DNA from: a virus
Virus record (IMG/VR): IMGVR_UViG_3300020463_000039
Span: 1-43,020 of that record
DNA: 43,020 nt
Reading direction: 5' to 3' (one strand)
Shown: in pieces, positions 1 to 43,020 of the stretch
Position numbering within the stretch: position 1 is the stretch's first letter
Layout of the letters: every line of letters begins with the position of its first letter
Notes under the pieces: generated by a model
What the model was told of the DNA's origin: nothing
The model's database searches: none
Seen by the model: the letters and a program-made list of their open reading frames with translations, nothing else
Made by a program: the position numbers and the translations under genes

Positions 1-1
1 T

Positions 2-1789
2 GTTACAAAAGACTTAACAGAAAATATTGGCGAAACAACTAAACTTCAGTTAGGTGAGGGAATACAAACAGGATTAAAAACAAAAGCAGATTCGCAAACT
101 GCTCTTGTTGAAAGCACATATAATAATACATTAAAAGAAGTAGAGTCCACGATAAATGATGTTTTAAATTTACCACCTTCGATAACTAGTGCTGCAGACG
201 TAGGAACTAATGCAAAAAATGTAATACAAGGCAACTATAATGAAACTTTAGAAGTATTTGAAGCAAACTATAAAGACATTTTTGATAGATGGGAAAAAGC
301 TACTGGGTCAAAACTTGAAAGTGTTCTGACTGGTCCAGGGAAAATAACTGTAAAAGAAGCAGTAGATGTAGCTAAGAGTAAATTAAGAACGACTAATATG
401 CGTGCTTTTATGAGTAAGGAAGACGAAACACTTTTAAACAAAGTTTTAGATACTTTTGTTGATCCAAATGATGCAAGAAAATTAAGACCTGTATCTTTAT
501 CTACTTTAAATAGAAACTTACAAGATCTTCGTCAGTTAGAAAGAAGAGCATTTAAACAAAGTCTTACAGGAGAAGATACTCCGTACCCTCAAACATTAAT
601 AGATTTAACAGATGCAATAGAAGCAGCACGAAAGAGAATTCTAAACAGAAAGGGTGCACCAGAAGGATTAGGTGATCAACTTAGTAAGTTAGATAATAAC
701 TATCAAGTATTTCAAACTAAATTTAAAAACGCACAGATTAGTGCTTTAGCTAAGTTAAGAAATGCTAAATCACCAGAAGTTGCTTTTAATACTTTATTAT
801 CTAATGATGCAAAAGCAGGAACAGCTGTAAAACAAATTGCTCAAGAATTAAAAAGTTCACCTTTAAATGCAGATATTATTAACGATGTTGGCAATTTAAT
901 AAAAGAAAATTATTTAAGTAAAGTTATAAGGAATGGGAAACTAGTAAACAACGTAGAAGATGTTCATAGAAACTTTATGAAGAATTATAGTAACGCTGTA
1001 GAAAGTTATTTACCACCAGAGCAAGTTGCTAGAATGAACGATATCCCATCTTTTATTCGTGGCGTTCAAGAAGCAGGAGATAAAAGAGCAAAGGCTTTAG
1101 CCCAAATAAAAGGAGAACTAAAATCTCCTGCAGGTGATTCTTATACACCTGAGTCCGTTTATTTAGAAACATGGAAAAAAGATGAAATAAGTAATTTTAA
1201 TAGAATCCTTCCTATTTTAAAATCTGAACCTACATTACTACGAACATATAAGGCTTTTGTTTTAAAGGATCTTATTTCTGACGGTCGAACTGTTACCACG
1301 CCTAATGGAATAGAAGTACCTGATATACCAAAAATGAAAGAATATATAGAGCAAAATAAAGATAAGATATCAAAATTATTTGGTGGGGATTATTTAAGTA
1401 ATTTAAATGTTACAATAAATGCTATGGAGCCTGCTTTAATTGATGTAGCTGCAAAACCAGTAAAAACATCGAATAGTATTATAGAATCAATGTTACGTGG
1501 TGTTGTTGGTGTTTTTACAACAACAGGAAGAATATTGACAGCAGTAAATAAATTTAGAGGCAGAGCAAGAGAAGATTTTCTTGTAAGAGGATTATTAGAA
1601 CCAGAACTATTAGCTCAAATGGCGAAAGCCTCAAAATTAAACCCTCAGTCGAATGAAGCTATTCGTATTATAGGAAAAATAATGATGGGTCATCCTAATA
1701 TTGCTCCCTCTGACGCAGAATTAAATGTAGCAAAACCCTCTGCAGCAAAAGTAATATTAGATGATTTATCGAAAAACATGAGTAGGTAA
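2..1789 (+). CDS. Large virion protein, C-terminal part (5' end outside window)
   Basis: The reading frame is open from the first complete codon at base 2 through the ATG at 398, so that ATG is internal and the gene begins before the window. About 595 residues are visible, mostly charged alpha-helical sequence rich in Lys, Glu, Asn and Leu, with no catalytic motif I recognise. A Gly/Val/Thr-rich stretch near base 1495-1530 could be a short hydrophobic segment. The place of the gene, just before the membrane and lysis genes and presumably after the fibre genes of the right edge, suits an internal virion or ejection protein. That role is inference from position and helical content only. Confidence 0.7.
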   Translation, partial: VTKDLTENIGETTKLQLGEGIQTGLKTKADSQTALVESTYNNTLKEVESTINDVLNLPPSITSAADVGTNAKNVIQGNYNETLEVFEANYKDIFDRWEKATGSKLESVLTGPGKITVKEAVDVAKSKLRTTNMRAFMSKEDETLLNKVLDTFVDPNDARKLRPVSLSTLNRNLQDLRQLERRAFKQSLTGEDTPYPQTLIDLTDAIEAARKRILNRKGAPEGLGDQLSKLDNNYQVFQTKFKNAQISALAKLRNAKSPEVAFNTLLSNDAKAGTAVKQIAQELKSSPLNADIINDVGNLIKENYLSKVIRNGKLVNNVEDVHRNFMKNYSNAVESYLPPEQVARMNDIPSFIRGVQEAGDKRAKALAQIKGELKSPAGDSYTPESVYLETWKKDEISNFNRILPILKSEPTLLRTYKAFVLKDLISDGRTVTTPNGIEVPDIPKMKEYIEQNKDKISKLFGGDYLSNLNVTINAMEPALIDVAAKPVKTSNSIIESMLRGVVGVFTTTGRILTAVNKFRGRAREDFLVRGLLEPELLAQMAKASKLNPQSNEAIRIIGKIMMGHPNIAPSDAELNVAKPSAAKVILDDLSKNMSR

Positions 1790-1794
1790 ATGTC

Positions 1795-2535
1795 ATGGTT
1801 GTTGCAGAAATTCTCACTGGCATCGCCCTAGTACAGAAATCCGTAGACTTCATAAAATCAAATATTTCCACCGTGCAGGATATTTCTGGCATAGCAAAAC
1901 AGATAGATGGGTTCTTTGAGGGCGAAGCTCAAATGAATAAAAAGTCTGGAACTATGGGTATAAAAGAACAGTTTGGTATTGAGTCTACAGCAACAGATTT
2001 TATTGACAGAAAACTATTAGAAGAAAAAAGAAACGAACTAAAACAAATAATTAATCTTAGATTTGGACCCACAGCATGGGATCAGATTTTAGCAGAACGT
2101 GCAAGTCGAATTAACGAAGCAAAAGAAGCTGTACGCTTACGAAAAGTAGAAAAGCGACAGCAACAAAAAGAAATTATAGATACTTTACAAACGATGGGTA
2201 TTATATTTTGTGTATTATCCGTACTCATAATATCTATTGTTTTATCGTTAAAAGCGTTTGCTTATGAATACAAGCCAAATGACTATACAAGACAACAAAA
2301 GATACATCAGGGCAAAATTATTGAACCAGTCATGACTACTTGTAGGTTGATGAAACAAAAAGTATTTAAAGATAAAATGGCTTGTATATATATCGGTGCT
2401 CAAAAAACATACGAATTAGAATTTACAGATATATCAGTGGGTTGTCCGAAAAAGTATAAGTGTAAACTTAACCCAAATGGAAAGAAGCCAAATATAGATC
2501 AGGTTATGGAAAGTCTTAGGGGTATAGCGAAATGA
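1795..2535 (+). CDS. Hypothetical protein with a central membrane segment
   Basis: 246 residues, family not recognised. The N-terminal half is soluble and charged, with a Lys/Arg/Gln-rich stretch around residues 108-128. One strong hydrophobic segment follows at about residues 134-155. The C-terminal part carries five Cys (as in CRLMKQK, MACIYIG and GCPKKYKCKLN), which could form disulfides if it faces the periplasm. The start lies 5 nt after the preceding stop. Position before the holin-like genes suggests a virion or envelope-associated role. A large N-terminal domain plus one membrane helix would also fit an unusual lysis accessory protein, but nothing proves this. Confidence 0.7.
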   Translation: MVVAEILTGIALVQKSVDFIKSNISTVQDISGIAKQIDGFFEGEAQMNKKSGTMGIKEQFGIESTATDFIDRKLLEEKRNELKQIINLRFGPTAWDQILAERASRINEAKEAVRLRKVEKRQQQKEIIDTLQTMGIIFCVLSVLIISIVLSLKAFAYEYKPNDYTRQQKIHQGKIIEPVMTTCRLMKQKVFKDKMACIYIGAQKTYELEFTDISVGCPKKYKCKLNPNGKKPNIDQVMESLRGIAK

Positions 2536-2732
2536 CAGCATTTATGTTATACTGTACATTAAATGGTTTTGTTGCAGAAGGAGCGATTTATTTTAGGAAT
2601 GTAAATGATTGTTTAAGTTTCGATAAAAAGCTAAGTAACCAAACTTATATGAAGAACGATAAGGAACAAGTATATGATTGTATTTGTAAACTTATACCAA
2701 AAGTAGACCCAGAAAAAGTGAGGATATACTAA
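2532..2732 (+). CDS. Small hypothetical protein
   Basis: 66 residues, overlapping the previous stop in an ATGA arrangement, so probably translated by coupling. Four cysteines (TMLYC-like start, NDCLSFD, YDCICKL) are notable for so short a protein. The first 15 residues are mildly hydrophobic but are not a clear signal peptide. Function unknown; context is the membrane and lysis group. Confidence 0.6.
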   Translation: MTAFMLYCTLNGFVAEGAIYFRNVNDCLSFDKKLSNQTYMKNDKEQVYDCICKLIPKVDPEKVRIY

Positions 2733-2902
2733 TGAAAACACATTATAAAAGAGACGGAACAGTTTACAAAGGAAAGTCTCATAAAATGAAAGACGGTACT
2801 TTACATAGTGGTAATACACATACTTCTAAAAGTGTAAAACTATTTCATTTAAAAGATCTTAGTAAGTCTGTACAAAATAAATTAAAAAAGAAAAGTACAT
2901 GA
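2732..2902 (+). CDS. Very small basic hypothetical protein
   Basis: 56 residues, found by reading the gap between neighbouring genes. Its ATG shares a base with the upstream TAA (TAATG), and its own TGA overlaps the next ATG (ATGA), which is strong evidence for a real gene in a coupled operon. The protein is rich in Lys, His, Ser and Thr and ends NKLKKKST. It has no membrane segment, and function is unknown. Confidence 0.65.
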   Translation: MKTHYKRDGTVYKGKSHKMKDGTLHSGNTHTSKSVKLFHLKDLSKSVQNKLKKKST

Positions 2903-3108
2903 CAGAAGATAAAAAGAAAATAGTAAATTTAGATATAGGTCAAAATAGTTTTGAGTTATCTCTAAGAATACTAGGTAATGAGTTTGTTGCTATTAAGATT
3001 GGCTCTACTAATTTTAGTGGTAAACTTATAGCTGGTGGTATACTATTATTATTTTTTACTTTGGTTTTATTGGAAGGCTTCGGTTTAAATGAGATTTTAA
3101 TACAATGA
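2899..3108 (+). CDS. Small single-pass membrane protein
   Basis: 69 residues. A polar N-terminal half is followed by a hydrophobic helix at about residues 44-60 (GGILLLFFTLVLLEGFGL). Both ends overlap the neighbouring genes by ATGA. A single-pass protein next to holin-like genes could be a lysis regulator or a second holin. That is inference; the family is not recognised. Confidence 0.6.
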   Translation: MTEDKKKIVNLDIGQNSFELSLRILGNEFVAIKIGSTNFSGKLIAGGILLLFFTLVLLEGFGLNEILIQ

Positions 3109-3341
3109 ATTTTGAAACATTTTTAAGATGGAAAATTTTACCAAGATGTATGATGCTTGCCAGTACCATAATGTCTTGGCGTTGTGCCGAATGGTTTATG
3201 GATTTATCTGAACCTACGATGCAACAATCAGCTTTTGTATCTGTGGTTATGGGTGTAATGACAGGTATCTTTGGAATATGGATGGGACACGAACACAAAG
3301 GAGAAAGTAATGTTAACAGCACTGATAGGTCCAGTAAGTAA
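3105..3341 (+). CDS. Small two-segment membrane protein, possible holin partner
   Basis: 78 residues with two hydrophobic stretches, about residues 15-33 (containing MMLASTIMSWRC) and 43-59 (SVVMGVMTGIFGIWM), ending in a short polar tail. It overlaps the preceding gene by ATGA and runs 32 nt into the next, whose ribosome-binding site lies inside it. Size and topology fit a small phage holin or anti-holin next to the three-segment holin-like protein. Function inferred. Confidence 0.6.
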   Translation: MNFETFLRWKILPRCMMLASTIMSWRCAEWFMDLSEPTMQQSAFVSVVMGVMTGIFGIWMGHEHKGESNVNSTDRSSK

Positions 3342-3705
3342 CTTACTCGGCAAGTTTATAGAAGATAAAGACATGAAGAACAAGTTGGCACATGAAGTGG
3401 CAACGATGGCAGAAAATCATGCACAGGAACTTGCAAAAGGTCAGTTAGAAATTAACAAAGCAGAAGCTACACATAGATCTATCTTTGTAAGCGGCTGGCG
3501 ACCCTTTGTTGGCTGGACATGCGGTATTGCCCTATGTTGGCATTTCGTACTAGCACCTGTTACTATGTTTGTATGTGCTTATTTATCTGTGCAGATACCT
3601 GAATTACCAACTTTTGATATGGGTTCACTTATGACAGTTTTGATGGGTATGCTCGGATTGGGCGGACTTAGGACATATGAAAAACAGAAAGGACTTACTA
3701 AGTAG
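3310..3705 (+). CDS. Holin-like protein of the 3-transmembrane (GTA holin) type
   Basis: 131 residues from ATG 3310, chosen because AAAGGAG stands just before it. A longer frame from 3271 would add 13 residues without a good ribosome-binding site. Helical polar N-terminus (residues 1-55), then the family-typical 'GWRPFVGWTCG' entry into the membrane, a long hydrophobic region at residues 62-95 and another at 103-120 (MTVLMGMLGLGG), ending YEKQKGLTK. This matches the three-segment phage/GTA holin family as I remember it. It would permeabilise the inner membrane for the endolysin, which lies on the opposite strand with its stop 8 bp inside this gene. Confidence 0.75.
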   Translation: MLTALIGPVSNLLGKFIEDKDMKNKLAHEVATMAENHAQELAKGQLEINKAEATHRSIFVSGWRPFVGWTCGIALCWHFVLAPVTMFVCAYLSVQIPELPTFDMGSLMTVLMGMLGLGGLRTYEKQKGLTK

Positions 3706-4162
3706 GTATTTGGTAGATCCTACCTAATGTCTCCATTCTTTCTATCAAACGATTAGCACGATTAGTTACTTGTTTATGCCAACGACTATCTTCCATTTGA
3801 ATTGCTGCTTCAAACCAATCTTCTTCAGCAATCGCTTTATTCATATTCTTAAATTTAGAAAGACGAGGTCTGCCCATGTTAAACATCATGTTGCATAATA
3901 TGTAACGTGCTTCTTCTGGTATTTGATCAAAGTTATCATATAGTTTTTTACATTCCTCAATAGTAACTTGAATATCACTATCGAAACAGCTATTAACTCT
4001 ATCTTCGGAAACAGTAGTACCAACCTCTTTTCCATATTCGTCATCCCACTCTGTTACAAGATGTCCAATTCCAAAAGTAGGTAGTCCAAGGTGATCTAAA
4101 TATACCTCATATTTACACCCCTCGTCTTTTTCTATTTCTACTCTTAACTTATCGATATTCAC
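3698..4162 (-). CDS. Endolysin, T4-lysozyme type (glycoside hydrolase family 24)
   Basis: 154 residues. The catalytic triad spacing of T4 lysozyme (E11, D20, T26) is reproduced as E14, D23, T29 in EG...YLDHLG..TFGIGHL. The rest also fits: FNMGRPRLSKFKNM for the conserved FN-G-...-F region, and the C-terminal NRANRLIERM. The length (154) is close to T4 lysozyme (164). There is no signal peptide, so it should need a holin. It starts at GTG 4162, whose G is the last base of the preceding TAG, with a GGAGG ribosome-binding site. Last gene of the leftward operon. Role: peptidoglycan cleavage at lysis. Confidence 0.93.
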   Translation of the reverse strand: MNIDKLRVEIEKDEGCKYEVYLDHLGLPTFGIGHLVTEWDDEYGKEVGTTVSEDRVNSCFDSDIQVTIEECKKLYDNFDQIPEEARYILCNMMFNMGRPRLSKFKNMNKAIAEEDWFEAAIQMEDSRWHKQVTNRANRLIERMETLGRIYQIPT

Positions 4163-4374
4163 TAAACTGCCTCCAATGGTTTTATACTTAATTCATATCC
4201 CATCTTATTTAATACTTTATCGAAGTTTTCAAGAGTTGGTTGTCTTTGTCTTGCTTCCCAAGTATAAACTGTAATGACACTAACACCTGTATCTTCCGAG
4301 ACTTGCTTTTGAGTCAAGTCGTTTTCTTTTCTCAAGTCTTTAAATGTTTTAATTAAATCAGCCATTTTTTCCAA
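4162..4374 (-). CDS. Small XRE-family helix-turn-helix protein
   Basis: 70 residues. A classic HTH_3 fold is visible: LRKENDLTQKQVSEDTGVS, then VITVYTWEARQRQPTLEN, with the LTQ..VSEDTGVS..TV.TWE signature. The start is TTG 4374 behind a strong AGGAG, or ATG 4365 three codons later. It overlaps the helicase stop by 22 nt and the endolysin start by 1 nt. It probably regulates transcription by binding a nearby operator, perhaps the control region 5805-6108. It could instead be a solitary antitoxin-like protein. Being sandwiched between a helicase and an endolysin is unusual. Confidence 0.8.
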   Translation of the reverse strand: MEKMADLIKTFKDLRKENDLTQKQVSEDTGVSVITVYTWEARQRQPTLENFDKVLNKMGYELSIKPLEAV

Positions 4375-5804
4375 TCTTCTCCTAGAACTTGTGTAGCTAT
4401 ATTTATCTTTTGTCTTAATGCTTTTACTATAACTTCATCAACTGTTTTCTCTGCAACAAGATCAATATAAGTAACTTTTTGCTCCTGACCGATCCTGTGT
4501 GCACGGTCTTCTGATTGCAACCTTACCTCAAGATCATAACTATTACTATAATAAATTACTGTATTGGCAGCAGTTAGGGTAAGACCGTAGCCCCCAGTTC
4601 TTGGCTGACCAATAAAAAATCTAAGATCGTCGTTGTTTTGAAAAGACTCGACAATCTTTTGTCTTTCTTCTCCTGGAGTATCGCCAAAATATGAAGCTGT
4701 TGATTTATCGCCATATTCTTTTTTAAGAGCAGATTGGATAGCTAATATATCGTGTCTATAGTTAGCCCATATAATTGCTTTTCCATTTACTTCCTCTAAG
4801 ATACCAAGAAGTTCAGTTAGCCTATTGTTTTTTAGTTCAACACTAGAGCCACTATCTGTATTTAAGAAGCCACAACTTATTTGGTGAAGTCGTAATAGCT
4901 GAGTTATAACAGCGTTTGCAGTAACTTGTTCCATATCATCTAATATAGTAACTGCATTCTTTTTCATTTCGTCATATACTTTTTTCTGTTCAGGGGTTAG
5001 TTCTATAGATCGCCTTGTATATACTTTTTCTGGTAAATCTAAACACTGCTCTTTCGTAACTCTAAACGAATTAGGTTTAATAAGATCAGTGAGTTCATCT
5101 AAGTTTCTAAACCCAAGTATCTGATTATATTGATGTGTACCTGCAGACCTACGAATCATATCTGCAAAACGAGAACAAAAAGAGTAATATGATTTAAAAC
5201 CTAGTATTGATTCTCCAAGGAAAGCAAACTGGGAATATAAGTCTAAAGGTGATTTAGTTATTGGTGAACCTGTAAGTATTCTTTTATACTTTGCTTGTTT
5301 TGCTAAGTCTATTGCATTTTTGGTTCTTTTTGCTTTAGGGTTTTTTATTACTGTCGATTCATCTATAGCTAGTAACGATCCGAGACCAAGCCCATTCTTA
5401 TGCCTAAACAAAAACTTCTTTGCTACTTCTAAAGCCTTACCGCCTGATAACGCTTCAATATTCATTACAAATATATGTAGATCCCATTCTGGCTCCCAAA
5501 TACTTTTTATCTGATTCTTTATCTTCTGTGTTAAGGGGGAAGCCCAATAAGCAATTTTATATTCTATATGATCAGGTAGGTGGTTTGGTATCTCTTGTCC
5601 AACCCAGTTTTTGTAAACACCTTTCGGTGCAAGAATCAAAGCTGAGTTTATCTCGCCCTTATCGTAAAGATGTGCTATGGTGTCTATTAATACTTTTGAC
5701 TTTCCTGTTCCCATATCCATTAACAATGCGTATTCTTGTTTTTCGCAGGAAACAGTTAAAGCATCTAATTGATGCTTATACGGTTTAGTTTTAAACTTAA
5801 ACAA
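4353..5804 (-). CDS. SNF2-family DNA helicase/translocase
   Basis: 483 residues, a full two-RecA-domain SF2 enzyme of the compact phage SNF2 type. Walker A is at residues 30-36 (DMGTGKS), motif II DES at 148-150 (AIDESTVIKNP), and motif III LTGSP at 177-181. The C-terminal domain has GYGLTLTAANTVIYY and the arginine finger RAHRIGQ. The start is TTG 5804 with AAGGAG 6 nt upstream on the minus strand. It is first in the leftward operon, upstream of the HTH protein and endolysin. Likely roles are remodelling DNA-protein complexes in replication, recombination or transcription. Being in a lysis operon suggests late use, which is inference. Confidence 0.92.
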   Translation of the reverse strand: MFKFKTKPYKHQLDALTVSCEKQEYALLMDMGTGKSKVLIDTIAHLYDKGEINSALILAPKGVYKNWVGQEIPNHLPDHIEYKIAYWASPLTQKIKNQIKSIWEPEWDLHIFVMNIEALSGGKALEVAKKFLFRHKNGLGLGSLLAIDESTVIKNPKAKRTKNAIDLAKQAKYKRILTGSPITKSPLDLYSQFAFLGESILGFKSYYSFCSRFADMIRRSAGTHQYNQILGFRNLDELTDLIKPNSFRVTKEQCLDLPEKVYTRRSIELTPEQKKVYDEMKKNAVTILDDMEQVTANAVITQLLRLHQISCGFLNTDSGSSVELKNNRLTELLGILEEVNGKAIIWANYRHDILAIQSALKKEYGDKSTASYFGDTPGEERQKIVESFQNNDDLRFFIGQPRTGGYGLTLTAANTVIYYSNSYDLEVRLQSEDRAHRIGQEQKVTYIDLVAEKTVDEVIVKALRQKINIATQVLGEDWKKWLI

Positions 5805-6108
5805 ATTTCTCTCCTTCTTCTTTCTAAAATTACTATACTATAATAATATCTAGTGAGATATATATACTTTATGAAAAAAGTTGCTTACGACCCTTTATCT
5901 ATCATATTGTAAAAACAAATCTCATAGAGTACTTATTCAGTAAAAACAAAGACTTAGATATGCTCTTATGATATTATGAGATTATGACGAGCTTTTTAAA
6001 AAATAAAAAAGCAAAAACTTTTTAAAATTACATTAGGCTACCAGTAAATACCTATTTATATTTATATAATAATATAGTAAGTTAAATTAAATAAATGGAG
6101 AAAGTAGA
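5805..6108. promoter_or_regulatory. Divergent intergenic control region between leftward and rightward operons
   Basis: 304 bp without a credible gene. The part at 5838-5988 is one copy of a module repeated in opposite orientation at 24691-24844 (separate entries). Rightward, a TATAAT at 6065-6070 is a candidate -10 box for the gene at 6109, which has GGAG before its ATG. A 7-bp inverted repeat GCTTTTT/AAAAAGC at 5991-6012 separates the two halves and could be a weak bidirectional terminator or a protein site. Confidence 0.7.
5838..5988 (-). promoter_or_regulatory. Control module copy A, upstream of the SNF2-HTH-endolysin operon
   Basis: Read on the minus strand it contains, in order: GTCATAATCTCATAATAT (5988-5971), ATTTGTTTTTACAATAT directly followed by GATAGATAAAGGGTCG (5920-5888), TTTTTCAT, and CTCACTAGATATTATTATAG (5857-5838). 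All four blocks recur in the same order on the plus strand at 24691-24844. This copy has a second TTTGTTTTTAC about 30 bp upstream of the first. It ends 33 bp before the TTG start of the helicase. Probably a phage-specific promoter or activator-binding region. Confidence 0.7.
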
Positions 6109-6453
6109 ATGGAACAAAACACTACAGTGTATGTAGTCCAAGACTTCGGCACTAAAAATATATCAGGTGCTACGAGGTTTGGCAGAATAAGAACACTACT
6201 ACCTCCTAATAGACAAATCGTATTTAGTTCTGCTCCAACTGTTGCACGGTTGCGAGAAGGCTTAAATGAGTTCTCCGATGACGACTACTTGTTGCTCATG
6301 GGAGATCCTGCTGCTATTGGTATAGCATGCAGTATAGCTTCCCATGTAAATGATGGGAAGTTTAAAATGCTAAAGTGGGATAGACAAGAAGCACTATATC
6401 TACCCATAAATATTAACCTAAAATACTTTGGAGAGTATGATGGAAAATCTTGA
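6109..6453 (+). CDS. Hypothetical protein, first gene of the rightward block
   Basis: 114 residues, not assigned to a named family. It shows alternating beta/alpha pattern (TVYVVQDFG, IRTLLPPNRQIVFSS, DDDYLLLMGDPAAIGIACS), compatible with a small Rossmann-like or nucleotide-related fold, but there is no catalytic signature. GGAG stands 8 nt before the ATG. Its end overlaps the next gene by 14-17 bp. It is immediately upstream of the SSB-like and primase genes, so a replication or early role is likely by context only. Confidence 0.7.
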   Translation: MEQNTTVYVVQDFGTKNISGATRFGRIRTLLPPNRQIVFSSAPTVARLREGLNEFSDDDYLLLMGDPAAIGIACSIASHVNDGKFKMLKWDRQEALYLPININLKYFGEYDGKS

Positions 6454-7003
6454 CGATATCCTCAGTGGTGAGGGCTTAAACACCTTAAATGTCAAGGCTA
6501 CAACTGATGAGTTAAATCGGTTGTCGATATTGGCTAACGAACTTATTCATAAACAAAAGGAAGTAAAAGATTACGAAGAATCTATTAAAGACTTTAAGTT
6601 TAGAATAAGACAAATAGCAGAACAAGAAATACCTGATCTTTTAGCAGAGGTTGGTTTATCTAGTTTTGAATTAAAAGACGGAACTAAAGTAAAGGTTGAG
6701 CCTTTTGTTACGGCTCATATCTCAAAAGACCGAGCAAACGAAGCACATTCTTGGTTAGAACAAAACGGTTTCGGAGAACTCATAAAGCGTGAAGTTGTTT
6801 CGCAGTTTGGCAGAGGTGACAATAAGTATGTAGAAGTCATGTCCGCTTTAGATAGTATGGGGCAAAGTTATACTACTAAAGAGGGTGTTCACCATGCCAC
6901 TTTAAAATCATTCGCTAGAGAACAAATGGAAAAGGGAACGGATATTCCTGTTAATTTATTTGGTTTGTATAGTGGTTTCACAACTAAAATTTCAAAGTCA
7001 TAG
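6440..7003 (+). CDS. Hypothetical early protein with N-terminal coiled coil
   Basis: 187 residues from ATG 6440, chosen because GGAG at 6430-6433 gives 6-nt spacing; ATG 6437 and TTG 6428 are alternatives. Residues about 15-70 look coiled coil (LANELIHKQKEVKDYEES). A compact domain follows with KDGTKVKVEPFVTAHISKD, a GFGELIKREVVSQFGRGD segment and LFGLYSGFTTKI. I recall widespread phage proteins of this layout (a DUF beside the SSB gene), but I cannot name the family with certainty. Lying between early genes and the SSB-like gene, it may act in replication or recombination. Confidence 0.75.
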   Translation: MENLDDILSGEGLNTLNVKATTDELNRLSILANELIHKQKEVKDYEESIKDFKFRIRQIAEQEIPDLLAEVGLSSFELKDGTKVKVEPFVTAHISKDRANEAHSWLEQNGFGELIKREVVSQFGRGDNKYVEVMSALDSMGQSYTTKEGVHHATLKSFAREQMEKGTDIPVNLFGLYSGFTTKISKS

Positions 7004-7012
7004 GAGGAAAAA

Positions 7013-7804
7013 ATGGCACAAGCAGTTGTAAAAAAAGAAGAGTCAGCTATTATGGTAGTAGATGACGATATATTAAATGTAGGTACAGGGTTAGAAGAAA
7101 CAACTACTGACGATTATTCTGTTCCTTTTATAAGGATTATTCAATCAGGTAGTCCTCAACTTAATAAGAACGATGGTAAGTATGTAAAGGGGGCAGAGCA
7201 AGGTCACATTTATAATACTGTTACTTCGGAGTGTACTGATGGCGAGGAAGGACTTATTGTTGTTCCTTGTTATTATCAAAAGAAGTACATAGAGTGGAAG
7301 TCTCGTGATAATAGTGGCGGTGGTTTAGTTAACCCTGATCATACTAGAGAGATACTTAGTAAGTGTACAAAGACAGATAAGAATAAATTTGTTTTAGAGA
7401 ACGGTAATTATATCGAAGAGACAGCCCACTTCTATGTTATGATTACTAACCAAGAAGAAACCGAGTGGCAACAAGCCGTTCTTACTATGACATCGACTCA
7501 GCTAAGTAAAGCGAGAAAGTGGATTAGTCAGATGAAACAAAGGAAAGTTCAGAACAGTAAGGGCGATCTAGTTGAAGCCCCAATGTTCATGTTTCGTTAT
7601 CTAGTAAAAACTATAGGTGAACAGAACGACCAAGGTTCTTGGTATGGTTGGTCTATTGGTTTAGATAAAGCTGTTAACAGTAAGCCTTTTCTTATTGAAG
7701 CGAGTAACTTCTTAAAAGGTATTAGATCAGGAGATGTAAAAGTAAAACAACCTGATCAAGAGGGTGTAACAAGCACCGATCTCGACGAATCAGTACCGTT
7801 CTAG
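7013..7804 (+). CDS. Putative single-stranded DNA-binding protein
   Basis: 263 residues with GGAGG 6 nt before the ATG. The middle (residues 35-225) looks like a beta-rich binding domain (VPFIRIIQSGSPQLNK, GLIVVPCYYQKKYIEW, WYGWSIGLDKAV). The C-terminus is acidic and ends DLDESVPF, closely resembling the acidic tip DDDIPF of bacterial SSB that recruits partner proteins. Homologous genes occur next to primase/helicase genes in many phages. The function rests on the tail and context, not on a proven OB fold. A rho-independent hairpin follows the stop. Confidence 0.65.
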   Translation: MAQAVVKKEESAIMVVDDDILNVGTGLEETTTDDYSVPFIRIIQSGSPQLNKNDGKYVKGAEQGHIYNTVTSECTDGEEGLIVVPCYYQKKYIEWKSRDNSGGGLVNPDHTREILSKCTKTDKNKFVLENGNYIEETAHFYVMITNQEETEWQQAVLTMTSTQLSKARKWISQMKQRKVQNSKGDLVEAPMFMFRYLVKTIGEQNDQGSWYGWSIGLDKAVNSKPFLIEASNFLKGIRSGDVKVKQPDQEGVTSTDLDESVPF

Positions 7805-7811
7805 GTATAAG

Positions 7812-7840
7812 GGGGCAGTGAAAACTGCCCCTATTTTATT
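7812..7840 (+). terminator. Rho-independent terminator after the SSB-like gene
   Basis: GGGGCAGT (7812-7819), a GAAA tetraloop, ACTGCCCC (7824-7831), then TATTTTATT. The stem is perfect over 8 bp. It ends 9 nt before the ATG of the primase gene and occupies the place where a ribosome-binding site would be. Confidence 0.8.
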
Positions 7841-9367
7841 ATGATAGCAAAGGAATTCGCACAGTTATTCGCAGGTTTACGAAAGGCTTATGGCTCTTTC
7901 GTTTCAGAAGAGGGTAACGGTATAGGAAAAGAAAAGGGAAGATACCGTATCATATCAGAGGATATTGATGATCTACGGCTACAAGAACTTTGGAAAAATC
8001 ATTTAGAAGGAAAAAATTCATTAGGTATTATACCTATTACTGAAAACAATACGTGTACTTGGGGGGCTATTGATATAGATCAATATCCTCTAAACCATAG
8101 TGATTTAGTAACTAAGTTAATACAAACTAATGAACTTCCTTTTGTAGTGGCACGGTCTAAATCAGGGGGTGCACATGTATATGTGTTTTTATCTGAACCA
8201 GTCAGCTGTGCTATTGTTCAACATAAATTAAAAGATATTGCATCGGTGTTAGGTTATGCAACGGCAGAGATATTCCCCAAACAAACTAAACTTCTGTTAG
8301 AAAAAGGTGATAGAGGTAGCACTCTAAATATGCCTTACTTCGGTGGTAAACGTACAACTAGGTATGCTCATGATGATAAAGGGGTAGCAATAACAGACTT
8401 AGAAGAATTTTTAAAGTATGCAAAAAGTAAAGTAATAAGTAAGAAGCAATTAGAAAGCCTAAAGATTATATCAGCAGATAACGCAGATAAAGATTTGGAG
8501 GGTGCACCACCTTGTTTAAAAATACTTTGTAGTATGGGTTTTCCTGAAGGAACTAGGAATAATGGGTTATTTGATGTAGGTGTGTTTTTACGAAAGAAGT
8601 TTTCAGACGATTGGGAAAAGAAGTTAGAAGAAAAGAACTTTCAATATATGAAGCCTCCACTTGGTGCTGCAGATGTATTGACTGTTATCAAGTCGTTAAG
8701 TAATAGAGATTATCAATATAAGTGTAACGACCAACCTATCGCATCTCATTGTAATGCTGCCGTTTGTCGAACATGCGAATATGGTGTTGGTTCTTCTGGG
8801 GGTTTACCACAATTTAGTAATTTACAAAAACAGGATTCTACTCCTCCTATTTGGTTTTTAGATGTAGAGGGCTATCGAATAGAACTTACTACAGACGAAT
8901 TACAAAACCAAACTAAGTTTCAAAGAAGATGTATGGATGAGTTAAACTTTATGCCTTTAACTATGCGACAAAACAACTGGAGAACGGTAGTCCAACAATT
9001 ACTAGATAGTGTATCTATTATCGAAGTGCCAGACGATGTCTCCGTTCATGGACAGTTCAAAGAACTACTAGAGTCTTTTTGTACAGAGCGTGCACAAGCT
9101 CAATCAAGAGACGAGTTATTGTTAGGTAAGCCTTGGACAGAAGAGAGTAAAACTTATTTTAGATTAAAAGATTTAATTGATTATTTTGGTAGGCAACAGT
9201 TTAGGGATTATGGTAGAAACCATATTGCTGCAAGGCTCAGGGAATTAGGAGGGGGCGATCACTTCTTCCATGTAAAAGGTAAAGGTGTAACTGTTTGGTA
9301 TATACCTGAGTTTAGTTCTCAAGAAGATAGCTTTGAGTTACCTAGTATGGGCGAGGATCCATTTTGA
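7841..9367 (+). CDS. DNA primase of the archaeo-eukaryotic (AEP/TOTE-like) superfamily
   Basis: 508 residues. AEP catalytic motifs are visible: DID at 78-80 (WGAIDIDQYP), SKSGGAH at 106-112, and a basic patch EIFPKQ at 143-148. Residues 223-260 (PPCLKILCSMGFPEGTRNN) resemble a PriCT-type helical region, followed by a Cys/His cluster at about 294-312 (KCNDQPIASHCNAAVCRTC) that could bind zinc. The C-terminal third is helical and ends PSMGEDPF, another acidic SSB-like tip. No Shine-Dalgarno precedes ATG 7841; the terminator hairpin lies there instead. It makes primers or short products for replication, partnering the downstream helicase and polymerase. Confidence 0.85.
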   Translation: MIAKEFAQLFAGLRKAYGSFVSEEGNGIGKEKGRYRIISEDIDDLRLQELWKNHLEGKNSLGIIPITENNTCTWGAIDIDQYPLNHSDLVTKLIQTNELPFVVARSKSGGAHVYVFLSEPVSCAIVQHKLKDIASVLGYATAEIFPKQTKLLLEKGDRGSTLNMPYFGGKRTTRYAHDDKGVAITDLEEFLKYAKSKVISKKQLESLKIISADNADKDLEGAPPCLKILCSMGFPEGTRNNGLFDVGVFLRKKFSDDWEKKLEEKNFQYMKPPLGAADVLTVIKSLSNRDYQYKCNDQPIASHCNAAVCRTCEYGVGSSGGLPQFSNLQKQDSTPPIWFLDVEGYRIELTTDELQNQTKFQRRCMDELNFMPLTMRQNNWRTVVQQLLDSVSIIEVPDDVSVHGQFKELLESFCTERAQAQSRDELLLGKPWTEESKTYFRLKDLIDYFGRQQFRDYGRNHIAARLRELGGGDHFFHVKGKGVTVWYIPEFSSQEDSFELPSMGEDPF

Positions 9368-10866
9368 GTATAGATCCTTCTACATGGTCGATTATTCTTG
9401 GACCTCCAGGAACTGGAAAGACTACAACGATTCTTAATCTAATAGAGATGGAGATGCAAAAAGGAACTCCACCTGATAAGATAGGTTATTTTGCTTTTAC
9501 AAAGAAAGCATCTGACGAGGGCAAAGATAGAACTATGGAACGGTTTGCTTTGACTGGAAAAGACATACCCAACTTTAGAACGCTACACTCTTTGTGCTAT
9601 CGTATGCTAGGTCTGTCACGAGACTCGGTCATGGCTCGTTCAAGCTATAGAGAGTTTAATGATATTATGGGTTTACGTTTAACAGGAGATATAAGCCTAG
9701 AAGAAGGATCTATTTCTTTATTATCTAAAGATGATAAGTTAAAATTTATCGAAGGATTAGCAAGGCTCAAGTGTCAAGATCTTAGGTCGGAGTGGCAAGA
9801 ACACTACGATGAAGATATAGATTGGCATACGTTAGAAAGATTTTCTAAAGGCTTAAACCAATTTAAACAAGCAAGAGGGCTATACGATTTTACAGATATG
9901 CTTGATATGTGTGTAAGAAAAGAACTCGCCCCAACTCTAGATGTTATGTTTGTTGATGAAGCACAAGATCTTAGTCCTTTACAATGGCAATTAGTAAAGA
10001 TTCTCGCACAAAAATCTAAGCGAGTCTATATCGCTGGTGATGATGATCAAGCTATCTTTCGCTGGGCAGGGGCAGATGTGAACTTCTTGATTGACATATC
10101 CAGTGGTGCTAGGATTTTGGAGAAAAGCTATCGTATTCCCCAAAGTGTTTTTAGAATAGCTAACAAAGTCATAAGTCGTATTAAGACAAGAACACAAAAA
10201 GTTTGGAGTCCTAGAGAAGAGACTGGTAATGTAGTCACCGAAGCAAGTTTCGAACATGTTGATATATCCTCTGGTCAATGGTTAATATTATCTCGATCTA
10301 ATTATTTATTAAACGAGGTTGAAGCCCATTGTAGAGGATTAGGTGTATACTTTGAAAGGAAAAACAATCCTTCTATATCTCAAAAGAAAATAGATGCAGT
10401 AAAAAACTGGGAGGAACTAAGAAAAGGCAATCTTATTTTTCCTGATCAAGCTGAAAATATGTTACCGTATATAAAAGAAGCGAAAAGAAAAGCATTAAAC
10501 GGTATAGAGTCTTCTCGTAAACTTACATTAAAGGAGATACAAAACTTAGCAGAACTACCTGAACCAAAAATATGGCATGATATGTTTACTGCTCTTACCC
10601 CACACGAAAGAAGTTATATTCTTTCTATGCTTCGTCTTGGCGAAAAGATAACTAAAAAACCACGGATAACATTATCTACAATACACTCAGCTAAAGGAGG
10701 AGAAGCTGATAATGTAATCTTACTAACCGACTTACCACATAGAACTTGGAAGTCTTACGAGAAAAACCCAGACGATGATACAAGAGTCTTTTATGTAGGG
10801 TTAACTAGGGCTAAACAAAAACTACATATAGTTCAGCCAATGACCAATAAGTTTTTTATGGTGTGA
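9364..10866 (+). CDS. Superfamily 1 (UvrD/Rep/PcrA-like) DNA helicase
   Basis: 500 residues, with all core SF1A motifs: Walker A GPPGTGKTT (13-21), DEAQD (198-202), GDDDQAIFRWAGAD, LEKSYRIP, TIHSAKGGEADNVIL, and FYVGLTRAKQKLHIV near the C-terminus. It is shorter than cellular UvrD (about 720), as is usual for phage enzymes. The start is TTG 9364 overlapping the primase TGA (TTGA), indicating coupled translation from the primase. It likely unwinds DNA at the fork or in recombination-dependent replication, since no DnaB-type helicase is seen in the window. Confidence 0.93.
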   Translation: MSIDPSTWSIILGPPGTGKTTTILNLIEMEMQKGTPPDKIGYFAFTKKASDEGKDRTMERFALTGKDIPNFRTLHSLCYRMLGLSRDSVMARSSYREFNDIMGLRLTGDISLEEGSISLLSKDDKLKFIEGLARLKCQDLRSEWQEHYDEDIDWHTLERFSKGLNQFKQARGLYDFTDMLDMCVRKELAPTLDVMFVDEAQDLSPLQWQLVKILAQKSKRVYIAGDDDQAIFRWAGADVNFLIDISSGARILEKSYRIPQSVFRIANKVISRIKTRTQKVWSPREETGNVVTEASFEHVDISSGQWLILSRSNYLLNEVEAHCRGLGVYFERKNNPSISQKKIDAVKNWEELRKGNLIFPDQAENMLPYIKEAKRKALNGIESSRKLTLKEIQNLAELPEPKIWHDMFTALTPHERSYILSMLRLGEKITKKPRITLSTIHSAKGGEADNVILLTDLPHRTWKSYEKNPDDDTRVFYVGLTRAKQKLHIVQPMTNKFFMV

Positions 10867-10939
10867 GTATTTTAGGCTTTATTATTAAATATTTATAAGC
10901 TATAATCTTATTATAGTAAAATATAGAAAGGAAGAATCT
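10867..10939 (+). promoter_or_regulatory. Promoter region for the unit starting at 10940
   Basis: TATAAT at 10901-10906 lies in the inverted repeat CTATAA-TCTTA-TTATAG (10900-10916). The leader ends AGAAAGGAAGAATCT-ATG, the same leader found before the genes at 19266 and 22650. Confidence 0.6.
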
Positions 10940-11260
10940 ATGAAAATAGGAAAAAAAGTTCAAGTTACTTCTCTTGGTATTGAGTTAGAAGATGATATAC
11001 CAGTGCCTCCAGGATCTGATCGTAGATCTGCAGAACGAAAATACCCTTTAAATGAAATGAAAGTAGGACAGTCTTTCTTTTTACCCTTAGAGGAGGGTGA
11101 TAACTTAAAGCGTATGGCTAATCGTTTGAGCCAAGCTAGGCAAACATACCAGAAAAAATACGAGGGTGTTCGGTTTACCCAAAGGTTATGGGAACAAGAC
11201 GATCCTGATAATGTTGGAAACAATATTACTCTTGGTATACGAGTCTGGCGTGTCCAATAA
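10940..11260 (+). CDS. Small hypothetical phage protein
   Basis: 106 residues. It begins MKIGKKVQVTS, with an acidic segment (ELEDDIPVPPGSD), a 'VGQSFFLPLEEGD' turn and a C-terminal beta strand ITLGIRVWRVQ. I recognise the general pattern (G-x-SF-x3, then a helix KRMANRLSQARQ, then a final R-V-WR strand) from small conserved phage DUF proteins without known function. First gene of a unit with its own promoter and a GAAAGGAAG ribosome-binding site. Confidence 0.75.
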   Translation: MKIGKKVQVTSLGIELEDDIPVPPGSDRRSAERKYPLNEMKVGQSFFLPLEEGDNLKRMANRLSQARQTYQKKYEGVRFTQRLWEQDDPDNVGNNITLGIRVWRVQ

Positions 11261-11654
11261 AGATCTTACTCACCCAGAGGGGTATCGACAAGAGTATATG
11301 TCTGGGTGTACGAGGTTTTGGCACCCAGAAGAATTACAAAAATTATTAGATGAATCACCAAAAATTAAAAAGGAGAAAGACGTGGGCGAAGTTATTGATA
11401 TGCAAAAAGTAAAGAAGACTAGAATAAAGCACGATGATAATACATCTATTACTTATATAAAGCACCCAGAACGAGGAGCAAAACAAATGATAGTAATATT
11501 AGATGTTATAAAGCAAAACAATCCTATCATATCAAAAGATTTAATGCATGATCTTTCAGGCTGTCTTGATACAACACAGCCAGTCCATAAAGTTTTTAAA
11601 CACTATCTTCGTGAGATGGTCGACAATGGGTATATCTCAATCATGTCCTCATAG
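11250..11654 (+). CDS. Hypothetical protein with a C-terminal winged-helix-like region
   Basis: 134 residues from GTG 11250, overlapping the previous stop by 11 bp, with GAG 6 nt upstream. ATG 11298 is an alternative start. The frame is open to 11166, but that part lies inside the previous gene. The N-terminus has the motif HPEGYRQEYM..CTRFWHPEEL. Residues about 80-134 (MIVILDVIKQNNPIISKDL, LREMVDNGYISIMSS) resemble a small winged-helix DNA-binding fold. Placed just before the modification cluster and followed by a terminator. Function unknown. Confidence 0.65.
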   Translation: MSNKDLTHPEGYRQEYMSGCTRFWHPEELQKLLDESPKIKKEKDVGEVIDMQKVKKTRIKHDDNTSITYIKHPERGAKQMIVILDVIKQNNPIISKDLMHDLSGCLDTTQPVHKVFKHYLREMVDNGYISIMSS

Positions 11655-11671
11655 CTAGTTTCACGTCGCTA

Positions 11672-11730
11672 GGGAAGTACTCGAGGAAATCTTAACCTTT
11701 CTATTTCTTTGATACTTCCCTTTTTATTTT
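11672..11730 (+). terminator. Probable rho-independent terminator before the base-modification cluster
   Basis: GGGAAGTA (11672-11679) pairs perfectly with TACTTCCC (11713-11720), followed by TTTTTATTTT. The loop is long (33 nt) and may contain secondary pairing, so efficiency is uncertain. Confidence 0.6.
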
Positions 11731-11748
11731 AACAAAAGGAGGAAGCCG

Positions 11749-12588
11749 ATGGCATCTATACGAAAACGACTTGCAGTAAATGCAAACAATTCTAAAAACA
11801 CAAGAATGGATATAGCTAGTGCAGGCACACTAGCAAACTGGCGACCAGACGAACTAGCCCACATTAGTAGGTTTTGTAAAATGGGTCAGCTTATCATGGA
11901 TAAATCTAAAACGCTTGGTAGACCAGTCGATATATTAGAAATAGGTTGTGGTGAAGTTTGGACACTTCGTTATTTGTATAAAGCGTTTGTTTCAAGAAAA
12001 GCAGAAATAGTAAACAGCTATGTAGGTATGGATATTGACCCAGCTTGTTTAAATGACTGGTGGGTAGATGATGATTTACCTTTAACCGAGCATAAATGGT
12101 TTCAAACTATGTCAGGTGGTAAAGGTCAAATTATACTTCAAGACTTAACAACTAACCCTGAGCCTCCAGTAGAAGATGAGTCTATAGATGTTTTTATGAC
12201 AACAGAAGTTATTGAACATATGGGTAGAGAGTTCATTGAGCCATGGATCGAAGCATCGGCTAGAAAACTTCGTTCAGGTGGTATCGCTTATATATCAACG
12301 CCTAATCATGATGGATCGAATGATAAACTTCCAGAAGACCATGTGTATGAATGGGGGTATGAAGAACTAAAAGAACTTTTAGAAAAACATTTTATATTAG
12401 AACGTCATTATGGTACGTTTACTCAAACTCATAACTTTAATAAAAACCACCGTGCTAATGTGCGATGGTCGCAAAATGTTATAGACGATATAAAGAATAG
12501 GTTTGATAAACATTGGCAAAGAGTTATTTTAGCTACAGCTTATCCTGAGACAGCAAATAATGTTAATTGGCATCTAAGGAAAAAGTAA
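11749..12588 (+). CDS. Class I SAM-dependent methyltransferase
   Basis: 279 residues. SAM-binding motif I ILEIGCGEV is at 63-71, the acidic ribose-binding residue is in YVGMDIDPAC (91-100), the motif IV region is VFMTTEVIEHM (148-158), and the post-motif is KLRSGGIAYISTPNHDG. There is no DPPY/NPPY or PC motif of DNA adenine or cytosine methylases, so the substrate is not shown by sequence. AAAGGAGG precedes the ATG. It shares a TAATG junction with the pyrophosphorylase-like gene, which suggests it acts in the same DNA-base modification pathway (inference). Confidence 0.85.
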   Translation: MASIRKRLAVNANNSKNTRMDIASAGTLANWRPDELAHISRFCKMGQLIMDKSKTLGRPVDILEIGCGEVWTLRYLYKAFVSRKAEIVNSYVGMDIDPACLNDWWVDDDLPLTEHKWFQTMSGGKGQIILQDLTTNPEPPVEDESIDVFMTTEVIEHMGREFIEPWIEASARKLRSGGIAYISTPNHDGSNDKLPEDHVYEWGYEELKELLEKHFILERHYGTFTQTHNFNKNHRANVRWSQNVIDDIKNRFDKHWQRVILATAYPETANNVNWHLRKK

Positions 12589-13415
12589 TGGAGCCAACAA
12601 GACGATTCTTTCGATGGATTGAGGATAGACATGAAATCTACTTAAAAAAAGAAGCAGGTCTTCCTCGCCCATGGACAACGGATGTTATATTAGATACATA
12701 TCGATTTACCAATCCGTTTCGTGAAAACGATAAAACAACTGTGTGGTTTCGTGAAAACATGAGAGACCCACTCAAGCATACAAAAGATGTATTACTAGCT
12801 ACGGTGATTTTTCGTTGGTTTAATTTAATTGAGACTGGAGAAACTTTATTAAGACATAATCTCCATAGGTTTTGGAACGCAGAACTAGCAAGAGAAAAGA
12901 TAAAAGAACAAAAGAAGTTTGTTACTGGAGGATATATAATAAAAACTCCAGACGGTATGGATAAAGTTGATGGTGTTATTTGGTGTATAAATAATATTGT
13001 AAAAAACCATAACAGAATTTTAAATGATTTTGCTCAAATAAACACACTACAAAAAGCCCACTTACTATTTCAAGAGTACCCATACTTAGGTCATTTTATG
13101 TCTTACGAATTAGTTTGTGATCTTCGTTATACCCTTTTCTTAGATAAAGCCCTTGATATACATCGTTGGGCTAATGCTGGTCCAGGAGCGATGAGAGGAT
13201 TAAATCGTATTCATGGTCGTAGTTTAAATTATACAAGTAAGAAACATGATTGGAATGCTGAAATGGTTGAGTTAAAATCAGTTCGTAACCAATACTTACC
13301 TTATTCTATAGCCCATAGATTAGAGATGCGAGAAATAGAACATAGCTTATGTGAGTTTGATAAGTATGAACGAGTTCGTAAGGGAGAAGGAAAGCCAAGG
13401 GGATTATATAGATGA
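12588..13415 (+). CDS. Alpha-glutamyl/putrescinyl-thymine pyrophosphorylase-like protein (HMUDK helical domain)
   Basis: 275 residues from ATG 12588 (TAATG with the methyltransferase stop, GGA upstream). The start TRRFFRWIEDRHEIYLKK with LPRPWTTD.IL.TYRFTNPFREND, and the later AGPGAMRGLNR at 197-207, match my memory of the aGPT-pyrophosphorylase/5-hmdU DNA kinase helical family. That is a DNA-glycosylase-like helical fold that acts on 5-hydroxymethyl-uracil in phage DNA. The P-loop kinase domain fused to it in some members is absent here. It overlaps the thymidylate synthase homologue by 4 bp (ATGA). Predicted role: activation or replacement step in making hypermodified thymidine. Confidence 0.78.
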   Translation: MEPTRRFFRWIEDRHEIYLKKEAGLPRPWTTDVILDTYRFTNPFRENDKTTVWFRENMRDPLKHTKDVLLATVIFRWFNLIETGETLLRHNLHRFWNAELAREKIKEQKKFVTGGYIIKTPDGMDKVDGVIWCINNIVKNHNRILNDFAQINTLQKAHLLFQEYPYLGHFMSYELVCDLRYTLFLDKALDIHRWANAGPGAMRGLNRIHGRSLNYTSKKHDWNAEMVELKSVRNQYLPYSIAHRLEMREIEHSLCEFDKYERVRKGEGKPRGLYR

Positions 13416-14440
13416 TTACATTTGAAGGAAAAAATGTAGAAGAAGTATTTCAAATAGCTTTAATGAGTTTAAGAGATGAGAAGTCTACAATAAAACTAGA
13501 GTCAAGGGTAGGTGATGTTCTTATGTTTCCTGATCCTGTTTGTTCAACATATCGTTACCCAAGAGAACGAATATTGTTTATGCCAGAAAGAAACTGTAAT
13601 CCATTTTTTCATTTTATAGAAGGACTATGGATGATTGCTGGTCGTGAAGATGTAAAGGCTATCTCTTGGTTCGTTAAAAGAATGGAAGAATTTTCTGACG
13701 ACGGTATAACTTTAAATGGGGCTTATGGCAACCGATGGGTACGGTCATTCGGTTTCGATCAGTTAGCAATAATAATACAAAAGCTAAAGTATAATCCTTT
13801 TGATAGACGAATAGTTCTTTCTATGTGGAATCCTATGGATTTAAATTATTCAGGAAAAGATGTACCTTGTAATACACATATCTATTTTAAATGCCGTCCA
13901 GGAAAAGAGTTAAACATAGTTGATATGACCGTTATGTGTCGGTCTAATGATATGGTTTGGGGTGCTTATGGGGCTAACGCTGTTCATTTTAGTATGTTAC
14001 ATGAGTATGTTGCAAGTATGGCTAACTTAGAGGTAGGAAAGTATCATCAAATAAGTAATAATGCTCATGTTTATGTAGACTTATGGGATGATCTAAAGCA
14101 TAAACTACACGAGGGTATTATAGAAAATGAGTATACAACTGACTCTAATGTTAAGTGGCACCCTTTAGTACAAGATACAGAGCATTTCCAAGAGGATCTA
14201 AAATATTTTTTTAATCTACTCTGTGATAATCCTTCTGGGGGGTTAGTCGGTGGTCAAGATATTACTGCTGACTTATTTAGTAATAGCGATACGTTTGCTT
14301 ATACAGCAATACCTATGGTTCAAGCGTGGTCGTTATATAAACAAAAAGATATAAAAAATGCAATCGCACAAGCGTCAACTATCCAAGCACCAGATTGGAA
14401 GAAAGCCTGTGTACAATGGCTAGAAAGGAAAGTAAAATGA
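13412..14440 (+). CDS. Thymidylate synthase family protein, probably dUMP hydroxymethylase
   Basis: 342 residues. The catalytic cysteine is C153 in DVPCNTHIYF, the phosphate/nucleotide-binding RSND is at 177-180, and the following WGAYGANAVHFSML replaces the LGLPFN of classical ThyA. The spacing to N189 is one residue longer than in E. coli ThyA, so the base-discriminating Asn cannot be assigned by eye. The N-terminal YRYPRERILFMPER..NPFFHFIEGLWM is family-typical. Sitting directly after the pyrophosphorylase-like gene, it more likely makes 5-hydroxymethyl-dUMP than dTMP, although plain dTMP synthesis is the conservative alternative. Confidence 0.85.
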   Translation: MITFEGKNVEEVFQIALMSLRDEKSTIKLESRVGDVLMFPDPVCSTYRYPRERILFMPERNCNPFFHFIEGLWMIAGREDVKAISWFVKRMEEFSDDGITLNGAYGNRWVRSFGFDQLAIIIQKLKYNPFDRRIVLSMWNPMDLNYSGKDVPCNTHIYFKCRPGKELNIVDMTVMCRSNDMVWGAYGANAVHFSMLHEYVASMANLEVGKYHQISNNAHVYVDLWDDLKHKLHEGIIENEYTTDSNVKWHPLVQDTEHFQEDLKYFFNLLCDNPSGGLVGGQDITADLFSNSDTFAYTAIPMVQAWSLYKQKDIKNAIAQASTIQAPDWKKACVQWLERKVK

Positions 14441-14748
14441 CAAAACAAAAAGAACTTAGCCCTATTATAAAACGAACACAAATTATATGTGCAGAGGACT
14501 GGACATCACTTGATAAAGCTGAAGAAGACTATGGTAATAGCTGGAAAAAGCGTGGAGGTATAGGGGCTTTTATGATGTTAGCTAGGAAGTGGGATCGTAT
14601 AGAAAACCAAGTAAACGACTATACTTACGATATCTTTTTAGCTTTAGACGAGGATAAGAGACCAGAGGGGCTTATAGACGATATAAGAGACCTTAGACGC
14701 TATCTACTACTAGTCGAAGCAGAAATGGCTTTACAAAAGAATGAGTAA
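14437..14748 (+). CDS. DUF1599-like protein (nucleotide modification associated domain)
   Basis: 103 residues from ATG 14437 (ATGA overlap, GAAAGGAAAG upstream). The pattern YGNSWKKRGGIGAFMMLARKWDRIE and DDIRDLRRYLLLVEAEM resembles DUF1599, which I recall being named nucleotide modification associated domain 1 because of its neighbours in base-modification operons. Its place at the end of this cluster agrees. The biochemical function of the family is not established. An all-alpha nucleotide-binding fold related to MazG-like proteins is a possibility. Confidence 0.65.
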   Translation: MTKQKELSPIIKRTQIICAEDWTSLDKAEEDYGNSWKKRGGIGAFMMLARKWDRIENQVNDYTYDIFLALDEDKRPEGLIDDIRDLRRYLLLVEAEMALQKNE

Positions 14749-14758
14749 TACGGTAAAA

Positions 14759-14780
14759 TCTTCCCAACAGAAAGGGAAGA
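14759..14780 (+). promoter_or_regulatory. Hairpin covering the polymerase ribosome-binding site
   Basis: TCTTCCC (14759-14765) can pair perfectly with GGGAAGA (14774-14780) across an 8-nt loop. The second arm is the Shine-Dalgarno for ATG 14786, so folding would reduce polymerase translation unless ribosomes arrive from the overlapping upstream gene. Confidence 0.4.
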
Positions 14781-14785
14781 AAGAT

Positions 14786-16741
14786 ATGTTTAAACAAAAG
14801 AACCCACTACAACAACCGTTGTTTACTCCTGATAGTTCGTGGACACCCCCAGAGTTTTTACCAGACTTATCTTCAGCTAAAGAAATAGCTATCGACCTTG
14901 AAACATGGGATCCAAACCTTAGAAACAAAGGTGCAGGTTGGGCTAGGAAAGACGGACAGATTGTTGGTATAGCTGTAGCTACTGATGGTTGGCAAGGTTA
15001 TTTGCCTATCCGACACCGTGCTGGAGGTAACTTAGATGAGAACGCTGTCATGAGTTGGATGAAAGATGTAGCTAAAACAAAAGCTGATAAAGTTTGTCAT
15101 AATGCTTCTTATGATATTGGCTGGTTAAAAGCTGAAGGTATTGAAGTTAAAGGTCGTATTATAGATACTATGATTGGTGCACCTTTGATCGATGAAAACA
15201 GATTTAGTTATTCTTTAAATAACTTAGGTAAAACATATTTACAAGAAACTAAAAGCGAAGAACTATTATACGATGCTGCCCAAGCATGGGGTGTAGATGC
15301 AAAAGCAGGGTTATATCAGATCCCTCCTATGTATGTTGGTCCATATGCAGAGCAAGATGCTGCGATGACTTTACGCTTATGGAACTGGCAAAAGTCAGAA
15401 ATATCTAGGCAAGACTTATGGTCTGTATTTGATTTAGAAACGTCTATACTTCCTTTACTTATAGATATGAGAATGAAAGGTGTTAAAGTAGATTTAGAAG
15501 CTACAGAAAGGCTATCTAAACAGTTTCAAGCAAAAGAGATGGAGTCTCTTCATCGCATAAAGCAACTCGTAGGCGAAGAAGTAGAAATATGGGCTAATGC
15601 TTCTATAGAAAAAGCATTCAAAAAACTCAACTTATCATTTAACTATACCGAAAAAGGATCACCGTCATTCCAGCAATCGTGGCTTGAAGCCCATGAACAT
15701 GAGTTCCCACAGCTAATTGTAAAAGCAAGAAAGATGAATAAAGCTAGGACAACTTTCATTGACGGTATGCTTATGAGTAATCAACAAAATGGTCGTATTC
15801 ATGCAGAACTTCATCCACTACGTTCTGATGATGGGGGAACGGTTACTGGACGATTTAGTTACAGTAACCCAAACCTCCAACAAGTGCCTGCAAGAGATCC
15901 TGAGATTGGTGCAGCAATAAGATCCCTCTTCATCCCTGAAGACAACTGCGAGTGGGGGGCATTCGATTATTCCCAGCAAGAGCCAAGATTAGTTGTTCAT
16001 TATGCAGAGATGATGCAGTTAAGAGGAGCAAAAGACGCAGGAGATGCATTTAGAGACGGTGATGCAGACTTCCATCAAGTCGTAGCTGATATGGCAGGCA
16101 TAAAAAGAAAGCAAGCAAAGAACATCAACCTTGGTTTGTTTTATTCTATGGGTGTAAAAAAGCTGTCTGATAGTCTAGGGCTAACCTTAGACGAAGGAAA
16201 AGAACTGTTTGGTCGATATCATGAACGAGTGCCTTTTGTAAAAGCGTTAAGTGAGCGTGCAATAAGACGAGCATCGGATCAAGGTAGTATAAGAACATTA
16301 CTTGGCAGACGTTGTCGATTCGATAAATGGGAACCATCACAGTTTGGTACACGAAAAATTATGGATCATAAGACTGCTTACGCTGAACACGGTAACGCTA
16401 TTAAAAGAGCCTTTACCCATAAAGCTATGAACAGACTTATACAAGGCAGTGCTGCAGATATGACAAAGAAAGCTATGCAGTTATTGTATGCAGAGGGTAT
16501 CATCCCCCATATCCAAGTGCATGACGAATTAGATTTTTCTATAGAATCGCATGAGCAAGCTGTTCGTATAAAAGAAATTATGGAACACTGTGTAGAACTA
16601 TCTGTTCCTGTAAAAGTAGACGTTGACCTTGGTCCAAACTGGGGCGAAGCAAAAGACGCAGAAAAGGCAATAAAGCACGCAGAGTCTGTAAGGGGTTGGA
16701 CGAGGGGTGCAGAGTCAGATTACACAAAACAGGCAGTATAG
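14786..16741 (+). CDS. DNA polymerase, family A, with 3'-5' exonuclease
   Basis: 651 residues from ATG 14786, chosen because GGGAAGA precedes it. ATG 14741 overlaps the previous stop but lacks a ribosome-binding site. The exonuclease domain begins with DLE at 37-39 (AIDLETWD). Polymerase motif A DYSQQEPR starts at D394, motif B is KQAKNINLGLFYSMG, and motif C HDE is at 579-581. The residue equivalent to E. coli Pol I Phe762 is Leu449 (codon 16130-16132). There is no 5'-3' exonuclease domain. This is the replicative polymerase, following the modification genes whose nucleotide products it would insert. Confidence 0.95.
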   Translation: MFKQKNPLQQPLFTPDSSWTPPEFLPDLSSAKEIAIDLETWDPNLRNKGAGWARKDGQIVGIAVATDGWQGYLPIRHRAGGNLDENAVMSWMKDVAKTKADKVCHNASYDIGWLKAEGIEVKGRIIDTMIGAPLIDENRFSYSLNNLGKTYLQETKSEELLYDAAQAWGVDAKAGLYQIPPMYVGPYAEQDAAMTLRLWNWQKSEISRQDLWSVFDLETSILPLLIDMRMKGVKVDLEATERLSKQFQAKEMESLHRIKQLVGEEVEIWANASIEKAFKKLNLSFNYTEKGSPSFQQSWLEAHEHEFPQLIVKARKMNKARTTFIDGMLMSNQQNGRIHAELHPLRSDDGGTVTGRFSYSNPNLQQVPARDPEIGAAIRSLFIPEDNCEWGAFDYSQQEPRLVVHYAEMMQLRGAKDAGDAFRDGDADFHQVVADMAGIKRKQAKNINLGLFYSMGVKKLSDSLGLTLDEGKELFGRYHERVPFVKALSERAIRRASDQGSIRTLLGRRCRFDKWEPSQFGTRKIMDHKTAYAEHGNAIKRAFTHKAMNRLIQGSAADMTKKAMQLLYAEGIIPHIQVHDELDFSIESHEQAVRIKEIMEHCVELSVPVKVDVDLGPNWGEAKDAEKAIKHAESVRGWTRGAESDYTKQAV

Positions 16742-16746
16742 CGAGT

Positions 16747-16793
16747 AAAAACAGGCTTTTCGTATTTTATTCCTTATTATTGCGTAATATAAT
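16747..16793 (+). promoter_or_regulatory. Early-type promoter with AAAAA-41-TATAAT spacing
   Basis: AAAAACAG begins at 16747 and TATAAT at 16788, a distance of 41 nt. TTCGTA lies in between at 16759-16764. The following gene starts at 16814 with AGGAG. The same spacing is seen at 19188, 21559 and 23789. Confidence 0.65.
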
Positions 16794-16813
16794 AATATTT
16801 TATAGGAGTAAAA

Positions 16814-17038
16814 ATGTCACAAGAAATACCTAAAAAAGTCCAAATACCTGTGGTTATGGCTGCAGTATTGTGGAAAGCCTTACGCAACAGCAACTGTCCT
16901 GAGATGGATTTACTAGCATCATGTATGATAAATCAAGGTCTCGAGATAGAAGGCTCAGCAGAAGAAGTATATGACTACTATAAGGAGTATCTAATCGCAA
17001 ATGGATTACTCCAAGAGGAGAGTGATATTACTCAGTAA
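16814..17038 (+). CDS. Small hypothetical protein
   Basis: 74 residues, acidic, mostly helical (PVVMAAVLWKALRNSN, EEVYDYYKEYLIANGLL). First gene of a unit with its own promoter and AGGAG before the ATG. No family recognised and no catalytic motif. Probably a small early regulatory or host-interaction protein, by position only. Confidence 0.65.
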   Translation: MSQEIPKKVQIPVVMAAVLWKALRNSNCPEMDLLASCMINQGLEIEGSAEEVYDYYKEYLIANGLLQEESDITQ

Positions 17039-17062
17039 CCAACTAACTTAGAAAGGATGAAT

Positions 17063-17407
17063 ATGTTAGATAGAAATCACGACAGAGAACACTTCAATAA
17101 TTTGATGAAGATGTTAGTTACCTCAGCTAAAAATGCACAAGCTGAGAAAGAGCAAGTGCTAAGATACCGTGAACGAATCCGAGGCTTAGATAGAAAATAT
17201 GCCTCAATACTAAAAGATGATCCACACCAAAAAAGAGAGATGGTGTCTGTTCTTCTTAAAGGTATGCATATTTCGATAGAGGGATATAAACAGCATATGG
17301 ATCGTGTTCAGTGGACAAAACAAAAAATACAGGAAGCTGTTCGTGTAGAAACTTTAACAGAAAGAGTAACAACTTTTAAACAACTGGAGGCAGTAAACGA
17401 TGTCTAA
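17063..17407 (+). CDS. Small hypothetical coiled-coil protein
   Basis: 114 residues from ATG 17063, preferred because AGAAAGG touches the alternative ATG 17057 but stands 6 nt from this one. Highly charged and helical throughout (KNAQAEKEQVLRYRERIRG, MDRVQWTKQKIQEAVRVE), compatible with a coiled coil. It overlaps the next gene by 8 bp, whose GGAGG lies inside it. Function unknown. Confidence 0.65.
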   Translation: MLDRNHDREHFNNLMKMLVTSAKNAQAEKEQVLRYRERIRGLDRKYASILKDDPHQKREMVSVLLKGMHISIEGYKQHMDRVQWTKQKIQEAVRVETLTERVTTFKQLEAVNDV

Positions 17408-17639
17408 TATAGAAATGCAAGAACGACGTCAGTGGATGGATAAAGATCAGAAGAAGAAACTTGCGATGCAGTTTCTCTCTTCCATTCGAGGACAATATAT
17501 ACTTAGTCAGGCTTTATGTTTAGCTATAGAAAAACTAGAGTCGGTCGACGGTGTCCATAAAGAAGTATCGAATATAAACGATATGAAACTACTTCTAGAT
17601 CATGTCTTTCCTATGTGTAAAGGAATTAAGAATGGCTAA
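17400..17639 (+). CDS. Small hypothetical protein
   Basis: 79 residues, helical, beginning MSNIEMQERRQWMDKDQKKK, with a central SIRGQYILSQALCLAIEKL helix. GGAGG stands 9 nt before the ATG. It overlaps its neighbours on both sides by 8 bp. No family recognised. I recall similar proteins with a 'GQYIxSQAL' core in marine phages, but with no known role. Confidence 0.65.
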   Translation: MSNIEMQERRQWMDKDQKKKLAMQFLSSIRGQYILSQALCLAIEKLESVDGVHKEVSNINDMKLLLDHVFPMCKGIKNG

Positions 17640-18009
17640 GTTGTTTTATTACATCGGTCAGATAGAGGAGCAAACTGGAGAACATAATTTTAATTCAACG
17701 ATAGTTTGGTCTGCTCCTGAACCTAGTCAATCTAATTTATTCGGTAATCATAAAGCTGAACGTGACCGTGATGCTAAAGCCTTTATGGACTATCAATGTA
17801 AGTTCTGGTATGGTGGGGAATGTGACGACGATGGTGAAGAACTTCCTCACGAATACAATAAGGAAAGTAATTGGTATAATAAAGACTATGGCGAAGTCAT
17901 ATGGCGAGACGGTGGTTGTAAAGAAATTTCTGAAAAGACTTTTAAAGAAGTACAACCTTTCGTGGCAGATATGACAGGCAGTTATAGGTGGTTCAATGGA
18001 CTGGACTGA
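17632..18009 (+). CDS. Hypothetical acidic, aromatic-rich protein
   Basis: 125 residues from ATG 17632 (AAAGGAA upstream; a longer frame from 17602 lies inside the previous gene). Rich in Trp, Tyr, Phe, Asp and Glu (FWYGGECDDDGEELPHE, NWYNKDYGEVIWRDGG). Two cysteines in the middle do not form a zinc pattern. Function unknown. It overlaps the next gene by 14 bp. Confidence 0.6.
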   Translation: MAKLFYYIGQIEEQTGEHNFNSTIVWSAPEPSQSNLFGNHKAERDRDAKAFMDYQCKFWYGGECDDDGEELPHEYNKESNWYNKDYGEVIWRDGGCKEISEKTFKEVQPFVADMTGSYRWFNGLD

Positions 18010-19189
18010 TAAACCTTTATTAGCAAGTGAACTAATATCTGCGTTATCAAACCCTACTCGTGGCATAGCAAACTTTATTTCTGGTAAGTTTGCTACTGCT
18101 ATGAGTAAAAATGTACAAATAGATATGGTTCAGTCTCAAAAGTTTTTGATTACCGATAACCTTTTAGACCATGCGATAAGAGCAAGTTATGTAAAGCCGA
18201 AGTATTTACTAGACGGTTTACATAATACAAGACCACCATTTAATAATATGTGGGTTGAGTGGAACGAAAAGGAACGAGTAAAGAAAAATCGAAAAGAGTT
18301 AGTAAAACTTTGTAAAGAAAGAGGGTCAACGAAAGAAGTTGAACCTTTAATGGATGACGGCATACCAGACCGAATAGGTTATCACATCAAGAGATTAACT
18401 AATGAGCGTAATGTAAGAAACAATGAACCCTTCGTTGCTTATAGAGAGGGCGAAACAATATTATATACTTGTTTCTTTCAAATGGAAGATAAAAGATTTT
18501 ATTGTCCTGAGATGGGCTTCAATATGAATTACGATTGTGATTACGATTATGGATCTTTTGTAGATACTTGGAATAGACAAAATGATTTTTCACCTGTAAA
18601 CATGACAGAAGAAGTTTTTTACCATAACTGTACTTCAAATGGTGCTGTTATGTTAGGAACGACATATAGTGAAATGTATAAGGACGATCCTTATATAAAC
18701 CGTATTTTTAGAAACCTTATTCCAGTACAAACATGTTCTACCCACTGGGTTCGATCCGCACAAGATTTCTTAAAACCTGTTAAAGAAAAAGAAAGTGCTC
18801 GACACGCTGCAGATCTACATAGATTGGGTGGAGATCCTCGGTTTCTTATTTCGTTACTTAATATGTTGAACTACGACTTAGTTTCTACAGAGACCGTAAT
18901 TCCTCCAAAAAAGATTTCTCATATTTATTTGAATCGATCCGTTCCAAGAAACGAATATAAAGTTGTACAAATAAATTTACCGAAACCAAGAGGGAAAAGA
19001 GTATACAATAAAATGTTTACTGGTCAAGGGTCACCTAAACGTGAACACTGGAGACGAGGACATTGGAGACGAGTTCATGATAGAAAAGGTAATTTGATAA
19101 AACGTATCTGGATTGGAGAACAAAAGGTTGGCAATGCTGAATTAGGCAAGATCGTACATGATTATGAATTAGTTCAAAAAAGACAGTAA
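17996..19189 (+). CDS. Hypothetical protein with basic, Trp-rich C-terminus
   Basis: 397 residues, the largest unrecognised early gene. The N-terminal two thirds have mixed alpha/beta character with acidic and aromatic stretches (MNYDCDYDYGSFVDTW). The last 70 residues are strongly basic, with a repeat-like EHWRRGHWRRVHDRKGN and then KRIWIGEQ. I recall the HWRRGHWR-type tail from other phage and plasmid proteins of unknown function. It suggests nucleic-acid contact. It is the last gene of its unit, followed by a new promoter. Confidence 0.7.
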   Translation: MDWTDKPLLASELISALSNPTRGIANFISGKFATAMSKNVQIDMVQSQKFLITDNLLDHAIRASYVKPKYLLDGLHNTRPPFNNMWVEWNEKERVKKNRKELVKLCKERGSTKEVEPLMDDGIPDRIGYHIKRLTNERNVRNNEPFVAYREGETILYTCFFQMEDKRFYCPEMGFNMNYDCDYDYGSFVDTWNRQNDFSPVNMTEEVFYHNCTSNGAVMLGTTYSEMYKDDPYINRIFRNLIPVQTCSTHWVRSAQDFLKPVKEKESARHAADLHRLGGDPRFLISLLNMLNYDLVSTETVIPPKKISHIYLNRSVPRNEYKVVQINLPKPRGKRVYNKMFTGQGSPKREHWRRGHWRRVHDRKGNLIKRIWIGEQKVGNAELGKIVHDYELVQKRQ

Positions 19190-19234
19190 AAAGATTATTT
19201 TCTAGTTTTATTGTAATTATTATTTTACTATAAT
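19188..19234 (+). promoter_or_regulatory. Early-type promoter with AAAAA-41-TATAAT spacing
   Basis: AAAAAGA begins at 19188, overlapping the preceding stop codon, and TATAAT begins at 19229, 41 nt on. TTCTAG occupies the position of TTCGTA or TTTGTA in the other copies. A second TATAAT at 19234 follows TTGTAA with 17-nt spacing and could serve as a standard promoter. The leader ends TTAGAAAGGAAGAAT-ATG. Confidence 0.6.
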
Positions 19235-19265
19235 ATAATTATATTTTATTTTAGAAAGGAAGAAT

Positions 19266-19520
19266 ATGTCAGATCTTTATGAATTCGAAGCCAAGTATGA
19301 AGTCCATTCCTGTTGGGAACTAGACTTCAATATCAAAGACGTTTATGCATGGTGGGTAAAATACGATACGTTGTATGTTATCCATAAAAAAGAGGGTGAT
19401 ACTAGAATGTACACTCCAACTTTTCCTGCTCGTAATACAGACTTCAAGCATGCAGTTGATTACTACCAAAACTCTGCCCCTGTCGAAGAAAAAACTTTAT
19501 TTTCAACAGTGGAGGAATAG
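19266..19520 (+). CDS. Small hypothetical protein
   Basis: 84 residues. The beta-rich centre (DVYAWWVKYDTLYVIHK) with following basic and acidic stretches suggests a small single-domain fold. AGAAAGGAAG precedes the ATG. First of an operon that runs with no or minimal gaps to 21560. No family recognised. Confidence 0.65.
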   Translation: MSDLYEFEAKYEVHSCWELDFNIKDVYAWWVKYDTLYVIHKKEGDTRMYTPTFPARNTDFKHAVDYYQNSAPVEEKTLFSTVEE

Positions 19521-19802
19521 ATGGCTTTAGACTTTGTGCAAAAGAAAACATTGGGGCGGTCTTATCGTATTGCTAACAATGCTTTAGAACTATTAGTATC
19601 TCACGACTGGTCAGCTATAGACCAGTCGGACAAGATGACATTCTCTGGGATCGAATCAACTGAGCCAAGGAAGTTAGAGCATGGCTCTCAAACAAATATT
19701 ATCGATGGTAACCATTTAGAAGTTTATCTGGATGACGGAACTATACATCAGTTTGAGTTGAAGCTAGTTAATACACTCAGAGGGGAGGATAGCGATGCCT
19801 AA
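19521..19802 (+). CDS. Small hypothetical protein
   Basis: 93 residues, starting directly after the preceding stop, with GGAGG upstream. Contains a nearly symmetric segment HDWSAIDQSDKMTFSGIES and a C-terminal beta hairpin HLEVYLDDGTIHQFELKLV. It ends in an acidic tail whose codons supply the GGGGAGG ribosome-binding site for the next gene. Function unknown. Confidence 0.6.
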   Translation: MALDFVQKKTLGRSYRIANNALELLVSHDWSAIDQSDKMTFSGIESTEPRKLEHGSQTNIIDGNHLEVYLDDGTIHQFELKLVNTLRGEDSDA

Positions 19803-19974
19803 AGAAATCACTGGTTACGATATAATAATACATTGGAGTGATGGCACTAAAGAAGATCTCGATAACTATGGAGCATTGCCTTACTTCAAAAATTTAGACC
19901 ACTATCTTGATAGTGTACAAGAAGAAGTAAATCAACAAGAAGAAACAGATGACACGGAGGAGAGTGATGCCTAA
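19795..19974 (+). CDS. Very small acidic hypothetical protein
   Basis: 59 residues, found by reading. ATG 19795 follows GGGGAGG with 7-nt spacing and overlaps the previous gene by 8 bp; the stop overlaps the next gene by 8 bp in the same way. The N-terminal half is beta-like (GYDIIIHWSDGTKEDL) and the tail is very acidic (QQEETDDTEESD). Function unknown; conservation of the overlap geometry argues that it is translated. Confidence 0.6.
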   Translation: MPKEITGYDIIIHWSDGTKEDLDNYGALPYFKNLDHYLDSVQEEVNQQEETDDTEESDA

Positions 19975-20533
19975 ATATATTGTAACGACTTATGCACACT
20001 GTGACTTTCAATACCTCGTAGATGTAGAGGAGGGTTGTTCTTCCGATACAGCCGAAGAAATGGTTTGGGATGATGGAGTTCCTTTAAATGGGGGTGAGCC
20101 TATAACCGTATCGAACGAAGCAGTAGACCATGGAGCAACAGCAGAATACCAAGAGGGCGATGAAGAAAGTTCTATTCTAGGATACACTGCAGTTGTAGAT
20201 GCTATACAAAAGTGGCACACAGATCGTAACTTAATCGAAGGTAGTTCAGATAAAGATCAGATTGTAAAGCTAGTTGAAGAGTTTGGCGAACTATCTAGGT
20301 CTATTATCCGTACCCCAAAAGTAACAGAAAAGTGGCTCAACGAAAACGGCTACCCTGTATCACGAGATAATCTCCGTGATTCGATTGGTGATATGATCGT
20401 TGTCCTTATTAATATAGCTATGCGAAACGATTTATCTTTATACGAATGCATGAAGAAAGCATACGATGAAATCAAAAGTCGTAAAGGTAAAATGGTTGAT
20501 GGTTCTTTTATAAAGGAGGAAGCGAATGGATAG
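19967..20533 (+). CDS. MazG-like nucleotide pyrophosphohydrolase with extra N-terminal domain
   Basis: 188 residues from ATG 19967 (GAGGAG upstream; the frame from 19949 has no ribosome-binding site). Residues 76-180 match the MazG-like fold: AIQKWHTDRNL, the metal-binding EEFGE at 104-108, and D138 with D142 in RDSIGDMIVVL. Residues 1-70 form a small acidic domain of unknown type (YIVTTYAHCDFQYLVDVEE). MazG-like phage enzymes hydrolyse non-canonical or excess NTP/dNTPs. Here it could protect the modified-nucleotide pool or alter host ppGpp, both being inference. Confidence 0.82.
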   Translation: MPKYIVTTYAHCDFQYLVDVEEGCSSDTAEEMVWDDGVPLNGGEPITVSNEAVDHGATAEYQEGDEESSILGYTAVVDAIQKWHTDRNLIEGSSDKDQIVKLVEEFGELSRSIIRTPKVTEKWLNENGYPVSRDNLRDSIGDMIVVLINIAMRNDLSLYECMKKAYDEIKSRKGKMVDGSFIKEEANG

Positions 20534-20888
20534 ATTTTCTCACTGCTCTGAATGTGGAGAAAAACTAAAGAAAGTAAACCATAGAAGAACGAAGCCAAAA
20601 CTATGTGCTTCTTGTCGAGGTGATAAAGTCAGTGGGCATAGTGAGTTACGGCAGATGTTTTTAGAAATGCAAAAGAACCCTCCCCCTGCATCAGCTTACG
20701 AAGGAAGATTCGAAGATGATCCAAGGGCTTTAAGAGAAATCGATTATGGTAAAGTTTCAAGAAAGCCAACTGTGATTGAAAGTGGGGGGAGCAATCTTTC
20801 GGAAGTAATGATGCCTACGTCTAGCTATAAACATAAAGTAGGATCAGCACGAGACGGTGTTCGATATAGAAGGAGAGAACTTAAATGA
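20526..20888 (+). CDS. Small Zn-ribbon protein
   Basis: 120 residues. An N-terminal zinc ribbon is visible, CSECG then 15 residues later CASCRG (C7, C10, C27, C30). The remainder is Pro- and Arg-rich and probably unstructured, ending YRRRELK. GGAGG precedes the ATG. Overlaps of 8 bp upstream and 4 bp (ATGA) downstream place it in the operon. Possible nucleic-acid or host-factor binding; not identified further. Confidence 0.7.
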   Translation: MDRFSHCSECGEKLKKVNHRRTKPKLCASCRGDKVSGHSELRQMFLEMQKNPPPASAYEGRFEDDPRALREIDYGKVSRKPTVIESGGSNLSEVMMPTSSYKHKVGSARDGVRYRRRELK

Positions 20889-21367
20889 AATGTTGGCATT
20901 GTGGATCGGATCTAATCTGGGGTGGCGATTGCGACTTAAACGAAGAAGACTATGAAGAGTTTTCTATGGCTACTAATCTTAGCTGTCCAAAATGTGGTTC
21001 ACATGTAGACGTTTATTTACCAAGAAGAAAGGAAAATGAAATGGAAGAATCTGTAAAAAACGCATGGCTTGTAGAAATATATAGCCCCCAAGATGAAGAA
21101 TGGGATTTAGTAAGAGCATACCCATCTACAAAGTTGGTAACTATAAATAGTGCAATGATGCACCCAGATCAACAAGAAGATATAAATGAAGCAAGGGCTT
21201 GTTTATTTTATACGCAGTTAAGTAAGAGAGATACATTTGCAGAGTATCGTTGGCGGTTTGGCTATTTTAACGGATATAGTCATGAGATGCCTCAAAAAGA
21301 GTGGACATATAGAATCGTCTACGACCCAATAAGCCAAACAAAGGAGGAGGATCAAAATGAAACTTGA
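20885..21367 (+). CDS. Zn-ribbon domain protein
   Basis: 160 residues. CWHCG at 3-7 and CPKCG at 33-37 form a four-cysteine zinc ribbon. An acidic linker follows, and residues 52-150 form a second domain (NAWLVEIYSPQDEEWDLVRA, AEYRWRFGYFNGYSHEMP). The ATG overlaps the previous stop (ATGA). An internal ATG at 21041 preceded by GGAAAATG might start the second domain separately. Function unknown. Confidence 0.7.
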   Translation: MKCWHCGSDLIWGGDCDLNEEDYEEFSMATNLSCPKCGSHVDVYLPRRKENEMEESVKNAWLVEIYSPQDEEWDLVRAYPSTKLVTINSAMMHPDQQEDINEARACLFYTQLSKRDTFAEYRWRFGYFNGYSHEMPQKEWTYRIVYDPISQTKEEDQNET

Positions 21368-21560
21368 CCTTTCATCATATTATCGAATCAGAGTAACCAA
21401 TAAAGGAAACGGTGGTTCATCATACGTTGGTTCATTCAAAACAAGAGAAGAAGCTCAAAAGAGAATAGAGTTTTTACCAGCATATCAGCGAAACGATAAT
21501 TTTTATTCAGTCAATATAGAACACATGGAAGACATGCTGTCTTACAGATTTAGCGATTAA
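21357..21560 (+). CDS. Small hypothetical protein
   Basis: 67 residues, overlapping the previous gene by 11 bp, with GGAGGAGG upstream. Beta-alpha pattern YYRIRVTNKGNGGSSYVGSF..REEAQKRIEFL resembles small proteins that fold around a G-rich beta turn, such as SPOR-like modules, but similarity is too weak to name. Last of its operon. Confidence 0.65.
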   Translation: MKLDLSSYYRIRVTNKGNGGSSYVGSFKTREEAQKRIEFLPAYQRNDNFYSVNIEHMEDMLSYRFSD

Positions 21561-21605
21561 AAACAGTAATTTGTAATTTTATTGCCCCTTTTTGTACCTT
21601 ATACT
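21559..21605 (+). promoter_or_regulatory. Early-type promoter with AAAAA-41-TATACT spacing
   Basis: AAAAACAG begins at 21559, in the stop codon of the previous gene, and TATACT at 21600, 41 nt on. TTTGTA is at 21570-21575. The leader ends AGAAAGGTACACT-ATG. The AAAAACAGTA(A/T)TTTGTA core is nearly identical to the copy at 23789. Confidence 0.7.
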
Positions 21606-21636
21606 TTAGTAAAGTTAAATTAAAGAAAGGTACACT

Positions 21637-21834
21637 ATGTCGAATATATGCAAAGCCTGTAACGAAGCTGAGGTTTCTCTACCTCGGCTTCGTCTAGGTT
21701 ACAAAGTTTGTCTAAAGTGTGGGGAAAGAGATGCACGTCAAGTTGTGCATACGATAGTTCCTATGCATAAGTCAAATTATGTAGTAATATCAAACTATGA
21801 CGAGTTAGTCAGCATCAATACAAAGGGAGGGTAG
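21637..21834 (+). CDS. Small Zn-ribbon protein
   Basis: 65 residues, a minimal zinc ribbon: CKACNEAE near the start and CLKCGERDARQ about 20 residues later, then a beta-rich tail (NYVVISNYDELVSI). I recall short proteins of this type in many phages, function unknown. Its coding sequence contains a strong 12-bp hairpin at 21662-21693. GAAAGG precedes the ATG. Confidence 0.7.
   Translation: MSNICKACNEAEVSLPRLRLGYKVCLKCGERDARQVVHTIVPMHKSNYVVISNYDELVSINTKGG
21658..21703 (+). repeat. Strong hairpin inside the Zn-ribbon gene at 21637
   Basis: ACGAAGCTGAGG (21662-21673), 8-nt loop, CCTCGGCTTCGT (21682-21693), 12 bp with one G-U pair. Flanking TGTAAC and GTTACA can extend it past a short bulge. It has no T-run, so is not a terminator. 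Confidence 0.5.
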
Positions 21835-21836
21835 CG

Positions 21837-22136
21837 ATGGCTTGGAAACAACTTGAAGAAGGTCATGGGTTCGGATATATGGAATATTGGGATCCTGAAG
21901 ATTGGGCACATCCTAAATATCCTGAAGAAGTTTTCCCCGATGCAGAGGGTGAATACATGTCAGAAGAAGCATCTGCTGGACTTATGAACGCTCCATGGTA
22001 TGGCGGTAGTCGTTTCGAAGTTTATCAATTCAACCATAAAGCTCAGTGTTTGGAGGAGGGTGATATCTTATATACTTATGTCATTCACCATAAAGACGAA
22101 ACATGGAACTTTTTCAGATATAGAAAGGATATGTAA
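21837..22136 (+). CDS. Small hypothetical acidic protein
   Basis: 99 residues, rich in Trp, Tyr, Glu and Asp (YMEYWDPEDWAHPKYPEEVF). AAGGGAGGG precedes the ATG, 2 nt after the previous stop. No family recognised. It ends one base before the GTG start of the next gene. Confidence 0.6.
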   Translation: MAWKQLEEGHGFGYMEYWDPEDWAHPKYPEEVFPDAEGEYMSEEASAGLMNAPWYGGSRFEVYQFNHKAQCLEEGDILYTYVIHHKDETWNFFRYRKDM

Positions 22137-22334
22137 GTGATAGCGAAAAAGAAAAAATTTCATTTCAAAGTTACTTATCCAGATGGTGATATCGAATATT
22201 GGTATGACGAACTCAGGAGTGTATGGTCAGAACGAGATCGTTTAGAAAAACTATACAAAGATAAAATCATAATAGAATTCTTAAAGGAGGAGGAAGTCTA
22301 TGGGAAAGCTACGAAAAATCGAAATCTACCATAA
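22137..22334 (+). CDS. Small basic hypothetical protein (GTG start)
   Basis: 65 residues from GTG 22137, directly after the TAA of the previous gene, with AAAGGA upstream. Beta strand FHFKVTYPDGDIEYWYDEL, then a charged helix SERDRLEKLYKDKIIIEFLKE. It overlaps the next gene by 35 bp, for which it supplies a GGAGGAGG ribosome-binding site. Function unknown. Confidence 0.55.
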   Translation: MIAKKKKFHFKVTYPDGDIEYWYDELRSVWSERDRLEKLYKDKIIIEFLKEEEVYGKATKNRNLP

Positions 22335-22548
22335 CCTTACGGTCAATGCACCAAAAGGATCTTATGAGTGGACTAAGAAACTAGGGCAACAACATATTTG
22401 CCTGAATACACCACAGTTAAAGCAAACAACTTTATGTGGTCAATATATGCTAGGCAATAATTATGCCGATATTATTCCACCAGCATACAAAACACAATGT
22501 TTAGAGTGTCAAAAACTTCTTTATCATTTCAATAAAGATAGGGCATAA
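22300..22548 (+). CDS. Small hypothetical cysteine-containing protein
   Basis: 82 residues with a very strong GGAGGAGG before ATG 22300. Cysteines at HICLN, TTLCGQYM and QCLECQKLLYHFN could bind zinc (C/H-rich C-terminus CLEC..LLYH). It closes its unit: a new dyad and promoter follow directly. Function unknown. Confidence 0.65.
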   Translation: MGKLRKIEIYHNLTVNAPKGSYEWTKKLGQQHICLNTPQLKQTTLCGQYMLGNNYADIIPPAYKTQCLECQKLLYHFNKDRA

Positions 22549-22558
22549 AAAACAAAAT

Positions 22559-22606
22559 ATAAGGCAATACTTTGTACTAGTAATGATAATTATTGCCTTA
22601 TATACT
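22559..22606 (+). promoter_or_regulatory. Dyad-flanked promoter of the DUF932 gene
   Basis: A perfect 11-bp inverted repeat, ATAAGGCAATA (22559-22569) and TATTGCCTTAT (22591-22601), encloses TTGTAC (22572-22577). The next bases complete TATACT (22601-22606). TTGTAC to TATACT is 23 nt, as in the promoters at 21559 and 23789. The stem could act as terminator of the upstream unit, as an operator, or both. Confidence 0.55.
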
Positions 22607-22649
22607 ATATCTAACTTAAATATTAACTTACAGACAGAAAGGAAGAATT

Positions 22650-23657
22650 ATGTCTCATAACGTAGAAACAATGGCTTGGGCAAATGCAAAGCCTTGGCAC
22701 GGTCTAGGCACAGAAGTGTCAGACGATCTAACTCCAATCCAAATGCAAAAAGCTGCACAGCTTGATTGGACCGTAAGCAAGCGACCAGCTTACACTATCA
22801 ACGAACCAGAGTGGTCTGAACAGTGTGGCTTAATACAAGCCGAGGGTCATCACTTTATCGTAAGAGATAGCGATAACTCAGTTTTATCCCAGTGTGGTAA
22901 CACTTACGTTCCCATCCAAAACAAAGACATCTTCGACTTCTTTGTGAAGTTTACCCAAGCAGGTCACATGAAAATGGAGACCGCTGGATCTTTACGAGAC
23001 GGTAAAGAAATCTGGGGTTTAGCCAAACTTGCCGACGACTTCGAGTTAGCAGGTGGCGACGAGGTCAAAGGTTATCTTCTTATCAACCAACCTCATGCTG
23101 CAGGTAAAGCAATGACGATCAAGTTTACACCGATCCGAGTTGTCTGCAACAATACTCTTACTATGGCATTACAAGGCGAAGGCACTGCACTTCGTATGCC
23201 ACACGTCAAAGAGTTCGATGCTGATGTTCGTGCAGCAGCAGAAGAAGCACTTGGTCTTAGTAGTCAAGCAATAGCCGACTTCAAAGAAAAAGCCGACTTC
23301 CTCGCTTCACGTCAGTTCAAGCAAGAGTCCGTACTCAACTACATTGCAGAACTTTATCAACCACAAATACTCGTGGACAAAGCCAAAGCGATTACCGACG
23401 AAGAGTTCGTTATGCAGGAGAAGTTCAATGCTACTGCTACTCAGGTTCTTCAAAACATCGACCTAAGTCCAGGAGCAACAATGAAATCTGCCAAAGGTAC
23501 ATGGTGGGGTGCATTGAATGGAGTGACGTATCTCGAAGACCATCAGCGAAGAGCAACTGCTGTCGGGAACGCACTTCATTCATCATGGTTCGGTGCAGGG
23601 GCTAACAGAAAAGCCAAAGCATTAGACAAGGCTCTTGAATATGCTAATGTAGGCTAG
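22650..23657 (+). CDS. DUF932 (phage/plasmid-like TIGR03299) protein
   Basis: 335 residues. The start MSHNVETMAWANAKPWHGLG, the mid-section FTPIRVVCNNTLTMAL and the C-terminal GTWWGALNGVTYLEDHQRR are hallmarks of the DUF932/TIGR03299 family, widespread in phages and plasmids without a proven function. AGAAAGGAAG precedes the ATG. Codon use differs from its neighbours, with many C-ending codons (GAC, TTC, ATC, AAC) instead of the usual T- or A-ending ones. This suggests strong expression or recent acquisition. It has its own promoter and terminator. Confidence 0.9.
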   Translation: MSHNVETMAWANAKPWHGLGTEVSDDLTPIQMQKAAQLDWTVSKRPAYTINEPEWSEQCGLIQAEGHHFIVRDSDNSVLSQCGNTYVPIQNKDIFDFFVKFTQAGHMKMETAGSLRDGKEIWGLAKLADDFELAGGDEVKGYLLINQPHAAGKAMTIKFTPIRVVCNNTLTMALQGEGTALRMPHVKEFDADVRAAAEEALGLSSQAIADFKEKADFLASRQFKQESVLNYIAELYQPQILVDKAKAITDEEFVMQEKFNATATQVLQNIDLSPGATMKSAKGTWWGALNGVTYLEDHQRRATAVGNALHSSWFGAGANRKAKALDKALEYANVG

Positions 23658-23687
23658 TCCTTCATCATCATATCTTTCTTACTTTCA

Positions 23688-23715
23688 CCCCATGGCTTTT
23701 TGCCGTGGGGTTTTT
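23688..23715 (+). terminator. Rho-independent terminator after the DUF932 gene
   Basis: CCCCATGGC (23688-23696), TTTTT loop, GCCGTGGGG (23702-23710, one G-U pair), then TTTTTC. Ends the single-gene unit. Confidence 0.85.
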
Positions 23716-23734
23716 CTTTGCATGGCTGTATTGT

Positions 23735-23778
23735 TTGACAGACTCGCTTCGTGTTACAAGGACAATAGAGTCAGTCAA
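23735..23778. repeat. Imperfect inverted repeat
   Basis: TTGACAGACTC (23735-23745) and GAGTCAGTCAA (23768-23778) are inverted repeats with one mismatch. They lie between the DUF932 terminator and the next promoter and carry the same TGAC/GTCA words that form tandem repeats at 25789, 26352 and 26468. Possibly a protein-binding site. Confidence 0.4.
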
Positions 23779-23788
23779 CCAAGGCATT

Positions 23789-23835
23789 AAAAACAGTATT
23801 TTGTAGTATAAATCGCTTTTTTGCCCTTATATACT
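23789..23835 (+). promoter_or_regulatory. Early-type promoter with AAAAA-41-TATACT spacing
   Basis: AAAAACAG begins at 23789, TTTGTA at 23800, TATACT at 23830, again 41 nt from the A-run to the -10 box. The leader reads TTTTAGAAAGGTAGAAAGAA-ATG. Confidence 0.7.
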
Positions 23836-23869
23836 ATACTTACGTTAAATTTTAGAAAGGTAGAAAGAA

Positions 23870-24100
23870 ATGAAGAAACTTACAGTAAAAAGTGTTGAGT
23901 TGATAGACCCAGCAACAATAACTAGCGAATACTTCAAGGTTTGCGTTTTTATTCCAGCAAAGCCAAAAGCTAGAGAAGTAGAGTTTACTACAATCTTCGA
24001 TAACTTTAAGAAAGCTGCGATTGCCTCCCATAGATGGTCAGAGGCTCTTGCAAAATACGACTCTGCGAAATATACATTTTGTGTGAAGGAGGTCAAGTAA
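23870..24100 (+). CDS. Small hypothetical protein
   Basis: 76 residues, beta strands at both ends (KLTVKSVELID, YFKVCVFIPAK) with a central helix (FKKAAIASHRWSEALAKY). No family recognised. It shares a TAATG junction with the next gene and supplies its GGAGG. Confidence 0.65.
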   Translation: MKKLTVKSVELIDPATITSEYFKVCVFIPAKPKAREVEFTTIFDNFKKAAIASHRWSEALAKYDSAKYTFCVKEVK

Positions 24101-24348
24101 TGTACTCATCAGCTCAAGAGTGGGATCGATTTGAAGCTAGAGAAATCGGTTCCCAAAATCCTGATAGACCTTACATTGCTACAGGTAACGATGTTTGGCA
24201 TGTTAACCCATTTTGGGGTAAGTATGATAAGTTTGGTAATCCTTTGCGAAAAGAAGCCCCTCATTCTCGTATTCGTCACCCAGAAGATTGCGATGACGAG
24301 TATGATGAAGAACTTGTAAAACAACTAATGAGTGAGGAGAATATATAA
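24100..24348 (+). CDS. Small hypothetical acidic protein
   Basis: 82 residues from ATG 24100, chosen for GGAGG upstream and TAATG coupling; the frame is open further 5' inside the previous gene. Contains IATGNDVWHVNPFWGKYD and a very acidic end (HPEDCDDEYDEELVKQL). Function unknown. It also couples to the next gene by TAATG. Confidence 0.65.
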   Translation: MYSSAQEWDRFEAREIGSQNPDRPYIATGNDVWHVNPFWGKYDKFGNPLRKEAPHSRIRHPEDCDDEYDEELVKQLMSEENI

Positions 24349-24608
24349 TGTATGCACTTTATGCACACCGTGAGGGAATGACTAATATCTTTATCAGGAC
24401 ATTCCCTCGTCTTGATATGATGGGTTCGTCTACTATCGAAATGGGTTCTGGTTCGTATAGCGATGAATTCCATTCCTTCCCTGAAGCCTATGAACCATTC
24501 GCCCTTAATCTTAGAACTGGAGAACTGCTATGGTTTCCTGATGAATGGGAAGCTGTTAGAGAAGATCTTCGTCAAGCGTTCTTTTCTAGCTTCTCCTGTT
24601 TCGACTAA
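24348..24608 (+). CDS. Small hypothetical protein
   Basis: 86 residues with GAGGAG before the ATG. Beta-rich (YALYAHREGMTNIFIRTFP) with a Ser/Gly turn and a C-terminal helix (EWEAVREDLRQAFFSSF). Last gene of the early region; a terminator and control module copy B follow. Confidence 0.65.
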   Translation: MYALYAHREGMTNIFIRTFPRLDMMGSSTIEMGSGSYSDEFHSFPEAYEPFALNLRTGELLWFPDEWEAVREDLRQAFFSSFSCFD

Positions 24609-24619
24609 CTATCTATATA

Positions 24620-24649
24620 TTGGGGCGAAATGCCCCAATGTTCTTTTTA
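24620..24649 (+). terminator. Rho-independent terminator closing the early region
   Basis: TTGGGGC (24620-24626), loop GAAAT, GCCCCAA (24632-24638), then TGTTCTTTTT. It separates the early block from the packaging and head operon. Confidence 0.8.
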
Positions 24650-24690
24650 AACACTTTGCTTGTCTGAATGTAGTAAAGTACCGTCATAAT

Positions 24691-24844
24691 GTCATAATCT
24701 CATAATATCTTCTGTAATGCTCTGTAGACCTTGAATCAAGGTTATGATATTTGTTTTTACAATATCATATATATAATGATAGATAAAGGGTCGGGAGAAT
24801 CATTTTTCATTTTTGTAAATAAAACTCACTGTATATTGTTATTG
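24691..24844 (+). promoter_or_regulatory. Control module copy B, upstream of the packaging/head operon
   Basis: Contains GTCATAATCTCATAATAT (24691-24708, 18 of 18 identical to copy A), ATTTGTTTTTACAATAT (24749-24765), then a 12-nt insertion relative to copy A, then GATAGATAAAGGGTCG (24778-24793), TTTTTCAT at the same phase, and CTCACTGTATATTGTTATTG (24825-24844). A perfect hairpin ACCTTG-AAT-CAAGGT (24728-24742) is unique to this copy. The small terminase gene starts 55 nt downstream. Probably drives late expression. Confidence 0.7.
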
Positions 24845-24899
24845 CGTAGGGTTAGATTTGGTGTTATGCTTCATGTGAAAGTAAGAAAAGGAGAATTGT

Positions 24900-25478
24900 A
24901 TGAAAGATCTTGAGTATACTCCACTTTTGCCTAGTGAGTGTGGCAATTACTGGATTGCTCCCGATGGTAAGAGACATCGTCCACTACTTCCAAAGCACAA
25001 AAAGTTCAGTAGACTGTATGTTGAAGGAATGTCTGCTGCCGCAGCAGCACGAAAGTCAGGCTTTACGAAAAGCATGATTGGCTCAAAAGTTCAAGGTTCT
25101 GCAATGTTGAGGACAAATCCACTTGTAGCAAACTTCATTATAGAACTTTTGGATAAGCAGAGAGAGCGAGCAGATGTTTCGGTTGACTCGCATCTAACAG
25201 AATTATCCCATTTGCGTGACGAAGCCAAGGATACAGGGCAAATTGCTGCAGCCATCTCAGCCGAGGTGAATCGTGGCAAGGTCGCAGGGCTTTATATTGA
25301 TCGCAAAGAGGTCATGGTCTCAAAGGTTGAAACAATGAGTTCCGAAGACCTGATATCCAGGATACAACAATTAGTTGACGGTAGCAACATGAAAGTAGTG
25401 AACCATGTACCAGACAGAGAAGACATTATATCAAGCAATGAAGAAAAACTTACCGAGGGTTCATTGGCAAAGAGTTGA
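24900..25478 (+). CDS. terS: Terminase small subunit
   Basis: 192 residues with AAAGGAG before the ATG. The N-terminal helix-turn-helix region (RLYVEGMSAAAAARKSGFTKSM) would bind the packaging site. The central HLTELSHLRDEAKDTGQIAAA with AGLYIDRKEV is the oligomerisation pattern of the Terminase_2-like family. It recognises phage DNA and loads it onto the large subunit at 28619. First gene of the late operon behind control module B. Its 3' end overlaps the nuclease gene by 74 bp. Between the two terminase genes lie four other genes, which is unusual. Confidence 0.82.
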   Translation: MKDLEYTPLLPSECGNYWIAPDGKRHRPLLPKHKKFSRLYVEGMSAAAAARKSGFTKSMIGSKVQGSAMLRTNPLVANFIIELLDKQRERADVSVDSHLTELSHLRDEAKDTGQIAAAISAEVNRGKVAGLYIDRKEVMVSKVETMSSEDLISRIQQLVDGSNMKVVNHVPDREDIISSNEEKLTEGSLAKS

Positions 25479-25812
25479 GACTGGAGCATTATCAACTGGT
25501 GTTCCTGACGTCAATGGCTGTTGGCAAGGGTCAGAGTTTTGGATTGAACTCAAGATAGGAGTCATTCAATCAGCCAAGCTATCCCCCCAGCAATGTGCAT
25601 GGCACATGAGACGTGCTTCATCAGGGGGAGTTAGTTGGATATTTGCAAGCGACCCATCATCACGCAAACTTTGGATGGTGTCAGGCAATCAATCAGTCAA
25701 CCTCAGAAACAAGAGCCTGGATTCATCATTATCTGTTCATCACTATAGTCAACCGTATGATTGGAAAGCGATATTGGAACAGTTTTGCTTGACTGACCGA
25801 CTGACTGTCTGA
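25405..25812 (+). CDS. VRR-NUC-type (PD-(D/E)XK) nuclease
   Basis: 135 residues from ATG 25405, or 123 from ATG 25441; neither has a good ribosome-binding site. A PD-(D/E)XK active site is visible: E25 in QRVETG, D35 in GVPDVNG, E48 and K50 in FWIELK, then the helix SPQQCAWHMRR. Phage VRR-NUC enzymes are structure-specific nucleases or Holliday-junction resolvases. Beside the small terminase it may resolve branches before packaging. It overlaps the terminase gene by 74 bp, so the start is uncertain. The last codons are built from TGAC-type tetranucleotide repeats. Confidence 0.78.
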   Translation: MYQTEKTLYQAMKKNLPRVHWQRVETGALSTGVPDVNGCWQGSEFWIELKIGVIQSAKLSPQQCAWHMRRASSGGVSWIFASDPSSRKLWMVSGNQSVNLRNKSLDSSLSVHHYSQPYDWKAILEQFCLTDRLTV

Positions 25813-25827
25813 TTGATTGACTCAAGG
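25789..25827. repeat. Imperfect TGAC tetranucleotide tandem repeat
   Basis: About eight units TGAC TGAC CGAC TGAC TGTC TGAT TGAT TGAC span 25790-25821, overlapping the stop of the nuclease gene. Three-unit versions occur at 26352 and 26468. Origin may be slippage; function unknown. Confidence 0.6.
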
Positions 25828-25849
25828 AAGTAGCGATTTTGTATACATA

Positions 25850-25895
25850 AAAAACATTTAGTTTGTACTTTACTTTCGTAATATTGTACTATACT
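25850..25895 (+). promoter_or_regulatory. Early-type promoter of the gene at 25951
   Basis: AAAAACA begins at 25850 and TATACT at 25890 (40 nt), with TTTGTAC at 25862-25868. It is a near-match to the four promoters with 41-nt spacing. The leader ends AGAAAGTAGAAAGGTCCAGTAAA-ATG and is shared with the paralogue at 26654. Confidence 0.55.
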
Positions 25896-25950
25896 ATATA
25901 ATGATAATCGTAATTAAGCGTTTATACAGAAAGTAGAAAGGTCCAGTAAA

Positions 25951-26301
25951 ATGGCAAAAGCTCAAAAGAAGGTCAACACTTCTAAAAAAGTTGAAAAAGT
26001 AGAAGCTCCAAAGTTAGAGGTTGTATCACCAGTTGGAAACTCTGGTATACCTCGTCCAGCCAAGTCAGGCTTCGATACTCGCAAAGTAACATTGATAACC
26101 AAGACTATTGAAAATCGTAAGATTGCTGGTCAGGCTATGATTATCCTGAATACGCTCGAAGTTCTTGGTGGCTCTGCTACTCAAAAAGATGTAGTTGATA
26201 ACCTTATCGCTAATGGTCTTGCGACTGTCCAAACTCCAAAGCGTATCTATGATTTCTATCGTAAGATGCTCGTCGAGGCTGAGTATATCAAGCTTGACTA
26301 A
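25951..26301 (+). CDS. Small protein with winged-helix-like C-terminus, paralogue 1
   Basis: 116 residues. The N-terminal 50 residues are Lys- and Pro-rich and probably disordered. Residues 65-116 (LNTLEVLGGSATQKDVVDNL, KRIYDFYRKMLVEAEYIKL) look like a small winged-helix DNA-binding domain. It is paralogous to the gene at 26654: GIPRPAKSG/GIPAPSKGS, LNTLEVLGGSATQKD/LLALDNLGGTATKAD and RIYDFYRKML/RIWSFYRQRL align, and the 5' leaders match. It has its own promoter and terminator inside the packaging region, so it may be a regulator or DNA-binding protein. Specific function unknown. Confidence 0.7.
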   Translation: MAKAQKKVNTSKKVEKVEAPKLEVVSPVGNSGIPRPAKSGFDTRKVTLITKTIENRKIAGQAMIILNTLEVLGGSATQKDVVDNLIANGLATVQTPKRIYDFYRKMLVEAEYIKLD

Positions 26302-26310
26302 CCTCTCTTT

Positions 26311-26337
26311 GAAACCAGCTTCGGCTGGTTTCTTTTT
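26311..26337 (+). terminator. Rho-independent terminator after paralogue 1
   Basis: GAAACCAGC (26311-26319), TTCG tetraloop, GCTGGTTTC (26324-26332), then TTTTTG. A 9-bp perfect stem with a stable UUCG loop. Confidence 0.9.
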
Positions 26338-26351
26338 GCTCTTACGCTTGC

Positions 26352-26366
26352 TTGACTGACTGACTG
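26352..26366. repeat. TGAC tandem repeat, second copy
   Basis: Three TGAC units (TTGACTGACTGACTG) just after the terminator of paralogue 1. Confidence 0.5.
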
Positions 26367-26467
26367 CCTTCATCATAGCATTTCATCATAGCCCTGTTCA
26401 TCATCATCATAATCTTGGCTCACATACATAGAGTATGTATGTATGACTGTATGACTGGTATGGATTG

Positions 26468-26483
26468 TCTGACTGACTGACTC
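26468..26483. repeat. TGAC tandem repeat, third copy
   Basis: Three TGAC units (TCTGACTGACTGACTC) about 25 bp before the left cassette repeat. Confidence 0.5.
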
Positions 26484-26653
26484 TAGACCAGGAAATAGCG
26501 AAAATAGATAGTTAACAAGTTAATTAAATAATTTAACTTTTTTTAATTATTTTCGTTTTTTTACTTTACTATAGTAAAAAAATGCTTAATATAATTAGTA
26601 AGGGGGCTAGGTGGTCTAGCCCCTATAACTAGAAAGTAAGAAAGGTCAATAAA

Positions 26654-27034
26654 ATGACAAAAACTAACTCAAAGGTTACCGTACCTACTAATAACGGTAA
26701 AGCTGATACCCCTACTACTAACCCTAATACGGTTAACCGTATGGGTATACCTGCCCCTAGTAAGGGTAGTTCAGCTAATATAAAAGTTAGCCTAGCCCCT
26801 AACGTATTAGATGTATTAACTAGTAACCCTTTACCGCCCCAAGCCCATTGCCTTTTACTAGCCCTAGATAATCTAGGCGGTACGGCTACTAAGGCGGATA
26901 TACTAAAAGAGTTAGATAATACCCCTTTTAGTAGTACTCAATCTAAAGACCGTATATGGTCGTTCTACCGTCAAAGGTTAATGGGTGAGGGTAAAGCCTA
27001 TCAAGGGGCTAACCCCTACCTAGTTAAGGCTTAA
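26654..27034 (+). CDS. Small protein with winged-helix-like C-terminus, paralogue 2
   Basis: 126 residues. Thr/Asn/Pro-rich N-terminus, then RMGIPAPSKGS and a C-terminal LLALDNLGGTATKADILKEL...KDRIWSFYRQRLM that aligns with paralogue 1 (25951). Codon use is quite different from the rest of the window: CTA for Leu, CCC/CCT for Pro, AGT for Ser, and CTAG throughout. AGAAAGGTCAATAAA precedes the ATG, matching the leader of paralogue 1. It appears to be a related gene that arrived from a genome with other base habits rather than a simple local duplication. Function unknown. Confidence 0.68.
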   Translation: MTKTNSKVTVPTNNGKADTPTTNPNTVNRMGIPAPSKGSSANIKVSLAPNVLDVLTSNPLPPQAHCLLLALDNLGGTATKADILKELDNTPFSSTQSKDRIWSFYRQRLMGEGKAYQGANPYLVKA

Positions 27035-27050
27035 ACGCCTAGCTACCTAG

Positions 27051-27078
27051 CCCCTAGCCTAACGGCTAGGGGTTTTTT
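27051..27078 (+). terminator. Rho-independent terminator after paralogue 2
   Basis: CCCCTAGCC (27051-27059), loop TAAC, GGCTAGGGG (27064-27072), then TTTTTT. A perfect 9-bp stem. Confidence 0.9.
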
Positions 27079-27425
27079 ATTAAGCTAAAATACTCATGTA
27101 CTAGTACACTAGTACGCATTAGTTAACAAGTTAACTATCCCGCCCTACGGGCTTAACCCTAGCCCTACGGGCTAGACCTTAAAAAGTTTTTAATACCCCC
27201 TATTTATAACGGCTATAGCTAAACCCCTACCGCCTAAATAGTAAAAGCGACCACCTTTTTTAGCACTAAAGTGCAACTGCCTCGAATAATACGAGTCATT
27301 TTTTAGGATTGACAATTCTTGACCCCCACCCCATACTATAGTAAAAAAAGAGTCAGGAACCTTCTAACCCCCTTTTAATTTTTTATAAAATAGTATATAT
27401 GTGAAATAACCATGGAGAATGACGC
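27079..27425. promoter_or_regulatory. Repeat-rich intergenic region with promoter for the virion operon
   Basis: No gene seen. Holds CTAGTAC repeats (27100-27114), the TAGTTAAC palindrome (27120-27137), two direct copies of GCCCTACGGGCT (27142-27153 and 27162-27173), the palindrome TTAAAAA-G-TTTTTAA (27179-27193), and the small hairpin GCACTAAAGTGC. A candidate promoter is TTGACA (27309-27314), 17 nt, CATACT (27332-27337), overlapping a second copy of TACTATAGTAAAAAAA (27334-27349). GGAG lies before the ATG at 27426. Confidence 0.55.
27142..27175. repeat. Tandem direct repeat GCCCTACGGGCT with palindrome
   Basis: GCCCTACGGGCT at 27142-27153 and again at 27162-27173, exactly 20 bp apart (about two helical turns). 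The second copy is embedded in CTAGCCC-TAC-GGGCTAG (27159-27175). Operator-like arrangement. Confidence 0.5.
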
Positions 27426-28613
27426 ATGAATATTGGTGGATTAGCATCTATCCCGAGTAATTCTGTACCAAGAAAAACGGAGATAAATGGACAGCCACAT
27501 ATGCTTGCTTATATAAATCCTGAAGAAGCTCAGTTATTAAAAGACCGTGGTGGATCAGGCAGTCCGACTATTGCAGGAATCCCAGCTTTTTATGTAGAAG
27601 ATTCTGAAACAATGGGAAGTTTTGGTGGAGGGGCTGATTATTCAGCTTTCGATGGTTCTAACGATTCTAATAATTCAAGTAACGATATTTTAAGTGCTGG
27701 TGCAGCAGAGGCATTACAACAACAAGGTGGTCGTCAAAATTATAAAACCGATATAAGTATGATCGGTGGTGGTGGTGCAGATTTTGGTGTAACAGGTCAA
27801 AATTTGTACGATGCATCGAGAGGTGCAACTTCGACTAATCCATTTCCTGAAAGTTTCATGTCGCAATTAGGCAGGAAGTTTGGTTTTGATGTTCGTTATG
27901 ATAATTTAATGAACCAAGGCGATTTAAATTTTGTAAACAATTTAAGGTATAGGCAAAATTTAGAGCCTGAAAAATTTAAAGCTGGAGATTTTTATATTGG
28001 ACAGCCGACAACTTTAGGGGAGGTAAAAGAACTTCCTTCGACTGGAGTATTTTCTAATTTTATGAATAATATTCCTGGTCCAATGATAGCGATAAAAAAT
28101 ATGCTAACAAACCCAGATGGGCTTGCTGTTAATGATCCTAGATTTATCGAAGCAGAGCAAAAAGCAAAAGAACAAGATAAAGACCCAAATATATTTTCTC
28201 AAATAGCTAATGCGATAACAGGCGAATCAAAAGATAAGATTGCTGCAGCAGGGAAGCCGCAAACTGTCGGCAGACCTGATACAAGAACTTTTGATATGTT
28301 TGGTAATACGACAACAAATTTTTATAATAATCCATTAACCCCTGCGTCAAGTCTTAATCAAGATATAGAAATGCAAAGACAGTCAAGGGAAGCTGGGATT
28401 GGTTCGTTACCACAAAATATGACATTAGCTGAAGCTAATACAAATAATTTACCTTTTAATGCTACGCAAAACCCAAACTTTTTACAGCAATTATTTTCTC
28501 CTCAAGGGTATAATATAGGATCGAAAGACTTTCCTATAAATTTAAATACAAGAATTGATCCGTTAAAAGAAGAAATAGGAGCAAGGGTTGAGTTTCCTTT
28601 TAGCACAGGGTAA
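27426..28613 (+). CDS. Putative virion-associated protein
   Basis: 395 residues, Asn-, Gly- and Ser-rich with low hydrophobicity. The beginning resembles a small conserved motif (PHMLAYINPEEAQLLKDRGGSG...GIPAFYVED), followed by disordered linkers. There is no enzymatic motif or membrane segment. It ends 5 nt before the large terminase gene. I recall proteins with this N-terminus near terminase or structural genes of marine phages, function unknown. A flexible virion or assembly protein is the best guess. Confidence 0.7.
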   Translation: MNIGGLASIPSNSVPRKTEINGQPHMLAYINPEEAQLLKDRGGSGSPTIAGIPAFYVEDSETMGSFGGGADYSAFDGSNDSNNSSNDILSAGAAEALQQQGGRQNYKTDISMIGGGGADFGVTGQNLYDASRGATSTNPFPESFMSQLGRKFGFDVRYDNLMNQGDLNFVNNLRYRQNLEPEKFKAGDFYIGQPTTLGEVKELPSTGVFSNFMNNIPGPMIAIKNMLTNPDGLAVNDPRFIEAEQKAKEQDKDPNIFSQIANAITGESKDKIAAAGKPQTVGRPDTRTFDMFGNTTTNFYNNPLTPASSLNQDIEMQRQSREAGIGSLPQNMTLAEANTNNLPFNATQNPNFLQQLFSPQGYNIGSKDFPINLNTRIDPLKEEIGARVEFPFSTG

Positions 28614-28618
28614 TAACT

Positions 28619-30130
28619 ATGGATCTTAATTCGATAGAAGATGTTCAATCCTTTATTGGCAATATAGATTTAACTACGTTAAAACGAGACGAGTTATTAG
28701 AATTAAATTTAATTACCGACGAGCTACAACGACGTGAAAAACAAGAAGGCTGTCGAAAAGATTTTTTAACTTTTGTAAGAACGATGTGGAGTTCTTTTAT
28801 CGAAGGTGCACACCATAGGATTATGTGTGAACAATTTAATAAAATAGCTAGAGGTGAATTAAGACGAGTTATAATAAACATGGCTCCTCGACATTCGAAA
28901 TCAGAAATGTCTAGTTATATGTTACCCTCTTGGTTATTAGGAATTAAACCAGATTTAAAAATAATACAAGCAACACATACTGGAGAACTAGCTGTAAGGT
29001 TTGGTAGGAAAGTCAGGGATTTAGTTGATACAAGAGAGTATAAAGAAATATTTCCTAATGTTTCTTTACGAGCAGATTCGAAAGCGGCAGGTCGATGGGA
29101 GACAACTGAGGGTGGCGAGTATTTTGCTTCGGGTGTCGGAGGTGCGATTACTGGTCGTGGTGCTGATATTTTGATAATTGACGACCCACATTCCGAGCAA
29201 GACGCATTAAGTGAAACAGCTATGGATATGGCTTACGAATGGTATACCTCAGGTCCACGACAAAGACTTCAACCTGGAGGAACAATCATTCTTGTGATGA
29301 CAAGATGGTCAAAAAAGGATTTAACAGGGCAATTATTGAAAGCCCAGATGTCAGATTTAAAAGCAGATAAGTGGGAACTCATTGAATTCCCTGCAATTAT
29401 GCCTTCTGGTAAGCCAGTTTGGGAAGAATTTTGGAAAATTGAAGAATTAGAAGGAATAAGAGCGTCTTTACCTCATGGAAAATGGGCGGCACAGTGGATG
29501 CAAGAGCCTACAGGTGGGGAAGGTGCAATAATTAAGAAAGAATGGATAAATATTTGGGAAAAAAGCGACCCTCCTGTTGCTGAATATATAATTCAGAGTT
29601 ATGATACTGCTTTTTTGAAGTCAGAACGTGCAGATTATAGTGCGATTACGACTTGGGGCGTATTTTATAAGGATGAGGGGGGCGAACCTAACATAATTTT
29701 GCTTGATTCTATCAAAGATCGGTACGATTTTCCTGAATTAAAAGAAGTTGCGTACGAAAATTATATACATTGGGATCCAGATGTAGTTATAATAGAAGCC
29801 AAAGCGTCAGGATTGCCATTAACGCAAGAATTACGGAAGATGGGAATACCTGTACAAAATTATTCTCCAAATAGGGGGCAAGATAAGATTGTTAGGGCTA
29901 ATGCTGTCGCACCTTTATTCGAATCGGGAATGGTGTGGGTGCCAGAAACGAGATGGGCAGAAGAGTTGGTGGAAGAACTTACGGAATTTCCTAATGGTGA
30001 GCATGATGATTTGGTCGATTCCACTACTCAGGCTCTTTTACGATTTAGGCAGGGAGGTTTTTTGAAACATCCAAAAGACTATGAAGACGAACCTCTAGGT
30101 TACGAAGCAAAAAGTTTTGTTTATTATTAA
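28619..30130 (+). CDS. terL: Terminase large subunit
   Basis: 503 residues. The ATPase has Walker A-like APRHSKSE at 89-96, Walker B ILIIDDPHSE at 184-193 and coupling motif MTRWSKKD at 228-234. The RNase-H-like nuclease domain shows D329 (QSYDTAF), E393 (VIIEAKASG) and D463/D464 with D467 (EHDDLVDS). Together these are the ATP-driven packaging motor and the headful or site-specific cutter. The complete motif set and normal length indicate an active protein. No strong Shine-Dalgarno stands before the ATG; translation may couple to the preceding gene. The partner is the small subunit at 24900. Confidence 0.95.
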   Translation: MDLNSIEDVQSFIGNIDLTTLKRDELLELNLITDELQRREKQEGCRKDFLTFVRTMWSSFIEGAHHRIMCEQFNKIARGELRRVIINMAPRHSKSEMSSYMLPSWLLGIKPDLKIIQATHTGELAVRFGRKVRDLVDTREYKEIFPNVSLRADSKAAGRWETTEGGEYFASGVGGAITGRGADILIIDDPHSEQDALSETAMDMAYEWYTSGPRQRLQPGGTIILVMTRWSKKDLTGQLLKAQMSDLKADKWELIEFPAIMPSGKPVWEEFWKIEELEGIRASLPHGKWAAQWMQEPTGGEGAIIKKEWINIWEKSDPPVAEYIIQSYDTAFLKSERADYSAITTWGVFYKDEGGEPNIILLDSIKDRYDFPELKEVAYENYIHWDPDVVIIEAKASGLPLTQELRKMGIPVQNYSPNRGQDKIVRANAVAPLFESGMVWVPETRWAEELVEELTEFPNGEHDDLVDSTTQALLRFRQGGFLKHPKDYEDEPLGYEAKSFVYY

Positions 30131-30139
30131 GGATTTATC

Positions 30140-32488
30140 ATGGCAGTTGAAAAAGTAGTTCCAATCTTAGAAGAAGAAACTGTAGAAATAGAAGTGACTC
30201 CTGTTGAAGAGGAAGTAACTTTTGACCCATCGAACACCGTTTTATTAGATGACGGTAGTGCTGTAGTAAACTATGAGGAGAATGAAAATGAACCTGAAGA
30301 CAATTTTAGTGCAAACTTGGCAGAAAATATGGAAGATAGTCAGCTTGGAGAACTTACGAATGAACTGCTCGCTGCTTACAAAGACGACCTCGAATCAAGG
30401 GCAGAGTGGCTTGAAAGCTACACCGACGGACTTGACCTCCTTGGAACAAGCACTGACGAAAGAAGCGAACCGTTCAGGGGGGCGTCAGGTGTCTACCACC
30501 CCCTCCTCGCAGAAAGTGCGACGCAATTCCAAAGTCAAGCGTACAAAGAACTCCTCCCCCCGAGTGGTCCAGTCCAAACGAGGCTCATCGGTGAAACGAG
30601 TAAAGAAGTCGAAGCCCAAGCTCAAAGAGTAAAAGATTATATGAACTTTATGGTTCTTGATGTAATGGAAGAGTTTGATCCTGAACTAGATCAGATGTTA
30701 TACTACCTTCCCTTATCAGGATCTACTTTTAAAAAGACATATTTCGATGAAACATTAGATAGACCTGTAAGTAAGTTTGTACCTGCAGATGATTTAGTTG
30801 TAGCGTATACCGAAAGTAATTTACAAACTTGTGGTCGTTTTACTCATGTAATAAATATGAGTTATAACGATTTAAGAAAACTTCAAGTGTCAGGTTTTTA
30901 TAAAGATATAGAAATAATTGAAGATGAACAGGGGGATGAAAATGAATCTAAAGGCAAGATTCAAGATATAACAGGATTTAAGCGATCTTCTCAAACAAGC
31001 GATATGGTAACTATATTAGAAATGCATGTCGACTTAGATTTAGAAGGTTACGAAGACGAAGATAAAGACGGAGAAGCAACAGGAATAGCTATTCCTTATA
31101 TTGTTACAATACACGAAGAAACAATGGATATATTAGCTATACGAAGAAACTATAGAGAGGATGATCCTAAAAAACAAAAGATCAGATATTTTACTCATTA
31201 TAAGTTTACTCCTGGATTAGGTTTCTACGGTTTCGGATTAATACATATGATTGGAGGATTGACTAAATCAGCAACTTCTATTCTTAGACAGCTAATCGAC
31301 GCAGGCACATTAGCTAATTTACCAGCAGGATTTAAATCACGTGGGCTAAGAGTACGAGACGATGACCAACCTCTCCAACCAGGAGAATTCCGAGACGTAG
31401 ATGCTCCAGGATCATCGATTCGTGAAGCGATTATGCCCCTCCCCTACAAAGAGCCATCAGCTACCCTCCTCCAAATGCTTGGTGTCCTCATTGAAAGTGG
31501 TAGACGCTTTGCATCCGTCTCGGATCTTAATGTTGGCGATTCTAATCAAGCCGCACCAGTTGGAACAACAGTTGCTTTACTAGAACAAGGTACAAAGATA
31601 CTTTCTGCAATACATAAACGACTACATTTTGCTCAAAGACAAGAGTTACGAATATTAGCAGAAGTTATAAAGAATTCAACTCCTTCGGAGTACCCATATC
31701 AATCTGCTGGGGCAGAAGCAACAATAAAAGCGTCTGATTTTGACGATAGAGTTGATGTTGTTCCAGTAAGTGACCCAGCTATGTTTAGTATGAGTCAAAG
31801 AATAACTATGGCACAAACCCAACTTCAACTAGCACAGGCAGCACCACAAATCCATGACTTATATGAATCGTATCGTAGGATGTATTCGGCACTTGGGGTT
31901 CAGAATATTGATCAGTTATTACCACCTAAAGCTGAACAAGTACCAAAAGACCCTGCAAGTGAAAATATGGATGCACTTATGGCTAAACCACTTAAAGCGT
32001 TTCAAGGACAAAATCACGACGCTCATGTAGCAACCCATAGTGCGTTTTTACAAGATCCAAATATGCAAAAGAATCAAATGGCGATGCAAGGTCTAATGGC
32101 ACATATGCAAGAACATTTAGCTTTGAAATATAAAGAACAAATTGAACAAACTCTCGGTCAACCACTTCCTGCTGCTGGTCAAGTATTACCACCTGAACAA
32201 GAAGCGATGTTGGCTCAAGCAACTGCTCAAGCAACTCAGGAGATTAGTCAGATGGCACAGCAAATCGCAGGAACAGGACAGTTTGATCCTATTGTAAAAC
32301 TAAAAGAACAAGAGATTCAAGTAGAGCAATCCGAAGTACAGCGAAAAGCAGCAGCAGACCAAGCAAAACAACAACTTGCTTTAGCAAAAATGCAACAAGA
32401 CGCAACTTTAAAAGAAAAAGAGCTACAATCAGAAGAAGATATTGCAGCATTACGAGCAAATGTAACTTTAGCAACCTCGAAAGGATAA
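30140..32488 (+). CDS. Portal protein
   Basis: 782 residues. Acidic N-terminus, then the phage portal core with WLESYTDGLDLLGTSTDER, SGVYHPLLAESATQFQSQ, FKKTYFDETLDRPV and GFYGFGLIHMIGGLTKS. The Gln-rich, Ala-rich C-terminal helix region (about 640-780) would form the barrel. Long portals of this type occur in podovirus-like phages. It forms the dodecameric DNA channel at the capsid vertex. Two patches (about 30370-30620 and 31360-31540) switch to C-ending codons (CTC, CCC, GAC), unlike the TTA-rich remainder. The first coincides with an open frame in +1 (separate entry). Confidence 0.88.
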   Translation: MAVEKVVPILEEETVEIEVTPVEEEVTFDPSNTVLLDDGSAVVNYEENENEPEDNFSANLAENMEDSQLGELTNELLAAYKDDLESRAEWLESYTDGLDLLGTSTDERSEPFRGASGVYHPLLAESATQFQSQAYKELLPPSGPVQTRLIGETSKEVEAQAQRVKDYMNFMVLDVMEEFDPELDQMLYYLPLSGSTFKKTYFDETLDRPVSKFVPADDLVVAYTESNLQTCGRFTHVINMSYNDLRKLQVSGFYKDIEIIEDEQGDENESKGKIQDITGFKRSSQTSDMVTILEMHVDLDLEGYEDEDKDGEATGIAIPYIVTIHEETMDILAIRRNYREDDPKKQKIRYFTHYKFTPGLGFYGFGLIHMIGGLTKSATSILRQLIDAGTLANLPAGFKSRGLRVRDDDQPLQPGEFRDVDAPGSSIREAIMPLPYKEPSATLLQMLGVLIESGRRFASVSDLNVGDSNQAAPVGTTVALLEQGTKILSAIHKRLHFAQRQELRILAEVIKNSTPSEYPYQSAGAEATIKASDFDDRVDVVPVSDPAMFSMSQRITMAQTQLQLAQAAPQIHDLYESYRRMYSALGVQNIDQLLPPKAEQVPKDPASENMDALMAKPLKAFQGQNHDAHVATHSAFLQDPNMQKNQMAMQGLMAHMQEHLALKYKEQIEQTLGQPLPAAGQVLPPEQEAMLAQATAQATQEISQMAQQIAGTGQFDPIVKLKEQEIQVEQSEVQRKAAADQAKQQLALAKMQQDATLKEKELQSEEDIAALRANVTLATSKG
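30288..30632 (+). CDS. Possible overprinted small basic protein inside the portal gene
   Basis: 114 residues in the +1 frame of the portal gene. ATG 30288 has GAGGAG (30275-30280) 7 nt upstream. The product starts MNLKTILVQTWQKIW and ends in a very basic tail (KRGSSVKRVKKSKPKLKE), similar in character to the small basic proteins encoded at 37853-39033. The portal codon switch ends where this frame stops at 30632. It may be an accident of C-ending codons, which remove +1 stops; a second such patch at 31360-31540 opens a shorter frame. Treated as a hypothesis. Confidence 0.25.
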   Translation: MNLKTILVQTWQKIWKIVSLENLRMNCSLLTKTTSNQGQSGLKATPTDLTSLEQALTKEANRSGGRQVSTTPSSQKVRRNSKVKRTKNSSPRVVQSKRGSSVKRVKKSKPKLKE

Positions 32489-32491
32489 GAT

Positions 32492-32770
32492 ATGCCAAGT
32501 CGTATGAAACAAATTATGGATGAGTTAAAAGACGAAACCGATCCAGATAAAATTCAAATATTAGAACTAGACCTACAAACTCTTTTAGGCACTAAGCCAA
32601 AACCGAAAGGCAAAGGTGTAAAAAGTCAAGCTGGTGGTGGTTCTATGGCTGGAAATATTCAAGGCGATATGGATTTTGCAGGGCTTACAGGAGACGAAGT
32701 CTTAGCAACGAATATGTCAAGAGGTGGTCGTAAGGCTGTAAAAGGATTAAAATTTAAAGGTATATTTTAG
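32492..32770 (+). CDS. Small hypothetical protein of the head operon
   Basis: 92 residues, 3 nt after the portal stop. A charged helical N-terminus (MKQIMDELKDETDPDKIQIL) is followed by a Gly/Lys linker (KPKPKGKGVKSQAGGG) and a basic tail (MSRGGRKAVKGLKFKG). Function unknown; probably a virion or assembly accessory protein. Confidence 0.65.
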   Translation: MPSRMKQIMDELKDETDPDKIQILELDLQTLLGTKPKPKGKGVKSQAGGGSMAGNIQGDMDFAGLTGDEVLATNMSRGGRKAVKGLKFKGIF

Positions 32771-32780
32771 GGAGAATAAA

Positions 32781-33167
32781 ATGGCACCAAAAGAAAAGAA
32801 AATTGTTCGTGCAAGCGATTCTTCACTTCTTAAAAGATTTGCAAAAAGGTTTGGGGCAAAGTTAATAGAAGATATGACAGACAAACAGATGCAAAAAATG
32901 CTAGATGAGCCTGATAGCGTTTTCGGCAAATTCAAAACAATAAGTAAAGTAGAAAATGAAAGACTAAAACGAAAAAGACTTACTTCAAAAGCATACCAAG
33001 ATAAAATTTTAAGAGACGATTCAGACATGGTGAAAGATATGAAATTCGAAAAGGCAATGAAGAAAAGGTATAATGAAAGAAGAAACAAAGTACAATCGAA
33101 ATCTCTTGGTGGCTATATGGGTGTTGTAATGGCTGGACGTGGCGGTTCATTTAAAGGTTCTTCTTAA
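32781..33167 (+). CDS. Small basic protein with GGYMG motif
   Basis: 128 residues, strongly basic and helical (LLKRFAKRFGAKLIEDM, KAMKKRYNERRNKVQ), ending SLGGYMGVVMAGRGGSFKG. GGAG precedes the ATG. The GGYMG motif is shared with the otherwise unrelated proteins at 38504 and 39034. Function unknown; a DNA-contacting or head-internal role is plausible. Confidence 0.65.
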   Translation: MAPKEKKIVRASDSSLLKRFAKRFGAKLIEDMTDKQMQKMLDEPDSVFGKFKTISKVENERLKRKRLTSKAYQDKILRDDSDMVKDMKFEKAMKKRYNERRNKVQSKSLGGYMGVVMAGRGGSFKGSS

Positions 33168-33358
33168 TGGATATAGTTACTTATTTACAAAAAGTAATTC
33201 AAGAACGACGAGCAGAGATTAGCGAAACGCTAATGTCGAGTGGTGTTGGCGATATGAGCCAATATCAAAATTTCATGGGGCAAGTATCTGCTCTTGCATT
33301 TATGGAACAAACATTAAGTAAAATAAAAACAAATATGGAGACGCTAGACGATGACTAA
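33167..33358 (+). CDS. Small helical hypothetical protein
   Basis: 63 residues, TAATG junction with the preceding gene and 8-bp overlap with the GroES gene. Helical pattern (VTYLQKVIQERRAEISETL, VSALAFMEQTLSKIKTNM), acidic end. This resembles small coiled-coil proteins often encoded near the portal in marine phages. No function known. Confidence 0.65.
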   Translation: MDIVTYLQKVIQERRAEISETLMSSGVGDMSQYQNFMGQVSALAFMEQTLSKIKTNMETLDDD

Positions 33359-33827
33359 AACACTATTCGTACCTGATCATATAGCTCAGGCACGCTCGAC
33401 TGCAGCAAAAAAATCTGCAGTATCGTCAGACTTAAATCCTTTAGACCCATCTAAGTTTGGGTTGCCAGAACAGGATGAAAGTTTATCTGCTTTGGAAAGA
33501 TTGCCAAAGCCGACAGGATGGAGAATTTTAATACTCCCTTATGTAATGCCGAGTGAAACTAAGAACGGCATAATTCTTTCAGATGAGACAGTTGAGCGTA
33601 ACAGAGTTGCAACTAATGTTGGCTATGTAGTCAGTGTTGGTCCAGACGCATATAAAGATAAAGATAAATTTCCTGATGGTCCTTGGTGCAAAAAGGGTGA
33701 TTGGGTTTTATTTGGTCGATACGCTGGATCTAAATTTAAAATAATCGGTGCTGAACCTCGTTTATTAAATGATGACGAAATACTAGCAACGATTGGTCAC
33801 CCATCTGATATATTACATGTAGTATAG
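33351..33827 (+). CDS. GroES-like co-chaperonin
   Basis: 158 residues. The 10-kDa chaperonin fold is readable from about residue 56: GWRILILPYVMPSETKNGIIL (roof and mobile loop region), NVGYVVSVGPDAY, KKGDWVLFGRYAGSKFKI, and the final DDEILATI. The first 50 residues are an extra N-terminal extension absent from bacterial GroES. By analogy with T4 gp31 it would replace the host co-chaperonin to fold the capsid protein inside GroEL. Its place between portal and scaffold/capsid genes supports this. Confidence 0.9.
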   Translation: MTKTLFVPDHIAQARSTAAKKSAVSSDLNPLDPSKFGLPEQDESLSALERLPKPTGWRILILPYVMPSETKNGIILSDETVERNRVATNVGYVVSVGPDAYKDKDKFPDGPWCKKGDWVLFGRYAGSKFKIIGAEPRLLNDDEILATIGHPSDILHVV

Positions 33828-33836
33828 GAGTTTTAA

Positions 33837-34727
33837 ATGAATAATACCCAATTAAAAGAAGAAGAGAAAACAGAACAACTTGAACTCAATATTGAAATTG
33901 AAGAGGATGAAGTTGAAACTGATTCTGGAGTAGAAGTAAAAAAGGAAGAAGAAAAAACATCTAAAGACCAAGAACTTGATTCTTATACTGATGATGTAAA
34001 GAAAAGAATTAATACTTTAACTTGGAAAATGAGAGAAGCTGAGCGTAGAGAAAAAGCAGCCCTTGATTATGCAAAGAAAGTTAAAGAAGAAAATGAAAGT
34101 CTTTCTACTAAATATAATAAAACTAATGAAGACCTCCAAGAACAATACGGAGGAAAAATTGTTAGTCAATTAGCCGAAGCAAAAAGAGCATATAAACTAG
34201 CTTATGAGGAAGGCGATGCCGATCAAATGGCAGAAGCTCAATCTGTAATAGCAAAATTAAGCGTAGAAGAAGAAAATGTTAAAAAAGAAAAAGCTAGACT
34301 TGCTACAGAAAAGGAAGACGTAAAAACCGTTGCAGAACAACCAGTTGAGCAAAATAAACCTGCTCAAGAGCCTGATCCAAAAGCTGTAGAATGGGCTAGT
34401 AAAAACGAATGGTTTGGAAAAAACGACGCAATGACCTTTACAGTTTACTCAATTCATCGTAAACTGACCGAAGAAGAAGGTTTTGATCCTACTTCTGATG
34501 ATTATTATGCAGAGGTAGATAAAAGAATAAGAGACGAATTTCCTCATAAGTTTGAGGATAACAAAACAGGAACAACTCGTAAAAACGTCCAGACGGTTGC
34601 ACCTGCAAATAGAAATGTAAAAAATGGACGCAATACTATTCGCTTGACCAAAAGTCAAGTGGCTATCGCTAAAAAACTTGGAGTACCACTCGAAGAATAC
34701 GCAAAACATGTGAAGGAGCCAACTTAA
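33837..34727 (+). CDS. Putative capsid scaffolding protein
   Basis: 296 residues. Extremely acidic N-terminus, then a long coiled coil at about residues 55-165 (RINTLTWKMREAERREKAA, AEAKRAYKLAYEEGD), and a basic C-terminal HTH-like end (RLTKSQVAIAKKLGVPLEEY). This acidic-coil-basic layout and the location between portal and capsid genes fit a scaffolding protein that binds capsid subunits through its C-terminus. GGAG precedes the ATG. No protease is recognisable nearby. Confidence 0.72.
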   Translation: MNNTQLKEEEKTEQLELNIEIEEDEVETDSGVEVKKEEEKTSKDQELDSYTDDVKKRINTLTWKMREAERREKAALDYAKKVKEENESLSTKYNKTNEDLQEQYGGKIVSQLAEAKRAYKLAYEEGDADQMAEAQSVIAKLSVEEENVKKEKARLATEKEDVKTVAEQPVEQNKPAQEPDPKAVEWASKNEWFGKNDAMTFTVYSIHRKLTEEEGFDPTSDDYYAEVDKRIRDEFPHKFEDNKTGTTRKNVQTVAPANRNVKNGRNTIRLTKSQVAIAKKLGVPLEEYAKHVKEPT

Positions 34728-35194
34728 TGTCACAAAATGTTACGAATAGAACCTCACGTGCTGCTGAAACTCGTTCAACGCAAGAACGCAAGAGACCTTG
34801 GAAACCAGCATCATCTTTAGAAACACCTCAAGCCCCTGAAGGCTATAAATTCAGATGGATAAGAGCCGAAGTACGAGGACAATCCGATACTAAAAACGTC
34901 GCTTCTAGATTAAGAGAAGGATGGGAATTTGTTCGTGCCGAGGATTATCCAGACTTTCATGCACCGACTATCGAAGACGGAAAGCATGCTGGTGTAATTG
35001 GAGTTGGTGGGTTATTATTAGCCAAGATCCCAGAAGAGATTGTTGAAAGCCGTGCAGCTTATTTTGCAAGTCAAACTGCAGATCAGATGACAGCCGTAGA
35101 TAATGATCTTATGAAAGAACAGCACCCTTTGATGCCTATAAGCAAAGAAGGGGATAGCCGAGTAACTTTTGGTGGTCCAAGAACGAAAGTTTAA
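34727..35194 (+). CDS. Hypothetical virion protein
   Basis: 155 residues, TAATG with the scaffold gene. Basic unstructured N-terminus (SRAAETRSTQERKRPWKP), then a compact domain (YKFRWIRAEVRGQSDTKNV, GWEFVRAEDYPDFHA, VIGVGGLLLAKIPEEIVES). I recognise this protein type as a conserved neighbour of capsid genes in uncultured marine phages, function unknown. Possibly a capsid accessory protein. Confidence 0.7.
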   Translation: MSQNVTNRTSRAAETRSTQERKRPWKPASSLETPQAPEGYKFRWIRAEVRGQSDTKNVASRLREGWEFVRAEDYPDFHAPTIEDGKHAGVIGVGGLLLAKIPEEIVESRAAYFASQTADQMTAVDNDLMKEQHPLMPISKEGDSRVTFGGPRTKV

Positions 35195-35230
35195 GGATCT
35201 TATTTTAACTTTAATTCGGAGATATGAATT

Positions 35231-35875
35231 ATGGCAAACAGTAACGTAGCCTTCGGTTTAAAACCGATAGGCATTTTGGGTGCAGCACCCTATACTTCTG
35301 GAGTAACTGAATATCGTATTGCGTCTGATAATAGTAATCCTATTTTTCAGGGCATGGCAGTTATCCCATTGGCAGCAGGAGTTATTGATGATCTACAAGC
35401 AGCAGCAGGTGGAACAGTCAGTATTGCTGGTGTCTTTAATGGTTGTGAATATGTTTCTTCAACAACTGGAGAGAGAATATTCTCTAACTATTGGCCAGGG
35501 TCAGGGGCAGACAGTAACTTCCCTGTAAAGGCTTTCGTGTACGATAATCCTAATCAGTTATTTACTATATGTACTTCTAACGTAGTATCTGCAGCAAATA
35601 CTGAAGCAGAGGTTCGTGCAGCAGTATTTGCAAATATTGCTTTCGCAACTGGAAATAGTGGTTCTACAACTACTGGTATTTCCTCTGCAACAGCAGATTT
35701 AAATACTATAGCAACCACCAACACTTTAGCATTAAGAATTATGGGTGTCCAAGATGACCCTGAAAATTCTGATTTTACTGCTGCTGGTATTCCATTAATT
35801 GTTCGTATAAACAACCACTTCAATGCACCGACTGGTTCTATTGCTGCTGGTACTGTTTCTACAACTGGCGTATAA
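35231..35875 (+). CDS. Putative capsid decoration or accessory head protein
   Basis: 214 residues, directly upstream of the capsid gene. Ala/Gly/Thr/Ser-rich beta-type sequence with few charges (GLKPIGILGAAPYTSGVTE, AAGVIDDLQAAAGGTVSIAG). Composition and position suggest a capsid surface or decoration protein. The start is ATG 35231 with CGGAG upstream. No specific family recognised. Confidence 0.7.
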   Translation: MANSNVAFGLKPIGILGAAPYTSGVTEYRIASDNSNPIFQGMAVIPLAAGVIDDLQAAAGGTVSIAGVFNGCEYVSSTTGERIFSNYWPGSGADSNFPVKAFVYDNPNQLFTICTSNVVSAANTEAEVRAAVFANIAFATGNSGSTTTGISSATADLNTIATTNTLALRIMGVQDDPENSDFTAAGIPLIVRINNHFNAPTGSIAAGTVSTTGV

Positions 35876-35888
35876 GGGAGAATGAATA

Positions 35889-36794
35889 ATGGCGATTTCA
35901 CGTGCACAACTAGCTAAAGAGCTAGAACCAGGATTGAACGCATTGTTCGGTATGGAATATGGTAGGTACGAAAACGAGCATTCAGAAATTTTTGATACAG
36001 AATCTTCAGATAGAGCATTTGAAGAAGAGGTCATGCTTTCTGGGTTCGGTGCTGCACCAACAAAATCTGAAGGTGGTACGGTCAATTTTGATACTGCAAA
36101 CGAAGCATTTACTGCTCGTTTCACTCATGAGACCATAGCTTTAGCTTTCTCTATTACAGAAGAAGCTATTGAAGATAACCTTTATGACAGACTTGGTTCA
36201 AGGTACACTCGTGCTTTAGCAAGATCTATGGCTCATACAAAACAAGTCAAAGCAGCAGCAATTCTTAATAACGCTTTCACAGGTGGTGCATCCGCAGGTG
36301 GAGACGGAAAAGCATTGTGTGCAGCAGACCACCCACTAACAAGTGGTGGTACGTTGGACAACGTTGCTGCAGCAGATTTGAATGAAACATCTTTAGAAGA
36401 TGCGTTAATTTCAATATCTAGCTTTACTGACGAAAGAGGGCTAAAAATTGCGTTAAGAGGAATGAAGTTAATTATTCCTTCAGGCTTGCAATTTATTGCT
36501 GACAGATTATTACAATCTGCTCTACGTCCAGGAACTGCTGATAATGATGTAAACGCAGTTAAGAACATGGGAATGTTACCACAAGGTTACGTTGTAAACC
36601 ATTTCTTAACAGATACAGATGCGTTCTTTATCAAAACTGACGCTCCAAATGGTTTTAAACATTTTGAGCGTGCACCAATTAAAACTCAGATGGAAGGTGA
36701 TTTCGATACTGGAAATATGAGATTTAAGGCAAGAGAAAGATACTCTTTTGGTTTTTCAGACCCAAGATGTGTCTTTGGAAGTCCAGGAGCATAA
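35889..36794 (+). CDS. Major capsid protein (HK97-like fold expected)
   Basis: 301 residues. Characteristic capsid features: E-loop-like TARFTHETIALAFSITEEAIE, the helix-rich RYTRALARSMAHTKQVKAAAIL, CAADHPLTSGGTLDN, LIIPSGLQFIADRLLQS, and the final HFERAPIKTQ...RFKARERYSFGFSDPR typical of phage major head proteins. GGGAG precedes the ATG. A strong terminator right after the stop gives an abundant discrete transcript. It builds the icosahedral shell with the GroES and scaffold products upstream. Confidence 0.88.
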   Translation: MAISRAQLAKELEPGLNALFGMEYGRYENEHSEIFDTESSDRAFEEEVMLSGFGAAPTKSEGGTVNFDTANEAFTARFTHETIALAFSITEEAIEDNLYDRLGSRYTRALARSMAHTKQVKAAAILNNAFTGGASAGGDGKALCAADHPLTSGGTLDNVAAADLNETSLEDALISISSFTDERGLKIALRGMKLIIPSGLQFIADRLLQSALRPGTADNDVNAVKNMGMLPQGYVVNHFLTDTDAFFIKTDAPNGFKHFERAPIKTQMEGDFDTGNMRFKARERYSFGFSDPRCVFGSPGA

Positions 36795-36802
36795 ATAAAA
36801 AT

Positions 36803-36832
36803 AAAAGGGTGACTAGTCAGTCACCCTTTTTT
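36803..36832 (+). terminator. Rho-independent terminator after the capsid gene
   Basis: GGGTGACT (36807-36814), loop AGTC, AGTCACCC (36819-36826), TTTTTT; the flanking A-run extends the stem. Confidence 0.9.
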
Positions 36833-36856
36833 ATTATATATTAATTTTAACCCTAA

Positions 36857-36875
36857 CAATCACACCCCGTGATTG
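36857..36875 (+). promoter_or_regulatory. Hairpin in the leader of the gene at 36900
   Basis: CAATCAC (36857-36863), loop ACCCC, GTGATTG (36869-36875), a perfect 7-bp stem without a T-run, 24 nt before the ATG and just upstream of AGGAG. May stabilise the mRNA or bind protein. Confidence 0.4.
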
Positions 36876-36899
36876 ACTAAGCCAAGATAGGAGATTAAA

Positions 36900-37526
36900 A
36901 TGGCTAATACAACTTTTAAAGGAACATTACGTTCTGAAGGTGGTTACTCATCTATTGCTACTGCAGCAACAACTGGAGTAGAAACAACTCAAATGTCGAT
37001 AACTTCTGCTGGATTTGCTTCTTTAGATGCAAACACTTTAGCAACAGAAGCAGGAACTGGTATTACAACAGGTTCTGGAACTATTTATAGAAGTGCTGTT
37101 CAAAGAATAGGCGGCATAATAACAACAAGAATATTAATAGACTTAACAGGATTAAGATCTACAGCTGGTGGCGACATTATTGGTGTAAATGGAACATCAC
37201 TAGTTTGTCATATTGGTCAAATAACTGCAGCACGAAACGGTACAATCTTAACAGGAAGTATGGAGTGTTTTGAAGCACCTTCAGGTGGTGATCCTGACAT
37301 TAACATACATTCTGCTACAGAAGGAACTGGTATAGAAGATGGTGCTATTAGTGGCTTATCTGAAACATTACTTGTTAATGCAGGTGACGCAACATTAGGA
37401 AGTAAAGTATATTTTACTGCTGTTCCTGCTGCGGATGAATTTTTATATTTAACTTGTGGCACAACTACAGATGCTGATTTTACAGCAGGTAAACTATTTA
37501 TCGAATTAATGGGTTACGAAGCATAA
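36900..37526 (+). CDS. Putative structural protein
   Basis: 208 residues, Thr/Ala/Gly-rich beta-type sequence without charged clusters (STATGVETTQMSITS-like start, IIGVNGTSLVCHIGQITAA, LGSKVYFTAVPAADEFLYL). It lies between the capsid terminator and another terminator, so probably on a separate abundant transcript. A head decoration or fibre-like protein is likely. No family identified. Confidence 0.7.
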   Translation: MANTTFKGTLRSEGGYSSIATAATTGVETTQMSITSAGFASLDANTLATEAGTGITTGSGTIYRSAVQRIGGIITTRILIDLTGLRSTAGGDIIGVNGTSLVCHIGQITAARNGTILTGSMECFEAPSGGDPDINIHSATEGTGIEDGAISGLSETLLVNAGDATLGSKVYFTAVPAADEFLYLTCGTTTDADFTAGKLFIELMGYEA

Positions 37527-37530
37527 TTAA

Positions 37531-37555
37531 GGGGGTTTCATACCCCCCTCTTTTA
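37531..37555 (+). terminator. Terminator after the structural gene at 36900
   Basis: GGGGGT (37531-37536), loop TTCAT-type, ACCCCC (37542-37547), then CTCTTTT. Shorter T-run than the capsid terminator, so possibly partial. Confidence 0.75.
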
Positions 37556-37568
37556 TAAGGAGATAAGT

Positions 37569-37853
37569 ATGGCAGGTCGTTCAGATACCAAGGCATTTAA
37601 CATTAATCAGGGTGATAGTGCTGCTGTTTTAGGCTCGGCACGTTCTAGAATAAGACAAGTTGTTATATTTGGTAATTCTGCTGGTGTGTTAACAATTAAA
37701 GATGGGTCAGGTGGAGCAACATTATTGCTTCAAAGTTTTCCTACTGGATTACATACTTTGAATATCCCAGATCAAGGAATATTAGCAGAGAATGGAGCTT
37801 ATATTCATGGCTTTACAGGTTCAGGAAATAAGCTAACTTTATTTTTATCCTAA
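37569..37853 (+). CDS. Small hypothetical virion protein
   Basis: 94 residues, beta-rich with Gly turns (QVVIFGNSAGVLTIKDGSGG, LHTLNIPDQGILAENGAYI). AAGGAG precedes the ATG. The pattern resembles small decoration or jelly-roll-type proteins. Overlaps the next start by one base (TAATG). Function unknown. Confidence 0.65.
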   Translation: MAGRSDTKAFNINQGDSAAVLGSARSRIRQVVIFGNSAGVLTIKDGSGGATLLLQSFPTGLHTLNIPDQGILAENGAYIHGFTGSGNKLTLFLS

Positions 37854-38152
37854 TGGCTGAAAAGAAGAAAAGAAAAGAAAAACCAATAAAGACTTCAGTT
37901 AAGTCTGGTAATTTCCGTTCTACTAAGTCTGGAGCAGGAATGACGACTAAAGGGGTTAAAGCCTATAGACGAGCCAATCCTGGAAGTAAATTAAAGACAG
38001 CTGTTACTGGGAAAGTAAAAAAAGGCAGTAAAGCATCAAAGAGAAGAAAGTCTTTTTGTGCAAGAAGTGCTGGTCAAATGAAGAAGTTTCCTAAAGCAGC
38101 AAAGAACCCTAATAGTCGTTTACGACAAGCTAGAAGAAGGTGGAAGTGTTAA
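37853..38152 (+). CDS. Small, very basic protein with C-terminal FCAR...RRWKC
   Basis: 99 residues with about one third Lys or Arg (start MAEKKKRKEKPIKTSVKSGN). The C-terminal section KSFCARSAGQMKKFP..NPNSRLRQARRRWKC matches a small basic protein I recall from many cyanophages and marine phages, of unknown role. The two cysteines and basic charge suggest a DNA-binding, histone-like virion protein. TAATG junctions on both sides. Confidence 0.7.
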   Translation: MAEKKKRKEKPIKTSVKSGNFRSTKSGAGMTTKGVKAYRRANPGSKLKTAVTGKVKKGSKASKRRKSFCARSAGQMKKFPKAAKNPNSRLRQARRRWKC

Positions 38153-38310
38153 TGAAAGCAGCAGACGTTTTAAAACTATTAGAAAAACACGAAGCTCAGT
38201 GCGATAAAAGATACGCAGAGATCCAAGATAAACTTAAATCTTTAGACGGTAGGGTTTGGGGTTTATATGGCGTTATTATTGGCGTGGCAGTCTTGGAGAA
38301 AATATTCTAA
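38152..38310 (+). CDS. Very small coiled-coil plus membrane-segment protein
   Basis: 52 residues, found by reading, with TAATG junctions at both ends (38150-38154 and 38308-38312). Residues 1-33 are a charged helix (KLLEKHEAQCDKRYAEIQDKL), and residues 36-48 are hydrophobic (VWGLYGVIIGVAVLE). The layout resembles haemolysin XhlA-type or spanin-like small phage proteins. A lysis or injection accessory role is possible. Confidence 0.6.
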   Translation: MKAADVLKLLEKHEAQCDKRYAEIQDKLKSLDGRVWGLYGVIIGVAVLEKIF

Positions 38311-38504
38311 TGGTTATGGCAAGATCTTCCATGCGACAGCAGATTACTAAAGCACCTCAGAAAAGGAAAAAGAAAATGCCCTTAAATAAATATTCTTCGA
38401 AACAAAAGAAACTAGCTAGAATAGCACCACCTAGAGATAAAATTACAGGTGCAGATTTTAAAAAACTTAAAAAGAAGAAAAAGGTAAAGAAAGGAAAAGC
38501 ATAA
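38310..38504 (+). CDS. Very small, extremely basic protein
   Basis: 64 residues from ATG 38310 (TAATG, GGAG 11 nt upstream); ATG 38316 is an alternative. Lys-rich throughout with PLNKYSSKQKKLARIAPPRDK and a final run of lysines. No fold recognised. Probably binds DNA, or neutralises charge in the capsid. Confidence 0.6.
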   Translation: MVMARSSMRQQITKAPQKRKKKMPLNKYSSKQKKLARIAPPRDKITGADFKKLKKKKKVKKGKA

Positions 38505-38749
38505 TGCCTAAAGACGCTTGTTATAGAAAAGTAAAAGCACGGTATAAAGTATTTCCTTCTGCTTATGCTAGTGGTTCGATAGCTAAGTGTAGAAAAGTTG
38601 GTGCTGCAAATTATGGTAATAAATCTAAGGTAAAGAAGAAAGTTCTTGGTGGTTATATGGGAGCAAAAAGACCATCTAGCAATCCAAAGATAGCAAGAGG
38701 TTGTGGGGCTATTATGAATAATAAAAGAAAAGAAACGACACGTGCATAA
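38504..38749 (+). CDS. Small basic protein, YRKVKARYKVFPSAYASG type, with GGYMG motif
   Basis: 81 residues. The N-terminal half (CYRKVKARYKVFPSAYASG then IAKCRKVGAANYG) is a conserved phage motif that I associate with a DUF5872-like group, from memory. It ends with LGGYMGAKRPSSNPKIARG. TAATG on both sides. Function unknown; co-encoded with three other basic proteins. Confidence 0.7.
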   Translation: MPKDACYRKVKARYKVFPSAYASGSIAKCRKVGAANYGNKSKVKKKVLGGYMGAKRPSSNPKIARGCGAIMNNKRKETTRA

Positions 38750-39033
38750 TGGCTGTAAGAAAAACAAAAGCAGGGTTAGCACTAAAAAGATGGTTTAAAG
38801 AAGACTGGAAAGATGTTCGTTCAGGAAAGAAATGTGGAAGAAAAAAGGGTGAAAAAAGAGGAACACCTTATTGTAGACCAAGTAAAAGAATTAGTTCTAA
38901 AACACCTAAAACAACAAAAGAATTAACATCTGCAGAAAAACGTAGTAGGGTTAGACAAAAAGTTGCTTTAGGACAGCCAAGGAAAGGTAAGCCAAGAAAC
39001 GTAAAATCACTAAAAAGAAAAAGGAGAGCATAA
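38749..39033 (+). CDS. Small basic protein, DUF5872-like
   Basis: 94 residues. LALKRWFKEDWKDVRSGKKCG followed by CRPSKRISSKTPKT fits the family pattern WFKE-W-DV...CGR...Y-CRPS...TP I recall as DUF5872. Two Cys may bind metal. The C-terminus is Arg/Lys-rich (KGKPRNVKSLKRKRRA). TAATG upstream. Function unknown. Confidence 0.7.
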   Translation: MAVRKTKAGLALKRWFKEDWKDVRSGKKCGRKKGEKRGTPYCRPSKRISSKTPKTTKELTSAEKRSRVRQKVALGQPRKGKPRNVKSLKRKRRA

Positions 39034-39282
39034 ATGCCAGGAATGAATAAAAGCCCACTAAATATGGCAATACAAAAAGTAAAAGGTAAAAAAATGGGAG
39101 GTAGTATGATGCCTTCTGTGGAAGAACTAAATCCAGGAAAATCTATGGACGTTACTGAAATGGCTATGGGTGGCTATATGGATGGTGAGATCGAAAAGAA
39201 AATGATGGGTGGCTACATGGGTGGTGGCTACGTCGGAAAAATGGCTATGGGTGGCTACATGGATAAAAAAGGTAAGAAGTAA
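39034..39282 (+). CDS. GGYMG-repeat protein
   Basis: 82 residues. The C-terminal half repeats MGGYM four times (MAMGGYMDGEIEKK, MMGGYMGGGYVGK, MAMGGYMDKKGKK), alternating with acidic and basic linkers. The N-terminus is basic (ALNMAIQKVKGKKMGG-like). Single GGYMG copies end the proteins at 32781 and 38504. The repeat could be a shared recognition tag for virion assembly. Starts directly after the upstream TAA. Confidence 0.7.
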   Translation: MPGMNKSPLNMAIQKVKGKKMGGSMMPSVEELNPGKSMDVTEMAMGGYMDGEIEKKMMGGYMGGGYVGKMAMGGYMDKKGKK

Positions 39283-39953
39283 TGGCAACTTCTGGTTCAT
39301 CTGATTTTGAACTAGCCGTAGATGAATATATTGAAGAAGCATTTGAACGGTGTGGTTTAGAAATAAGAACAGGTTATGATTTAAAAACAGCAAAACGATC
39401 ATTAAATTTACTTTTTGCTGATTGGGCAAATCGTGGCTTGAACCGATGGACTATTACTCAAACGACTACAACTATTACAGATGGCACTACAGAATATACT
39501 TTAGCAGCAGATACAATAGACGTACTATCTGCTGTAATAAGAGAAAACGCAGGAACAGCATCTCAAACAGATACAGCTATCACTAGAATAGGTAGAGATA
39601 CTTATTTAAATATTTCTAGTAAATTAACCGAGTCAAGACCTACTCAGTTTTATATTGATAGACAAGTTGTACCAAAAATTAGGTTATATCCAACACCAAA
39701 TGCAACATATAGTTTAGTTTACGATAGGCTTACAAGAATAGAAGATGCAGATTCTGCAACTAATACTGTAGACATACCGTTTAGGTTTTATCCTTGCCTT
39801 ACTGCTGGATTAGCTTATTATTTATCTATAAAAAAAGCTCCAGACAGAATTACTACTTTAAAAGCAATTTATGAAGAAGAATTTGATAGAGCAGCAACAG
39901 AAGATAGAGATAGAACTAGTTTAAAACTTTTACCTTATGAAAGGTATATCTAA
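39282..39953 (+). CDS. Putative head-tail connector or tail tubular-type protein
   Basis: 223 residues. Starts with SSDFELAVDEYIEEAFERCGLE, then KRSLNLLFADWANRGLNRWTI, a beta-rich centre, and DIPFRFYPCLTAGLAYYLSIK with the final FDRAATEDRDR. This helix-beta-helix layout is typical of neck adaptors that dock on the portal in podoviruses (P22 gp4 or T7 gp11-like in role). TAATG junctions upstream and downstream. Assigned by pattern and context. Confidence 0.65.
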   Translation: MATSGSSDFELAVDEYIEEAFERCGLEIRTGYDLKTAKRSLNLLFADWANRGLNRWTITQTTTTITDGTTEYTLAADTIDVLSAVIRENAGTASQTDTAITRIGRDTYLNISSKLTESRPTQFYIDRQVVPKIRLYPTPNATYSLVYDRLTRIEDADSATNTVDIPFRFYPCLTAGLAYYLSIKKAPDRITTLKAIYEEEFDRAATEDRDRTSLKLLPYERYI

Positions 39954-40456
39954 TGGCTTTCGCAAGCGGAAAACATGCTTTCTTCCTATCTGATAGAAGT
40001 GGTATGCGTTTTCCCTATAGACAAAGAATAAAAGAATGGAATGGTTCTGTAGTACATATTTCTGAATATGAGGAAAAGCATGAACAACTTGATCCGCATA
40101 GGACAGTTATAGATCCGCAATCCTTACGAGAAAGTAGACCTGATGTAAAAACAGAAAGCACTGTTGAAATATTATTAGGTTTAAATCCTTTTTTATCTAG
40201 TAGTTCTGGTAGTGGTGTAATTACAGTCGTAGAAAAGAACCATGGAAGATCTAGCAGTGATACCGTTCGATTTAGAAATATAGTTGGCTTTGATGGGTTT
40301 ACAACAGCTGTTTTGGAAAAAGCAGATGGTTATAGTATAACTAAAGTTGACGATAATACCTATACTTTTTCTGCAAGTAGTGGTACATCATTAGTAGGAA
40401 GTATAAATGGTGGTGGGCGTAATGCAACTGCTGGTCCAGTTACGTTGGGGGCATAA
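39953..40456 (+). CDS. Hypothetical neck or tail protein
   Basis: 167 residues. The N-terminal segment (GKHAFFLSDRSGMRFPYRQRI, EQLDPHRTVIDPQSLRESRP) is a conserved-looking basic region, and the C-terminal half is beta-rich (SGVITVVEKNHGRSSSDTVR, YTFSASSGTSLVGS). It sits between two adaptor-like genes. I recall the SDRSGMRFPYRE-type start from marine phage neck regions. Function unknown. Confidence 0.65.
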   Translation: MAFASGKHAFFLSDRSGMRFPYRQRIKEWNGSVVHISEYEEKHEQLDPHRTVIDPQSLRESRPDVKTESTVEILLGLNPFLSSSSGSGVITVVEKNHGRSSSDTVRFRNIVGFDGFTTAVLEKADGYSITKVDDNTYTFSASSGTSLVGSINGGGRNATAGPVTLGA

Positions 40457-41104
40457 ATGAGTTTTACATTAGCTACATTAAAAACAGCTATACAAGATTA
40501 TACAGATAATAGTGAAACAGCTTTTGTTACTAACTTACCCAATTTTATAAAAGCAGCAGAAGAAAAGATTTTAAAAACTGTAGACTTAGATTATTTTAGA
40601 AAAAACGTAACGAGTGCATTTACATCTTCAGATAAATTTTTATCTGTGCCTTCAGATTATTTAGCATCGTTTTCTTTACAGATAACAACTTCTGGGTCAG
40701 AAAGTTTTTTATTGCAAAAAGATGTTAATTATATAAGGGAATATACACCTGCTTCTACAACAACTGGTGTTCCAAAATATTATGCTAGGTTCGATGAAAA
40801 CAATTTTATTGTAGCCCCTACGCCTGATAGTAATTATGCTTTAGAACTACACTATTTTTATAGACCGACAAGTATAACTGCTGGTGCGGATAGTGGCACA
40901 ACTTGGGTTAGTACAAACGCACCTTTTGCTTTACTTTATGGATCTCTTGTAGAGGCTTATACCTTTATGAAAGGTGAGCCAGATGTAATACAAAGTTATA
41001 ATGGTTTATATACACAGTATTTAGAAAGATTAAAAGATTTAGGTGAAGCGAGAGAAAACACAGACGGATACAGAGTTGGTCTGCCATCAAGACCAAGAAC
41101 ATAG
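40457..41104 (+). CDS. Phage adaptor protein (SU10-adaptor-like)
   Basis: 215 residues. The order LATLKTAIQDYTDNSETAFVT, FIKAAEEKILKTVDLDYFRKN, LSVPSDYLASFSLQI, YYARFDENNFIVAPTP, LELHYFYRPTSIT, and a C-terminal helix LYTQYLERLKDL matches the adaptor family linking portal to tail nozzle in SU10-type podoviruses. The start is one base after the upstream stop. Suggests a short-tailed particle. Confidence 0.78.
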   Translation: MSFTLATLKTAIQDYTDNSETAFVTNLPNFIKAAEEKILKTVDLDYFRKNVTSAFTSSDKFLSVPSDYLASFSLQITTSGSESFLLQKDVNYIREYTPASTTTGVPKYYARFDENNFIVAPTPDSNYALELHYFYRPTSITAGADSGTTWVSTNAPFALLYGSLVEAYTFMKGEPDVIQSYNGLYTQYLERLKDLGEARENTDGYRVGLPSRPRT

Positions 41105-41113
41105 GAGTATAAA

Positions 41114-41545
41114 ATGGCAACAGCAAATGCAGCAACCAATTATCTAGAGAGAAGAATATTACATTTTTTATTTAAGAATAACTCTCTTAGTTTATCTTCA
41201 CCTGGAGATAGCATATATGTAGGACTTGCAACGGCAGTAAGTGCAGCAGAAACTGGTTCAGTTACAGAAGCAACATTTACAAATTATGCAAGACAACAAG
41301 TTACAGCAGCAAACTGGACTACAATAGGTGCAGACTCAACAGATACACAAACTGCGAAGAACGCAGCTAATATTGAGTTTCCAGCATCTGGTGGAACAAG
41401 CAATACAATAACACATGTAATAATAGCAGACGCATCAAGTGGTGGTAACATACTTTTCGTAGGTGCTTTAGACGCAAGTAAAACGATAGCTAGTGGTGAT
41501 ATATTTAGAATAAATGCAAATAACTTAACTATAGAATTGAAGTAA
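41114..41545 (+). CDS. Gp80-like tail fibre-associated protein
   Basis: 143 residues. It has the family pattern TNYLERRILHFLFKN, SIYVGLATAVSAAETGSVTE, YARQQVTAANWT, ITHVIIADASSGGNILFVGAL and IASGDIFRINANNLTIEL. This closely follows a widespread phage tail protein (Gp80 type). AGGAG precedes the ATG. Likely part of the tail nozzle or fibre base. TAATG with the next gene. Confidence 0.75.
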   Translation: MATANAATNYLERRILHFLFKNNSLSLSSPGDSIYVGLATAVSAAETGSVTEATFTNYARQQVTAANWTTIGADSTDTQTAKNAANIEFPASGGTSNTITHVIIADASSGGNILFVGALDASKTIASGDIFRINANNLTIELK

Positions 41546-42720
41546 TGGCACTCGTACTTAACGACAGAGTAAAAGAAACATCTACCACAACTGGTACTGG
41601 CACACTTACATTAGGTGGTGCAGTTACTGGTTTTGAAACATTTGCAGCAGGCATAGGTAATTCTAATACTACTTATTATGCAGTTATATTACCAGGAACT
41701 GCTGAGTTTGAAGTTGGTTTAGGTACACTTAATGGAGATTCTAGTACTATTGCCAGAACAACTATAATAAGTAGTTCTAATAGTGATAGTGCAGTAAATT
41801 TTAGTGCGGGTACAAAAAACATATTTTGTACAATACCTGCATCTAAGTCAGTATTTTTAGATGCCAGTGGTAATGCTACATTAGGTGCAGATTTATCTGT
41901 AGGAGATGATCTTACGATAGAAGGTGGATTAATTGATCTTAGATCTAATAGTGGATCAGCATCACAAATTAAATTTTACTGTGAAGTTAGTAATGCTCAT
42001 GCACAGACCTTAACAGCACAAGCCCACTCTGTAGGAGCTAGTAATACGTTGACATTACCAGCAGGTAGTAGCTCAACCTTAGTATCAGAAACACATACTC
42101 AAACATTAACAAATAAAAGTCTTACTGCACCAACAATAACTGGCACGGCAGTTATGGCAGATTTGGATATATCAGGTGATGTAGATGTAGACGGAACATT
42201 AGAAGCTGATGCGATAACAGTAAACGGAACTGCTTTAGCTACAGTTATTGCAGGTGTAACAGTAACCAATGCGACTAATGCAGCACATGTAACTGTTGCA
42301 GACAACGAGAGTACAAATGAAGAAAACCTAATACCTTTTATTGAAGATGCTTCTGCTACTGGAAATGTAGGGTTAGAATCTGATGGTGACTTTGCATATA
42401 ATCCAAGTACAGGTACAGTTACAGCTACAATATTTAAAGGTAATATTGATGCAGTAGATGGTGACTTTGATGGCACATTAGAAGCAGATGCCATGACACT
42501 AAATGGTACGGCAATAACTACAACTGCTACTTTGTCAACTGGTATATCTAATGGTAATGTATTAGTGGCAACAAGTGGTATAGCCGATAATGATTTTTTA
42601 AGAGTTGATGGTACAAGTATAGAGGGCAGAAGTGCTAGTGAAGTATTAAGTGATATAGGTGCAACAACAGCAGCGTTAGCAGCAGACGAGGCTACAGCTT
42701 TAGCAATAGCGTTAGGATAA
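41545..42720 (+). CDS. Tail fibre or spike protein
   Basis: 391 residues, low-charge, rich in Thr, Ala, Gly, Ser and Asp, with repeating beta-strand motifs ISGDVDVDGTLEADAITVNG and GDFDGTLEADAMTLNG, and LTGSSSTLVSETHTQTLTN-like collagen-fibre sequence. The N-terminus (LNDRVKETSTTTGTGTLTLG) is a known start of marine phage fibre proteins. Probably binds the host receptor or links a further fibre gene outside the window. It has no chaperone domain at the C-terminus. Confidence 0.78.
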   Translation: MALVLNDRVKETSTTTGTGTLTLGGAVTGFETFAAGIGNSNTTYYAVILPGTAEFEVGLGTLNGDSSTIARTTIISSSNSDSAVNFSAGTKNIFCTIPASKSVFLDASGNATLGADLSVGDDLTIEGGLIDLRSNSGSASQIKFYCEVSNAHAQTLTAQAHSVGASNTLTLPAGSSSTLVSETHTQTLTNKSLTAPTITGTAVMADLDISGDVDVDGTLEADAITVNGTALATVIAGVTVTNATNAAHVTVADNESTNEENLIPFIEDASATGNVGLESDGDFAYNPSTGTVTATIFKGNIDAVDGDFDGTLEADAMTLNGTAITTTATLSTGISNGNVLVATSGIADNDFLRVDGTSIEGRSASEVLSDIGATTAALAADEATALAIALG

Positions 42721-42724
42721 TAAT

Positions 42725-43020
42725 ATGGCAAATAATTTTAAAGTAATTACAAGAGATGTTGCTCCTGCAAGTGCTGGAACTCCAGAAACTCTTTATACAG
42801 TACAATCTGGTAGCACAGTTATTGTCTTAGGATTAACACTGGCTAACGTACATACAGCACAAGTTACTGGCACAGTTCAACTAGTAAGTACAACAACACA
42901 AACATCACAGACACAAAACACTACGGCTCACATTGTAAAGGCAATACCAGTGCCAGTTGGGTCTTCTGTAGAGATCATGGCTGGTAATAAGATTGTATTA
43001 AATGTAGGTGATATAATAAA
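42725..43020 (+). CDS. Small virion protein, 3' end outside window
   Basis: 98 complete codons from ATG 42725, open to the right edge. Beta-rich and low-charge (NNFKVITRDVAPASAGTPET, STVIVLGLTLANVHTAQVT, IPVPVGSSVEIMAGNKIVLN), resembling small tail-fibre-associated or baseplate beta-sandwich proteins. It starts 4 nt after the fibre stop; no clear ribosome-binding site. Confidence 0.65.
   Translation, partial: MANNFKVITRDVAPASAGTPETLYTVQSGSTVIVLGLTLANVHTAQVTGTVQLVSTTTQTSQTQNTTAHIVKAIPVPVGSSVEIMAGNKIVLNVGDII

Follow-up and report, generated by a model that had tools for sequence, protein, structure and literature searches.

The operators OL and OR of lambdoid phages flank a control region as two multi-site elements of opposite orientation, both containing three tandem sites; their sequences change together between phage types, one repressor binding both. 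In phage SPP1, oriL and oriR lie ∼13 kb apart, have a similar make-up of direct repeats and an AT-rich region, and are both bound by gp38 (PMC6316719). The pac site of SPP1 has direct repeats over the promoter of the terminase small subunit (TerS) gene (PMC4737164).

Here we describe a module of ∼150 bp present twice, as copies A and B, in a 43,020-bp stretch of viral DNA with a G+C content of 37% (IMG/VR virus record IMGVR_UViG_3300020463_000039, positions 1–43,020; the window). Like OL/OR, the copies are paired and oppositely oriented, contain three tandem sites and covary in sequence, whereas they consist of 8-nt direct iterons, an inverted block and a core over ∼150 bp and are separated by 15–19 kb, one at an early unit and the other at a late unit, with no lysogeny genes seen. 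A pair of copies that combine direct repeats with AT-rich DNA is also reminiscent of SPP1 oriL/oriR, but here the copies are opposite in orientation, intergenic and tied to promoters, and no gp38-like initiator was found. As at SPP1/SF6 pac, direct repeats overlap the promoter region of a TerS gene of the Terminase_2 type; the module differs in having a second, inverted copy far off at the early operon. We assigned early and late to genes by gene content, and all promoters were read from sequence conservation. Our preferred, still tentative reading is that A and B form a dual operator/enhancer for one phage regulator acting at an early and a late control point.

Architecture of the Duplicated Module

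Local alignment of the reverse complement of 5838–5988 with 24690–24844 gives a score of 88 (500 dinucleotide shuffles: mean 21.5, s.d. 2.9, maximum 35), and nothing else in the window scores near this value. Copy B used as a query in the window returns copy A at E 7.6e-15. The duplication, proposed in a sequence-only reading of the window together with this pairwise check, is thus real, and its four ordered blocks are found at the positions claimed. The 18-nt identical block of that reading is present (19 nt in one alignment), but its register was off by one iteron repeat: copy B begins ∼7 nt earlier, and the block belongs to three tandem 8-nt iterons. The similarity extends slightly, to ∼24649–24844 in B and 6022–5838 in A.

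Alignment of relatives defines, in each copy, three tandem 8-nt iterons (TCATAATN x3), a TATGA block and the core TAANNNG[T/C]CG (Table 1). The iteron start lies 61 bp from the first TATGA in 34/34 distinct A copies and 59 bp in 40/40 distinct B copies among the matches listed, counts that are not independent because many of the sequences are close relatives, kin by descent. From TATGA to the core we find 29–31 bp in A copies (25 in three) and 31–33, 40–42 or 52–53 bp in B copies, again among the matches listed; the core positions thus step by about one helical turn. A 12-nt split of the 17- and 16-nt blocks in B, noted in the earlier reading, does exist and is one case of this variable distance (∼30, 41, 52 bp). 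In other sub-clades the far flank of copy A corresponds to C-terminal codons of a YfbR-like gene. In sub-clades with GNC cores (GCC, GAC and similar) and TGG cores, the likeness of A and B continues upstream of the iterons in short GTAAA and AACCTGT-like stretches.

TABLE 1. Features at and around copies A and B
Feature	Position	Strand	Basis or remark
SNF2-type helicase gene	4353..5804	-	downstream of copy A in the sub-clade of the window
Copy A, far flank TTTTTTCAT .. CTCACTAGATATTATTATAG	5838..5883	-	B-like in the window
Copy A, core TAAAGGGTCG	5888..5897	-	sequence and alignment of relatives
Copy A, first TATGA of inverted-iteron block	5922..5926	-	second TATGA at 5906-5902, 20 bp on
Copy A, iterons TCATAATC-TCATAATA-TCATAAGA	5964..5987	-	sequence reading; invariant in A and B alignments
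Interval from the A iterons to the ATG (6109) of the first early gene	5988..6108	+	presumed early promoter inside
First early gene, Pam3 gp32-like	6109..6453	+	neighbor of A in most relatives
Intrinsic terminator	24617..24641	+	directly upstream of copy B
Copy B, iterons TCATAATG-TCATAATC-TCATAATA	24684..24707	+	sequence and alignment
Copy B, TATGA block TATGATATTTGTTTTTACAATATCAT, second half inverted	24743..24768	+	sequence and alignment
Copy B, core TAAAGGGTCG	24784..24793	+	sequence and alignment
TerS promoter, sigma70-like, TTGCGT-N17-TATGCT, spacer element GGTTAGA	24842..24870	+	read from alignment
Terminase small subunit gene (terS)	24900..25478	+	downstream of copy B

Two copies heading divergent operons could in principle be cis-acting transcribed RNA elements, like the antitermination sites nut of lambda or put of HK022. 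RNAalifold, run on either strand of 18 A and 15 B sequences, gave no consensus fold, with energies of ∼0 that are not below column shuffles; the sole exception to the shuffles is a 6-bp stem (-0.21) on the A reverse strand. An Rfam scan returned no match at copy A or copy B, and the helical-turn spacing of the core points to DNA rather than RNA. We therefore consider transcribed RNA elements highly improbable, and the module probably acts as DNA. The fixed geometry with turn-wise core steps, together with the lack of a consensus RNA fold, argues for control of transcription by one DNA-binding factor.

Distribution among Phages

The module is conserved among relatives, a comparison that the sequence-only reading had proposed. 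An iteron-pattern scan of IMG/VR returned at least 118 stretches. Among the matches listed for the loci that we extracted, 60 also contain a core, and a handful of others are recognizable as diverged modules. Records covering both regions hold exactly one forward and one reverse copy, 15–19 kb apart, which bracket the early region and point outward from it (G001, 60.3 kb; G002, 59.1; G003, 51.4; G004, 53.8; G005, 31.9; G006, 42.8; G009, 18.6; G022, 49.3; G024, 53.7; G028, 56.1); a control pattern gave zero matches in these records. Searching the window, G001, G004, G022 and G028 with a profile recovered A and B alone (E ≤ 2.2e-28), the next match being a reverse-strand self-match at E 0.067, and revealed no third copy in the window and these four relatives.

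TerL and helicase of the window share 45–64% protein identity with the Pelagibacter phages HTVC027P and HTVC023P, and also with 023Pt_psg01 and DSL-LC04, and we regard the module-bearing viruses as an ocean phage family related to Pelagibacter phages. These four genomes have helicase, early genes, DNA polymerase, TerL, portal and head genes in common with the module-bearing clade and yet lack the module altogether: a profile search of them returned nothing significant, and in the parts of the genomes checked there is no bracketing repeat pair, with other direct repeats in the TerS–TerL regions. HTVC023P, HTVC027P and 023Pt_psg01, which are HTVC023P-type pelagiphages, and DSL-LC04 further lack three genes of the module-bearing sub-group, for an HTH_3 protein, a 5-hmdU (hydroxymethyl-dU) DNA kinase-like protein and a thymidylate synthase-like protein; that sub-group also has a TerS type of its own. 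The terS–terL region of HTVC027P, HTVC023P and 023Pt_psg01 is filled by other repeats.

A DNA search with copy B against 50,697 phage records gave zero matches. Across bacterial and archaeal genomes totaling 257 billion bases, we find the iteron at 71 scattered places, none titled Pelagibacter; as far as seen these contigs have neither core nor geometry, and they look like background. Taken together, the two-copy records, the module-less relatives and the genome search restrict the pair to one sub-group. Iterons in unrelated phages (the L267/L299/L303 group near TerL, the L311 group and L278) were likewise set aside as background-like, as these too were seen without core or module geometry. 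In the unrelated virus contigs L267, L299, L303, L309 and L318, and L311, L317 and L325, the same three 8-nt iterons precede inverted TTATGAC or ATGAGAC repeats; there is no core, and in L267 the array lies upstream of a TerL gene.

Direct iterons in AT-rich intergenic DNA, 15–19 kb apart and of rigid internal geometry, would also suit paired replication origins, in which the iterons bind a phage initiator and the AT-rich neighborhood unwinds; the two like origins of SPP1 are a precedent (PMC6316719). The replication genes are, however, common to the module-less relatives, which have no such element, and the GC skew follows transcription without sign of an origin. We thus hold paired origins to be unlikely. 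One plus- and one minus-strand copy in each two-region record, and none in the four module-less relatives, speaks for transcriptional control by a clade-specific regulator.

Copy A and the Early Operon

Copy A always adjoins the early operon, with its iterons ∼70–124 bp from the first early gene where this gene is present; in G022/G024 and L323 it is missing, and early gene 2 follows A. In the GNC sub-clade, a promoter-like TTTAAA lies at exactly +23 and a TATA-type hexamer at exactly +44 bp from the A iterons, as may be expected if a factor at A acts on an early promoter. The spacing of A and the presumed early promoter, fixed within the GNC sub-clade, varies between sub-clades, which counts against such a regulator.

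The helicase gene is found beside copy A in some genomes only. A YfbR-like HD family gene on the opposite strand separates the two in 13 loci among the matches listed, near-identical contigs included (L247, L248, L260, L271, L276, L287, L307, L312, L323, L346, L357, L394 and L397). The 3' end of the HD gene overlaps A, and iterons, TATGA block and core are all intact there; in G004 its stop codon lies in the second TATGA and the core within its last codons. The start of the helicase gene in HD-gene genomes is adjoined by a promoter-like TTTACN-N17-TATAAN sequence or a close variant, hundreds of bp from A, and G022/G024 have the same TTTACN-N17-TATAA-type sequence between A and helicase. The lysozyme gene has the opposite orientation in many relatives, and a helicase–HTH–endolysin operon is therefore not conserved.

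The sequence-only reading had taken copy A for a late promoter or activator site of this operon. We find instead that A appears to be a stand-alone element, independent of the helicase, because the HD gene intervenes, the helicase has a promoter-like sequence of its own and the lysozyme gene is inverted. Its broader proposal, one late promoter or activator site that drives both the helicase–HTH–endolysin and the packaging operon, agrees with the window, where both copies face a start codon at similar distance (core to ATG, 78–107 bp) and B precedes a promoter. A shared late site in this sense stands for copy B, which adjoins the TerS promoter upstream, and fails for copy A, which is separable from the helicase. 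As, in addition, plain sigma70-like promoters serve the 54–55% identical helicases found in module-less relatives, we judge this proposal improbable. In the HD-gene genomes the copies lie outside transcription-unit logic, a point in favor of paired origins.

Many relatives have gained or lost the YfbR-like gene (5'-deoxynucleotidase family; L247:4652–5245, plus strand) at this site between helicase and module A.

Copy B and the TerS Gene

Copy B precedes terS in all relatives examined, and the GC stem of the terminator upstream of B is kept in most of them. The spacer element of the TerS promoter reads GGTAAGA in relatives; this promoter was not listed by a simple promoter scan, and the L182–L186 group has no clear -10 at the spot. 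Core and GGTAAGA are 65–68 bp apart in 29/40 B copies among the matches listed. Placement of B between a terminator and the TerS promoter, at a near-fixed distance from the latter, supports transcriptional control by one factor and speaks against paired origins. A difficulty for such control is that opposite ends of the copies face the promoters: the iteron end of A is directed toward the early promoter, the core end of B toward the TerS promoter.

TerS itself could be the bound protein, with B as a pac-like site beside its gene and A as another such site in the opposite orientation. In line with this idea, TerS proteins of the module-bearing clade score above the Pfam cut-off for Terminase_2 and are of a type that has no close match in module-less relatives. 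Repeats beside the TerS gene, the mark of a pac site, are found for B only; a pac site is normally single, and a second, inverted one has no known role. We also considered contig ends as genome termini at A and B and rejected them: large contigs run unbroken through both copies and end in a variable tail-gene region. This argues against cos-type ends there, not against headful pac, and we rate binding of TerS to both copies as unlikely, slightly more so than paired origins.

Parallel Change of the Core in Both Copies

The cores fall into three classes, GGG, GNC and TGG, and change in parallel in A and B, with GGG/GGG in some genomes versus GCC/GCC in others. The variable core bases (A/B) are AGG/AGG in the window, G001, G002 and G006, TGG/AGG in G003 and AGG/TGG in G009; they are GCC/GCC in G004, G022, G024 and G028 and ACC/GCC in G005. 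A third core type, AAATGGTCG, occurs on separate contigs: L291 has it in copy A, whereas L265, L319 and L322 have it in copy B. Within genomes, 30/33 variable bases agree versus 15.7 expected on re-pairing (permutation p 0.0025, a value that ignores phylogeny and in effect reflects one or two events in each copy). When A and B sequences are placed in a common tree, every B sequence falls into a single group (support 97/99), which indicates that the core changed separately in A and B and that the A/B split predates the sub-clades. One shared trans-acting DNA-binding factor is the simplest cause of parallel change, and we conclude that both copies are very probably binding sites of one factor. 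Parallel change after the A/B split is likewise consistent with transcriptional control from both copies. Two strictly built, coevolving copies per genome provide a concrete handle, as one binding protein should recognize both, and the GGG, GNC and TGG classes make specificity-swap tests possible.

Candidate Binding Proteins

The HTH_3 protein (4162–4374) is unlikely to be the core-binding factor: an identical recognition helix (VSVITVYTWEARQRQ) is found in GGG- and GAC-core genomes, and the helices also differ among GGG genomes. That this helix does not track the core type weighs against a transcriptional switch. In TerS, residues that distinguish clades with GGG cores from those with GNC cores are concentrated where the predicted recognition helix begins (58–62, 69), with 5/23 residues in 17/192 positions; this clustering (p 0.037), which would suit the TerS-binding alternative, is weak, concerns a region picked post hoc and is confounded with phylogeny. 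A TerS structure model gave no significant fold match.

Of the other candidates, gene 14395–14748, with a weak 'replication protein' match, was discarded since its relatives are far more widespread (358 stretches). Gene 25951–26301 returned only low-significance winged-helix-like folds. No initiator protein was found among the clade-specific genes. Downstream of terS, 25951–26301 and 26654–27034 (plus strand) encode two paralogous small proteins whose conservation is limited to the module-bearing genomes; structure modeling (pLDDT 78) gave a possible winged-helix domain and no significant fold match.

A Putative Early-to-Late Switch

The position of A at the early operon and of B at the terminase/late promoter argues for a regulator, and we return to early-to-late control of transcription as our preferred, tentative reading. 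A clade-specific phage factor would bind A and B, two copies of one type of nucleoprotein-assembly site, where direct iterons, the inverted TATGA block and a helically matched core would specify a defined complex. With A placed before the early operon and B before the terminase/late operon, the pair would provide two control points, most likely for an early-to-late transcription switch. The factor would modulate, and probably shut down, early transcription from A; at B it would activate, or keep silent until needed, a weak sigma70-type TerS promoter used by host RNA polymerase. Reliance on the host enzyme is in keeping with module-less HTVC027P, which has no RNA polymerase gene and depends on that of its host (PMC12753301). 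The bound factor, the direction of regulation and the transcriptional function are what we infer from position and conservation.

A more far-reaching version, which we regard as doubtful, has one phage protein, possibly TerS, on the two mirror-image 150-bp sites at the borders of the early region; a single nucleoprotein switch would then link early shut-off and the onset of late genes with the selection of a site for replication or packaging. Whether the pair is a switch, a paired origin or a packaging site bears on how the infection cycle is ordered in a phage that has no RNA polymerase of its own.

Other Features of the Window

A cluster of methyltransferase-like, 5-hmdU DNA kinase helical-domain and thymidylate synthase-like genes (11749–14440, plus strand) is absent from the module-less relatives checked and suggests hypermodified thymines. 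A 61-nt family with the motif TTTGTAnTA .. TTGCC .. TTATATACTATA occupies three intergenic gaps (21564–21624, 22565–22625 and 23794–23854, plus strand), each time upstream of a gene, and looks like a second promoter class. The terS–terL gaps contain TTGCTTGACTGACTGACTG repeats at 25785–25806, 26348–26369 and 26461–26482 (plus strand). Directly downstream of the conserved head gene 35889–36794, Rfam places a Mu-gpT-DE RNA (RF03012) at 36851–36902 on the plus strand, with 54.1 bits, above the gathering score.
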